The notes under the pieces: model-generated
What the model saw: only the letters and a program-made list of their open reading frames with translations
What the model was told of the DNA's origin: nothing
Databases searched by the model: none
Position numbers and translations under genes: made by a program
IMG/VR virus record: IMGVR_UViG_3300033151_000761
Location: 1-41,812 of that record
Source: a virus
Length of the DNA stretch: 41,812 nucleotides
Reading direction: 5' to 3' (one strand)
In this document: positions 1 through 41,812 of the stretch, piece by piece
Numbering within the stretch: position 1 is the first letter of the stretch
How the letters are laid out: every line of letters begins with the position of its first letter

Positions 1-114
1 CTGTCGAAACCAAGAAAAAACGACAAAAAGCGGAAAACGGGGCGAAAAAAACATCCCTTCCAAATCAAGGTGTTAGGAGAAAAAACGTGATTTTTTTATT
101 AACAGACGTTTTTC
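1..114. repeat. Terminal redundancy, left copy
   Basis: These 114 bases are identical to 41699-41812. The sequence therefore closes on itself: either it is the overlap of a circularly permuted genome or a short direct terminal repeat. With a P22-like large terminase, headful packaging and circular permutation are expected, so an assembly overlap is the simpler reading. It contains no gene and has A-runs and T-runs. Confidence 0.95.
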
Positions 115-495
115 AAATCCTATTTATATATATTTATGTTAACCCTATACCTTTATATACTATTACTATTATTATGATATTATAATCTGTTTTTCTATTT
201 TTAGTCCTTAGATTTTCAATTTTATTCTTTAGAATCATCCCCCTAGGTCGGACACAACATTTAACGGACCTTAGGCTACAGGTACCTACCCCCTAGTTTA
301 GCGTCTAGGCCCAGTCGCATTTAGGTTCCTCAGGCTAAAAATCAGGTTTAAAACTTGAAATATCAGGTCCAAATAATCGATTCTGGCTCCATAAATGGCC
401 CTAGATTGAACGATAATCTGAAATCTATATAATCATCAGGGCCACGGACGAATCGGACGACCACGGAGATATTTTAAAAGGCTACCTGAGGGAAT
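115..495. other. Non-coding AT-rich to mixed region
   Basis: No convincing gene on either strand. 115-235 is nearly pure A/T. From about 240 the composition becomes mixed, with several CTAG sites (241, 290 and 304 regions). The first copy of a 103-bp direct repeat begins at 373. A 31-codon ATG frame starting at 494 follows a GAGGGA-like sequence, but nothing else supports it. Confidence 0.6.
373..475. repeat. Direct repeat DR1, contains 65-bp element copy 1
   Basis: Imperfect direct repeat of 866-967. The inner part (410-475), beginning ACGATAATC and ending CGGAGATATTTTA, is also seen in a third place at 30166-30230. The three inner copies are 65-66 bases long and share both ends and the middle ATCAT block. 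It lies in non-coding DNA. A regulatory or replication-protein binding site is an inference only. Confidence 0.8.
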
Positions 496-657
496 GTGCC
501 AACAAACAGGAAGAAAAAAGCTAGGCACCACTATTTTTGGCCAATCTCAACTGGAAACGCTAACGGAGGTTTTTTGGAACGATCTTTGACGGTACCAATC
601 GGTATGTTGGATACATTGACATTGATGACAGGAGGAGACGGTGTACCTCACAACCTG

Positions 658-811
658 ATGACACCGCGAGTCTCCATGCTGCCAATCTGGATGGCACCGC
701 GAGTCTCCATGCTGCCAATCTGGATGGCACCGCGAGTCTCCATGCTGCCAATCTGGATGGCACCGCGAGTCTCCATGCCGCCAATCTGGATGGCACCGCG
801 AGTCTCCATGC
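658..811. repeat. Tandem repeat, 33-bp unit, about 4.7 copies
   Basis: Units start at 658, 691, 724, 757 and 790 and carry the core CACCGCGAGTCTCCATG. Because 33 is a multiple of three, both strands stay open and yield artificial repetitive ORFs. There are no unique spacers, so it is not a CRISPR array. It lies between the two DR copies; iteron-like binding sites at an origin are a possibility. Confidence 0.9.
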
Positions 812-865
812 CCTCCCCCACTAGTTCAGGGTTTCTGGCTCCAGAACGTCCTGAATTTTCCATAA

Positions 866-967
866 ATAATCGATTCTGGCTCCGTGGAGGCTCCTAGATC
901 GAACGATAATCTGAAATGTTTATAATCATCAAGGCCACGGACGAAACGGCCACCACGGAGACATTTA
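866..967. repeat. Direct repeat DR2, contains 65-bp element copy 2
   Basis: Second copy of 373-475. The inner element (903-967) begins ACGATAATCTGAAAT and ends CACGGAGACATTTA. It differs from DR1 by scattered substitutions and a one-base length difference, so it is an older duplication rather than an assembly repeat. Confidence 0.8.
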
Positions 968-1124
968 GGATTATCCAAATGGTGAGGCGAGACGGCGTAC
1001 CGACTGGAGTCCCTCCCCCATGCAAAACTATGGACCTAGCTGGATGGTATTGTGAGGCAAGGACCTGGCTGCAAGGCTCCTGTACAAGCACAACCTAGGT
1101 GAGCGCAAACCATAAATTTTGGGT

Positions 1125-1158
1125 AAAAAAAAAGCCGCTGACCCTAAGGCCAACGGCT
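1125..1158 (-). terminator. Rho-independent terminator after the 1176-1625 gene
   Basis: Read on the minus strand, an 8-bp stem (AGCCGTTG with CAGCGGCT, one G-U pair) with a 10-base loop is followed by a run of nine T. It lies 18 bases beyond the stop codon of the minus-strand gene ending at 1176 and closes the small-gene cluster. Confidence 0.9.
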
Positions 1159-1175
1159 ACTCTTTTCTTCTACAC

Positions 1176-1625
1176 TCAGCCAGGTATATCCCCTAGTTCG
1201 GCATAACCGACTGGCATAGTTTCCTGGTTGACCTTCTTGGCCTCTAACATTCTCTCATCTTTGATGTCTTTGATGTCCTGAACCTCAATGGTACCAGCCA
1301 TTACTTCATTCATTACATCATCGGCAATCTGTTTTAACTTCTTTTGTTGTGCCGTCCATTCTTTACACCCACATTTACACATGGTGTTGTACCCGGAGGT
1401 TGAGCTGGCCTTCTTACCATAAGGTACATCAGCCAACAATTCATATTGTTTGTGATAGTAACAAAAGATGGCAACGACCTCACCATCAACCTTATAGGAC
1501 GTACTAGGTCTGACTTTCGCCGCCATTAGGGCCTCTAGTTCCGGTAAAATAGTTGATACTTTACGGTTCTTATTGGCTTCTAAGATGGCGTGGAGTTCCA
1601 GGTACTGCTTTTTTATAGTAATCAT
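1176..1625 (-). CDS. Hypothetical protein, paralogue of the 40552-41238 product
   Basis: A 149-residue protein of unknown function. It aligns along its length with the N-terminal two thirds of the 228-residue protein encoded at 40552-41238. Shared blocks are GEVVAIxCYYxK in the middle, GKKASSxxxxNTMCK, and WTxQQ, so the two genes arose by duplication. The cysteines in its CKCGCKEW segment are only partly shared, so a zinc site is not supported. It is the last gene of a four-gene minus-strand cluster (2477 to 1176) and is followed by a strong terminator. The ATG is preceded by GAGAG at a 9-base spacing, within the same spacer type found before the two genes upstream. No enzymatic motif is visible. 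The conserved block may be a phage-specific nucleic-acid or host-protein binding fold, but that is a guess. Confidence 0.85.
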   Translation of the reverse strand: MITIKKQYLELHAILEANKNRKVSTILPELEALMAAKVRPSTSYKVDGEVVAIFCYYHKQYELLADVPYGKKASSTSGYNTMCKCGCKEWTAQQKKLKQIADDVMNEVMAGTIEVQDIKDIKDERMLEAKKVNQETMPVGYAELGDIPG

Positions 1626-1646
1626 AATATCATACTCTCAAAATTA

Positions 1647-1668
1647 CCCGAGACCAGGCGGCCTCGGG
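1647..1668 (-). other. Intergenic hairpin a of the small-gene cluster
   Basis: Nine-bp stem CCCGAGGCC / GGTCTCGGG with a 4-base loop, read on the minus strand. It is followed by TAATTTTGAGAG and then the ATG of the next gene. Compared with hairpins b and c the stem bases differ on both arms while pairing is kept (covariation). It may be an attenuator, a weak terminator or an RNA-processing site. Confidence 0.75.
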
Positions 1669-1677
1669 GTGATCTAC

Positions 1678-1917
1678 TTAACTACAAAGGCGACTAATTA
1701 TATCATCGTTTTCAGGTTCATTAAAGTCAGCTACTATACTTTTAATAGTCTGGGACGATAGTACGAGTTCTTCTTCTACATTATAGTGCGGTCCACCTAG
1801 GTGAGCCGACCAAATCAGTTTTAACATCGGGTTATCCAATGACGCCACTCGCAGTTTCTCTAGTTCTACTGATAATTCTAGTAGTTCTAGTCGAGACATA
1901 CTTTTTAAATCATACAT
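1678..1917 (-). CDS. Small hypothetical protein of the left cluster
   Basis: A 79-residue acidic, probably helical protein of unknown function. It begins MYDLK and contains LIWSAHLGGPHYN, which resembles LWDDHLLEQHLH in the next gene upstream and IWDDFLMEPYLE in the first gene of the cluster. The three small products therefore look like diverged paralogues with a shared W-x-x-[HF]-L core. The start is supported by GAGAG 9 bases upstream and by a spacer nearly identical to those before its neighbours. Its position behind tandem promoters suggests early expression, and small early phage proteins are often host takeover factors; that role is inference only. Confidence 0.75.
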   Translation of the reverse strand: MYDLKSMSRLELLELSVELEKLRVASLDNPMLKLIWSAHLGGPHYNVEEELVLSSQTIKSIVADFNEPENDDIISRLCS

Positions 1918-1938
1918 AATATTATACTCTCAAAATTA

Positions 1939-1961
1939 CCCGGAGCCACCGTGACCCCGGG
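1939..1961 (-). other. Intergenic hairpin b of the small-gene cluster
   Basis: Stem CCCGGGGTC / GGCTCCGGG with loop ACGGT on the minus strand, flanked by AAAA before and TAATTTT after. The whole spacer from stop to ATG is the same as that around hairpin c. Confidence 0.75.
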
Positions 1962-1969
1962 GTTTTCTA

Positions 1970-2254
1970 CTACATTTTTTCTATTCTTGTGATTAACTCA
2001 AGAGCGGTGTCGCAAAGTGGCTCTTCAGGGTCTATGTCTTTAATATAGGCCTCTAGGTCCGCTACTTGTCCGAGAAGTTCTTGGCTACCCAGGTTACTAA
2101 TTTCTAATTGGGTGACTAGATATAGAAGATGTAAATGTTGTTCTAATAAATGGTCGTCCCAAAGTGACATTTTACCTGGATCCTTAGATGTCTTTGCCTC
2201 TTGGTAAAACGTTTCTAAAGTTACTAATTTTTTGAATAAATCTAAATTTGTCAT
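1970..2254 (-). CDS. Small hypothetical protein of the left cluster
   Basis: A 94-residue acidic, helix-rich protein of unknown function. SLWDDHLLEQHLH in its middle matches the equivalent segment of the 56-residue product just upstream (HIWDDFLMEPYLEM) and more weakly that of the gene downstream. Start: ATG with GAGAG 9 bases upstream; the sequence TATAAT lies between them. The stop codon is followed by the shared AAAA-hairpin spacer. No known domain was recognised. Length, order and spacing suggest gene duplication of a small regulatory or host-interacting protein. Confidence 0.75.
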   Translation of the reverse strand: MTNLDLFKKLVTLETFYQEAKTSKDPGKMSLWDDHLLEQHLHLLYLVTQLEISNLGSQELLGQVADLEAYIKDIDPEEPLCDTALELITRIEKM

Positions 2255-2275
2255 AATATTATACTCTCAAAATTA

Positions 2276-2298
2276 CCCGGAGCCACCGTGACCCCGGG
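2276..2298 (-). other. Intergenic hairpin c of the small-gene cluster
   Basis: Same 9-bp stem and ACGGT loop as hairpin b, with identical flanks (GTAGAAAA before, TAATTTTGAGAGTATAATATT after, then ATG). It repeats the spacer cassette between the first and second genes of the cluster. Confidence 0.75.
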
Positions 2299-2306
2299 GT
2301 TTTCTA

Positions 2307-2477
2307 CTACTTCAGTCTACTTTCAGCCTCATGTTTCATTTCTAGGTACGGCTCCATTAAAAAGTCGTCCCAGATATGTGATAGGGCTAGATTCGTTTCG
2401 GCTTCTTTGGCGATCTCGTCTAAAACTATCAGGCGGTCTAGTAAATCAGATTTTTTTAATTCAGATAAATTTTTCAT
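2307..2477 (-). CDS. Small hypothetical protein, first gene of the left cluster
   Basis: A 56-residue protein found by reading the minus strand from the ATG at 2477 to a TAG at 2307. It begins MKNLSELKKSDLLDRLIVLD and contains IWDDFLMEPYLEMKHEA, which is related to the WDD segment of the 94-residue neighbour. AGGG lies 9 bases before the ATG, in the same GTATAATATTATG context that precedes the other cluster genes. Three near-identical promoters about 140-350 bases upstream point at it. Function unknown; it is predicted to be mostly helical. Confidence 0.75.
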   Translation of the reverse strand: MKNLSELKKSDLLDRLIVLDEIAKEAETNLALSHIWDDFLMEPYLEMKHEAESRLK

Positions 2478-2509
2478 AATATTATACCCTGGTTGGTTTA
2501 TTATATAAT

Positions 2510-2545
2510 AATAACTATAGACAAAATTATAAAATTATAGTTATT
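2510..2545. promoter_or_regulatory. Perfect 10-bp inverted repeat upstream of the left cluster
   Basis: AATAACTATA at 2510-2519 and TATAGTTATT at 2536-2545 are exact reverse complements, separated by 16 bases. It lies between the tandem promoters and the first gene. It may be an operator for a dimeric repressor or an RNA hairpin in the leader; the sequence does not decide. Confidence 0.5.
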
Positions 2546-2616
2546 TTATATAAATTTTTATTTTTAAATTTTTAAAGAGCGGCTTAAATAAAATAATTTA
2601 TTTATTTAATACATCT

Positions 2617-2645
2617 ATTATATAATAAATTTAATAAAAAGTAAA
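2617..2645 (-). promoter_or_regulatory. Promoter in 91-bp unit 1
   Basis: Minus strand: -35 TTTACT at 2640-2645, 17-base spacer, -10 TATAAT at 2617-2622. It points to the small-gene cluster starting at 2477. Sequence just downstream of the -10 (ATAGATGTATTAAATAAATA) resembles that downstream of the promoter near 35953. Confidence 0.6.
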
Positions 2646-2707
2646 CGTTTATTTAATTTATTTTTATAATAAATAATTAAAAAATAATTTATTTATTTAA
2701 TACATCT

Positions 2708-2736
2708 ATTATATAATAAATTTAACAAAAAGTAAA
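2708..2736 (-). promoter_or_regulatory. Promoter in 91-bp unit 2
   Basis: Same arrangement as in unit 1: TTTACT at 2731-2736, 17 bases, TATAAT at 2708-2713. Confidence 0.6.
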
Positions 2737-2798
2737 CGTTTATTTAATTTATTTTTATAATAAATAATTAAAAAATAATTTATTTATTTAATATATAT

Positions 2799-2827
2799 AT
2801 TATATAATAAATTTAACAAAAAGTAAA
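2799..2827 (-). promoter_or_regulatory. Promoter in 91-bp unit 3
   Basis: Same arrangement: TTTACT at 2822-2827, 17 bases, TATAAT at 2799-2804. Sequence just downstream of the -10 differs slightly from units 1 and 2. Confidence 0.55.
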
Positions 2828-2861
2828 CGTTTATTTAATTTATTTTTGCCCTGGTTTAGCT

Positions 2862-3290
2862 AAGCATATTATTATATTATAATATAGCGATATAAAATAT
2901 TAATACAAGCATATTATTATATTATAATATAGCGATATAAAATATTAATATAAGCATATTATTATATTATAATATAGCGATATAAAATATTAATATAAGC
3001 ATATTATTATATTATAATATTATAATATAGCTGTGTACTAATATTATTATATTATAATATAGCTGTGTACTAATATTATTATATTATAATATAGCGATAT
3101 AAAATATTAATATAAGCATATTACTATATTATAATATAGCGATATAAAATATTAATATAAGCATATTACTATATTATAATATAGCGATATAATATAATAA
3201 TATAAGCATATTATTATATTATAATATAGCTGTGTACTAATACAAGCATATTATTATATTACTATATTACTATATCGTAATATCGTAATA
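2862..3290. repeat. AT-rich repeat array, 45-bp unit with palindromes
   Basis: Units starting AAGCATATT occur at 2862, 2907, 2952 and 2997, exactly 45 bases apart, and continue in rearranged form to about 3250. Most contain the 14-bp palindrome TATATTATAATATA followed by GCGATATAAAATATT or by GCTGTGTACTAAT. There is no gene here. Such DNA melts easily; an origin unwinding region or a partition-like site is possible but unproven. Confidence 0.8.
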
Positions 3291-3351
3291 TTGGTGTATT
3301 ATAATATTATAATATTCCCCGCCTCCCCCCCCTATGCACAGTCAGGCCTAA

Positions 3352-3610
3352 GGTCAGTTTTTACGAGGAGGTTTTTGGGAGAAGTTCGCTTTTTAGCATT
3401 CAACAAATATGTTGACTGCTATACTGTCTATAGAGTAAACGAGCCCGGAAGAGGTTTTTGGGAGAAGGTCAGTTTTTACGAGGAGGTTTTTGGGAGAAGT
3501 TCGCTTTTTAGTATTCAACAAATATAGGTTCTCCCACAGGGAGAAGCTCTGGCCCCACGGGGCCAGCGTTGACTGCTATACTGTCTATAGAGCAAACGAG
3601 CCCGGAGGAG
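3352..3610. repeat. Duplicated block covering the 3' end of terL
   Basis: Block A (3352-3410) and block B (3411-3453) are contiguous. Their second copies, A' (3467-3525) and B' (3568-3610), are separated by a 42-bp insert holding two hairpins. B' contains the last codons and stop of terL; B is a copy of those codons with substitutions. A third short copy of GAGGTTTTTGGGAGAAG lies at 3451-3468. This is a duplication of the terL tail plus downstream DNA. Confidence 0.85.
3526..3567 (-). terminator. Double hairpin insert downstream of terL
   Basis: Two perfect stems: TTCTCCC-ACA-GGGAGAA at 3529-3545 and CTGGCCCC-AC-GGGGCCAG at 3549-3566. They start 18 bases beyond the terL stop codon. No long T-run follows on the minus strand, so termination would be atypical. 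The insert is missing from the other copy of the duplicated block, so it was gained or lost as a unit. Confidence 0.55.
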
Positions 3611-5159
3611 GGAGAGCTTTCCCACCAACTTGACGCTTGGCCCTAACATTCGACATAGCCATGGTCCTTATGGCGTCAGCAGCGTGGGAGAATTTGTCAT
3701 GTAGTGGACGGTTCATCCAAACTTCATGCTTTTCATCCCAATCTTTGCTGTAGTTAACAAAAGCTGCCTGTACCTCTGTGCACCTCTCATCTACCCAAAG
3801 GTTCTTAAGCTTGACCCTCACCTGCTCTATCCCTGCCTCGATACTAGTTCGGGGGAGTACCACAATGCTAGAGACCCCTAGTTCAATTAGGCGAAGCTTT
3901 CGGCTCTTACCCGTACCAAGTTCTCTAACCTCTATATCATGTGGAGCAATAACATCCCCAATATTATATTCAGACTCAGACATCTTCGTAACATAGTGCT
4001 CCAGTCCCTCGCCACTATTACTATACTCATCTACAATACGCCACTCTGTCCCCCAAACTTGAAAGTAAACCATCACGAAAGTATCATTCATCCCTAGATC
4101 AAGTGCCACATGTACCTTAAGGTTAGGGTCCCACAGGTTCTTAACCAACCTCTTCTTCTTAACTATGAAAGTGGCGTACAGCACTCCGTAGTAAGCCCCG
4201 CTAAGAACCTTCTTAAATGCCTCATCCGGCGTTGAGGGGTACTCCTGGTAGATAGCATCCCCTAGTTCCCTTAGCTGTGCGACGTAGAAGTTTTTCTGCT
4301 CCTGAGCTAGTACTACATCTACCTCCTCCATTAGGTCAGTGAAATATCGCTCCTCAGCCTGAGAGGGCTGCTCCTCAAATGAGGAGACACAGTCAGGGTC
4401 CCTAAACCAGGGGAGAAAGACGGGCTTGAAATCCTTAGGTGCGAAGCTACCCCTTAGCTCATTCGAAACAGCTTGGAGCCACAAGACCTTAAATGCATTG
4501 TCTCCTTCCGCCGTGCTTTCAATAACAACAACGTTTCCGGGGGCCACCGCCTGGAGAGTTCCCGTTAAAACCTCACGGGCTTTGTCGGGCGATTTGTTGG
4601 CGATCTTAGCTAGTTCGGAGACGTGTAATCTCTGAAGGGTGGCTGACCTAAAGGATGTGCGGATGAAGACGGTAGAGCCGTTGGTGAAGCCTAGTTCCGA
4701 CGAGTTGTCCCGGAACAGACTGACTCCTAAGAAGGATAAAATTTCCTGGGGGAATGTGTCGATAGCTAGCTTAACTCTCTTAAGTAGCGTTGAGCTCTCA
4801 GAGAGGCCCTGGCTCATTAAACCAATAGTCTGGTCCGAATTAATTAGAGCATCGTCGTAAAAGGATATGAGCCAGAAGGTGGAGATTCCTTGTTGTCTGC
4901 TCTTAAGTACTATGATTCGTGCATGTCTGATGGAAGCCGCATACACCTCGTGTTGTGCATAGTTCATAACAAATTGGACCCGTTTACCTTGCTTGTCCAC
5001 AATTGTGAAGAGGTTGTTCAGGCGCCAGAGCTTGCTGACAAGGAATCTCTGGATAAACTCCTCATCATCACTAGCCTCCCGCTCAAATAGGTCCAGGTCA
5101 ACATCCAAGCCCGTATAAAGCAACTCCAGTGTAGCCCTGGGTATTGGTAATTGCCACAT
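3585..5159 (-). CDS. terL: Terminase large subunit
   Basis: A 524-residue DNA-packaging motor that translocates phage DNA into the procapsid and cuts it. The N-terminal ATPase shows a Walker A-like KSRQQGIST (about residues 86-94), the LHVSE segment typical of Walker B in this family (about 178-182) and the coupling motif VVIESTAEGDN (about 211-221). The C-terminal RNase H-like nuclease shows VALDLGMND, HDIEVRELGTG and a final KFSHAADAIRT with its Asp. The domain order resembles P22/Sf6-type terminases, consistent with headful packaging. The ATG overlaps the stop of the gene before it (TAATG), implying translational coupling. The gene is on the opposite strand from the capsid genes, and the portal gene is 13 kb away, an unusual separation. 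Its last codons are duplicated at 3433-3453. Confidence 0.93.
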   Translation of the reverse strand: MWQLPIPRATLELLYTGLDVDLDLFEREASDDEEFIQRFLVSKLWRLNNLFTIVDKQGKRVQFVMNYAQHEVYAASIRHARIIVLKSRQQGISTFWLISFYDDALINSDQTIGLMSQGLSESSTLLKRVKLAIDTFPQEILSFLGVSLFRDNSSELGFTNGSTVFIRTSFRSATLQRLHVSELAKIANKSPDKAREVLTGTLQAVAPGNVVVIESTAEGDNAFKVLWLQAVSNELRGSFAPKDFKPVFLPWFRDPDCVSSFEEQPSQAEERYFTDLMEEVDVVLAQEQKNFYVAQLRELGDAIYQEYPSTPDEAFKKVLSGAYYGVLYATFIVKKKRLVKNLWDPNLKVHVALDLGMNDTFVMVYFQVWGTEWRIVDEYSNSGEGLEHYVTKMSESEYNIGDVIAPHDIEVRELGTGKSRKLRLIELGVSSIVVLPRTSIEAGIEQVRVKLKNLWVDERCTEVQAAFVNYSKDWDEKHEVWMNRPLHDKFSHAADAIRTMAMSNVRAKRQVGGKALPPPGSFAL

Positions 5160-5530
5160 TAGTTGGACCTCCCTTCTTTGAACCGAGCTAGGAGGCTAGT
5201 ACTCTCTATCCCACCGCCCGGTACACCCTTCTCCTGGGTACTAAAGGCCCCCTTCAGTACAGCTACGGAGGCTGCAATGCTGGCAACGTCCCTAGCAGGT
5301 ACCTCATCGGCACGAAGTACTTGCCCCGCGGACAGCACAACTAGCTTCACCACTAGGTCAAGTTGACTGGAGAGGTCCTCCTCCTCAACTAGGCTAGTTA
5401 ACAGTGATTGCTTTGTGTCACTAAACACTTGGTCAGCACTAAGCTGCCCAACGCCCTCCTCATCGTGAGCCATGACCTCAAACAGGCCAGTGTGAGGGTT
5501 AACTCTTGTGTCATGGTAGTTACCCGCCAT
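5159..5530 (-). CDS. Putative terminase small subunit
   Basis: A 123-residue acidic, mostly helical protein directly before terL and overlapping its start (TAATG). Position, size and helical content fit a small terminase, which would recognise the packaging site and deliver DNA to the large subunit. I see no clear helix-turn-helix motif, so the assignment rests on context. A basic C-terminal tail (LLARFKEGRSN) could contact TerL. It overlaps the 3' end of the small gene upstream, so the three genes probably form one transcript from the divergent promoter near 5712. Confidence 0.6.
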   Translation of the reverse strand: MAGNYHDTRVNPHTGLFEVMAHDEEGVGQLSADQVFSDTKQSLLTSLVEEEDLSSQLDLVVKLVVLSAGQVLRADEVPARDVASIAASVAVLKGAFSTQEKGVPGGGIESTSLLARFKEGRSN

Positions 5531-5690
5531 TAGTTGTCTCCTCGTATATCTTGATTGCTTGAAGGCAATACCAGGTGAACGAGACGCCTTGCTTCTTGCA
5601 TCTCTCTTTTATCTCCACCATTAGCTCAGTGTTTAGCTTATCATGGTTACTCACGTTAAAAGTGTGAGTAGTCTGTGTACGTTCTGTCAT
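5520..5690 (-). CDS. Small ribbon-helix-helix-like protein
   Basis: A 56-residue protein starting at the ATG at 5690, which is preceded by GGGGGGGAAGC, a strong Shine-Dalgarno context. The longer open frame to 5780 has no such signal. The order of predicted elements, a short strand (THTFNVS), a helix (KLNTELMVEIKERCKKQG) and a second helix (SFTWYCLQAIKIYEE), matches Arc/MetJ-type ribbon-helix-helix DNA-binding proteins. It sits directly below the divergent promoters at 5712 (-) and 5760 (+), a natural site for a regulator of terminase and virion transcription. Function is inferred; a part of the packaging complex is the alternative. Confidence 0.6.
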   Translation of the reverse strand: MTERTQTTHTFNVSNHDKLNTELMVEIKERCKKQGVSFTWYCLQAIKIYEETTNGG

Positions 5691-5711
5691 GCTTCCCCCC
5701 CTAAAAACACC

Positions 5712-5740
5712 ATTATAACATGTAACCAATGAACACAACA
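5712..5740 (-). promoter_or_regulatory. Promoter for the terminase operon
   Basis: Minus strand: extended -10 TGTTATAAT (TATAAT at 5712-5717) with a weak -35 TGTTGT at 5735-5740, 17-base spacer. The start would fall near 5705, leaving a short leader before the ATG at 5690. It is divergent from the virion promoter at 5760. Confidence 0.55.
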
Positions 5741-5759
5741 TAATTATTTTCAAAAAACG

Positions 5760-5788
5760 TGTACATTCTAGGAAAAACATGATATAAT
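5760..5788 (+). promoter_or_regulatory. Main virion operon promoter
   Basis: TGTACA at 5760-5765, 17-base spacer ending ATGA, TATAAT at 5783-5788. The same layout (TGTACA/T, 17 bases ending TGA, TATAAT or TATTAT) occurs at 14794 (+) and 41298 (-), so it is likely a phage promoter class read by host sigma-70 polymerase. Confidence 0.7.
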
Positions 5789-5840
5789 GATATTTGAAAT
5801 ACTTTCTAGCACAGCTAGACTATTCCCAAAAGAGGACATA

Positions 5841-6563
5841 ATGAGCGACCCAACTGACGCTACCCCAGAAGCACCCACGCCACCAACCTACGAAGAACAG
5901 GTAAATGATGCTCTTTCGAAGTTCGCGGATGATGGTACAGGTAAGATGGTACTGCCTGCAGAGCTAAACCTAGATGAGGGCCTACGCTACTCAGTGATGG
6001 CGGAGAAACGCCGTCGAGACACTGAGAGTGCACTAAGTAAAGCCAAATCATCTTTGACCTCAGCTACCGCAGAGAGAGATGCTTTACAGAAGCGGGCAAC
6101 TGCTACAGTCCCACTAGTTCTGTCTGCTGAAAAGGCAGCCGAGCTAGCCGAGCTACAACTAACTGACCCAGAAGCATGGCGTCAAGAGGTTAATGCCATG
6201 GAGACTGCAGCTAGTTCAGCCCTTTCAGAGGAGCTAACCACTTTATCAACCAACGCGGCCCAGGCTGCAGAACAAACAAGAAGAATCGGTGTACTAGCTG
6301 AGTTCAACCTACAGCATCCAGGTGCTGAAGTGACGGATGCTACACTAGCTTCAGATATTCCCCCTCGTATTAGCAATAAGCTAAAAGATGGTAAAATCTC
6401 TTTCGAAGAGTTTTTAACCGAAGCGAGTGACTACATTTCGAAAGGGAAAACCACAGCTCGAGCAACTCCTTCTACAGAGCCTAACCTAGGTGATGCGGGC
6501 GGTAACTCAAGTGGTGAACCCGGAAGTGCAGCACTTCCTAGCTACGAGGATTCAACATTTTAA
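5841..6563 (+). CDS. Capsid scaffolding protein
   Basis: A 240-residue acidic protein directly before the capsid gene. Scaffolding proteins fill the procapsid and guide coat assembly before leaving. The sequence has a proline/acidic start (MSDPTDATPEAPTPPTYEEQ), a long coiled-coil-like centre rich in Ala, Glu, Lys and Leu, and a flexible Gly/Ser/Pro tail, all typical of scaffolds. The start at 5841 is chosen because AGAGGA lies just upstream; an in-frame extension to 5787 lacks a ribosome site and overlaps the promoter. It is the first gene of the virion operon. Confidence 0.8.
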   Translation: MSDPTDATPEAPTPPTYEEQVNDALSKFADDGTGKMVLPAELNLDEGLRYSVMAEKRRRDTESALSKAKSSLTSATAERDALQKRATATVPLVLSAEKAAELAELQLTDPEAWRQEVNAMETAASSALSEELTTLSTNAAQAAEQTRRIGVLAEFNLQHPGAEVTDATLASDIPPRISNKLKDGKISFEEFLTEASDYISKGKTTARATPSTEPNLGDAGGNSSGEPGSAALPSYEDSTF

Positions 6564-6605
6564 CGGGTACATTAGTTCAGGCTTAATGCTTGAAAGGAAC
6601 TTATT

Positions 6606-7745
6606 ATGGCTACAGGTATAGTCGATATTAACAGCGACCTAGTTCGCAAGAAATGGGTCCGAGAGGGCCTGCTACAAGCATCATCAAAATCATTTTGGTC
6701 AGCTTACACGGGCAAAACAAATGATGCTATTGTCCAACAAGTCAACAATGAAAGTGCAGCTGATGGCCACACTGTCGTGTTTGATAGTGATGGTAACCTA
6801 GCTGGAAAGGCAATCAAAGGTAAGAACACTGCTTTTGGTAAAGGTGAGCAGAAGAAGAAATTCTCTAACAAGATTACTGTTGATCGTTATCGCTTAGTTG
6901 CGGATAACGGAGACAAGTTTGATGCTGTAAACATTGGCGATTTAAGTCTCTCTCAACATACAGACTCCCGTTCTAAGTTGGGCGACTTGTTCATCCGCTT
7001 TAAAGATCAGGCGTTATTTGACTCGGCACAGGGCTTTAAAGACAACATTAAGCCATCACACTCAATTCAAATTGATGTGTCAACAACTGCTTTGTCTTAC
7101 CAAGACCTAGTTGATATTGAGCTTAGTTTACGCACTGGTACTGGTTATATGACTGGTGACTTTGGGTCAACTACTGACGCACCTAGTCGTGCTCCACTAA
7201 CTCCGTATCGTATGGCTGATGGCCGTTCAATCTGGGTTATGATGATTGACCCGTTTACTGCTGCCAACATTAAGGGAAATACTGCTGCTGGCGGTATTAT
7301 GACCCTAGCTCAGCACGCAGATTTACGTGGTAACGGCAACCGTGTTTTCAAGGGCCTCCTAGGTCAGATTGGTCAGTTAGTTATCGTTGAAGCAGAAGCC
7401 TTTTTTGGTGAGACAAGTGGACGAGGCTTAGATAGCTCGGCCATTGAGATTGCTGGGCTACGTCAGTTCGATGGAACTAACTGGTCAGGTGAAGAAGGTT
7501 ATGCTTCTGTACAGTACTCACGTAACCTAATCTTAGGTGGTGGGGCTCTTCAGATGGCATTTGGTATGCAGCCGGACTACAAGTTTAAGTCCTCTCAGGA
7601 TTTCGACATCAAGTCTGAGTCAGCATTAGAAGTTTGGATGAACACTCAAAAAGTGAACCTCTTAGCTGAAAATGATGACTATGCTATGGCCAAACGTGCT
7701 AACATGGATAGCGGTGTTATTGCATTAGACTTAAAAATCGTATAA
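6606..7745 (+). CDS. Major capsid protein (N4 gp56 / DUF4043-like)
   Basis: A 379-residue protein that should form the icosahedral shell. It resembles the N4-gp56 family, with a basic extended N-arm region (KKKFSNKITVDRYRL) and the later segment RSIWVMMIDPFTAANIK. It follows the scaffold with AAGGAAC before the ATG. CTAG is noticeably rarer in this gene than in its neighbours and the codons look more selected, as expected for the most abundant protein. A strong terminator directly after the gene (7755-7786) would set a high coat-to-tail expression ratio. No protease gene was seen, so coat maturation is probably without cleavage. Confidence 0.85.
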   Translation: MATGIVDINSDLVRKKWVREGLLQASSKSFWSAYTGKTNDAIVQQVNNESAADGHTVVFDSDGNLAGKAIKGKNTAFGKGEQKKKFSNKITVDRYRLVADNGDKFDAVNIGDLSLSQHTDSRSKLGDLFIRFKDQALFDSAQGFKDNIKPSHSIQIDVSTTALSYQDLVDIELSLRTGTGYMTGDFGSTTDAPSRAPLTPYRMADGRSIWVMMIDPFTAANIKGNTAAGGIMTLAQHADLRGNGNRVFKGLLGQIGQLVIVEAEAFFGETSGRGLDSSAIEIAGLRQFDGTNWSGEEGYASVQYSRNLILGGGALQMAFGMQPDYKFKSSQDFDIKSESALEVWMNTQKVNLLAENDDYAMAKRANMDSGVIALDLKIV

Positions 7746-7754
7746 CCCTCCACG

Positions 7755-7786
7755 CCGCCAGTAGTTGTTTCGCTGGCGGTCTTTTT
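7755..7786 (+). terminator. Rho-independent terminator after the capsid gene
   Basis: Perfect 7-bp stem CCGCCAG / CTGGCGG with an 11-base loop, followed by TCTTTTT. It lies inside the virion operon, so downstream genes must depend on read-through or on internal promoters. Confidence 0.9.
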
Positions 7787-7798
7787 ATTAGGTGAATT

Positions 7799-8215
7799 AT
7801 GACTAATGTAAAACGGGCTGGCACGTTCAGCCAAAAACGAGGGGTTTGTATTGGGTCTTACTCTGTAAATGAAGAGCAAATACTAGCTGACGGCTGGGTT
7901 GCTACTCTTCCAGAGAAGTCCATCATTACTTCTGTTAATGTTAATGTTAAAACTGCATCCTCTACTTCTGGTGCTAACCTAGATATTTGGGTGGATGGCT
8001 CTGTTTATGTACCCCTAGTTCCGGTGGATGCCGTGGGGGTTATTGATATGAGCATTCCAACAGAGTACTTTGAGAACGGTGGTTACATCTCTATTGATGC
8101 AGGGTCAGGCACTGGCGGAGTTCCTCCTGCTGCTGGAGACCTGGAAGTGGATGTTATTATTGAGTATATTGAGACCGAGCTAACCACTGGGTGTCTCACA
8201 ACAATTGAAGATTAG
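7799..8215 (+). CDS. Capsid decoration-like protein 1 (tandem duplicate)
   Basis: A 138-residue beta-rich protein directly after the capsid gene. It is clearly paralogous to the next gene: both start MT-x-x-x-R-x-GTF-x-QKRGVC, share a VATLP-x-[KR]SI segment and GVIDxS, and end with an I-E-Y/Y-I-E strand followed by LTTGC. Position and fold type fit a head decoration or head-fibre protein that binds the outer capsid. AGGTGAATT precedes the ATG. A function as a minor structural protein is inferred from context only. Confidence 0.7.
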   Translation: MTNVKRAGTFSQKRGVCIGSYSVNEEQILADGWVATLPEKSIITSVNVNVKTASSTSGANLDIWVDGSVYVPLVPVDAVGVIDMSIPTEYFENGGYISIDAGSGTGGVPPAAGDLEVDVIIEYIETELTTGCLTTIED

Positions 8216-8222
8216 GTGAAAT

Positions 8223-8642
8223 ATGACTGATATACAAAGAGAAGGTACGTTCGCCCAAAAGCGCGGCGTATGTGTAGGAGCTTTCCACATTGATGAAGAG
8301 CTTCTATTAGGTGGGGACCCAACTAGTGTTGTTGCTACCTTACCTGCACGAAGCATTGTTTCAAGTGTGCGAGTTAACGTTAGCTCTCCTAGTACCACTG
8401 TTGGTGCGGCTATTGCTGTCACTATTAATGGTGTTGCGATGGGCACAGCATTAGTTGATGCAGAAGGGGTTATTGACCTCTCTGTGGCTCCAGAGTACTT
8501 TGAAACTGGTGGGGCTATCGAAATTGAAGCTACTGCACCTCCTGGTGCTGGCGACATGGTGATAGACTTAGTGATTCAATATATTGAGCTAGACCTAACT
8601 ACTGGGTGCTATACCGAAATCGCGGATTGGGTAGCCCCTTAG
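8223..8642 (+). CDS. Capsid decoration-like protein 2 (tandem duplicate)
   Basis: A 139-residue paralogue of the preceding product, with the same QKRGVC start block and the LTTGC end block. It lies 7 bases downstream with the same ribosome site (TTAGGTGAAAT). Substitutions are spread along the protein, so the duplication is old and both copies are likely used, perhaps at different lattice positions. Function by context: head decoration or head surface protein. Confidence 0.7.
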   Translation: MTDIQREGTFAQKRGVCVGAFHIDEELLLGGDPTSVVATLPARSIVSSVRVNVSSPSTTVGAAIAVTINGVAMGTALVDAEGVIDLSVAPEYFETGGAIEIEATAPPGAGDMVIDLVIQYIELDLTTGCYTEIADWVAP

Positions 8643-8671
8643 TCCCTAGTTCACTTTACATAGGAGGCATT

Positions 8672-10171
8672 ATGCCTGATCAAAGAGTTATAGCGAAAGT
8701 CCTAGCTGGGGCAGAAGACCTCCTATTAGGTGAAGGAGTAGTAACGCAGAGCAGAAACGGTCTACCCGTCAATGTGACAAAAGTAGGTGCAACGTCTCTG
8801 CCTTACGCTACTGACCCTAGCTCTGGGGAGCACACGTCCATAAAGACTAAAATAGAGTCAATGGACAAAGCAAGTGCGGAAAAACCTCACAATGAAGCTT
8901 ACGGGCTTCAGGGTGGGGTTGGTCCTAACCAGTACTACCACATTAGCACGAACCAGGCTCAGGCCTTTGCTGCAGCTAACGCTCCGTCTAGTAGCAACCC
9001 GGTTGCCACTATATTGGACCTACCAGTAGGCACTGATACCAACCATAATAATTTAACAAATCTGCAGGGGGGCGCTGTTGATGAGTACTTTCATCTAACG
9101 GACACCCAAAACGACGCTCTCCTTGCTGCGAGTGCGCCGTCGGGTACCAACCCTCTTGCTACCGTAGCTGACCTACCTGAAGCAGCTATCACCCAGCATA
9201 ACCTAATGGGTGGGTTGCAAGGTGGTACAGCTAATGAGTACTTTCATCTTAACCTAGCTCAGCACGCAGCAGTTGCGGGGAACACCTCCTTAGCTGACAG
9301 TAACCCTGTAGCCTCCCGAGAGGAGCTAGGTGCGCAGACTAATCTACTAGCTAATGGCTGGCTACTTAGTTGGCTTAGAGGAGACGACGTAATTGACTCC
9401 AGAGCTGGTCCAGATGCCTGGTATGCTACAGCTGCTACGAGGTTCCAGAAGCTACTAAACCCTATAGGGGATGTAGCGATGGCCATAACTGTTAGAGCAA
9501 CAGCTGCTAACATAGCTTCTAATGTTTTCATTTACCAGTATCTCCCTTGGAACCAAACTAGGGAAGCTTATAAAGGTACTTTTGCATTCAACTGGAACGC
9601 CACTGCCATACCTGTTGGGTGGGCACCTGAAGTAGTAGTGCTGGACGGCACGGTTGTACTATTTTCTATCCCTATCCCTAGTCCTGAGGTTGGTGGGGTT
9701 AGAAAGGTAGTCACTGTTGACATTCCACAGACTGTAGTAGGCACTCACTTAAGTATAGGCATCGCATGGCTATCTGGAGTTACCACTGAAGAGTTTGATG
9801 TAATAGCAGAATTAAGTGGTCTTATGTTCTCTGCTGGAGAGCACTATACTGGAGCGCTTCCACCACTGTCAACAATTTCTATCTTATCTGAGACAGAGTT
9901 TTGGGCGCAGAGCAGAGGGGCTTTTGGTGGGTATATTAAAGGTGATGGAGGCACTTCCTACAGAGTTAGTAATACTTTTACTACTAGCATGCCAGAAGGA
10001 GAGATTTTTGCGGCTGTTTTAACTGCAGAAATTGAAGGTGGTATTGCTAATGTTCTTGGGGCCACCCTAGATGGAGGGCAAGGTATTGCTTCTATTCAGC
10101 TAGACACTCCCATCCCCGTAGACCAGGTAGTTTGGTTTGAAATAGGCTTTCTTTTAGGAGTACCATTTTAA
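8672..10171 (+). CDS. Tail fibre protein with LQGG repeats
   Basis: A 499-residue probable receptor-binding fibre. The N-terminal 40 residues (AGAEDLLLGEG..TQSR.G..VNVT) match the N-terminus of the 24459-25628 product, which suggests a shared virion-anchor domain. Residues about 75-215 contain three repeats of the kind LQGGxxNEYFHL...Q, a motif common in phage tail fibres and typical of trimeric shafts. The C-terminal half is beta-rich and would carry the tip. The start at 8672 is chosen for TAGGAGG 5 bases upstream; the longer frame to 8606 overlaps the previous gene and lacks a site. The stop overlaps the next start (TAATG). Confidence 0.82.
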   Translation: MPDQRVIAKVLAGAEDLLLGEGVVTQSRNGLPVNVTKVGATSLPYATDPSSGEHTSIKTKIESMDKASAEKPHNEAYGLQGGVGPNQYYHISTNQAQAFAAANAPSSSNPVATILDLPVGTDTNHNNLTNLQGGAVDEYFHLTDTQNDALLAASAPSGTNPLATVADLPEAAITQHNLMGGLQGGTANEYFHLNLAQHAAVAGNTSLADSNPVASREELGAQTNLLANGWLLSWLRGDDVIDSRAGPDAWYATAATRFQKLLNPIGDVAMAITVRATAANIASNVFIYQYLPWNQTREAYKGTFAFNWNATAIPVGWAPEVVVLDGTVVLFSIPIPSPEVGGVRKVVTVDIPQTVVGTHLSIGIAWLSGVTTEEFDVIAELSGLMFSAGEHYTGALPPLSTISILSETEFWAQSRGAFGGYIKGDGGTSYRVSNTFTTSMPEGEIFAAVLTAEIEGGIANVLGATLDGGQGIASIQLDTPIPVDQVVWFEIGFLLGVPF

Positions 10172-10758
10172 TGGTTATTGTAACAGTACGAAAATTTAAC
10201 AACGGGGACTTCTTTGTTAACGAAGTGGTCAACTACGGGCAAGGTCCTAAGACAACAGCTATGATAGATAAGTGGCTGGCAACACCTCCCCCCCTAGTTG
10301 ACCCAAGTCTTCCAGAGAGCCCTGAAAACCCAAGGCTTCCTCCTAACGAAGTTGAAGAGTACTCACCTAGTTATGGGTATACTATTCAACTAGCTAAGGA
10401 TGCTAAACAAGCAGAGACTGACAAGTATGAACAGAGCCTCACTGATGAAGCGAATAAGAACCCTTATGTAGGTAAGCACACTACAGCTAGAAAGAATAGA
10501 CAGTATGTTGCGATGTGTTCAAAACGCACTACAAATAATGGTAATGGCAATGGGGCGTCCTCCAACAACTCAGGTAACACTCCCCCTAGTCAGGAGGAGA
10601 ACGCCAGGAACACGGTGTTAGCAGACTATGAGGGCTCTGTCTACTCAGCTAGTGACCTAGTGTATGGCATTTTAGAGGACTTAACAGACATTGATGCTAT
10701 TCTGTCACTAGATGTGTCTACAGCGGTGAACTGGCCAGAGTGGACTCCCCCCGGATGA
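10171..10758 (+). CDS. Hypothetical protein, virion operon
   Basis: A 195-residue protein of unknown function between the tail fibre and tail adaptor genes. It has a folded-looking N-terminus (MVIVTVRKFNNGDFFVNEVV), a proline-rich section (PPPLVDPSLPESPENPRLPP), a low-complexity Asn/Gly/Ser linker near residues 121-135 and an acidic C-terminus. The start overlaps the fibre stop and AGGAG lies upstream, so it is translated with the fibre. A fibre assembly factor (chaperone) or minor tail part would fit the position, but no motif supports either. Confidence 0.7.
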   Translation: MVIVTVRKFNNGDFFVNEVVNYGQGPKTTAMIDKWLATPPPLVDPSLPESPENPRLPPNEVEEYSPSYGYTIQLAKDAKQAETDKYEQSLTDEANKNPYVGKHTTARKNRQYVAMCSKRTTNNGNGNGASSNNSGNTPPSQEENARNTVLADYEGSVYSASDLVYGILEDLTDIDAILSLDVSTAVNWPEWTPPG

Positions 10759-10997
10759 TAAAAGCACTTCTTCCTATTTTACTGACCCTTAGCTCGTGTA
10801 CTTCTGTAATTATCTACACTGCTGAAACTGGGGTGACTCAGGCAAAAATAAAGCCCGGTGACATTACTATACGGGCTATAGCAGTAATAACTAAACAAGG
10901 ACTCGATGATGACAAGGCTACAAAGCATCTTAGAAAGGGCAAGAGACACCTTAGCGGACCCAAACAAAGAAAGGTGGTCAGACCCAAGACTCCTTAG
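10755..10997 (+). CDS. Small putative lipoprotein
   Basis: An 80-residue protein starting at ATG 10755, which overlaps the previous stop (ATGA). It begins MIKALLPILLTLSSCTS: one Lys, a hydrophobic core and a lipobox LSSC, as expected for a signal peptidase II substrate in a Gram-negative cell. The C-terminal part is basic and lies over the start of the next gene in another frame (10906-10997). Phage lipoproteins of this size are usually outer spanins for lysis or superinfection-exclusion proteins that block the receptor; next to fibre genes, exclusion is at least as likely. A basic, Pro-containing tail without a clear spanin motif leaves this open. Confidence 0.6.
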   Translation: MIKALLPILLTLSSCTSVIIYTAETGVTQAKIKPGDITIRAIAVITKQGLDDDKATKHLRKGKRHLSGPKQRKVVRPKTP

Positions 10998-12138
10998 GTT
11001 AGCAGACGAAGCCCAGAAGACAATTGCGCTACATGCAAGGGTCTTGAGGGACACCATAGTTGTCGACCCAGTCTATGGGAAGGAGATTTATGACCTTCCT
11101 ACTGATACTCAGCGGTTCACTCGAGTAGTTAAATGTAACCTAGATGACGATGAGAGTAGGCCAGACCTACCTTTAATTAGCCATGAGTATGCAGATAAGC
11201 ACTTAGGGCTGGGATGGGAAGGCCACCTAGGTGACAACGTAACTGCTATAGTGTTCGATAAGAACAATACTCAGCAGTTCAAAGTCTATCCTCGCCTGAC
11301 TGTACCAGTAAGATTAGATGAGGCGACAATCCCAGCCAAGGCTATTATAGAGTGGTCGGCAGAGCTAATTCGGTTACTAAGTGAGTTACCTGTGTATGGT
11401 ACTGTGATAGCGGCACAAGGTATTGTATTTGAAGAGCTATGGGGAATTCCTGGCACGATTTACTCTACTGAACCCACTGTATTCCAACCTACGTTTGGTA
11501 TCATTAGTATAGGCTTAGACTCTCTTTCTCCAGAAGCGCTTAATACACTTCCTTACGGCGTAACCGTAGCCATTGAAGACTTAGACCTAGTGCCTACCTT
11601 TGGGGTAGTTACTGACTTCGCAGCTCCTGATATGGCGGTTAAGTTTGACCAGCTTTTTGGAGTACTCTCCTGGTGGGAAGACCTAGTTAACGACTATGGG
11701 TTGTGGGGGGTGGTCACTGGTGCTACTGATGAGGTAGACGACTTTTCTATCCTCCCCTTAGATGGTGTGTTAACTGCTATGTTTGATGGGCAGGAGGACT
11801 ATGAAGTTATACCTCTAGAAGGTGTCACAACTAACTTTAGCTGTAATCAGAACGCTCCTGAGTCTCTTATGGTGTACTATCAAAAGCAACCTGCTACTAT
11901 CGAGTCAGAAGAAGCAGAGCTAGAGGTAGACCCTGCATTTGACAAAGCAATTAAGTTCTACATTACTGGCATGGCTTTACGGGATGATAAAGACGTCCAG
12001 AATAGGTCTATTGGTAATGAGGAGCTTCAGCTCTTCCAGATAGAGCTTAAGCAAGCTATGGAGCAAGGCTTCATGGATGGTACTGCTAGTAACACTCAGT
12101 ACCGAGCGGAGTACACTACAGGATTCGACCCAATATGA
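10906..12138 (+). CDS. P22 gp4-like head-tail adaptor with inserted repeats
   Basis: A 410-residue protein. The N-terminus (RLQSILERARDTLADPNKERWSD, with LADEAQKTIALHAR) resembles P22 gp4-type adaptor proteins, which form the ring below the portal. Residues about 145-310 hold an insert of about nine short repeats of roughly 17-20 residues with core P-x-x-G-V-x-T and acidic spacers, for example LVPTFGVVTDF, ILPLDGVLTAM and VIPLEGVTTNF. After the insert the adaptor-type helical end resumes (DPAFDKAIKFYITGMALRDD). ATG at 10906 or 10909 both lie after AAGG; the gene overlaps the lipoprotein. Similar repeats occur in the next gene. Confidence 0.75.
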   Translation: MMTRLQSILERARDTLADPNKERWSDPRLLRLADEAQKTIALHARVLRDTIVVDPVYGKEIYDLPTDTQRFTRVVKCNLDDDESRPDLPLISHEYADKHLGLGWEGHLGDNVTAIVFDKNNTQQFKVYPRLTVPVRLDEATIPAKAIIEWSAELIRLLSELPVYGTVIAAQGIVFEELWGIPGTIYSTEPTVFQPTFGIISIGLDSLSPEALNTLPYGVTVAIEDLDLVPTFGVVTDFAAPDMAVKFDQLFGVLSWWEDLVNDYGLWGVVTGATDEVDDFSILPLDGVLTAMFDGQEDYEVIPLEGVTTNFSCNQNAPESLMVYYQKQPATIESEEAELEVDPAFDKAIKFYITGMALRDDKDVQNRSIGNEELQLFQIELKQAMEQGFMDGTASNTQYRAEYTTGFDPI

Positions 12139-14372
12139 AGCTACAGTTATTCCAAGGGGGCCTCAATACCAGAGTAGCCCCAGAGCTAATAAACGCTAGC
12201 CAATCAGTTGTCAACCTAAATGTAGACATGTCCACTGGCCAACTAGTTCCGGTCAACGGACTTAGTTCAGAGGTGGACTATACTGCTGATTACCCCTATT
12301 ACTGGCAAGTAGGCGGCGAGTACATGCCTAAGGCCGACACCAGAGACTACCTTCCTTATCAGGGAGACCTCTTTTGGACTGAGCTAGGTGGCGTACCCTC
12401 CAAGTATATCGATGGTGTAACTAGTCCATTAGGTCTAGAGGCCCCTGCTAACTGGCTAGAAGCAGACCTAGTTGGAGTTATAACCTCAGTTAGTGATGAA
12501 GACACTGACAACTATACTTTTGTGCCATCGGTCTACGGGGTTACATTAGGTATAGACGACGGAGTGGACCAAATAGAGTATGACACTGTTTTTGGAGTAG
12601 CTGAGAGTACACAGAGCGTTGTCTCAGTTCTCTTATCTTTGCCTCCTCCTTCAATTGAAGTGTATGAAAATACCTTTGATAGCCTCCCAGAAGTTAAGGC
12701 TATTTCAGGGGACTTTCCTGGGGGCACAGAGACATGGTATGTTTTACTACATGACGAAAATGGTCTTATCTTTTTTGACGAAGCAGAGATAGACACAACT
12801 AGTAGTTCTGGTGCGGAGCTAACTGCTTCTGGAAGGTACCCTAACTTCATGGAGGTAAAGTTTGCGCGCATCTACGAGGGGACGTTATTTGACGTTCCTT
12901 CTACTGATACGGTATACGATATTAGTGGCAACACAACTACTGACCTAACCCTTTCTCAGCAGTTGTACAGAGAGGGAACAATCCTAGCTGTCCAAGGAGC
13001 TATTACCTCTGAGGGATATACTGGGTCCTTATCTGAAACAGTTTACCATAAGATTGGTGAAGGTGAAGTATGGATGGAGGTAGTCCTTGAAGAGACTGAA
13101 GGCACTAAGGGAGCCAGCAGAGGAGAGGACACTTTCATAGGTAGGCGAAGAATTCCTACCGACGACATCACCTCCCTTTATGTTGGACCAGAGGTGTTTT
13201 GGGAAGACTCAGGCTTGACAGGCACTATTCAGTATGTGTATACTTACTACGACGTGGTTGATGGTACAGAGTCTCAACCATCCCACTTGTCAACAGAAGT
13301 AGAGGTATACCATGGGTACCTTAGCTATTCAGTAATTGCCTCAGACTCTCCTAACGTAACACATATTAAGGTGTACCGTATAGGGGGAGGGCTACTAGAC
13401 TTTACTGAGATAGCAGAGCATCCAAACCGTACAGCTGACTACTTAGATCTACAGTCTGGGCTTACTGCCACAGGGGGTACTCTAGCCACTGAGCTAAACG
13501 GGGTGCCTCCAGAAGGTCTTAGGTTCTTGAGAGAGTCTCATGGAGTCTTTTTTGGAGCACTAGGTCCGAAGCTTTACTTCACTAAAAGTGCAGGTAATCC
13601 TAACTACTGGCCAGAGCCTTATTATATAGACATCCATGAAGACATTACAGCTATCGGGGTTATAGCCGGGGGGCTAATAGTATTCACTAGGTACAGCTCT
13701 TTCTTGATAAGCGGAACTAGTTCAACTACTTTTGTTAAGTACACAATCAGTAACGACCAAGGCTGTATCGACCATAAGTCAGTAGTACTTAAGGCTGGCT
13801 CCGCTTTGTTTCTATCTACTGACGGGCTTTGTACAGTAAACACTAATGACGTTGTTGTTATCAGTAAAGTACTACTAGGTGAAGTATTGTTTGCCCCAAG
13901 GATAGCTTTACTATACAATGAGGTGTATTATTGCCAGCTAGAAGACGGGTCTATCTTTGTCTACGACATGAGATACGAGCGAGCTTTTCATTACTATGAC
14001 TTTGACACTTCGTGGCTGGTTAAGAAGGATGATTGTCTACTAGCTGTGAAAGACGGAGAGGTTAGAGAGTGCTTTGAAGGGGAGCCTTCCAGCTACGCTT
14101 TCCTAACTGGTAACTTAACCGAAGGCGCAAACACTCACCTAAAGCTTTACGACGAAATCTATGTCTACGTAGCTAAGGGGGAAGTTAAGCTTTCGGTTTC
14201 TATAGACTCCATCCTAGTTGGTACGTTTGAGCTGGAGGCTGCACCTAAGCCCATAAGAATAGCAGTACCTCAGGAGAACCAACGAGGCTCCTCTATTCAG
14301 TTCCTAGTTGAGGGCACTGGAGTAGTTAGAGAAATTGAGTACAAAGTAGGAGGTAGAGCTAATGGCAAATAA
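12135..14372 (+). CDS. P22 gp10-like tail stabilisation/hub protein
   Basis: A 745-residue tail protein. The opening MKLQLFQGGLNTRVAPELI and the later segments (GVPPEGLRFLRESHGVFFGAL, YFTKSAGNPNYWPEP, LSTDGLCTVNTNDVVVIS) are typical of P22 gp10-type tail hub proteins, which seal the DNA channel under the adaptor ring. Residues about 110-165 contain three of the P-x-x-G-V repeats seen in the adaptor protein. The start overlaps the adaptor stop (ATGA). The order adaptor then hub matches P22 (genes 4 and 10). Confidence 0.75.
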   Translation: MKLQLFQGGLNTRVAPELINASQSVVNLNVDMSTGQLVPVNGLSSEVDYTADYPYYWQVGGEYMPKADTRDYLPYQGDLFWTELGGVPSKYIDGVTSPLGLEAPANWLEADLVGVITSVSDEDTDNYTFVPSVYGVTLGIDDGVDQIEYDTVFGVAESTQSVVSVLLSLPPPSIEVYENTFDSLPEVKAISGDFPGGTETWYVLLHDENGLIFFDEAEIDTTSSSGAELTASGRYPNFMEVKFARIYEGTLFDVPSTDTVYDISGNTTTDLTLSQQLYREGTILAVQGAITSEGYTGSLSETVYHKIGEGEVWMEVVLEETEGTKGASRGEDTFIGRRRIPTDDITSLYVGPEVFWEDSGLTGTIQYVYTYYDVVDGTESQPSHLSTEVEVYHGYLSYSVIASDSPNVTHIKVYRIGGGLLDFTEIAEHPNRTADYLDLQSGLTATGGTLATELNGVPPEGLRFLRESHGVFFGALGPKLYFTKSAGNPNYWPEPYYIDIHEDITAIGVIAGGLIVFTRYSSFLISGTSSTTFVKYTISNDQGCIDHKSVVLKAGSALFLSTDGLCTVNTNDVVVISKVLLGEVLFAPRIALLYNEVYYCQLEDGSIFVYDMRYERAFHYYDFDTSWLVKKDDCLLAVKDGEVRECFEGEPSSYAFLTGNLTEGANTHLKLYDEIYVYVAKGEVKLSVSIDSILVGTFELEAAPKPIRIAVPQENQRGSSIQFLVEGTGVVREIEYKVGGRANGK

Positions 14373-14772
14373 CACCTTTATAGAGGTACCCCAGGACGTA
14401 ACTAATCCTACTAGTTTGTATAGGTTCCTAGCTCGCCTAGTTGAGCAGCTCGACGTTGCCTTTGGAGAGAGATCAGCTGATAAGTTTGTATCAGAGACTG
14501 AGCTGCAGGCAACTAGGGAAGAAGCAAGGGAAGACGCTAAGGAACTAGTCTCTGAGGCAACTAGTGGGTTGGCCACCACTAGGTCAGTACAGCTCTTAGA
14601 GGGGGCCCTAGGGCAACCTAACCTACCAGACCTAAACATTTTGAGTGTTGTTAGGTCAAGTACGTACGTTCAAGTAGAGGCACAGGAAGTAGCAGACCAA
14701 GTAGAGGCTATAGGTGACAAGGTAGATGATATTTTGGCCATCCTAGCTCGGTCAGGTATAATGTTAAGATGA
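14362..14772 (+). CDS. Small coiled-coil virion protein, possible tail needle
   Basis: A 136-residue protein overlapping the hub gene by 11 bases, with AGGAGG upstream of the ATG. It has a heptad-like Ala/Glu/Leu-rich centre (SETELQATREEAREDAKELV) and a second helix near the C-terminus. In P22 the gene after gp10 encodes the trimeric coiled-coil tail needle gp26; position and coiled-coil character are compatible, but the protein is shorter and I see no sequence match. It is the last gene before an internal promoter. Confidence 0.65.
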   Translation: MANNTFIEVPQDVTNPTSLYRFLARLVEQLDVAFGERSADKFVSETELQATREEAREDAKELVSEATSGLATTRSVQLLEGALGQPNLPDLNILSVVRSSTYVQVEAQEVADQVEAIGDKVDDILAILARSGIMLR

Positions 14773-14793
14773 TAACGATACCATATAGAACGT

Positions 14794-14822
14794 TGTACTT
14801 CTCCCCTTAACTATGATATAAT
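14794..14822 (+). promoter_or_regulatory. Internal promoter before the oxygenase gene
   Basis: TGTACT at 14794-14799, 17-base spacer ending ATGA, TATAAT at 14817-14822, followed 30 bases later by the ATG at 14853. It has the same layout as the virion promoter at 5760. It would boost the oxygenase, acetyltransferase, ejection and portal genes. Confidence 0.65.
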
Positions 14823-14852
14823 AATGATTAATAAATTAACTAGGAGTAGCTA

Positions 14853-15572
14853 ATGGCACAACGTAACTTAAACCTCTTATTCAGTGGAAAAGACTTTTCT
14901 AAAACCTTGGCAGAAGTATCAAGCCCCAGCTTAGCAGGGCTCTTTGATGTAGACCAGGCAAGAGAAGATATTGAAGGTCTCCCTTTTAAAGACTGTCGGT
15001 CTCTAATCTGTCGCCAAAGTGATGAGCTAGGGGTACCCTCTGGTATGACTGAAGTAGAAGTGCTTCGCCACCGAGCAAAGTATGGCATCACTAATACCGA
15101 TGCACAAGACACTGACCTCTACCGCTTTGTACCTGCAGCCTACGCTGAAGTCATGCGCCTAGCGGCAGCTATGGGAGCAGAACAGATTGGCCGTGTTGCT
15201 ATCACGCAACTAGTTCCAGGTGGCCATGTATTGCCACATCGGGACTATGGTACTTACTTTGACCACTATGACCGTCTACAGATTGCCCTAGGTGGTGAGG
15301 GCTGCCTGTTTAGATGTGGTGACGAAGTAGGCAAGATGCTTCCAGGTGAAGTCTGGTCATTTAATGCTAAAGAAGTGCATGAAGTATGGAACAAGTCAGA
15401 AGTAGTACGCTGGCATATCGTTGTCGACCTAAAGCTAAAGGGTAGCAGATCAACTCGCTGGCCTGAAGTACTAGACTATACAGACAACACAGACAACACA
15501 GAGTTTGATGTACATGATAAAAATGATAAAAATGGTAGAAGAAGGCACAGCTTATGCTTAAGTTTGGCGTAG
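14853..15572 (+). CDS. 2-oxoglutarate/Fe(II) oxygenase, Asp/Asn beta-hydroxylase-like
   Basis: A 239-residue enzyme. The double-stranded beta-helix core shows LPHRDYG (His129, Asp131), a distal His in EVHEVW (His176) and an Arg in VVRWHIVVDL (Arg186): the iron triad and 2-oxoglutarate-binding residue of the aspartyl/asparaginyl beta-hydroxylase family. It should hydroxylate a protein side chain or small molecule using 2-oxoglutarate and O2. Its place among virion genes, with its own promoter and next to an acetyltransferase, suggests modification of a virion or host protein. The C-terminal tail is low complexity, from two small tandem repeats (TDNTDNT and DKNDKN), and overlaps the next gene, so the tail may have grown by slippage. 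Confidence 0.8.
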   Translation: MAQRNLNLLFSGKDFSKTLAEVSSPSLAGLFDVDQAREDIEGLPFKDCRSLICRQSDELGVPSGMTEVEVLRHRAKYGITNTDAQDTDLYRFVPAAYAEVMRLAAAMGAEQIGRVAITQLVPGGHVLPHRDYGTYFDHYDRLQIALGGEGCLFRCGDEVGKMLPGEVWSFNAKEVHEVWNKSEVVRWHIVVDLKLKGSRSTRWPEVLDYTDNTDNTEFDVHDKNDKNGRRRHSLCLSLA

Positions 15573-16036
15573 AGCCTCTTACTGAGGGGCTAGCTGCCGA
15601 ACTGACTCCGCTTCTATTAGCTAGTCATGAAGAGCTTGGAGACCCTAAGGCGGAGTTTGCGCCTTTCTGGGAAGCCTATTTCGAAGTAGCTAAGCAAAAC
15701 CAGTTGCTAATAGTAACTGTGCGGGCGGACTGGCAACTAGTTGGTTACTTTGTAGGCGTTATTGGTCCTAGCTTACAGTACAAACATTGCTTAGTTTGCA
15801 CGTTAGACACAATGTTTATTTCTGCTGAGTATAGAAAAGGGACTTGTGGTAGTAAGCTACTTAAAGAAGTAGAACGGCAACTAGGGAAACTAGGGGTAGA
15901 CAGGTGGCTAGTTGGTAGCACTATTAGGTCTGACATCTCTAGCCTTTTTGAACGGCTTAAATTTAACAAAATTGAAGTCCACTATTCAAAGTGGTTAGGA
16001 GAAACTAAAGATGCTAAAACTAAGGCACCTAACTAA
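15554..16036 (+). CDS. GNAT-family N-acetyltransferase
   Basis: A 160-residue GNAT-fold enzyme that would move an acetyl group from acetyl-CoA to an amine. The acetyl-CoA loop is YRKGTCGSKLLKEVE (about residues 93-107), matching R/Q-x-x-G-x-G/A, after the strand CTLDTMFISAEY. The start is set by AGAAGG upstream of the ATG and it overlaps the oxygenase gene by 19 bases. Phage virion clusters sometimes carry such enzymes; the substrate cannot be told from sequence. Together with the oxygenase it forms a small modification pair between tail and ejection genes. Confidence 0.78.
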   Translation: MLKFGVEPLTEGLAAELTPLLLASHEELGDPKAEFAPFWEAYFEVAKQNQLLIVTVRADWQLVGYFVGVIGPSLQYKHCLVCTLDTMFISAEYRKGTCGSKLLKEVERQLGKLGVDRWLVGSTIRSDISSLFERLKFNKIEVHYSKWLGETKDAKTKAPN

Positions 16037-16817
16037 GGGTCTCGGACTAGTTCCACGCTTTTATATTATCGCAGGGGTGATTGGGGCTGTAGCAGGTGCT
16101 GCTGCTGGTATTGGTCAAGCTGTAGCAAGCTCCAATGCGTCTAAGCGAGCAGCCAAGTCCCAAGCAGAAGCACTGCGTAGTCAAGAAGCTGCTCAAGAGG
16201 AACAGCTAGACTTTCAGAAGAGCCAGTATGATGACTGGCAATCTGTGTATGGCCCAGTTAGGGAAAACCTAGCTAGTCTATACATGGACCTAACTCCTGA
16301 AACGTTTGCCGCTTCAGGCCTAGCTAAGCTTGACCAAGAGTACCAACAGCAGTTCGATGACTTTGAACGGCAGTTTGCTCAGCGAGGCATTGACTCACCG
16401 ACTCAAGATATGCTGCAAGGCAGTATGGCCTTGCAACACTCTAGAGACTCCGCGAATGTTCGCCAACAGGCCCCATTACAGGTGGCTGGGGTACAGCAGA
16501 ACTTCTTGAACCAAAATGTAACTAACCCTGCTGCTTCAGGAGTGGCCAATGCCCTAGGTAACACGGCTAACCTTTATGGTAATCAAGCTAACTTCTACGG
16601 TCAGCAACAACGGTACTATGACCAAGCTACTGCTAATGCGGTGTCTGGTATAGGGTCCTCCCTAGCTGGAGGTATTGCAACTGTTACCGGACTAGGTGGT
16701 TTGAGTGGTGTTGGTGGAACTCAAGGTTCTACTGGTAATGTAACAACCCTTGGCCTAAGTGGGCAGTACCCAAGTGCAGCAACAGCTATCACACCAAATT
16801 TCGGAGGGCCTTACTAA
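16011..16817 (+). CDS. Internal virion (ejection) protein, P22 gp7-like position
   Basis: A 268-residue protein. A hydrophobic Gly/Ala stretch near the N-terminus (YIIAGVIGAVAGAAAGIG) could insert into or cross a membrane. It is followed by a Gln/Ala-rich helical region with an FAQRGIDSPTQDMLQGSM segment, and a Gly/Asn/Tyr-rich C-terminus. This is the pattern of small internal core or pilot proteins ejected with the DNA in podoviruses. AGGAG lies 9 bases before the ATG; the gene overlaps the acetyltransferase by 26 bases and its stop overlaps the next start (TAATG). Confidence 0.7.
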   Translation: MLKLRHLTKGLGLVPRFYIIAGVIGAVAGAAAGIGQAVASSNASKRAAKSQAEALRSQEAAQEEQLDFQKSQYDDWQSVYGPVRENLASLYMDLTPETFAASGLAKLDQEYQQQFDDFERQFAQRGIDSPTQDMLQGSMALQHSRDSANVRQQAPLQVAGVQQNFLNQNVTNPAASGVANALGNTANLYGNQANFYGQQQRYYDQATANAVSGIGSSLAGGIATVTGLGGLSGVGGTQGSTGNVTTLGLSGQYPSAATAITPNFGGPY

Positions 16818-18406
16818 TGGCAAATGCAGGACTAGCTGGCTTAGGTCAGGCGCTAGGGTCTATCGGCCCCGCAATATTAGAAGGTACCGCCATCGCGAGA
16901 GGCAGAGCTGCTGAAGACCGCAGAGCGAGCTATGTTGAAGAAGACAGACAGCAGCGCCGTGTAGAAGCAGCTCAGCGTCAACAGATGGGGGAGTTCCAAC
17001 TAGCTGAGATGGGCCGGCAAGATAAGATGGCTCAGGCTACAGCACCTGCTCGTGAAGAGATGATGCTGGCGGAGCTTAAAACTCAGACTGCAACCTTAAA
17101 GCAGCAAAATAGCAAAATCTTCCAGCAAGAGTCTTTCCAGGTAATGCAGAACTTCTGGGATGGAGGTGGTTCAGAGCGGTCTACTGATACGCTAAACCAG
17201 TTTATCCAAAAGAACAAAGATAACCCACTTATGGAAACAATGTTTCTCTATGGTAACGACGGTAGACCTGTTAGAGTAGACCCCGTTAGCGACGCGGGTG
17301 CAGCCTTAGGAGTAGAGCACCTAAGGAACATGCCAGGTGTTGACGAAGAGATGCTTAAAGAGATGGACCTAGTTGATGGTACCCTAGATGATAAGTATGA
17401 CATGGAAGCTATTAAACGTCGCTTTGTTAATGTCACTTACCAAACTGGTAATCAGCACGTTATTGACATGGTTACTCTTTCTGACATCTCAGGGTTTACT
17501 AGATGGACCTCAGCTAAGCAGAAAGAAGAGATGCTTGCAATGCGTAAGCTAGCTCCCAAAACCCCTACAGCTACGGCTATGGAGCGAAATGCAAATAGAT
17601 ATGCAGCTTCGAAAGGAATATCCGAAGACGATGCTTTTAACCTTGGTTATGAGGCTTCCCTAGGTGGGACACAAGCTGGTAAACTAGGTATCTCCCAATC
17701 AGCTAAGGACCAGTGGAATGCAGGTGGGTTCAGCCAGCTAAGTCATGAAGACTTACAGAAGTCTCCAGAAGCGAGAAAACTAGTCGAGAGGATAGAGATG
17801 TCTCAGGGGTTATCTAGCGCTGAAAAGGCTGAGATGAGAGAGCTTAGTTCTATCATCTCGCTAAGCCAAAACGCCGCCGACTTGACCTCTGACCAAACCG
17901 GTATCTGGGATAACATGACAAATAAGGCAGCTAGCTATGTTACTGATGACATAACTAATGCTAAAGCCAAGGCGTCATACAGTGCACTGATGAACCAAGT
18001 TAGAAACAACTTGTTTGGTGCCACTTTGACAGATGGGGAGATTACAGCGTTTAAAGATGCTTATGGGTCCCTAGGTCAGAAGCATGGTAAGGTACTAGCT
18101 GGACTAAGTACTGCCCTAACACAAGTGCAAGCTAAGCTAAAAACTATCATGGCGTTTAGTGACCCTGCGGTTATCCAGTTTCGTACTGGTAAGACAGTAG
18201 AGGAACTAGATGAGGTTATGGCTACCTTAGACCTTAAGATTGCTATGTACGATAGCGTAGCTGTAGGAGAGATTACAGTTGACCAGGCAGCAGAACTACT
18301 TCAGAATGCTCAAGCTAGTGGTGCATCAGGTACTGAACAAGCCCCTCCTGCTCAGCCCACTTTAACTGATGAAATGGTACAACAGATGCTATTTGGAGGT
18401 AACTAA
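16817..18406 (+). CDS. Internal virion (ejection) protein, P22 gp20-like position
   Basis: A 529-residue, mostly helical protein with a Gly-rich N-terminus (GLAGLGQALGSIGPAILEG) and a long Arg/Glu/Gln coiled-coil-like stretch up to about residue 110. It lies between the other ejection proteins and the portal, coupled to both by TAATG overlaps. In P22-like and T7-like phages, proteins in this position form the internal core and are ejected into the periplasm and inner membrane. No enzymatic motif was seen. Assigned by context and composition. Confidence 0.65.
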   Translation: MANAGLAGLGQALGSIGPAILEGTAIARGRAAEDRRASYVEEDRQQRRVEAAQRQQMGEFQLAEMGRQDKMAQATAPAREEMMLAELKTQTATLKQQNSKIFQQESFQVMQNFWDGGGSERSTDTLNQFIQKNKDNPLMETMFLYGNDGRPVRVDPVSDAGAALGVEHLRNMPGVDEEMLKEMDLVDGTLDDKYDMEAIKRRFVNVTYQTGNQHVIDMVTLSDISGFTRWTSAKQKEEMLAMRKLAPKTPTATAMERNANRYAASKGISEDDAFNLGYEASLGGTQAGKLGISQSAKDQWNAGGFSQLSHEDLQKSPEARKLVERIEMSQGLSSAEKAEMRELSSIISLSQNAADLTSDQTGIWDNMTNKAASYVTDDITNAKAKASYSALMNQVRNNLFGATLTDGEITAFKDAYGSLGQKHGKVLAGLSTALTQVQAKLKTIMAFSDPAVIQFRTGKTVEELDEVMATLDLKIAMYDSVAVGEITVDQAAELLQNAQASGASGTEQAPPAQPTLTDEMVQQMLFGGN

Positions 18407-20229
18407 TGGAAAAGCAGAATATAACCAGCATAGAGTACCTGAAAGACACTTTTAAGATTGGGTATGAAGCTTATGAGACGTCAAGAGAGGAAGCTAAGAC
18501 TACCTGGAATATGTATCATAATAGAAACTATACTCCAGAGCAGCTAGCTGTCCTACAGAATAGAGGGCAGCCAGCAGAGACCTTTAATGTTATTAAGATG
18601 TTCGCTAGAATGCTACTTGGTTATTACTCTACAGTAGTAAACAACGTGCAGGCCTTACCTGTTGGCCCCGAGGACGTTGCCACTACTAATGTACTGAACG
18701 ATGTCATTAGCTTCTCTTTTAGAGATACCAACTTTGCAGGCGAAGGCGAAAAGATAAAGCTAGATGGTATAGTAGCGGGTTTAATGTGTGTGTACGTGGA
18801 TGCGGTGCCTACTGGCGAAACTGATGAGTACGGTCGACCTAACTATAAGATAAAACTTGAGCACGTTCCTGAGTCAGAGATTGTATTGGACCCAGATAGT
18901 ACCCAAGACGATTATAGAGATGCTAGGTTTATTCACCGGTTTAAGTGGGTTTCTGAGCAACAGCTAACTGAGTTATTCGGTGCAGCTAAGGTTGATGAGC
19001 TTGAGGAGTACTACAACTTCACTAATGAGCAAGACGCTGACTGGACAGATGAGTGGGAGGTAGGAGACTACCGGATTCACAATCAGTACCTAGTTGTGCA
19101 CTCTGTAGTACGAGAGGGTGACGAAGCGTGGTCTATCTTCTGGCATGATACCGTGGTCCTTAGTAAGACTAAGCTAGCTCGTGTAGCTTCACCTTACCGT
19201 GTAGTTAAAACTAACTTCTCCCAGGAAAAAGAATACTATGGTATCTTTAGAGAGATACTAGAAACTCAGAACGCGATTAACCAGGCGCTTATTAAGCTTC
19301 AGCTGTTAGTAAACACTCAGAAAGCATTTGTGCAGGATGGTGCAGTTGAGGACCTAGCTGACTTCACAACAGCATTTAACCGTGTAACAGCAGTTATACC
19401 TGTCAAGGACTTATCTGGCATTAAGGTTGAGACCCTAGGTCGGGAGGCCATGGAGCAGTACGCTATTATCGATAAGGCGTTAGACCGAGTACAGCGGATA
19501 TTAGGTATGAATGATAGCTTCTTAGGTATGGCCTATGCTTCTGACTCAGGCAGAAAGGTTAAGCTTCAGCAGAACGCAGCTATGGTGGCCCTTCGCTACT
19601 TCACTAGCCGAGTTGATGTCTTCTACCGCTTGATGGGTTGGGACATGGCCCTGCTGATTAAGCAGTACTTCCACTCTCACCAAGTCATTAGAATAGCTGA
19701 TGACATGGCAGGAGAGCGGTGGACTGAGCTAAATAAGCCTATGCAATCCTTTCAGGGCCAAGTAGACCCTCGTACTGGGGAGCCTGTAATGGAGACGGAG
19801 TTTGAAGAAGCTCTTGACCCTCGTACTGGTGAGCCAATGATTGACGATGATGGTAACTTTATCATTGCACCAATCCCTGAGCCTGGTACCGAGCTAGCTG
19901 TCTCTAAGTTTGACATTGAGATAACTACTAATGCTTATAATGATGAGGACGAAAAGAACCTAGTTATGATTGAGCAGGTACTACAGGGGTCTGTAGGGCA
20001 GCTACTAGCTCAGGTTAATCCAGCTGGTTACTTCAAGGCAGCTAGCTTAAGTATGGAGTCAATGAAAACTAAAAACTCTCCTCAGATAGCTAATATCCTA
20101 GACCAGACAGCGCAGATGCTATCTCAGAACCAACAAGCAGAACAGCAAGCTAGTGGCATGGCACAAGGTATGCCTGGTCAACTAGCTCAGCAAGCCACCC
20201 CTGATATGGGTGAAGTACAAGCCAACTAA
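18406..20229 (+). CDS. Portal protein (P22-like)
   Basis: A 607-residue protein that should form the dodecameric ring at the packaging vertex. Segments typical of P22-type portals include the N-terminal TWNMYHNRNYTPEQLAVL, HVPESEIVLDPDS, HRFKWVSEQQLTELFGA, and the long helical KILGMNDS-type region (RVQRILGMNDSFLGMA) followed by SGRKVKLQQNAAMVALR. The C-terminal part is Gln/Ala-rich, as in portals with a barrel extension. Its place is unusual: between two ejection genes, 13 kb from terL and on the other strand, whereas P22-like phages keep terminase, portal, scaffold and coat together. Confidence 0.85.
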   Translation: MEKQNITSIEYLKDTFKIGYEAYETSREEAKTTWNMYHNRNYTPEQLAVLQNRGQPAETFNVIKMFARMLLGYYSTVVNNVQALPVGPEDVATTNVLNDVISFSFRDTNFAGEGEKIKLDGIVAGLMCVYVDAVPTGETDEYGRPNYKIKLEHVPESEIVLDPDSTQDDYRDARFIHRFKWVSEQQLTELFGAAKVDELEEYYNFTNEQDADWTDEWEVGDYRIHNQYLVVHSVVREGDEAWSIFWHDTVVLSKTKLARVASPYRVVKTNFSQEKEYYGIFREILETQNAINQALIKLQLLVNTQKAFVQDGAVEDLADFTTAFNRVTAVIPVKDLSGIKVETLGREAMEQYAIIDKALDRVQRILGMNDSFLGMAYASDSGRKVKLQQNAAMVALRYFTSRVDVFYRLMGWDMALLIKQYFHSHQVIRIADDMAGERWTELNKPMQSFQGQVDPRTGEPVMETEFEEALDPRTGEPMIDDDGNFIIAPIPEPGTELAVSKFDIEITTNAYNDEDEKNLVMIEQVLQGSVGQLLAQVNPAGYFKAASLSMESMKTKNSPQIANILDQTAQMLSQNQQAEQQASGMAQGMPGQLAQQATPDMGEVQAN

Positions 20230-20242
20230 GAGGTCCCCGGAC

Positions 20243-23200
20243 ATGGCAGGAATTAAAGAGTTAGTTAAGTTAGGTCTACGAGCAGCAGATGACACTGGAG
20301 CTAAGGTGGTCTCCCAGCTGGACGTAGCCCTGAATCAGATAGCAAATAAAGGTGAAAACCGTCAACTATCTAGGCTAGAGAAAGAGCTAAGAAAACGTGG
20401 TGTTAAGCAGCTAGAGATTGACCAGTCAGGTATCTTAAAAGGAGACGCCCCAGCAAAGCTAGGTCCTGAAGAAATCAGAGGCCTCTCTGCTGGTAGGCTA
20501 GACACTAATCAAATTACACCAGAGGAGTTTACTAGCTGGGTTACCAAGGCATGGGAGGCAGGCAACCCCAGAGTCGGCGAACTAAATAGAGAGCGGCTTG
20601 ACCTAGATGAGGCTAACAAGGAGTTCATACCTCTTTTAGCCCGGATTAACCAAGGGTCGATAAGACTTACCCCAAAGGACCGTGAGGAAATCAGGGGCCT
20701 CTCTGCTGAATTAGGTGAAGAGGGCCAGAGGTTCGTTAGGGAGGTAAGTAGTGAATATGCGGACACCACCTTGCCTGGCACAAACTTTGATACCTACACA
20801 GAAGACGTAGTAGGAAACACTAGCTTGCCAAACCTAGGTCAGCAGTCTTCCCACTTTGATACATCAGGCTACCAGTTCCACTCTCGAGGTGACATACTAG
20901 GTAAAGATCATAAACCTATTGAAGTACTTGACCTGGGAGGTAACACCCTAGGCAGTTTTGTAGAGGGCTCCCTAGGTAAGAAGGAGGTAGCCGACCTTGT
21001 CCGCTCTGCCTTCAAGGCTAACCTATCAGTCAAGTACTACCTAGAAGATAGTGAGAAAGCAGTAATCAAAAGCTTTTTGGCTTCAGGGAACATGAAAGAG
21101 ATGGTCTCCGAGTTTGGTATTGGTCGCATAGGTCGTACAGTTGAGAACTATTGGAACAGTAATGACCTGATTAGCAGCTCTGAAGGCCAAGCCTTACGGG
21201 AGCTTACAGGTACCTCAACAAGTGTTAGTACTAAAGGCAAGTCAGTACGTAGAGTTCAAGAGATACAGTCTGACCTAGAGAACGAAGCACTACAAGCAGG
21301 TGCAGACGTAGTTAATCTCCCTTATAACTTTAGAGCCGAAGCTCTGAAGCAACAGCTAGTTGCCGCAGCTAATGATGGCCAAGAAGAGCTTTGGGTGGCT
21401 ATTAAACCTGAAGGCGTGGCAGACCTAGCTAGAAGTGAGTCCGTACAGAAGCAGTATGACACTCGCGTAGTAAATGAAGTAAAGAAATTAGCAAAGAAAG
21501 TAGGTTCAAAGATGAGGCTAGAAGATGGGTATGCTAAGATAGCTATCCCAGCAGCTGGCTTCTCAGTACCTCTTTATGCAGATGACAATGGAAGTGCCTC
21601 ACCTCTTCAAGCAGCTACTCCTGCTGGTGAGGCGCCTCCGCCCAATATGGTACCAAAGGTACAAGACCTGTTCTCTAAAGGGGTTGAGCCCTCACGCATT
21701 AGCTCTATGCTTACCGGTAAGTACGGTCAAGAACAAGCTAATGCCATTATGATGGAGGCGTTAGCCCCTAAAATCGAGGAACTAAGGGCTAAGGGGGCTA
21801 CTGACGATCAGATTAGCTCGGCCCTTAGCTCTGCTGGTTTGGGCCAAAATCAACCGTCACAGGCCGAAAATATTCCTGGTATAGGTCAACCTACGTTAGA
21901 CCAAAATCAACCAACGACGGAGCCCCAGGCTCAAAATACAGGCCCTATTTCTGAGACAGTCCAAGGCCAAGTTCAGGCTGAAACAGCAATCCCTATTAAT
22001 GGAACGCCTGAAGAAATAATTGGGTCGATTAATGCTATCCGACAGAGCTGGGCCCAAACAGGGTACTCTCTATTAGGTCAGCTAGACCCAGAAGCCCGAG
22101 CTAAGTCAGAAGCCATCCAGGCTGATACTAATGCTGTTATGAGAAAGACGTTAACCGAGCAAGGGCATAACGTACAGCATATAGCTAAAGATGGTACAGT
22201 AACACTTCTAGACCCTCAAACCGGTAAACCTAAGGTGCTAGAGTCTGAATTACTAGACTCTATGATAGATAGTATTAGAGTGGCTAGTGGAGAGATAAGC
22301 GCGGCTGTAGTAGGTGGAGTTATTGGTGGAGCCATAGGTGGTGCTGCTAGTGGAGGACTTGGGACAATCCCAGGTGCTGTGGTAGGCAGTAGTGTAGGTG
22401 CGTATGCTGGGCGAGGCTATGACATGCTAGTTCAAGCCTCCTTCTTAAACTACGAGCTAGGTATGCAGGAGACATTCAGTAGCATGGAAGCAGCAGGACT
22501 CGCTGACATGGCTGGAGGTATCTTAGGCAGCACCCTAGTTATGGGTGCGAAGGCTACAGGCTCGCTAATCACTAGCTCAGGCCCTGCACAAGCGCTAGCT
22601 CGAGGCTACCGGTTTGTGGTAGATGGAAATATACAAGGTGCCTACAATGCTATTAAATCTGGTTTAGACATCAATGACACTCGTGCTGTTCAACTAGTTG
22701 AGGAGTGGGAGAATGTAACTGGCAACTATGTCTTATCGGAAGCAACCAGAACAGGCCAAAAGGCTACTGATGCTGAAGCAACCAAGATGATTCAGATACT
22801 AGCTGAGACAGAACCTGGTGTGTCAGACCTAGTTCAGGCGGCAACTAAAACTGCTAAGTCAGGTGGAGCTAAGCTAAGAACTAGTATTGGGGACAGGGCA
22901 CAGGGTGTACTTGACATGGCTAATGACATAACTAGTGACAAGGCACTGATAGCCACTAAACAAGGGTTAGACTCTTACGTTAAGGCTACAATGACTAACT
23001 TTGGAGATGTTAAGAAGATAGGCACCAAGCTTATGGATGGGACAGGCTATAGGTTTAACTTCCTAGAAGTGCCCATGATACCTATCATGAAGGAGACTAA
23101 GAAGAAGATTCTGAACTCCCAGCTACGTAGGGACTTCACTCTCTATATGGACCGTATTAGGCAGTTAGGTGGGGCTGACGCTACTGAGCTACTAAATGCC

Positions 23201-24448
23201 AGAGCAAGGGCTCAAGGACCTCTTCCGCCTGACCTAAAGTATAGCCCAGTAGAGTTAGAAGCAGCTAACCCAATGCGAGACTTCCGTAACCTCCTGGAGA
23301 TGAAAAAGGTTACTAACGAGTTTAGGGCAGATGCAAGGTTTAAAGGCTTTGTTAACCAGAAAGCAATGGACGCAGCCATGAAGTCTATCGATAAGGAGAT
23401 AGCTAGTGCTGCAACCACCTACATGCCTAAGGGTAAAGAGTGGTTGAAAGAGTGGCGTAAAGCTAATAATGAATACCACAAGATGAAGAACCTAGAAAGT
23501 AATGTTCTTTACAAGGTATTTTCTAATCCTAGGTTGTCAATAGACAAAGGGGTGAAAGCTGTACGTGAGAGCCTTAGCTACCAGGACCCCTCTACTTTCA
23601 TGCAAGTGGCAGGTAAGCTAGCTCCGAAAGACAGGGCGGCCCTGGAAGGCTCTGTTATGAAGCAACTAGTTGAGAAGCATTCAAAGCACGTAGTGGACAA
23701 GCAAGCTTTACACTTCCCAGCACTCGCTCAAGAGCTAAACAAAATGGCATTTACCCAACCCAAGACTCGTGAACTAAAGCAAATAGTCAATGCGATGGCT
23801 GTGGTATTTAAGAACGACCCTCACTTATCCATTGCTGCGGGTAACATACCGCTACCTAAGTTTCAGAACGCCCTTACTGTAGACCCTACAGCTAAGGTGA
23901 AGTATGCAGTAGCAAGTAACCTGTTTCACGCTATGCAAGCTAGAATTCCATGGTCTTCTAACGCAGGACGTATGGCAGCAGTTAGTCTGCTGAGTAAGGT
24001 ACTAGATAACCCATTAGATGCACAGACTCTGAAGCAGTTGAACAAGTTGCTTCCAGAGGACCCTGCTCTAACTAGTTCTATCAATCAACTAGCTATCCAG
24101 TACGCTAAGACAGGACAGAAAGAGAACTATGGTAAAGTACCTCTTTACTCGGCAACCCTAGGTAAGAAAAGCAAAGCACGAAACACTCACCTAGGTAAAG
24201 GGCAGATGTACTGGACAGATAAGAAGACGGCTAAGACGATAGCTAAGGGCGTAGAGGGAGAGTTTAACAAGCTAGATGAAACCCTAGTTCTACACACTCG
24301 ACTTGCTACACTAGAAGACGTAAAGAACCTACTAGGTTCAGATGTTTCACCAGAAGTACTGAGGTCTCCAGAAGTGGCAGAGAAACTAATTGATAAGGGT
24401 TTCTTAGGGCTAACAGAAGGCGACAAGGTATTAATCTTTAAACAATGA
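20243..24448 (+). CDS. Very large internal virion protein with polyvalent-protein-type domain
   Basis: A 1,401-residue protein in the position of P22 gp16 / T7 gp16-like ejection proteins. The N-terminal half includes VRRVQEIQSDLENEA near residue 340 and the following NLPYNF and LWVAIKPEGVAD blocks, which resemble domains of phage large polyvalent proteins. A glycine-zipper hydrophobic stretch (VGGVIGGAIGGAASGG, about 690-725) could form a membrane channel. The C-terminal half is helical. Pro/Gln-rich linkers lie near residues 460-600. No lysozyme or transglycosylase Glu motif was identified. Start: ATG 20243 after AAGAGGT; the longer GTG frame at 20210 overlaps the portal gene without need. 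Confidence 0.75.
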   Translation: MAGIKELVKLGLRAADDTGAKVVSQLDVALNQIANKGENRQLSRLEKELRKRGVKQLEIDQSGILKGDAPAKLGPEEIRGLSAGRLDTNQITPEEFTSWVTKAWEAGNPRVGELNRERLDLDEANKEFIPLLARINQGSIRLTPKDREEIRGLSAELGEEGQRFVREVSSEYADTTLPGTNFDTYTEDVVGNTSLPNLGQQSSHFDTSGYQFHSRGDILGKDHKPIEVLDLGGNTLGSFVEGSLGKKEVADLVRSAFKANLSVKYYLEDSEKAVIKSFLASGNMKEMVSEFGIGRIGRTVENYWNSNDLISSSEGQALRELTGTSTSVSTKGKSVRRVQEIQSDLENEALQAGADVVNLPYNFRAEALKQQLVAAANDGQEELWVAIKPEGVADLARSESVQKQYDTRVVNEVKKLAKKVGSKMRLEDGYAKIAIPAAGFSVPLYADDNGSASPLQAATPAGEAPPPNMVPKVQDLFSKGVEPSRISSMLTGKYGQEQANAIMMEALAPKIEELRAKGATDDQISSALSSAGLGQNQPSQAENIPGIGQPTLDQNQPTTEPQAQNTGPISETVQGQVQAETAIPINGTPEEIIGSINAIRQSWAQTGYSLLGQLDPEARAKSEAIQADTNAVMRKTLTEQGHNVQHIAKDGTVTLLDPQTGKPKVLESELLDSMIDSIRVASGEISAAVVGGVIGGAIGGAASGGLGTIPGAVVGSSVGAYAGRGYDMLVQASFLNYELGMQETFSSMEAAGLADMAGGILGSTLVMGAKATGSLITSSGPAQALARGYRFVVDGNIQGAYNAIKSGLDINDTRAVQLVEEWENVTGNYVLSEATRTGQKATDAEATKMIQILAETEPGVSDLVQAATKTAKSGGAKLRTSIGDRAQGVLDMANDITSDKALIATKQGLDSYVKATMTNFGDVKKIGTKLMDGTGYRFNFLEVPMIPIMKETKKKILNSQLRRDFTLYMDRIRQLGGADATELLNARARAQGPLPPDLKYSPVELEAANPMRDFRNLLEMKKVTNEFRADARFKGFVNQKAMDAAMKSIDKEIASAATTYMPKGKEWLKEWRKANNEYHKMKNLESNVLYKVFSNPRLSIDKGVKAVRESLSYQDPSTFMQVAGKLAPKDRAALEGSVMKQLVEKHSKHVVDKQALHFPALAQELNKMAFTQPKTRELKQIVNAMAVVFKNDPHLSIAAGNIPLPKFQNALTVDPTAKVKYAVASNLFHAMQARIPWSSNAGRMAAVSLLSKVLDNPLDAQTLKQLNKLLPEDPALTSSINQLAIQYAKTGQKENYGKVPLYSATLGKKSKARNTHLGKGQMYWTDKKTAKTIAKGVEGEFNKLDETLVLHTRLATLEDVKNLLGSDVSPEVLRSPEVAEKLIDKGFLGLTEGDKVLIFKQ

Positions 24449-24458
24449 GGAAATAACC

Positions 24459-25628
24459 ATGGCTACAAAAACAGTAACTAAATCACTAGGTGGGATTGAA
24501 GACCTACTATTAGGTGAAGAAATTCGAACACAATCAAGAGCGGGCCAAACTGTCAACGTGACAGGTCTAGCTGGCTCTACTATTCCATTAGCTGGGGCTA
24601 ACTCAGAAACTATCGAAGAAGCTGTCAGTAGTATGGGTAGTGACCTAGCTGAGCTAAGTACAGAGGTGGCTATTACCGCAGGCAAAGCCGCCCACAACTT
24701 TATCATGAATGGCCGTTTTGACATTTGGCAGCGCAGCAATACCTTTTCTGGTACAGGGTTTGGCGCAGCTGATAGATGGACAGCACTACGTGTAGACTCT
24801 ACGCTAGACCAGTCTCGCCAGGCATTTGACGTGGGCCAGACTGTTGTGCCAGGTAACCCTAGCTACTTTCACCGGTCGGTAGTAGTACATAATGATGGCT
24901 CAGCTAATTCTGCTCTCATAGGTCAGCCTATTGAGTCAGCCTCTACTGGCGCTAACTTAACAGTCACTTTGTCTTACTGGGCTAAAGCTAGTACTGCAGG
25001 GCTTAAAATCGCGAATGAGTTCACTCAAATATTTGACCCAACTACTGGGGACCCTGACGGTACTAACCCAGTGCAAGGCATTGGTGTGTCCTCTCACGTG
25101 TTGACAACTAGTTGGCAGAAATACACAGCTACTGTTACCTTACCTCCATTAACTCCTGGGCAAGCCTATGATAACTCAACTAGTTATGTTGGTGTGATTT
25201 TTTGGTTTGACGCTAACTCTCAGTACGACAGTAGAACTAATGGGCTAGGTGCACAGACTGGGACTTTTGATATTGCACAAGTGCAAGTTGAAGCTGGTCC
25301 TACTGCTACTACTATGCAAATTAGAAGTAGAGCATTAGAACTAGCTTTATGTCAGCGATACTACCAGGAAGGTACTATTGAATGGAGAGGACTAACTGAT
25401 TCTAATATCAATCAAGGGTATAGACAAACCTTGCCAGTTACGATGCGAGTTGCCCCCTCTATTGCTAAAGAGGAGATTGACATTGAAGAGAATGTAGTTT
25501 CCACTAGTTTAGTCTCCCCTAGTAGAACCTCTATTGGGATTACCAGTAGAGGCCAGACTAGTGGAGAAGCTCGAGTTCACATTAACTACAACTTGTATGC
25601 TGAACTAGCTGTCCCAGTGGACGCCTAG
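24459..25628 (+). CDS. Second tail fibre/spike with carbohydrate-binding-like domain
   Basis: A 389-residue protein. Its N-terminus (GGIEDLLLGEEIRTQSRAG, VNVTG) matches that of the 8672-10171 fibre, so both probably dock to the same virion site or hub. From about residue 78 it has NFIMNGRFDIWQRS and DRW, the start of a beta-sandwich domain common in phage receptor-binding proteins, then AKAS...WQKYTATVTLP and DIAQVQVEAG strands, as in carbohydrate-binding modules. It would recognise a surface glycan. GAGGAAAT lies before the ATG. It is the last gene of the virion operon and its stop overlaps the stop of the convergent VRR-NUC gene; no terminator lies between. Confidence 0.8.
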   Translation: MATKTVTKSLGGIEDLLLGEEIRTQSRAGQTVNVTGLAGSTIPLAGANSETIEEAVSSMGSDLAELSTEVAITAGKAAHNFIMNGRFDIWQRSNTFSGTGFGAADRWTALRVDSTLDQSRQAFDVGQTVVPGNPSYFHRSVVVHNDGSANSALIGQPIESASTGANLTVTLSYWAKASTAGLKIANEFTQIFDPTTGDPDGTNPVQGIGVSSHVLTTSWQKYTATVTLPPLTPGQAYDNSTSYVGVIFWFDANSQYDSRTNGLGAQTGTFDIAQVQVEAGPTATTMQIRSRALELALCQRYYQEGTIEWRGLTDSNINQGYRQTLPVTMRVAPSIAKEEIDIEENVVSTSLVSPSRTSIGITSRGQTSGEARVHINYNLYAELAVPVDA

Positions 25629-25888
25629 TCAAACAGCGCTTTAACATCATCCAGGTGGCGAGCTACTATAGCTATGCCACCTGCCTTTGTTATTTCACCA
25701 AGGTGGTGCTCTTGTAGTTTGCTGACAACTCCTGTTTTGGTTTTCCCTTCGATTGCATAGAAGTGCCCATTAATACAAGCAATAATATCTGGCACACCAG
25801 CACGATTGCTAGCAATAGTTTTGAAGACATATCCACCTCTATTAGTTATGTAGTCTTGAATTTTTTTATTTAGTTGTTGCTCAGTCAT
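25625..25888 (-). CDS. VRR-NUC domain nuclease
   Basis: An 87-residue single-domain nuclease of the PD-(D/E)XK superfamily. The catalytic elements are GVPDI (Asp34), then EGK (Glu47, Lys49) and a Gln in helix SKLQEHH. Stand-alone phage VRR-NUC proteins are proposed structure-specific nucleases acting in recombination or replication. It overlaps the ligase gene by 8 bases and is the last gene of the replication operon, meeting the virion operon tail to tail. Confidence 0.88.
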   Translation of the reverse strand: MTEQQLNKKIQDYITNRGGYVFKTIASNRAGVPDIIACINGHFYAIEGKTKTGVVSKLQEHHLGEITKAGGIAIVARHLDDVKALFD

Positions 25889-27137
25889 CTTTATCCCACC
25901 GTATAGCTGCCAACCTAGGTAGAAACAACGACCAGTCTCCAGTTACGGAGTCCTGAATAACAGAGTTATATCTCACCTCTACTACCTTATCTAGGTAGTC
26001 CTTGAATTGTATAGCTCGTTCTAGGTCAGTCAAGCCAGTACCAACTTTAACATTGATAGCTTTACCTTCAACGACACCAACACAAACCAAAGCCCCAACT
26101 TGCCCTTGGTACTTACCTGTACCGTCATCTACGCCTACACACTTTAGGTCTGCAGTCTTGATGGCTTTCAGCTTAACCCAGTCTTTGGACCGCTTAAAGG
26201 TATAGAGGTGGTCCAGGCTCTTCAGGATAACCCCCTCTTGGCCCTCAGCTAGGTAGGACTCAAACAGCTTATTAGCTTCCTCAGGACCTCTGAGCACGGT
26301 ACACTTAGCTAGTTTGAAGTGCTTAGAAGGTAGCTTTCGGACTACCGACCTAGCTAACTCCAGTCTATCAACATAGGTATCACCGCACTTACCAGCATTA
26401 AACTCAGCTAGGGACATGGCATCAAAGATGTTAACCACCAGGCTACTTTCTAAAATACTAGCCTTATGCTGTGCTGAATTAAGCATCCCAGCCACCTTAG
26501 GTCGGTCCTCACAAGTGCCCCCTATCAAGGTAATCTCAGTGTCTAGCATAATCCCAGTAGCAGAGTCGTGCATACCTAGTTGGTACTTACAAGCGTCCAG
26601 GACTTTCCCAGCTAGTAGAGGCAGGTGCAAAGCCTTACCATTTCTAGTTCTAAACAGTACGTCCTCACCATCAAAGGTGATAACAACACGCACACCATCA
26701 TACTTTAGCTGCCCAACAACTGGGTACTTAACTAGGGAAACATGCACCCCCTTAGCTAGTTGAACCTTAAATATATTGATGAGATTAGGCCAAGCTTTAT
26801 TAACAGAAGTGGCAGTAACTCCACACTGCAAGTCTTTATTACAAATCAGCTTAACGAGGTCTCCATAGCCTCTACAATGGTTCTTTACCTTGCTTCTGGC
26901 AGCCATCCCAGTTAGCTCTCTACTAGACAGTAGGGATAGAACATAGGCATCTTCAGGACAGAAAGCCTTAACCTTAGCTAGGTCAATCTCTGCATCAGAA
27001 AACTTAAGCCAATAAGTTTTGTCTTGGCTGTAGGCTGCTTGAAACATCTTTTTATCATACTCATCTAGGTTAGCTAGTACTTCCTGCTTTTCTAGGGTAC
27101 TAGTCGTAGCTCGAAGTGTGTTCAATATAGTGTTCAT
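25881..27137 (-). CDS. ATP-dependent DNA ligase
   Basis: A 418-residue ligase that seals nicks in DNA, using ATP to form an enzyme-AMP intermediate. The nucleophile is Lys145 in QLKYDGVR. Later motifs visible are FRTRNG (motif III region), LDTEI, GQEGVILKS and KLKAIK (motif V). The start at 27137 is supported by GGAGAACAAAA and by ATGA overlap with the preceding gene; an in-frame extension to 27224 would run through that gene. The size fits T4/T7-type phage ligases. It would join Okazaki fragments and repair nicks together with the 5'-3' exonuclease and PolA. Confidence 0.93.
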   Translation of the reverse strand: MNTILNTLRATTSTLEKQEVLANLDEYDKKMFQAAYSQDKTYWLKFSDAEIDLAKVKAFCPEDAYVLSLLSSRELTGMAARSKVKNHCRGYGDLVKLICNKDLQCGVTATSVNKAWPNLINIFKVQLAKGVHVSLVKYPVVGQLKYDGVRVVITFDGEDVLFRTRNGKALHLPLLAGKVLDACKYQLGMHDSATGIMLDTEITLIGGTCEDRPKVAGMLNSAQHKASILESSLVVNIFDAMSLAEFNAGKCGDTYVDRLELARSVVRKLPSKHFKLAKCTVLRGPEEANKLFESYLAEGQEGVILKSLDHLYTFKRSKDWVKLKAIKTADLKCVGVDDGTGKYQGQVGALVCVGVVEGKAINVKVGTGLTDLERAIQFKDYLDKVVEVRYNSVIQDSVTGDWSLFLPRLAAIRWDKDD

Positions 27138-27349
27138 TTTTGTTCTCCATTGTGGATAATAATAATTGGGTGGCTGAGGGCATAACCTAGTATAAAAGGC
27201 CATACAAATGTCAGAGCCCCCCACATAAGAAAACTAGGTTGTAACCCTAGCTGTAGGCGCTTCCCGTAGTCCACACCTAATGTTAACATATACCCACCTA
27301 GCCAGCAGACAACTAGGGATAGGTTTTGTAGCATAAACTCAGTAATCAT
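27134..27349 (-). CDS. Small membrane protein (two TM segments)
   Basis: A 71-residue protein with hydrophobic stretches LSLVVCWLGGYMLTLGV and LMWGALTFVWPFILGYAL separated by a short basic loop (DYGKRLQLGLQ). It overlaps its neighbours on both sides. It could be a holin or another inner-membrane phage protein, but no endolysin gene is adjacent, so the role is open. Confidence 0.7.
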   Translation of the reverse strand: MITEFMLQNLSLVVCWLGGYMLTLGVDYGKRLQLGLQPSFLMWGALTFVWPFILGYALSHPIIIIHNGEQK

Positions 27350-27569
27350 CTGAGTGCTCCTCTAAAGAAAGTAAAAATATAGCTGAGATTGTCAACATGG
27401 GGAACCATAGAAATAGCCACCCCACTACTAGGGTTACCCTCCACACACCCCCGTTAGGTGGCCCAGAGTTATCCTGCTTAGCTATAAGCTGACTTATGAC
27501 TAAGCCTATTAGCAAGTATAACACACCTAGTAGCCCACCTAGGGACCAAGGAGAAAGAAATTCGTTCAT
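27339..27569 (-). CDS. Small membrane protein (two TM segments)
   Basis: A 76-residue protein with TM-like segments WSLGGLLGVLYLLIGLVISQLI and VTLVVGWLFLWFPMLTISAIFLL around a polar loop (AKQDNSGPPNGG), and an acidic end (EEHSDDY). Its ATG overlaps the helicase stop (ATGA) and its end overlaps the next membrane-protein gene. Two small membrane proteins in tandem recall holin/antiholin or spanin pairs; this is context only. Confidence 0.7.
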   Translation of the reverse strand: MNEFLSPWSLGGLLGVLYLLIGLVISQLIAKQDNSGPPNGGVWRVTLVVGWLFLWFPMLTISAIFLLSLEEHSDDY

Positions 27570-28768
27570 TTTAGTTCCTCTTTTTTAAACAGCGAATCAA
27601 TAAAATTGGTTTTGTTCTTCGTAACTGTAGTGTACACTTGTTCTGATACTGCTCCTTTAACAAGTATAAAGTGTACGTTGATAGGAGTCTCCCGCTTAGA
27701 GTTAGCTTGGCGTGCACGACGTTGACTATGCTTAGCAGTAGAGAAGTCCTGAGAGTACACAACTAGGTGCTCGTGCATTGACAGGTCAACACCCTCAGCA
27801 TAACTAGTGGCCTGGAGAATACGAGCTTCTGAAAACCAAGCTTCTAGCTTCTCCTTCTCTGCAATATAGTTGTACATAATCACCAGCTCAGGAGTATCCC
27901 CAAACTTATCCATTATATACTTTACCTTCTCTACATTATTAAGTACTATTCTGTTGTTACCTAGTTTAGCTGTACCTCCTTCTAGCATGTGCAGACTAGT
28001 CCTAAGTTTCATTGGTGTATCACATACTAGGGGCTGACCCCTTAGCTCAACTAGTCTGTCCTTAAGCAATGTATTGTAGGTTGCTTTAGCAGGCGCATCC
28101 AACTCAATGTAATGAAGAATATCCTTAGGTTCATGCTCAAATCCTAGTTCAGCCCTAGTCCGCTTAATAAACAGGCCCTGGACGTACTGGTCTACCTCCT
28201 CTCCTTTACTTAGTTTATAAGACTCAAACTGTCTACCTGACACATACTGAATATCTGGTATACCGAAAGCCCTGTGCCAGTCATAGGCGTTCTTATAGTT
28301 TCTAAACGGACTAAAGTCACTCAGAGCTAGTTGATGATATAGCTGATGGTGGCCCTGCGCATAGGGCGTAGCCGACAAATATATGAGTGGCTTACCCTTA
28401 GTTAGCCTACGCACTTGTTTCCACATAACAGACTGCTTTGGGAATCCACTTAGATATGAGTGAGCCTCGTCTATTATCACTAAATCAAAACTAGTCTTTA
28501 ACTTACCTACCTGATGGTAGTTGGTTACTGTGTAGTTCTTAGTATGAGGCCACTGAGCTAGGGTTTCATGCCACCCAGGTAGCGCAGACTTCTTAGTTAT
28601 AACTAGGATGTTGTTGCAGTCCCCTAGTTCACATGCCACAAGAGCTGTTAAGGTTTTCCCTGTACGCTCCTCCATAGCCAGGTACACAATTTTATACCCA
28701 GCCAGGATTTGCACGGCAACTAACCCTAGCTCAGTTTGATGAGGGAAAGGCACCATTTGTTTAGCCAT
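27566..28768 (-). CDS. SF2 DNA helicase/ATPase (SNF2-like)
   Basis: A 400-residue helicase. Motif I is AMEERTGKT (about 31-39), motif II DEAH (100-103), motif III YLSATP, and a C-terminal RecA domain carries EGVDLS and QRRARQANSKR (motifs V and VI). The N-terminal HQTELG gives a Q-motif-like start. It likely remodels DNA or RNA structures during replication or recombination, as in many T7-like and roseophage genomes. The start at 28768 is chosen because GGGAG lies 6 bases upstream; the longer frame to 28795 has no such site and would overlap the exonuclease further. Confidence 0.88.
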   Translation of the reverse strand: MAKQMVPFPHQTELGLVAVQILAGYKIVYLAMEERTGKTLTALVACELGDCNNILVITKKSALPGWHETLAQWPHTKNYTVTNYHQVGKLKTSFDLVIIDEAHSYLSGFPKQSVMWKQVRRLTKGKPLIYLSATPYAQGHHQLYHQLALSDFSPFRNYKNAYDWHRAFGIPDIQYVSGRQFESYKLSKGEEVDQYVQGLFIKRTRAELGFEHEPKDILHYIELDAPAKATYNTLLKDRLVELRGQPLVCDTPMKLRTSLHMLEGGTAKLGNNRIVLNNVEKVKYIMDKFGDTPELVIMYNYIAEKEKLEAWFSEARILQATSYAEGVDLSMHEHLVVYSQDFSTAKHSQRRARQANSKRETPINVHFILVKGAVSEQVYTTVTKNKTNFIDSLFKKEELK

Positions 28769-29300
28769 TAGCAGCTCCCTGCTTACGAAGCTCAACTAGA
28801 TACAAATATTGCCACATCGCATCATCTAACGCTACATGCGGGGTTAGGGAGATACCTGGCTCAAAGCCAACTAGTGGGGGAGACTCTTCTTTTAGCGTTC
28901 TGAAACATCTATCAAGATAGAAAGGCCAAGGCAGGAGCACCCCTGCTGCTCTATATGCTGAAGCTAAGATTACATTATCGAAGCTGGCTCCGTTCCCCCA
29001 CACCGCAGTTACTTCATACTGTGAGAGTAGCTGACTAAATGCAACTAGGGAGTCAACTAGGTGGGATGCACCGCTTAGGCTCTCCCGCTTAGCTTCTTCT
29101 GACTGTGTTAGCCACCAAAGAATAGTAGCTGCATCAGCCACGCCTGCTTCCATACCACTAGCTAAGGTATTAGACAAGCTAAACTGCTTTACAATACCAT
29201 CAGAATCAAAGAGAACCGCTCCAATAGAAACGATGGCTGCATTAGGTCCAATGCCCATAGTCTCCAGGTCTAACATTACTTCTACTTGTTGCTTGCTCAT
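28761..29300 (-). CDS. DnaQ-like 3'-5' exonuclease (DEDD)
   Basis: A 179-residue RNase H-fold exonuclease. Metal-binding residues: MLDLETMG (Asp11, Glu13), WGNGASFDNVIL (Asp108) and HVALDDA (His155, Asp160). It resembles exodeoxyribonuclease VIII-like/Rv2179c-like phage exonucleases acting on DNA or RNA ends. AGGAG lies before the ATG, which overlaps the preceding exonuclease stop (ATGA). PolA already carries its own proofreading domain, so this enzyme probably acts elsewhere, for example in host DNA or RNA turnover. Confidence 0.87.
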   Translation of the reverse strand: MSKQQVEVMLDLETMGIGPNAAIVSIGAVLFDSDGIVKQFSLSNTLASGMEAGVADAATILWWLTQSEEAKRESLSGASHLVDSLVAFSQLLSQYEVTAVWGNGASFDNVILASAYRAAGVLLPWPFYLDRCFRTLKEESPPLVGFEPGISLTPHVALDDAMWQYLYLVELRKQGAANG

Positions 29301-29812
29301 AGCTCTACTCCTGTAAAGTCCCCTTCAGAGTCGCTAAACCCATCTTCAGACTTATATTCTAGTTCTTTAAAGTGCTCCTCAAAAGGAACAAACGTATCTC
29401 TCAGCATATACAGCAGACGGTGGTTCTCTTCATACAGTCCACCATCTAACAAGCCTAGTTCTTCGTAAACCAAGTAGACCGTATGTGCTGGAGGTAAACC
29501 TAGCTCAGCACCTTCTGCCAAGATTAGTCTTGCTTTTACATCTCCCACACGGAAGATACCTTGGATATTATCGCCAGCATCGCCAACTAACATCTGGTAT
29601 GCGAGAAGCCACTGTGCGTCTAACTGAGAGGTATGTCTCGCTTCTTTATTTACAAAGTTGAAATGCCAGCCCGCTGACTGGAAATTATCCTTGTCAATCC
29701 CGATCAGCACACTTGAGCCCTGATACTTCTGGTGACAGTTGACAGCATAGTCATCAGCTTCCATGTTCTCAGAAATTAGACAACCAAACTGAAGAATAGC
29801 CCACTCAAACAA
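29297..29812 (-). pseudogene. 5'-3' exonuclease (T7 gp6-like/FEN), C-terminal fragment
   Basis: The readable frame extends upstream to 29887 and would give RREVAVTKPYKGQRAQEKP before this ORF; 29812 is only a TTG. The fragment holds the metal-binding ENMEADDYAV and the helix-hairpin-helix region VGDAGDNIQGIFRVGDVKA of 5'-3' exonucleases, which remove RNA primers and degrade DNA. The N-terminal part lies in another frame at 29872-30078. About ten residues expected between the two parts are missing. The junction fits a deletion between two copies of TCCGTCGTG. It is either truly inactivated or a sequence/assembly error. Confidence 0.8.
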
Positions 29813-29871
29813 AGCTAGGTAATGAAGAGGCTTTTCTTGGGCCCGTTGGCCTTTATAAGGCTTAGTTACGG

Positions 29872-30078
29872 CTACCTCACGACGGATTCAGTAGGGTTTA
29901 CAATGTTAGTCTGCACAAAGTCAACTAACGCTTTGCATGCACTTGGGAAGCCTCCTTCGTCGTCCTCAAATACCGCACTACATCTATAAATTGCACTATC
30001 AAAATCCACAATGCCTAGGTACAACTTAGGTAAGGCTTGAGGGGCTGCATCTTTAGGGTGAACCATTTGTTCTGCCAT
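29872..30078 (-). pseudogene. 5'-3' exonuclease, N-terminal fragment
   Basis: Sixty-eight codons ending at a TAG. It contains the first metal-binding Asp in YLGIVDFDSAIYRCSA and the helix CKALVDFVQTNIVNPT, as in 5'-3' exonucleases. The continuation (RREVAVTKPYKG and onward) lies in a different frame of the same strand from 29887 down. The ATG at 30078 has GGAGAAAG upstream and a promoter near 30104, so the original gene started here and covered 30078 to 29297. Confidence 0.8.
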
Positions 30079-30103
30079 TTACTTTCTCCGTTAATAAAAA
30101 TAT

Positions 30104-30133
30104 ATTATATCACAAGTAAAATAATAATGTTTA
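30104..30133 (-). promoter_or_regulatory. Promoter for the exonuclease-to-VRR gene run
   Basis: Minus strand: extended -10 GTGATATAAT (TATAAT at 30104-30109), with TAAACA at 30128-30133 as a possible -35 at 18 bases. The TGATATAAT form is shared with other promoters in the window. Confidence 0.55.
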
Positions 30134-30151
30134 ATTTTATTACTTCTTAAT

Positions 30152-30228
30152 ATCCCCGTCATCAGACGATAATCCGAAACCTACGTTATCATATAAGGTC
30201 AAGATTATCGTCGTGTGACGGAGATATT
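30152..30228. other. Long imperfect inverted repeat, contains 65-bp element copy 3
   Basis: GACGATAATC at 30165-30174 pairs with GATTATCGTC at about 30203-30212, CCGTCA with TGACGG, and AATATC with GATATT further out, giving a stem of about 22 pairs around a 28-base loop. The segment 30166-30230 is also the third copy of the 65-bp element found at 410-475 and 903-967. It lies between two genes of the same strand, just downstream of the 30243 stop codon, so it may act as a terminator, RNA-stability element or protein-binding site. Confidence 0.7.
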
Positions 30229-30242
30229 TAGTAGGCAGAAAC

Positions 30243-31430
30243 CTAGTTCTGGTCTAACTCCAGGAGAAAAGCCACGTTTGTCATGAGATGAGCTAGGTGG
30301 GGTAGGCCACTGTCAGAATCATTTTGCTCTCCCCCTCGCCACGCTTCTAAGTGACGGAATGCAGCGGCAATATATCTATCCTGGTCACCTCCTCGCCAGT
30401 TGTTAGGCGCATACTTCTTAGCTCCATACGTCAGAACTTCTGCTAGTGCTTTGGTTGAACTAGTTGGGATAAGGTCATAACGTAACTTATCAGTATCAAA
30501 CTTCATAAAGTCAGTCACCTCTACAGTCTCAGTTATCCCAACTAAGGAGATGTACTTTGCACAAGTTTCGCAAGGCTGATGAGTACAGTAGATGACACTA
30601 GGCACTTCATTAGGAAAGCTAGCTTTGAACCTGTCTATAGCGGCAACCTCAGCATGTACCACCTCAGCTAGGGTTTTCCCCTCAGAGTCCTCACACGTAT
30701 GAGAAAAAGGATTATAGTTGGAAGCTTCAGAAAAGTGAGTCCCTTCTGCGTTGGACACAACAGCTCCAACCTTGCGTTTCTTGGCTGTGCTTTGCTTTGC
30801 TGTTGCCAATGCTAGCTTCTTAAAGCCGTCTGGAGCTAGTCTTACCCTTAGTTGAGTGGCTTCTTTTGGAGGTTCTTCTGTTGTGGAGAGCTCTTCTGTT
30901 GCCGTAGGCCATCCAAAAGACTTAAGTAACGCAGAGATGTCTACTTCCGGTCCTACGTAGTTTGGGCCCTTTCCCTCAGAGCTGTACTTCTCTCCTTTTG
31001 GGATATGCTTTTGGGACTTAGTACGGTTGCTAGTAAGAATGATGCTAAGTAGTGACACTGCACCATCAACACTATCCAGTAGTTCAACTAGGTCAGAGAA
31101 AGCATCTTGACCTAGGGTTATAAGGCCTACAAAGTTATCACTAGAGATAAGTAAAGCGGTAGGGCTGCCTCTTACTACTTTGAATACCTCGTCTGTTCTA
31201 ACATCCTGTAGTTCTAAGATACCAAGCACTAAGAAAAGTATATCCCCTAGGGCATCAACACTTTCAGCTAGGCATGTAGCATTAGCCAGTTCTTGTTGCT
31301 CAGAAGCTAGGAAACCATATAGATCTGTGTGGTCAATATTTTTGATTCCTCTTACCCCGTACCATTCAAGAATGTTTTGGCTAATGCCCCTTAGCTGAGC
31401 GCTTTGGTCTTTCGTTAAATTTCTGTTCAT
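30243..31430 (-). CDS. Fusion: MazG-like - dCMP deaminase - dATP/dGTP diphosphohydrolase-like
   Basis: A 395-residue three-part nucleotide enzyme. Residues about 1-130 are helical with a MazG-type metal site (Glu44, Glu47, Glu56, Asp59, then GDI). Residues about 195-305 are a cytidine/deoxycytidylate deaminase: His259-Ala-Glu261 and Pro286-Cys287-x-x-Cys290 for zinc. Residues about 308-395 match the DUF5664-type dATP/dGTP diphosphohydrolase (KFDTDKLRYDLIP, YGAKKYAPNNWRGG, FRHLEAWRGGE, SGLPHLAHL). It could hydrolyse dNTPs to dNMPs and convert dCMP to dUMP. It overlaps the DHFR-like gene (ATGA) in a run with the ThyA-like gene. Three such activities in one chain are unusual. Confidence 0.82.
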   Translation of the reverse strand: MNRNLTKDQSAQLRGISQNILEWYGVRGIKNIDHTDLYGFLASEQQELANATCLAESVDALGDILFLVLGILELQDVRTDEVFKVVRGSPTALLISSDNFVGLITLGQDAFSDLVELLDSVDGAVSLLSIILTSNRTKSQKHIPKGEKYSSEGKGPNYVGPEVDISALLKSFGWPTATEELSTTEEPPKEATQLRVRLAPDGFKKLALATAKQSTAKKRKVGAVVSNAEGTHFSEASNYNPFSHTCEDSEGKTLAEVVHAEVAAIDRFKASFPNEVPSVIYCTHQPCETCAKYISLVGITETVEVTDFMKFDTDKLRYDLIPTSSTKALAEVLTYGAKKYAPNNWRGGDQDRYIAAAFRHLEAWRGGEQNDSDSGLPHLAHLMTNVAFLLELDQN

Positions 31431-31816
31431 CTTACTCTCTCATAAATAGTTAACTCGGAGCCGCCCGCAAGCAGCTCATAAGCATCAAAAAAAGACATAT
31501 CGAAGGACTTCCCATGAAGTACCTCTTTATCTGTACGTACTACATACATAATGTCTGGTGGGTTAGTTCTAAAGGTACTAATACCTAGGTTTACATCCCA
31601 GTCGTCTGTAGGGTCGGTAGTCCACCCACTGACTATACCTAGCATAGAAGGAGGTAAACCACAAAACGTATTAACTGAACACAGTATCTTCTTGCCTTTA
31701 ACTAGGTGCAGAAGAAAACCTTTGTCCCAACTAGGTCGAGCTGGTAAACTTCCATCTTCTCTGAGATAGAAGTTATCAGCTGACAGTAAGACAATACCAG
31801 CTGTCTGTTTACTCAT
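31427..31816 (-). CDS. DHFR-like protein
   Basis: A 129-residue protein. Although short (typical DHFR about 160), it shows the DHFR order: an N-terminal strand (GIVLLSADNF), LPARPSWDKGFLLHLVKGKKILCSVNTF, which aligns with the bacterial LPxxLPxDxxxFK...VxMGxxT region with Asp31 at the catalytic acid position, and a C-terminal AGGSELT like the GGxxxY cofactor motif. If active it would regenerate tetrahydrofolate after a thymidylate-synthase-type methylation. It lies between the ThyA-like and deaminase genes and overlaps both (ATGA). The match is by eye, and several usual residues are not obvious, so an inactive or divergent function remains possible. Confidence 0.55.
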   Translation of the reverse strand: MSKQTAGIVLLSADNFYLREDGSLPARPSWDKGFLLHLVKGKKILCSVNTFCGLPPSMLGIVSGWTTDPTDDWDVNLGISTFRTNPPDIMYVVRTDKEVLHGKSFDMSFFDAYELLAGGSELTIYERVR

Positions 31817-32619
31817 GGGATTAGCTCAAACTTAATTGGTTCAGCAGGACTGTAATTAGTAATCTCAAGCATGCTAGGCTCGAAGTTAAAGACAGTTGCA
31901 TCTTCACCTAGTTCCCAACTAGCTGGAACGACATCCGTAAACAGCTCAATTGGTTGACCTAGGTACTCCTCGACCTGAGGTAGGTGAGTTTGATAGACAT
32001 GGCAGTCACCTAGGTGAAATGTTAGTGTACCAGGTTTTAACCCTACAGTCTGAGCCATTAACATGTTAAATACCGCAGCTAATAGCATATCAGAAGGCAG
32101 CCCAACCATTAGGTCAACAGAGCGCTGTACCCAAATCATATCTAAGGTACCTTCTGTTGTGACATACCACTGGTAAGAATAATGGCAGCATGGTAGAGCT
32201 AGCTCAGCTAGTCTATCGGGACGCCAGGCTGAGATAATATGGCGTCGCCCCTTAGGGTTTTCCATTAGACTCTTAACTACTTCAGACAGCTGGTCAACCC
32301 CATTGAAGTCTCTCCAACTAGTTCCATAGTCAATATTTAGTTTACCTGTATCATCAGCCCAGCTATCCCAGTAGTTACAGCCATTAGCTTTAAATACATC
32401 AACCGACGTAGCCCCTTGTAAGAATGAAGCTAGTTCACCAACTATGCCTTTATGGTATATCTTACGCCCAGTAATAAGGGGCAAAGAACCAAATTCCATA
32501 ATATCCGTTTTAAGCATCTCACCAAAGTAACCTCTAGTAACTGCATTGCGGGTTTGTCTGTCTCTACAAGACAGCGCCTTTTTAATAATCTTTCTATAGT
32601 CTTCTTCAAATTGTGGCAT
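31813..32619 (-). CDS. ThyA-fold enzyme with Asp177: predicted dCMP hydroxymethylase/methylase
   Basis: A 268-residue member of the thymidylate synthase family. Visible: Glu62 in GELASFLQG, Trp84 in NYWDSWAD, the paired Arg in GRRHIIS, the nucleophile Cys145 in LPCCH, QRSVD (Gln165-Asp169) and the nucleotide loop HLGDCHVY. The residue matching E. coli Asn177, which selects dUMP, is Asp177 (GLPSD). In T4 gp42 and in engineered synthases, Asp here favours dCMP. The enzyme is therefore likely to add a one-carbon group to C5 of dCMP, giving hydroxymethyl- or methyl-dCMP for incorporation into phage DNA. It follows PolA by a TAAGATG junction and overlaps the DHFR-like gene. Plain thymidylate synthase is the alternative. 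Confidence 0.85.
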   Translation of the reverse strand: MPQFEEDYRKIIKKALSCRDRQTRNAVTRGYFGEMLKTDIMEFGSLPLITGRKIYHKGIVGELASFLQGATSVDVFKANGCNYWDSWADDTGKLNIDYGTSWRDFNGVDQLSEVVKSLMENPKGRRHIISAWRPDRLAELALPCCHYSYQWYVTTEGTLDMIWVQRSVDLMVGLPSDMLLAAVFNMLMAQTVGLKPGTLTFHLGDCHVYQTHLPQVEEYLGQPIELFTDVVPASWELGEDATVFNFEPSMLEITNYSPAEPIKFELIP

Positions 32620-32620
32620 C

Positions 32621-33061
32621 TTAAACCTCTACTGTGTAAAGGGGAAGTTCTGAACCATCTTCAAGGTCTCCCCAGTTGGACCCTACTACTACTTTAACAG
32701 GCATCGGCAAATCAGGTATTGCCAGGTGCTGTGTAACCTCTTGCCACGCAGACTGCATAGACTCAGCTAGGATATTAGCTGTAGGCTTATAGCTATCTGG
32801 GTCCGCAAGACACTCAAAAGTAAAACTATCGTGGATGAAGTTAACCTGTACTACTCCCTCAATGCCTCGCTCTTTGAGGGCTTTGTTAGTTCTGTGCATA
32901 GCTAGCTTAGCTACGTCGGCAGAGCCCCCTTGCACCGGTAGATTACAAGCATCAGTGTACAACTTAGGCTTGAACCGTCGACCTAATACCGTACGAGATG
33001 TTTCGCCGTCTCTCCAACCCCTAGTTGTGTCCTCCTGCCAACGAGTCAAAGCCGGGTACAT
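32621..33061 (-). pseudogene. DNA polymerase A, C-terminal fragment
   Basis: A 146-codon frame with the polymerase end: YPALTRW, LGRRFKPKLY, the VQGGSADVAKLAM helix, and motif C VNFIHDSF (His-Asp; the usual following Glu is Ser here). No Shine-Dalgarno precedes the ATG at 33061, so independent translation is doubtful. In this frame the homology can be read back to LWHHMYPAL. About 22 residues expected between motif B and this point are absent. See the N-terminal fragment. Confidence 0.85.
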
Positions 33062-34241
33062 GTGGTGCCACAGCGTAGGTGAGATTGAAATTCAAGGTTT
33101 TTGCTACCTGACGGGTTGAGTCCATAGTGTCCGCAGTAAACTGGTGAACATCAGCACCTGATCTAAACTGGTCTTCCATAGCCGTCTCGTTAGTTAAGGC
33201 ACAAACATATCTTAGTTCAAGAGCAGAGAAATCAGCGTACACAAATACTTTACCTTCTTCAGCCTGAAACAACCCTTTAGTCTTACGTGGTAACTGCTGA
33301 AGATTCATGTCTTTACAGTTACCTCGCCCTGACCTAGTGGTAAAGCTAAACTTCCCATAAAGCCGTCCGTCTTCTGACTCAGCTTCAAACTTGTTAAGAA
33401 AACTAAGTAGCTTTAAAAGCTTTCTAGCTTCTTGTACGTCACGGGCTCTGTCATTACCATTAAGGGCGAAGGTGGACAGAGCTAGTCCATCTGACTCGTT
33501 TTCACCAATGTAAGGCCGTACTTGCTGCCAACTATTCACATTAATAGGCACAGCTAGTTCCTCAACTCTAGCCTCACAATCAGCCCTTAGCTCATCCAGG
33601 CGGTCCTGGCTGTATGGAAAGCCGTTTACTTGCATGTCCCACGCCCAGCCAGTTGCTACCTTATCCAGCCGATAACTAGGGTCATTGTGATGCACATTGC
33701 AAGCATCATACAGCTCAAGTAGATAGAAAACGTCTGTGGCTGCATACTGCTCTTGCTCTAACGTCAACACACCTGACCAGTCTGACTTCTGAAGGGCTTT
33801 CTTGTCCAGACCTAGGTTGATATAGGGGTCCTCACCTAATGCATACTGATAGCACAAGTCCAGTGAAAAGAACTCTTGTGTGTAGTATTTCAGCTTAGAA
33901 AGAAGAAGTGTGTCTTCCCACTTAGGTGGGTTGAATCGGAACGCCTTTTGGTCTAGCACTTGACCTAATTGGGCTTGCATAGTACTAACTTCATAGCTAG
34001 TGTTATGACAAACAAGTTGAAGGGGTTTGAGGAGTTTGAGGAAAGCACTTAGCTCTAAAATATCAGGATTAGAAACAATAATAGCTTCGTCCCAGTGACT
34101 TTGGTAGAACTGAGCTAACACCACACGCCCGTAGAAACCAACTGTCTCCACGTCAAACGCTACAGGCTTAGTCTTGTCTAGCATGCCTACCATAGACATT
34201 ATGGAGGTTTTCTTGTACTTTAATTGTCTTAATTTACTCAT
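33021..34241 (-). pseudogene. polA: DNA polymerase A, N-terminal fragment (3'-5' exonuclease, palm/fingers)
   Basis: A family A replicative polymerase. Proofreading exonuclease motifs: FDVETVG (Asp30, Glu32), CHNTSYE and YAATDVFYLL. Polymerase motif A is YADFSALELRYV, and motif B is RQVAKTLNFNLTYA near residue 380. The frame then runs out into AVAPHVPGFD and stops at 33021, while the rest of the enzyme continues in another frame at 33061-32621. Both frames read through the same GCTGTGGCACC, which would be the scar of a deletion between two direct copies. No slippery heptamer followed by a structure is evident, and sequence is missing, so programmed frameshifting alone does not explain it. Confidence 0.88.
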
Positions 34242-34312
34242 TAGTTTAGTCTCATTTAGTTAAGGAGAGCAGTTTAACCACATGCTTAGGTGGTTACTTT
34301 GGAGAGTAACTG
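34242..34312. other. Intergenic hairpins between ssb and polA
   Basis: On the minus strand GTTACT-CTCCAA-AGTAAC and AACCAC-CTAAGCAT-GTGGTT form two 6-bp stems. No T-run follows, so these are more likely RNA stability or processing elements than terminators. Confidence 0.4.
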
Positions 34313-34912
34313 TTATAGTGCTACTGAAGGATGATTAGGCACATCGTCGTCTGCTTCCTCTACTTGGTTGAACTCGCCTTCACCGTCAACACCATCGAAA
34401 TCGCCGTCCGCAGCTTCAAAGCCATCACCACCTTCATATTCTTTAAACTTAGTTACCTGGACCCCACCTAGGAACAACACAACACCGAAGTTAGGCTTCT
34501 GAGAGTAGACGCCCATAGTTCCAGACAACGCACCTTCTGATTCATTACCGATACGTTTACCTTTTAAATTAACTTTCTGGCCTTTAGCATTATAAACGTT
34601 AACAACTTGGGCTTTGCCATCAGGGAAGGCTGTACCAGTCCACATATTAACCAGGGAATAGCCAGTTTCTTCGCCATCAACTTCTTCAAGACGAATACCG
34701 TTAGTGGCACACTTTTTAGCTTCTTTAGGTTTGTTTTCAACCCAAAACTCTTCGATCTGTGCCACTACAGCAGCTAGCTCAGGAGAGTCATTTTTAAACC
34801 GAACTGATGCAACATAACGCATGTCTCCATTCAGTGACTCTTTACCTTCACCATCAATGAATACCCAACGAAGCCCGCCAACTGGAGTTACTAATTTCTT
34901 TTTTGCCGCCAT
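34313..34912 (-). CDS. Single-stranded DNA-binding protein (DUF2815/T7 gp2.5-like)
   Basis: A 199-residue protein with an OB-fold-like beta-rich core and a strongly acidic C-terminal tail (GDFDGVDGEGEFNQVEEADD), the hallmark of phage SSBs that recruit the polymerase and helicase. The segment AKGQKVNLKGKRIGNESEG followed by VLFLGGVQVTKF is typical of the DUF2815-type SSBs found next to polA. The basic start MAAKKK may aid DNA contact. AAAGGTAAAG precedes the ATG. It coats displaced single strands during replication. Confidence 0.75.
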   Translation of the reverse strand: MAAKKKLVTPVGGLRWVFIDGEGKESLNGDMRYVASVRFKNDSPELAAVVAQIEEFWVENKPKEAKKCATNGIRLEEVDGEETGYSLVNMWTGTAFPDGKAQVVNVYNAKGQKVNLKGKRIGNESEGALSGTMGVYSQKPNFGVVLFLGGVQVTKFKEYEGGDGFEAADGDFDGVDGEGEFNQVEEADDDVPNHPSVAL

Positions 34913-34983
34913 GATCTTTACCTTTTAGTTTATAGAGGAGAAGTCCTCGCATAGCCCCCTCGTTAGAAGAGACTATACGTGCA
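34913..34983. other. Intergenic hairpin upstream of ssb
   Basis: On the minus strand CGTATAG pairs with CTATGCG around a 20-base interior that can pair further, and GAGGA-CTTC-TCCTC forms a second small stem before the ssb ribosome site. No T-run, so a processing or translational control element is more likely than a terminator. Confidence 0.4.
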
Positions 34984-35418
34984 CTACTCTAGTAGTAGTT
35001 GGAGGCACTCAGTTCTTTCGGCTACTGTTAGTTCTTCTAGTAAACTAGTTAGTAGCTCAGTAGTAGCCTTAGGTCCTTTGTAAGTCTTAAGGATGTAAAG
35101 AATAGTAGAAGCCTGACCTAGTGTCCACTGCTTAGCCGCCTCTTTAGGTGACCAAACTAGGTTAGCAACCAAACTAGCTCTAAGTAGGAGGTCTTCACAA
35201 CCATCAAACAAGTCCCGCTCAATCAGAGCATCAATCAAGTCAGTAGCCACCGAATAATCAAGGTTATCCAGCACACTAAACAAATCACTTTTAGTGAATA
35301 AGGGGAATGCCTCTACAGCCGCATCTACTACGTGGTCAGTAGTTAACCCGTACTGGGCAACTTGTTGGGCTATCTTAGCACATGAAAATTCAAAAAACAT
35401 ATTTCCTTCAGTAGGCAT
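34984..35418 (-). CDS. Hypothetical helical protein
   Basis: A 144-residue acidic, leucine-rich, all-helical protein of unknown function. GGAGAAGTAAG lies before the ATG at 35418; a second in-frame ATG six codons on (MFFEF) also has a ribosome-like GAAGGAAAT. It sits between the replication helicase genes and ssb. No motif was recognised. A replication accessory or host-interaction role would fit the context only. Confidence 0.7.
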   Translation of the reverse strand: MPTEGNMFFEFSCAKIAQQVAQYGLTTDHVVDAAVEAFPLFTKSDLFSVLDNLDYSVATDLIDALIERDLFDGCEDLLLRASLVANLVWSPKEAAKQWTLGQASTILYILKTYKGPKATTELLTSLLEELTVAERTECLQLLLE

Positions 35419-35419
35419 C

Positions 35420-35746
35420 TTACTTCTCCGTTGGTAGTTTGGTTAGCTCTTTAACCTTGGCCGCTTCTTCTTTTTGTAGTTCAACAAACTGGTTAGTTAC
35501 TTTACAGATAATCCAGCTAAGTGGATAGCTAGTATCTTTTAAAATAGGGTTTTCTTCAACAGTTTTAACCTGCACAGTTTTATACTTGCCATCCTTAGTT
35601 GCGACAATAGCTAGGTCCCCAGGCTTGAAGATGCCAGCCCCTGCTTTATAGGTATAAGAACGATTGTCACCCCGACTAAACACGACTGCAACTAGTGCTA
35701 TTTTAGTTACCATGGATTGTGTTGCTATATTGATTAGATGTTGCAT
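35420..35746 (-). CDS. Hypothetical beta-rich small protein
   Basis: A 108-residue protein. The middle (YTYKAGAGIFKPGDLAIVATKDGKYK, read in parts YTYKAG and KPGDLAIV) suggests a small beta-barrel (SH3- or KOW-like) of a type often seen in phage proteins that bind nucleic acid, followed by a helical end rich in Lys and Glu. The ATG overlaps the stop of the 55-residue gene (TAATG) and would be translated by coupling. Function unknown. Confidence 0.7.
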   Translation of the reverse strand: MQHLINIATQSMVTKIALVAVVFSRGDNRSYTYKAGAGIFKPGDLAIVATKDGKYKTVQVKTVEENPILKDTSYPLSWIICKVTNQFVELQKEEAAKVKELTKLPTEK

Positions 35747-35913
35747 TAGAAATCCTCTTTGTCTTCTGCATAACGGCGTTGCTCTTCTATAGTTAAACGC
35801 CCCATTCTTTGTCTACGTTGAGCAGCCCGTATTACAGCTGCTCTATCGTAGGTACCTCGCCGTCTAACTAGTTCAGTAACCCTAGTTAGGGAAGGTGTAT
35901 TATTCTGAATCAT
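35746..35913 (-). CDS. Small basic protein (55 residues)
   Basis: Read from the ATG at 35913 to a TAA at 35746. It begins MIQNNTPSLTRVTELVRRRG and has an Arg-rich helix (AAVIRAAQRRQRMGRLT), then EEQRRYAEDKEDF. A strong ribosome site (TTGGAGGTAAAAG) and a good promoter at 35953 lie directly upstream, and the next gene overlaps its stop. It is the first gene of a transcript leading into ssb and polA. The basic helix suggests nucleic-acid binding; the function is unknown. Confidence 0.75.
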   Translation of the reverse strand: MIQNNTPSLTRVTELVRRRGTYDRAAVIRAAQRRQRMGRLTIEEQRRYAEDKEDF

Positions 35914-35952
35914 CTTTTACCTCCAAAAATTATTTATTTATTTGATGTGTCT

Positions 35953-35981
35953 ATTATATCAAAAATATCTAACGTTGTAAA
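35953..35981 (-). promoter_or_regulatory. Promoter for the ssb-polA gene run
   Basis: Minus strand: TTTACA at 35976-35981, 17-base spacer, TATAAT at 35953-35958, within TTGATATAAT. The sequence after the -10 (ATAGACACATCAAATAAATA) resembles that in the three 91-bp units at 2.6-2.8 kb, so these promoters are related. Confidence 0.75.
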
Positions 35982-36031
35982 TACATATTTAACATTTAGC
36001 CTTTCTATAGAGTAGGCATTGTTTTACTGAC

Positions 36032-37357
36032 CTAAGAAGTGAAAACCTTAGAGCTAGTACGGGACATAGCAACATACATAAGTCTAAGGTAGGTGTTAAA
36101 GTTACGAGTGGCACATCTGTCTAGGTCGGAGGTGTCTAGATATACCTCCTTATAAGTGGAGCCTTGACTCTTGTGAATGGTCTGTGCATGCCTAAAGTCA
36201 ACACAACAAACGCTCGACTTGATAGCCAAGAACTTCCTCCACGCCTTACTTCGCTTCCTAGCTAGGGAATGTGCCTTGTTATTCTTCGCCCATTTGGCTG
36301 GACTAGCCTCTCCAGTCTTGAGTTTAATGGCCGTGTTAGTTGCAGCAGCCTCAGCAGCTAGTTCATCCAGCAGGTTCCTATACGCTTTATGCCCAAACAC
36401 AAAAGCTATGGTGTCAACTCTACCCTCATCTAGGTTGTCAACCTCCATGAACTGTATCTCAGGTAGCTTCAGGAGGTACTCTAGCGTCTTGTACTTAGTC
36501 CCTAGCTCAAGTGCCCCCGTCACGGTTACTAGCCTCTCCACATCTTTAGGCTGAACTAGGTGGAGCATTACAACCTCATGGCGGAGGGTCACATTCCTTA
36601 GCTCGTCAAATGGGTCAGGTAGGGGCTTCCCCTCTACAGTAGCATTCAGTTCCTGCACACCTTGGTTTGTCCAAGCTAGTAGTATCTTGTCCTTGGTTGC
36701 CGAGGCTTTGTACTTCTGAACTAGATTAACCCCTCTTATTATGTTATCTGAGGACGTTATGGGCTTGGCCAGCCTTGGATTATCCATGTACTGGACTAGT
36801 CTCGTCATGACATCTAAAATGTCTGTGAGGGACGTCCTGTGGACCTTTGTTAGCTGAACTAAGTAAGGCTTCACGGGGAAGATTGGGCACTTAGAGGAAA
36901 TACTCTCTAGTTGGTAGGGGTCCCCAACATACAATACCTTCATGGTATGTTGTCCCTCAACCGGCTCCTGTAGGGCGATAATATCCTGGTAGTCTCCCTC
37001 GCTCACCATAGAGTATTCGTCTACTACTAAGAGGTGAGGCCTCTCGTCGGTGCCCATTGTGACGTTTGAGTCTACATGGCGAGGTACAGTTGCGTTCTCA
37101 TTAACAACTGGTCTCTTACATAGGAAACTGTGCAGCGTACGGCAGTCAGCGTTGCTAGACAGTTTGGACTGTAGTACTCTCACCGCTTTATGGGTGAACG
37201 CCACCACCGTAACCACATACCCTTCCTTAGCTAGCCATTCAACTATGTGTCGTAGCTCTGTTGTCTTACCAGTGCCTGCCCTCCCTATTATATACCCATC
37301 TAGGTGCTGGGGCTTGGTACTAGCCATTAGTAACTGTACCATCTTTAGTGCTGTCAT
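36032..37357 (-). CDS. SF1B helicase (Dda/RecD2-like)
   Basis: A 441-residue helicase moving 5'-3' on single strands by family analogy. Motifs in order: I GRAGTGKTT (about 25-33), Ia VVAFTHKAVRVL, II LLVVDEYSM (about 110), III VLYVGDPYQLESI, IV/V HAQTIHKSQGSTY and VI VAMSRTSSKVFTS. This is the T4 Dda / RecD2 pattern. It probably assists origin melting, fork restart or protein removal. AGAGGAGAGGAG precedes the ATG, 13 bases after the primase-helicase gene. The gene after it has its own promoter. Confidence 0.9.
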   Translation of the reverse strand: MTALKMVQLLMASTKPQHLDGYIIGRAGTGKTTELRHIVEWLAKEGYVVTVVAFTHKAVRVLQSKLSSNADCRTLHSFLCKRPVVNENATVPRHVDSNVTMGTDERPHLLVVDEYSMVSEGDYQDIIALQEPVEGQHTMKVLYVGDPYQLESISSKCPIFPVKPYLVQLTKVHRTSLTDILDVMTRLVQYMDNPRLAKPITSSDNIIRGVNLVQKYKASATKDKILLAWTNQGVQELNATVEGKPLPDPFDELRNVTLRHEVVMLHLVQPKDVERLVTVTGALELGTKYKTLEYLLKLPEIQFMEVDNLDEGRVDTIAFVFGHKAYRNLLDELAAEAAATNTAIKLKTGEASPAKWAKNNKAHSLARKRSKAWRKFLAIKSSVCCVDFRHAQTIHKSQGSTYKEVYLDTSDLDRCATRNFNTYLRLMYVAMSRTSSKVFTS

Positions 37358-37369
37358 AACTCCTCTCCT

Positions 37370-39949
37370 CTATTGCTCAGTGAAACCCAAGTCTTTAAAT
37401 GCTTTATCCTCAACTAGGTGCTCTCGCTCCTTCATAATCTCCTGGTAGGCCATAGGTAGGAATGGTGCTGCCCACCTGACATACCCTAGGGACTTCCAAC
37501 CTGTCACGTTGATCGCAATACCCTTATTCCACTTAGCTGTGAATGCCTTCTTTAGCTCCACGGCGTTACCATAGTGGTCTCCCGTTATCTTCCGAACTAA
37601 TACCCTTAGAGGTTCAGTGTAGATGTAACCCCACTTAGGCATTACCTTGGGCACCCTTGCCTCCATTAGCTCCTCTGGCTCCCAGTGTCTTGGCTCCTCT
37701 AGTGTCTCCATGAAAACCAGGAACGGTTGAACGTCGTGCTCTATCATCAGGTTAACAAGCCTTAGTGATGCTGTTAGCATGTCCTCGTTAGTGCCAGTAC
37801 TGCACCTCCTCACTAGGTTCTGAAGCATCGGAATGGGGTTGGACTGCTCCTCTGCCATCTCCTGCTTGTCCAGTGTGTTTGGTACTGGGGGGAGTGTGGT
37901 GGGGCAGTGACTAGCTATGTGCTTAGGAATAGCCCCTAGTTTGATGCCCTCTAGTAGATACTCTGTTAGGTACTGACCAGGCTTCAAGTTAGTGGCTTCA
38001 AACTTTAGAATCTTAGGGTCTGTGCTCAGCACATTCTTTGGAGAGATAGCAAAGAGTCTCCTGTCACCTAGTTCACCCGCATCCTCCACATACCAATACT
38101 CATTAGCCAACACAACTGGTAGAGACATTAGTTGAGTGTCATTAACAACATTCTCAAACTTCTTCTCCATGGCCATTGACTTCTCACCTGTTATTGTCTT
38201 CAGTATTTGCTTTGCTGAAGAGTACATGCGAGCGTCATAACCCTCGGTCTCAGCTAGTATCATTAGTGCCTTGTCCTCGATAAGAGGTGCCGCGAACTTA
38301 CTAGTTAGCTGAGGTAGTGATGGCTTGGAGGTAGTGTTGCTTCCAAATAGGTGCTCCAAGAAGTTCCCAAGTTCACTCTTCCCTGTACCCCCTTGCCCAA
38401 CTATATACACGATGACAGGTATAGCCTCTAGGTGTCTCCCGTGGTACGCCAACAGCTGAAGCATAAACTTCTTGGATGGAGCGTCCATCAGATGGTCTAG
38501 GAATAGGTGCATAGCTAGTATATAAGAGTGGTCGTTACCAGTTACATCCGGGAACAAGTGTGGATTCCTTAGAACCTGTAGCGAGAGACAAGGGGGATTC
38601 GCGTTAATAATAGTGCGGTTCCTAGCCGGGTCGAAGTGAAGCCCTCCTGGTTGCCTGACCGAACTAAGTGCTACCGCAGCCTGAAGTAAGTCAGTGACAT
38701 CCCGCTTGTAGCTAGGTTTTCCTGGGGCTACGTCCTGAATGTTTAGTTGCTCAGCTAGTTTATTAACACCAGAAATCTCTACTACTGCCTCTCCTGGGGG
38801 AATCCCCGGCCACATATTAACCTGTGCGAACGTAGTAACCCCAGGCAGAATGTAGTACTGCAGCTCCTCCCCGTTCCTATTCAGAATAGATAGTGTCTTC
38901 TTGTCCCAGTGCTCGTTGTACTGCCAGATTGCCTCCCCGTTTATGGAGGCCTTCCCACTAACCATTGGATTAACAATTGTAGTTAGGAACCTAGAGGACT
39001 CGATGGGCTCATCCACCTGTGCATTAAGACAAGCCATAAAGTCAACGTACAGCTCGGGAGAGATAGAAGCGTCACTACCAGCTATGGCAGAAACAGAAGT
39101 GAAGAATGAACTAAGTCCCTCGATACTAGGGTCGTTAGGGTGCAGCCACCCCTGGTCCACGTAAACATCTGACCTAAAGGTCTTGGGGGTGAACACCTTA
39201 AATATCTTCTTTACAACCTGGCCATCGTCGGGTAGTGCCCCCATGTCCAGTTTGATGTAGGTATTATCCTGTTTAACTAGCTCAACAAACCCCTGTACCA
39301 GCGTTGCATTGTTAGTGTACCTTGAACTACTGCCTATGGAGTTAGGACTACTTGAGGGAGCCATTGCCGCCTTGGCTAGTGCCTTAACTAGGTCTACCAC
39401 CGAACTAGGTGGAAGGGAGAGGTTGGCCGTGGCAGGTACTCCCACCTTAGTTCCATTGGCAGGGGTCGGGAGATACACCATTGAAGGTCTCCCACTGCTT
39501 TGCTGTAGCATTATGTCTAGCTCTAGGGTCCCCTCCTTGATTGCCACCTTCCGTACCTCAGCTAGTTCCAGGGGCAAAAGGTAAAAGATGGTGCCTCCTG
39601 CCTTCCCAACAGACCTAGTGTGGAAGTTATAGGTCGGGTCCATCGCACGAAACATGTCCCAAGGTGTCTCCGCGTCGCAGTCCAAGACTAGCAACTCAGC
39701 CTCTCCGGGCTGCTTGTCGTTAAGGGGCCCACACATTACTCCCATAAGTGGGGCTGGGGAGGTGCATTTTCTCCCATCTCCGTAGTCAGCTAACCAATTC
39801 TTAGGTAGTACAGACAGTGAAGGTGTCCCGTCCCTGTTAAAGAAGGCCTTTGTCTTACCGTCGGAGGCCCTCGCCATCTTGTGAGCTAAGAGGGGGACCG
39901 CCCTCAGCCCCATACCCAGGTAATCTCCACTAGTATAATAGTCTCCCAT
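37370..39949 (-). CDS. Bifunctional primase-polymerase (AEP) - SF3 helicase
   Basis: An 859-residue replication initiator/fork protein. The N-terminal archaeo-eukaryotic primase domain shows LVLDCDAE (Asp90, Asp92) and SGRPSMVYLP (about 152-161). The C-terminal SF3/D5-type helicase shows Walker A GQGGTGKS (518-525), Walker B ALMILAETE (about 561-569) and a sensor Asn in VVLANEYW (about 616). Such proteins, as in P4 and many plasmids and phages, can recognise an origin, unwind it and make primers. This enzyme therefore likely takes the place of a T7 gp4-type primase-helicase, and the repeat-rich region across 41.2-1.2 kb is a candidate target. GAGGTGTAAC precedes the ATG. Confidence 0.88.
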   Translation of the reverse strand: MGDYYTSGDYLGMGLRAVPLLAHKMARASDGKTKAFFNRDGTPSLSVLPKNWLADYGDGRKCTSPAPLMGVMCGPLNDKQPGEAELLVLDCDAETPWDMFRAMDPTYNFHTRSVGKAGGTIFYLLPLELAEVRKVAIKEGTLELDIMLQQSSGRPSMVYLPTPANGTKVGVPATANLSLPPSSVVDLVKALAKAAMAPSSSPNSIGSSSRYTNNATLVQGFVELVKQDNTYIKLDMGALPDDGQVVKKIFKVFTPKTFRSDVYVDQGWLHPNDPSIEGLSSFFTSVSAIAGSDASISPELYVDFMACLNAQVDEPIESSRFLTTIVNPMVSGKASINGEAIWQYNEHWDKKTLSILNRNGEELQYYILPGVTTFAQVNMWPGIPPGEAVVEISGVNKLAEQLNIQDVAPGKPSYKRDVTDLLQAAVALSSVRQPGGLHFDPARNRTIINANPPCLSLQVLRNPHLFPDVTGNDHSYILAMHLFLDHLMDAPSKKFMLQLLAYHGRHLEAIPVIVYIVGQGGTGKSELGNFLEHLFGSNTTSKPSLPQLTSKFAAPLIEDKALMILAETEGYDARMYSSAKQILKTITGEKSMAMEKKFENVVNDTQLMSLPVVLANEYWYVEDAGELGDRRLFAISPKNVLSTDPKILKFEATNLKPGQYLTEYLLEGIKLGAIPKHIASHCPTTLPPVPNTLDKQEMAEEQSNPIPMLQNLVRRCSTGTNEDMLTASLRLVNLMIEHDVQPFLVFMETLEEPRHWEPEELMEARVPKVMPKWGYIYTEPLRVLVRKITGDHYGNAVELKKAFTAKWNKGIAINVTGWKSLGYVRWAAPFLPMAYQEIMKEREHLVEDKAFKDLGFTEQ

Positions 39950-39950
39950 G

Positions 39951-40454
39951 TTACACCTCTATGGATTCAACTAGTGGGTCTACACCCTTCACACCGTTGT
40001 TAGCTAGTAGGGCCTCCAAGTCACGGTGGCTTTTCGTCTCTTCGAGGGTGTATAGTGCCGTGTCGACGCCCCCTGCCTCACTAGCTTGGTCCAGTGCCTC
40101 TTCAAGTTGCTTATACGAGTCAACCTTAGGTGGCTTCACGCGACTAGGTGCAAGTGGGGAAGCCTCAACCCACTTACCATAAGGGTACGTACCCCGAAAC
40201 CCAACTCCGGCAGGGGCTGTCTGGAGGAGAGGACCCTGAGCTAACCAGTCAGGTCTTGTTAGTGAGGCATCCATCTCAGGGTCCATGTCAACGCGTACGA
40301 TTGCCGCCGTCGAGGCGTAGCTCCAAAGGGCATCTAGCCCAACCGTCTTGTGCGCTACTGATACAGGAACTCCCATCTGAACTAGTCTAACCAGCTCATC
40401 TAGGGTACGCTTACCTATCAACCTTTTAGGCTTGTTGTTTACTCTTGTAGCCAT
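39951..40454 (-). CDS. Hypothetical protein with HTH-like N-terminus
   Basis: A 167-residue protein. Residues about 18-47 (TLDELVRLVQMGVPVSVAHK, then TVGLDALWSY) could form a helix-turn-helix like those in small DNA-binding proteins. The middle is Pro/Gly-rich and the C-terminus acidic. It stands directly before the primase-helicase gene (TAACATG spacing), so a role in initiation or as a loader is conceivable. The start lies in the context AAGGTATAAGATTATG, like the left-cluster genes. Confidence 0.65.
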   Translation of the reverse strand: MATRVNNKPKRLIGKRTLDELVRLVQMGVPVSVAHKTVGLDALWSYASTAAIVRVDMDPEMDASLTRPDWLAQGPLLQTAPAGVGFRGTYPYGKWVEASPLAPSRVKPPKVDSYKQLEEALDQASEAGGVDTALYTLEETKSHRDLEALLANNGVKGVDPLVESIEV

Positions 40455-40491
40455 AATCTTATACCTTATTAGAATAGAAATTCAAGGAAAT

Positions 40492-40533
40492 AAAAAAGGT
40501 CGACCTAGGGGGGTTGTCCTCCCCAGACCGACC
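40492..40533 (-). terminator. Rho-independent terminator after the 228-residue gene
   Basis: Minus strand: nine-bp stem GGTCGGTCT / AGGTCGACC (two G-U) with an inner GGGGAGG / CCCCCC stem and ACAA loop, followed by TTTTTT. It separates the gene at 40552 from the replication run starting at 40454. Confidence 0.9.
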
Positions 40534-40551
40534 GAGTGGTGGCGGCTCTAA

Positions 40552-41238
40552 CTACTTACGACGACCAGTTTTTTTGGTAGCAGGCTTACCAGCAGCCTCA
40601 CCAGCAGCCTCACCAGCAGCCTCACCAGCAGCCTCACCAGCAGGCTTACCAGTAGCGGGCTCACCAGCAGCCTCAAGTACTTCACCAGTAGCCTCAAGTA
40701 CTTCACCAGTAGCCTCACCAGTAGCCTCAAGTACTTCACCAGCAGCAGCTAGGTGGGTGTGTAGCTCTTCTAGTGTCTCGAAGCCAAGAGTTGTGGCCTG
40801 GATGGCTGCCTTCGCTTTCTGGATAGCTTCGCGTGCTGCTGCAATAGCTGCAGGTTTAACCTTACCAGTCTCAACATCAGTTAATAGTTGAGTCATTGCG
40901 GTCTTAGCAACAGCTTGTTGACTCGTCCAGTGACCAACACCTTCTTTACACATGGTGTTTAGCTTAGTTGCTGAGCTAGCTTTCTTACCAAACTCGACAG
41001 CTTCGGAGCCAACTAGTGGCATGAAACGTTTGAAGTAGTAGCATCTAATGGCAACAACTTCACCCTCAGCATTACGAATAACAGTTGAAGTTGAGCCACC
41101 ACTTGTTGCCCCACGCTGTTTTGGTACTGCGAAAGTTTCTAGCTCAGCAAATACATCACTGATGGTCTTGTCAGCATTGGCAGCAAGAAACGCCATTATG
41201 GCAACGAATGGTTTTTTGTAACTAGTGGGAGTGTTCAT
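40552..41238 (-). CDS. Paralogue of the 1176-1625 product with Ala/Gly/Glu repeat tail
   Basis: A 228-residue protein. Residues about 10-125 align with the 149-residue protein at 1176-1625 (GEVVAIRCYY, GKKASSATKLNTMCKEG, HWTSQQ). The C-terminal 60 residues are low complexity: repeats of GEVLEAT and GEAA units from 12- to 30-base DNA repeats at about 40575-40745, ending in the basic TKKTGRRK. Such a tail resembles linker-histone-like or unstructured nucleic-acid binding tails and is prone to length change. AAGGTG lies before the ATG. It has its own promoter (41298) and terminator (40492), so it is a single-gene transcript beside the putative origin. Function unknown; strong early expression is plausible. 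Confidence 0.82.
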   Translation of the reverse strand: MNTPTSYKKPFVAIMAFLAANADKTISDVFAELETFAVPKQRGATSGGSTSTVIRNAEGEVVAIRCYYFKRFMPLVGSEAVEFGKKASSATKLNTMCKEGVGHWTSQQAVAKTAMTQLLTDVETGKVKPAAIAAAREAIQKAKAAIQATTLGFETLEELHTHLAAAGEVLEATGEATGEVLEATGEVLEAAGEPATGKPAGEAAGEAAGEAAGEAAGKPATKKTGRRK

Positions 41239-41297
41239 AGTGCACCTTTTTAAGTTTTGGAATTGATAAATTGATAAAAAAATTCAATCTATGGGTT

Positions 41298-41326
41298 ATA
41301 ATATCACGTTTTTAGTGTCTTGTACA
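41298..41326 (-). promoter_or_regulatory. Promoter for the 228-residue gene
   Basis: Minus strand: TGTACA at 41321-41326, 17-base spacer ending GTGA, TATTAT at 41298-41303. Same design as the promoters at 5760 and 14794. The leader to the ATG at 41238 is about 54 bases. Confidence 0.65.
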
Positions 41327-41376
41327 TATTTAATTTCGGATGTTTCGTATATAATAAAGAGTAGTAAGACAGGTAG

Positions 41377-41472
41377 GGTGAGGTGGGGCTGACCTAGGGG
41401 CTGACCTAAGTGAGGTGGGGCTGACCTAAGTGAGGTGGGGCTGACCTAAGTGAGGTGGGGCTGACCTAGGGG
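41377..41472. repeat. Tandem repeat, 20-bp unit, about 4.5 copies
   Basis: Unit CTGACCTAAGTGAGGTGGGG begins at 41401, 41421 and 41441, with partial copies on both sides. The outermost copies carry CCTAGG instead of CCTAAG. Non-coding; iteron-like spacing (about two helical turns) fits a protein-binding array. Confidence 0.9.
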
Positions 41473-41612
41473 TAGATTGGGTCCATAGTATGGCAGAGAA
41501 TGGTTGTGATAGATTGGGGGTAGAGTTAGATAGGTTGTGATAGATTGGGAGCATGGCGAGGTATGGTTGTGATAGATTGGGAGCATGGCGGGGTATGGTT
41601 GGGACTAGATTT
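41473..41612. repeat. Tandem repeat, 32-bp unit, about 3 copies
   Basis: Units containing GAGCATGGCG and GGTATGGTTGTGATAGATTGG; two copies are exactly 32 bases apart (41549 and 41581), with a more diverged copy before. Non-coding. Together with the 20-bp and 33-bp arrays it forms the repeat-rich region that spans the genome junction. Confidence 0.8.
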
Positions 41613-41698
41613 GGCTAACAAATGTCAACGGAGGTTTTTGGAAATATAATTCGTTTAAATTGATAACTTTATACCGTTTTTTTGAAGACTTTGTCTGT
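41613..41698. other. Non-coding junction segment
   Basis: No gene. It contains CAACGGAGGTTTTTGGAA, which resembles TAACGGAGGTTTTTTGGAA near 563 and the GAGGTTTTTGGGAGAAG repeats at 3.4-3.5 kb. Confidence 0.5.
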
Positions 41699-41812
41699 CT
41701 GTCGAAACCAAGAAAAAACGACAAAAAGCGGAAAACGGGGCGAAAAAAACATCCCTTCCAAATCAAGGTGTTAGGAGAAAAAACGTGATTTTTTTATTAA
41801 CAGACGTTTTTC
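41699..41812. repeat. Terminal redundancy, right copy
   Basis: Exact copy of bases 1-114. See the left copy. Confidence 0.95.

Follow-up and report, generated by a model that had tools for sequence, protein, structure and literature searches.

A phage ThyA-family enzyme with aspartate at the pyrimidine-selecting position, predicted to be a dCMP C5-methylase

Introduction

Canonical thymidylate synthases (TS), which are specific for dUMP, have asparagine at position 177 (E. coli numbering), and in T4 gp42 and MilA an aspartate at the equivalent position selects cytosine (PMC5175136). The viral record IMGVR_UViG_3300033151_000761 was analysed over positions 1 to 41,812 (the window, 41,812 nucleotides), and it contains a ThyA-family gene with aspartate at this position. 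The original prediction was that the phage carries a modified cytosine. The locus raises the questions of which pyrimidine this enzyme uses, which group it adds, and whether its product enters phage DNA. Phages with 5-methylcytosine replacing all cytosine are known essentially from XP12. If our reading is true, dozens of distinct 40-kb podophages, some of them cultured, whose enzymes are annotated simply as 'thymidylate synthase' would make modified cytosine, and one residue together with the neighbouring genes would predict which phages do so.

Results

A TS-like active site with aspartate at position 177

The gene occupies 31813–32619 of the minus strand, exactly as first located, with its ATG at 32619 and its stop at 31813. 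Its features are listed below.

31813–32619, minus strand: ThyA-family enzyme of 268 residues, predicted dCMP C5-methylase (PF00303, TS fold, residue table)
32329–32331, minus strand: Asp97, adjoining catalytic Tyr98 (E. coli Val93-Tyr94), a clade hallmark (Asp in 77/77, including Asn177 members)
32194–32196, minus strand: Leu142, three residues before the catalytic Cys (E. coli Leu143), Asp145 in T4-type hydroxymethylases (alignment; signature from PMC6400193)
32185–32187, minus strand: catalytic cysteine, Cys145 (E. coli Cys146), with Cys144 before it in the motif LPCCH (alignment; Cys in 77/77 at E. coli 145 and 146)
32089–32091, minus strand: Asp177 codon GAT, the pyrimidine-selecting residue (alignment to E. 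coli ThyA and T4 gp42)

The encoded protein matches PF00303 at 1e-64. Structure prediction yields a TS fold with a pLDDT of 93.9, and all 50 PDB matches listed are thymidylate synthases, with TM of about 0.9. When the protein is aligned with E. coli ThyA and T4 gp42, the base-selecting loop reads QRSVDLMVGLPSD, and Asp177 shares a column with E. coli Asn177 and T4 Asp179. The original prediction was therefore correct in placing Asp at the dUMP-selecting position and in noting Asp at the aligned place of T4 dCMP hydroxymethylase. It had also described the other catalytic residues (Cys145, the Arg pair and the Glu) as intact, and the alignment agrees, with every one of these residues (E. coli numbering) retained: Glu58, Trp80, Tyr94, Arg126, Arg127, Cys146, His147, Arg166, Ser167, Asp169, His207 and Tyr209. 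With the fold, the catalytic Cys, the Arg set, Glu58, Asp169, His207 and Tyr209 present, we file the protein, by its sequence, in the PF00303 superfamily. Asp in place of Asn177 sets it apart from canonical dUMP-specific enzymes, and we file it neither as a T4-type hydroxymethylase (see below) nor formally as an XP12-type methylase.

Asp177 in a deep clade of phage enzymes

Relatives found in IMG/VR scans share 40–60% identity with the window enzyme, and cultured relatives are present in GenBank (Pseudoalteromonas PH1, Edwardsiella KF-1, Vibrio VPMS1, and Dickeya Amaethon). In a tree built by a quick method with column 177 excluded, these proteins form a clade with SH-aLRT support of 99, which is nested inside the thymidylate synthases. 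The branch that splits T4-type hydroxymethylases from the clade is long, at about 6 changes per site, and the window enzyme does not group with gp42. Residues common to the 77 distinct proteins of the clade are, in E. coli numbering, Asp93, the CC motif of 145–146, and those of a remodelled pocket containing Tyr79, Arg48, and Ser/Ala176. Asp177 is present in 74 of the 77 and is thus not a chance occurrence; the other three (L197, L204, and L205) have Asn177. As these three are separate tips amid Asp177 relatives, residue 177 has switched at least three times.

The Kafunavirus-like podophages KF-1, VPMS1, PH1, and Amaethon belong to the same clade, combine LPCCH with Asp177, and have syntenic replication genes. 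Their ThyA proteins, annotated as thymidylate synthase, are only 38–44% identical to that of the window. Unlike the window, they have no DHFR-like gene beside TS, and their MazG and deaminase are unfused. The Asp177 ThyA family is large and mostly unstudied, and the window enzyme is one further member.

We also noted a second, separate Asp177 lineage with GLPYD and LPPCH motifs, which is common among marine viral contigs (L019–L066); of its 38 distinct proteins, nearly all fall outside the clade of the window enzyme. In another contig, a single 567-residue ORF (L193:4089-5792) fuses a 5'-3' exonuclease-like domain to an Asp177 TS. Five contigs of the window's phage clade (L262, L263, L264, L265, and L269, about 26–44 kb) lie in MAGs labelled with several bacterial phyla; these are probably binned phages, so the phylum labels are not reliable hosts.

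Genes overlapping the TS gene

Two ORFs follow the TS gene on the same strand.

31427–31816, minus strand: DHFR-like protein ('mini-DHFR') of 129 residues, overlapping the TS stop as ATGA (profile match, Foldseek, homologues)
30243–31430, minus strand: 395-residue fusion of a MazG-like pyrophosphatase (PF01503), a dCMP deaminase (PF00383), and a DUF5664 dATP/dGTP diphosphohydrolase (PF18909) (domain matches, motifs)

The TS gene had been described as lying in an overlapping run with the fusion. The run is real, with 4-base overlaps between the TS stop and the start of the 129-residue ORF and between this ORF and the fusion, but it is the DHFR-like ORF, missed at the time, that adjoins TS, and the fusion comes after it.

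The 129-residue ORF alone has no Pfam or PHROG match, and its likeness to DHFR is seen only via homologues and profiles. A profile from homologues at or near TS in other contigs aligns in register with DHFR over residues 5–55 (hhalign E 5.5e-6, probability 86%), and the DHFR N-terminal region, with the LP motif, the active-site Asp, and the Thr after the second strand, is found in 31427–31816. The L092 copy matches PF00186 at 2e-4 in a single-genome search and at 0.003 in a Pfam scan, and the L242 copy matches the PHROG DHFR family at 1.2e-5. An AlphaFold model of the ORF from three sequences is of low confidence (pLDDT 59, TM 0.27), and all 50 of the listed Foldseek matches are DHFR. These weak, remote matches suggest that the ORF encodes either a divergent DHFR of reduced length or a protein derived from DHFR. 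Family members have about 113–140 residues, versus about 160 for a complete DHFR fold with its NADPH site, and the family is possibly a minimal DHFR. Such very short DHFR-like proteins were seen near both Asp177 and Asn177 TS genes (the window, L075, L092, L193, L199, L205, L242, and L260), and a canonical DHFR is found instead in two Asp177 contigs (L218 and L227) and one Asn177 contig (L197).

In the translation of the fusion, the deaminase HAE and PCxxC motifs are intact, and ExxE and ExxD motifs are present. In relatives, MazG is a separate ORF ahead of a deaminase-DUF5664 protein. The MazG relative in VPMS1 was assigned to a DR2231-like family, which may act on dUTP, and this counts against the reading preferred below.

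Preference for dCMP

Published work bears on the meaning of Asp177. According to the account given in PMC8670742 of Liu and Santi 1992 and Hardy and Nalivaika 1992, Asn-to-Asp mutants of TS shift their preference from dUMP to dCMP and produce 5-methyl-dCMP. The window enzyme, like these mutants as described there (N229D in L. casei TS and N177D in E. coli TS), has Asp in an otherwise TS-like site; the mutants were engineered, whereas the phages of the window's clade carry the Asp naturally, as a fixed feature.

A further line is MetaGPA, in which environmental phage DNA was selected by modified cytosine, with 5mC and 5hmC both protected using TET2 and T4-BGT (PMC8670742). Position 177 was among the top two discriminating PF00303 residues, with Asp in modified and Asn in unmodified contigs, and the other residue was 147 (PMC8670742), at which the window's clade keeps His. 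The domains associated with modification were PF01068 and PF14743 (ligase) and PF00383 (deaminase), and PF01503 (PRA-PH) and PF14437 co-occurred (PMC8670742). The window carries all five together with the Asp177 TS, including the following gene.

25881–27224, minus strand: ATP-dependent DNA ligase (PF01068, PF14743), domains associated by MetaGPA with modified-cytosine contigs

PF14743 is present in 28 of 31 clade contigs of about 39–47 kb. The window thus resembles the MetaGPA contigs in having an Asp177 TS homologue with PRA-PH, deaminase, and ligase domains on the same class of phage contig, an association by domain content and not by the MetaGPA contigs themselves. Some MetaGPA contigs have a carbamoyltransferase, unlike the 31 records of the window's clade.

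The prediction that the enzyme prefers dCMP and that cytosine is modified has good support by inference: Asp177 is kept throughout a deep clade, it is accompanied by linked genes for deaminase, pyrophosphatase, and kinase, and the MetaGPA association points the same way. We consider it very probable that the window enzyme prefers dCMP, and likely that the modified nucleotide is incorporated into phage DNA. The original prediction, which allowed either hydroxymethyl- or methylcytosine, is in this respect partly supported; its comparison with gp42 was misleading with regard to the product.

Methyl or hydroxymethyl

T4-type enzymes activate water through Asp145, which stands three positions ahead of the catalytic Cys and acts together with Ser94 and Tyr96, and their site is opened by Val85 and a short tail (PMC6400193). 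Over 80 T4-type sequences, Ser94, Asp145, and Thr149 are invariant, and residue 85 is Val in 76. The window enzyme shares with T4 gp42 the TS superfamily, the Asp base selector (T4 Asp179), and the Glu60/Cys148 catalysis (T4 numbers). In contrast to gp42, it has no Asp145, Ser94, Val85, Thr149, or short tail, and it belongs to a separate clade. At the position of Asp145, where T4-type enzymes have Asp/Glu, it has Leu; two residues before the Tyr equivalent to Tyr96, where they have Ser/Thr, it has Ile, with Asp one before; and it has Trp (Trp87) at the position of E. coli Trp83, His at 147, and a full-length tail. A T4-like hydroxymethylase identity was therefore rejected as the main reading and kept as a rival.

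That rival takes the enzyme to be a dCMP hydroxymethylase with a non-T4 water-activating residue, Asp97 standing in for T4 Asp145/Ser94, and the phage DNA to contain 5-hydroxymethylcytosine. Besides Asp177 as in gp42, it draws on an Asp that never varies within the clade, at E. coli position 93 and next to the catalytic Tyr; by the structural alignment of PMC6400193 this position is equivalent to the water ligand Ser94 of T4. It also draws on the altered C-terminal tail, in which Phe260, Glu261, and Lys263 are typical of the clade; changes in the tail and folate pocket of the window enzyme are I79Y, F176S, and A263K. Asp97 beside Tyr98, together with these changes, could admit water. Moreover, some relatives have a dNMP kinase, as T4 needs for hmdCMP. 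However, Asp93 is also present in the Asn177 members and is thus not tied to base choice, and the residues at Cys-3, 83, and 147 and the full-length tail are as in TS. We regard this reading as unlikely.

The main positive argument for methylation is the DHFR-type genes beside the only ThyA. A DHFR would be useful only if dihydrofolate is made, which methylation does and hydroxymethylation does not do, and the phage DHFR would have no other phage ThyA to serve, since each of the 31 clade contigs (about 39–47 kb) has exactly one PF00303 protein. This argument is indirect: of the 64 Asp177 contigs with sufficient flank, just 9 (the window included) have a DHFR-type gene close to TS, as do 2 of 3 Asn177 contigs; in the other 55 Asp177 contigs a host enzyme could serve.

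Further modification of hmC was considered and rejected: in the window record and 30 relatives, no match was found to family 2 glycosyltransferase (PF00535), PF16861 carbamoyltransferase, or TET (PF12851), the TET search being without a positive control. The PF00535 result accords with the original remark that no glucosyltransferase was recognised, and it counts, with that for carbamoyltransferase, against the hydroxymethylase reading. These observations suggest that the product is probably methyl rather than hydroxymethyl, and we caution that not every Asp177 enzyme should be named a hydroxymethylase.

The predicted reaction, dCMP to 5-methyl-dCMP with methylene-THF, is that of the XP12 dCMP methyltransferase (MT664984), and the purpose would also be the same, genome-wide 5mC. 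The XP12 genome is 63.8 kb (PMC7653180), compared with about 39–47 kb for the clade contigs; the likeness proposed here is one of reaction and purpose. XP12 primer sequences had no match in the viral contigs.

Deaminase, kinase, and the fate of the product

A deaminase is near TS in 47 of 64 Asp177 contigs and in 0 of 3 Asn177 contigs (Fisher p 0.024, which ignores relatedness). It is present in the nearest Asp177 relatives with enough flank of each Asn177 member (L225, L219, and L187/L192). A dNMP kinase lies at or close downstream of TS in five distinct Asp177 podophage contigs (L196, L225, L201, L249, and L250), and none is near TS in the three Asn177 contigs. The L196 kinase (L196:5801-6322) matches the PHROG dNMP kinase family (PHROG 139 type) at 9e-13. 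T4 phosphorylates hydroxymethyl-dCMP with such a kinase. The kinases beside Asp177 TS therefore suggest that the Asp177 enzymes make a non-standard nucleotide, destined for DNA.

These distributions bear on the reading that the enzyme is an ordinary dUMP thymidylate synthase in which Asp177 is tolerated through the remodelled pocket. Its active site is indeed TS-like, the grouping of DHFR and dCMP deaminase with it in an operon is reminiscent of the ordinary route to dTMP, and three clade members have Asn177. Nevertheless, these three are isolated tips against 74 Asp177 proteins, and none of the three has a deaminase nearby, which is opposite to the pattern expected from a shared dUMP pathway. 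In addition, dNMP kinases accompany Asp177 only, and MetaGPA and the published mutants, as reported in PMC8670742, tie Asp177 to dCMP. Such a plain synthase seems to us quite unlikely.

Very unlikely is a cytosine-first thymidylate route, in which dCMP is methylated, the neighbouring deaminase converts 5-methyl-dCMP to dTMP, and the DNA is unmodified: it would fit the linkage of deaminase to Asp177, the lack of a match to a kinase for the modified nucleotide in a DNMK search of the window, and the finding of no second ThyA in the clade contigs and no ThyX in the window, but no deaminase is seen nearby in 17 of 64 Asp177 contigs (VPMS1 included), the dNMP kinases of some relatives imply phosphorylation of the modified nucleotide itself, and MetaGPA found the modified cytosine in DNA itself (PMC8670742). 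Equally improbable is its extension to the whole clade, which would make thymidylate in reverse order, with the residue at 177, Asp or Asn, deciding whether a lineage takes the cytosine-first or the classical uracil-first route.

Proposed pathway

Our preferred reading is that of a dCMP C5-methylase of TS fold that feeds 5-methylcytosine into phage DNA by a reaction as in XP12, and taken as a whole we give it about an even chance. In this scheme, the residues, the clade, and the gene neighbours are observed, and we infer the substrate, the product, the incorporation, and the protection. Cys145 would add to C6 of dCMP, and Asp177 would pair with and protonate the N3/N4 edge of cytosine, so that dCMP would be chosen over dUMP. 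Methylene-THF would supply the one-carbon unit and, since the TS-type site and the full-length tail are kept, presumably the hydride as well. The products would be 5-methyl-dCMP and dihydrofolate, the latter recycled by the overlapping DHFR-like protein. The MazG/DUF5664 domains may act as dNTP hydrolases, plausibly converting dCTP to dCMP, which the deaminase would share with the thymine pool. A kinase would then yield 5-methyl-dCTP, a phage dNMP kinase in some relatives and host CMP kinase for the window phage. This conversion to the triphosphate is the weakest link and would need the host, because the window has no recognised kinase. Finally, the phage polymerase would incorporate 5-methyl-dCTP, which may shield the genome from restriction. 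Because residue 177 has switched naturally three times between Asp and Asn, and because genes for deaminase, DHFR, and dNMP kinase are linked to it, this clade opens substrate choice, the transfer of hydride or water, and the routing of dCMP to direct tests.

Digests and base composition

VPMS1 DNA was cut with HhaI in one paper, which reports bands of 7–10 kb for the phage compared with VPMS1, and also bands shared among three phages (PMC4870561). In the VPMS1 sequence there are 148 HhaI sites, and none of the predicted fragments exceeds 1.8 kb. Set against the reported bands, these predicted fragments decide nothing without the gel, and the digest was set aside. A literature search found no restriction digests of KF-1, ETP-1, PH1, or Amaethon. 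CpG depletion (0.53) was also set aside as evidence, as relatives range from 0.51 to 0.92.

Other features of the record

Upstream of the TS gene lies the polymerase.

32621–34241, minus strand: family A DNA polymerase in two ORFs (frameshift, lost residues; comparison with relatives)

Compared with relatives, the polymerase lacks about 30 residues after the NFN..Y motif and its frame is shifted, from either an assembly error or real damage. A frameshift also divides the 5'-3' exonuclease (29297–30078, minus strand), which lacks about 20 residues compared with L003. That one record should have two small losses of this kind suggests faults in the assembly. Two proteins of one uncharacterised PHROG (10459) are encoded near the two ends of the record (1176–1625 and 40552–41238, both minus strand). 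Long, AT-rich tandem repeat arrays with periods of 45–47 and 91 occupy 2588–3316, adjoining the terminase end of the late genes.
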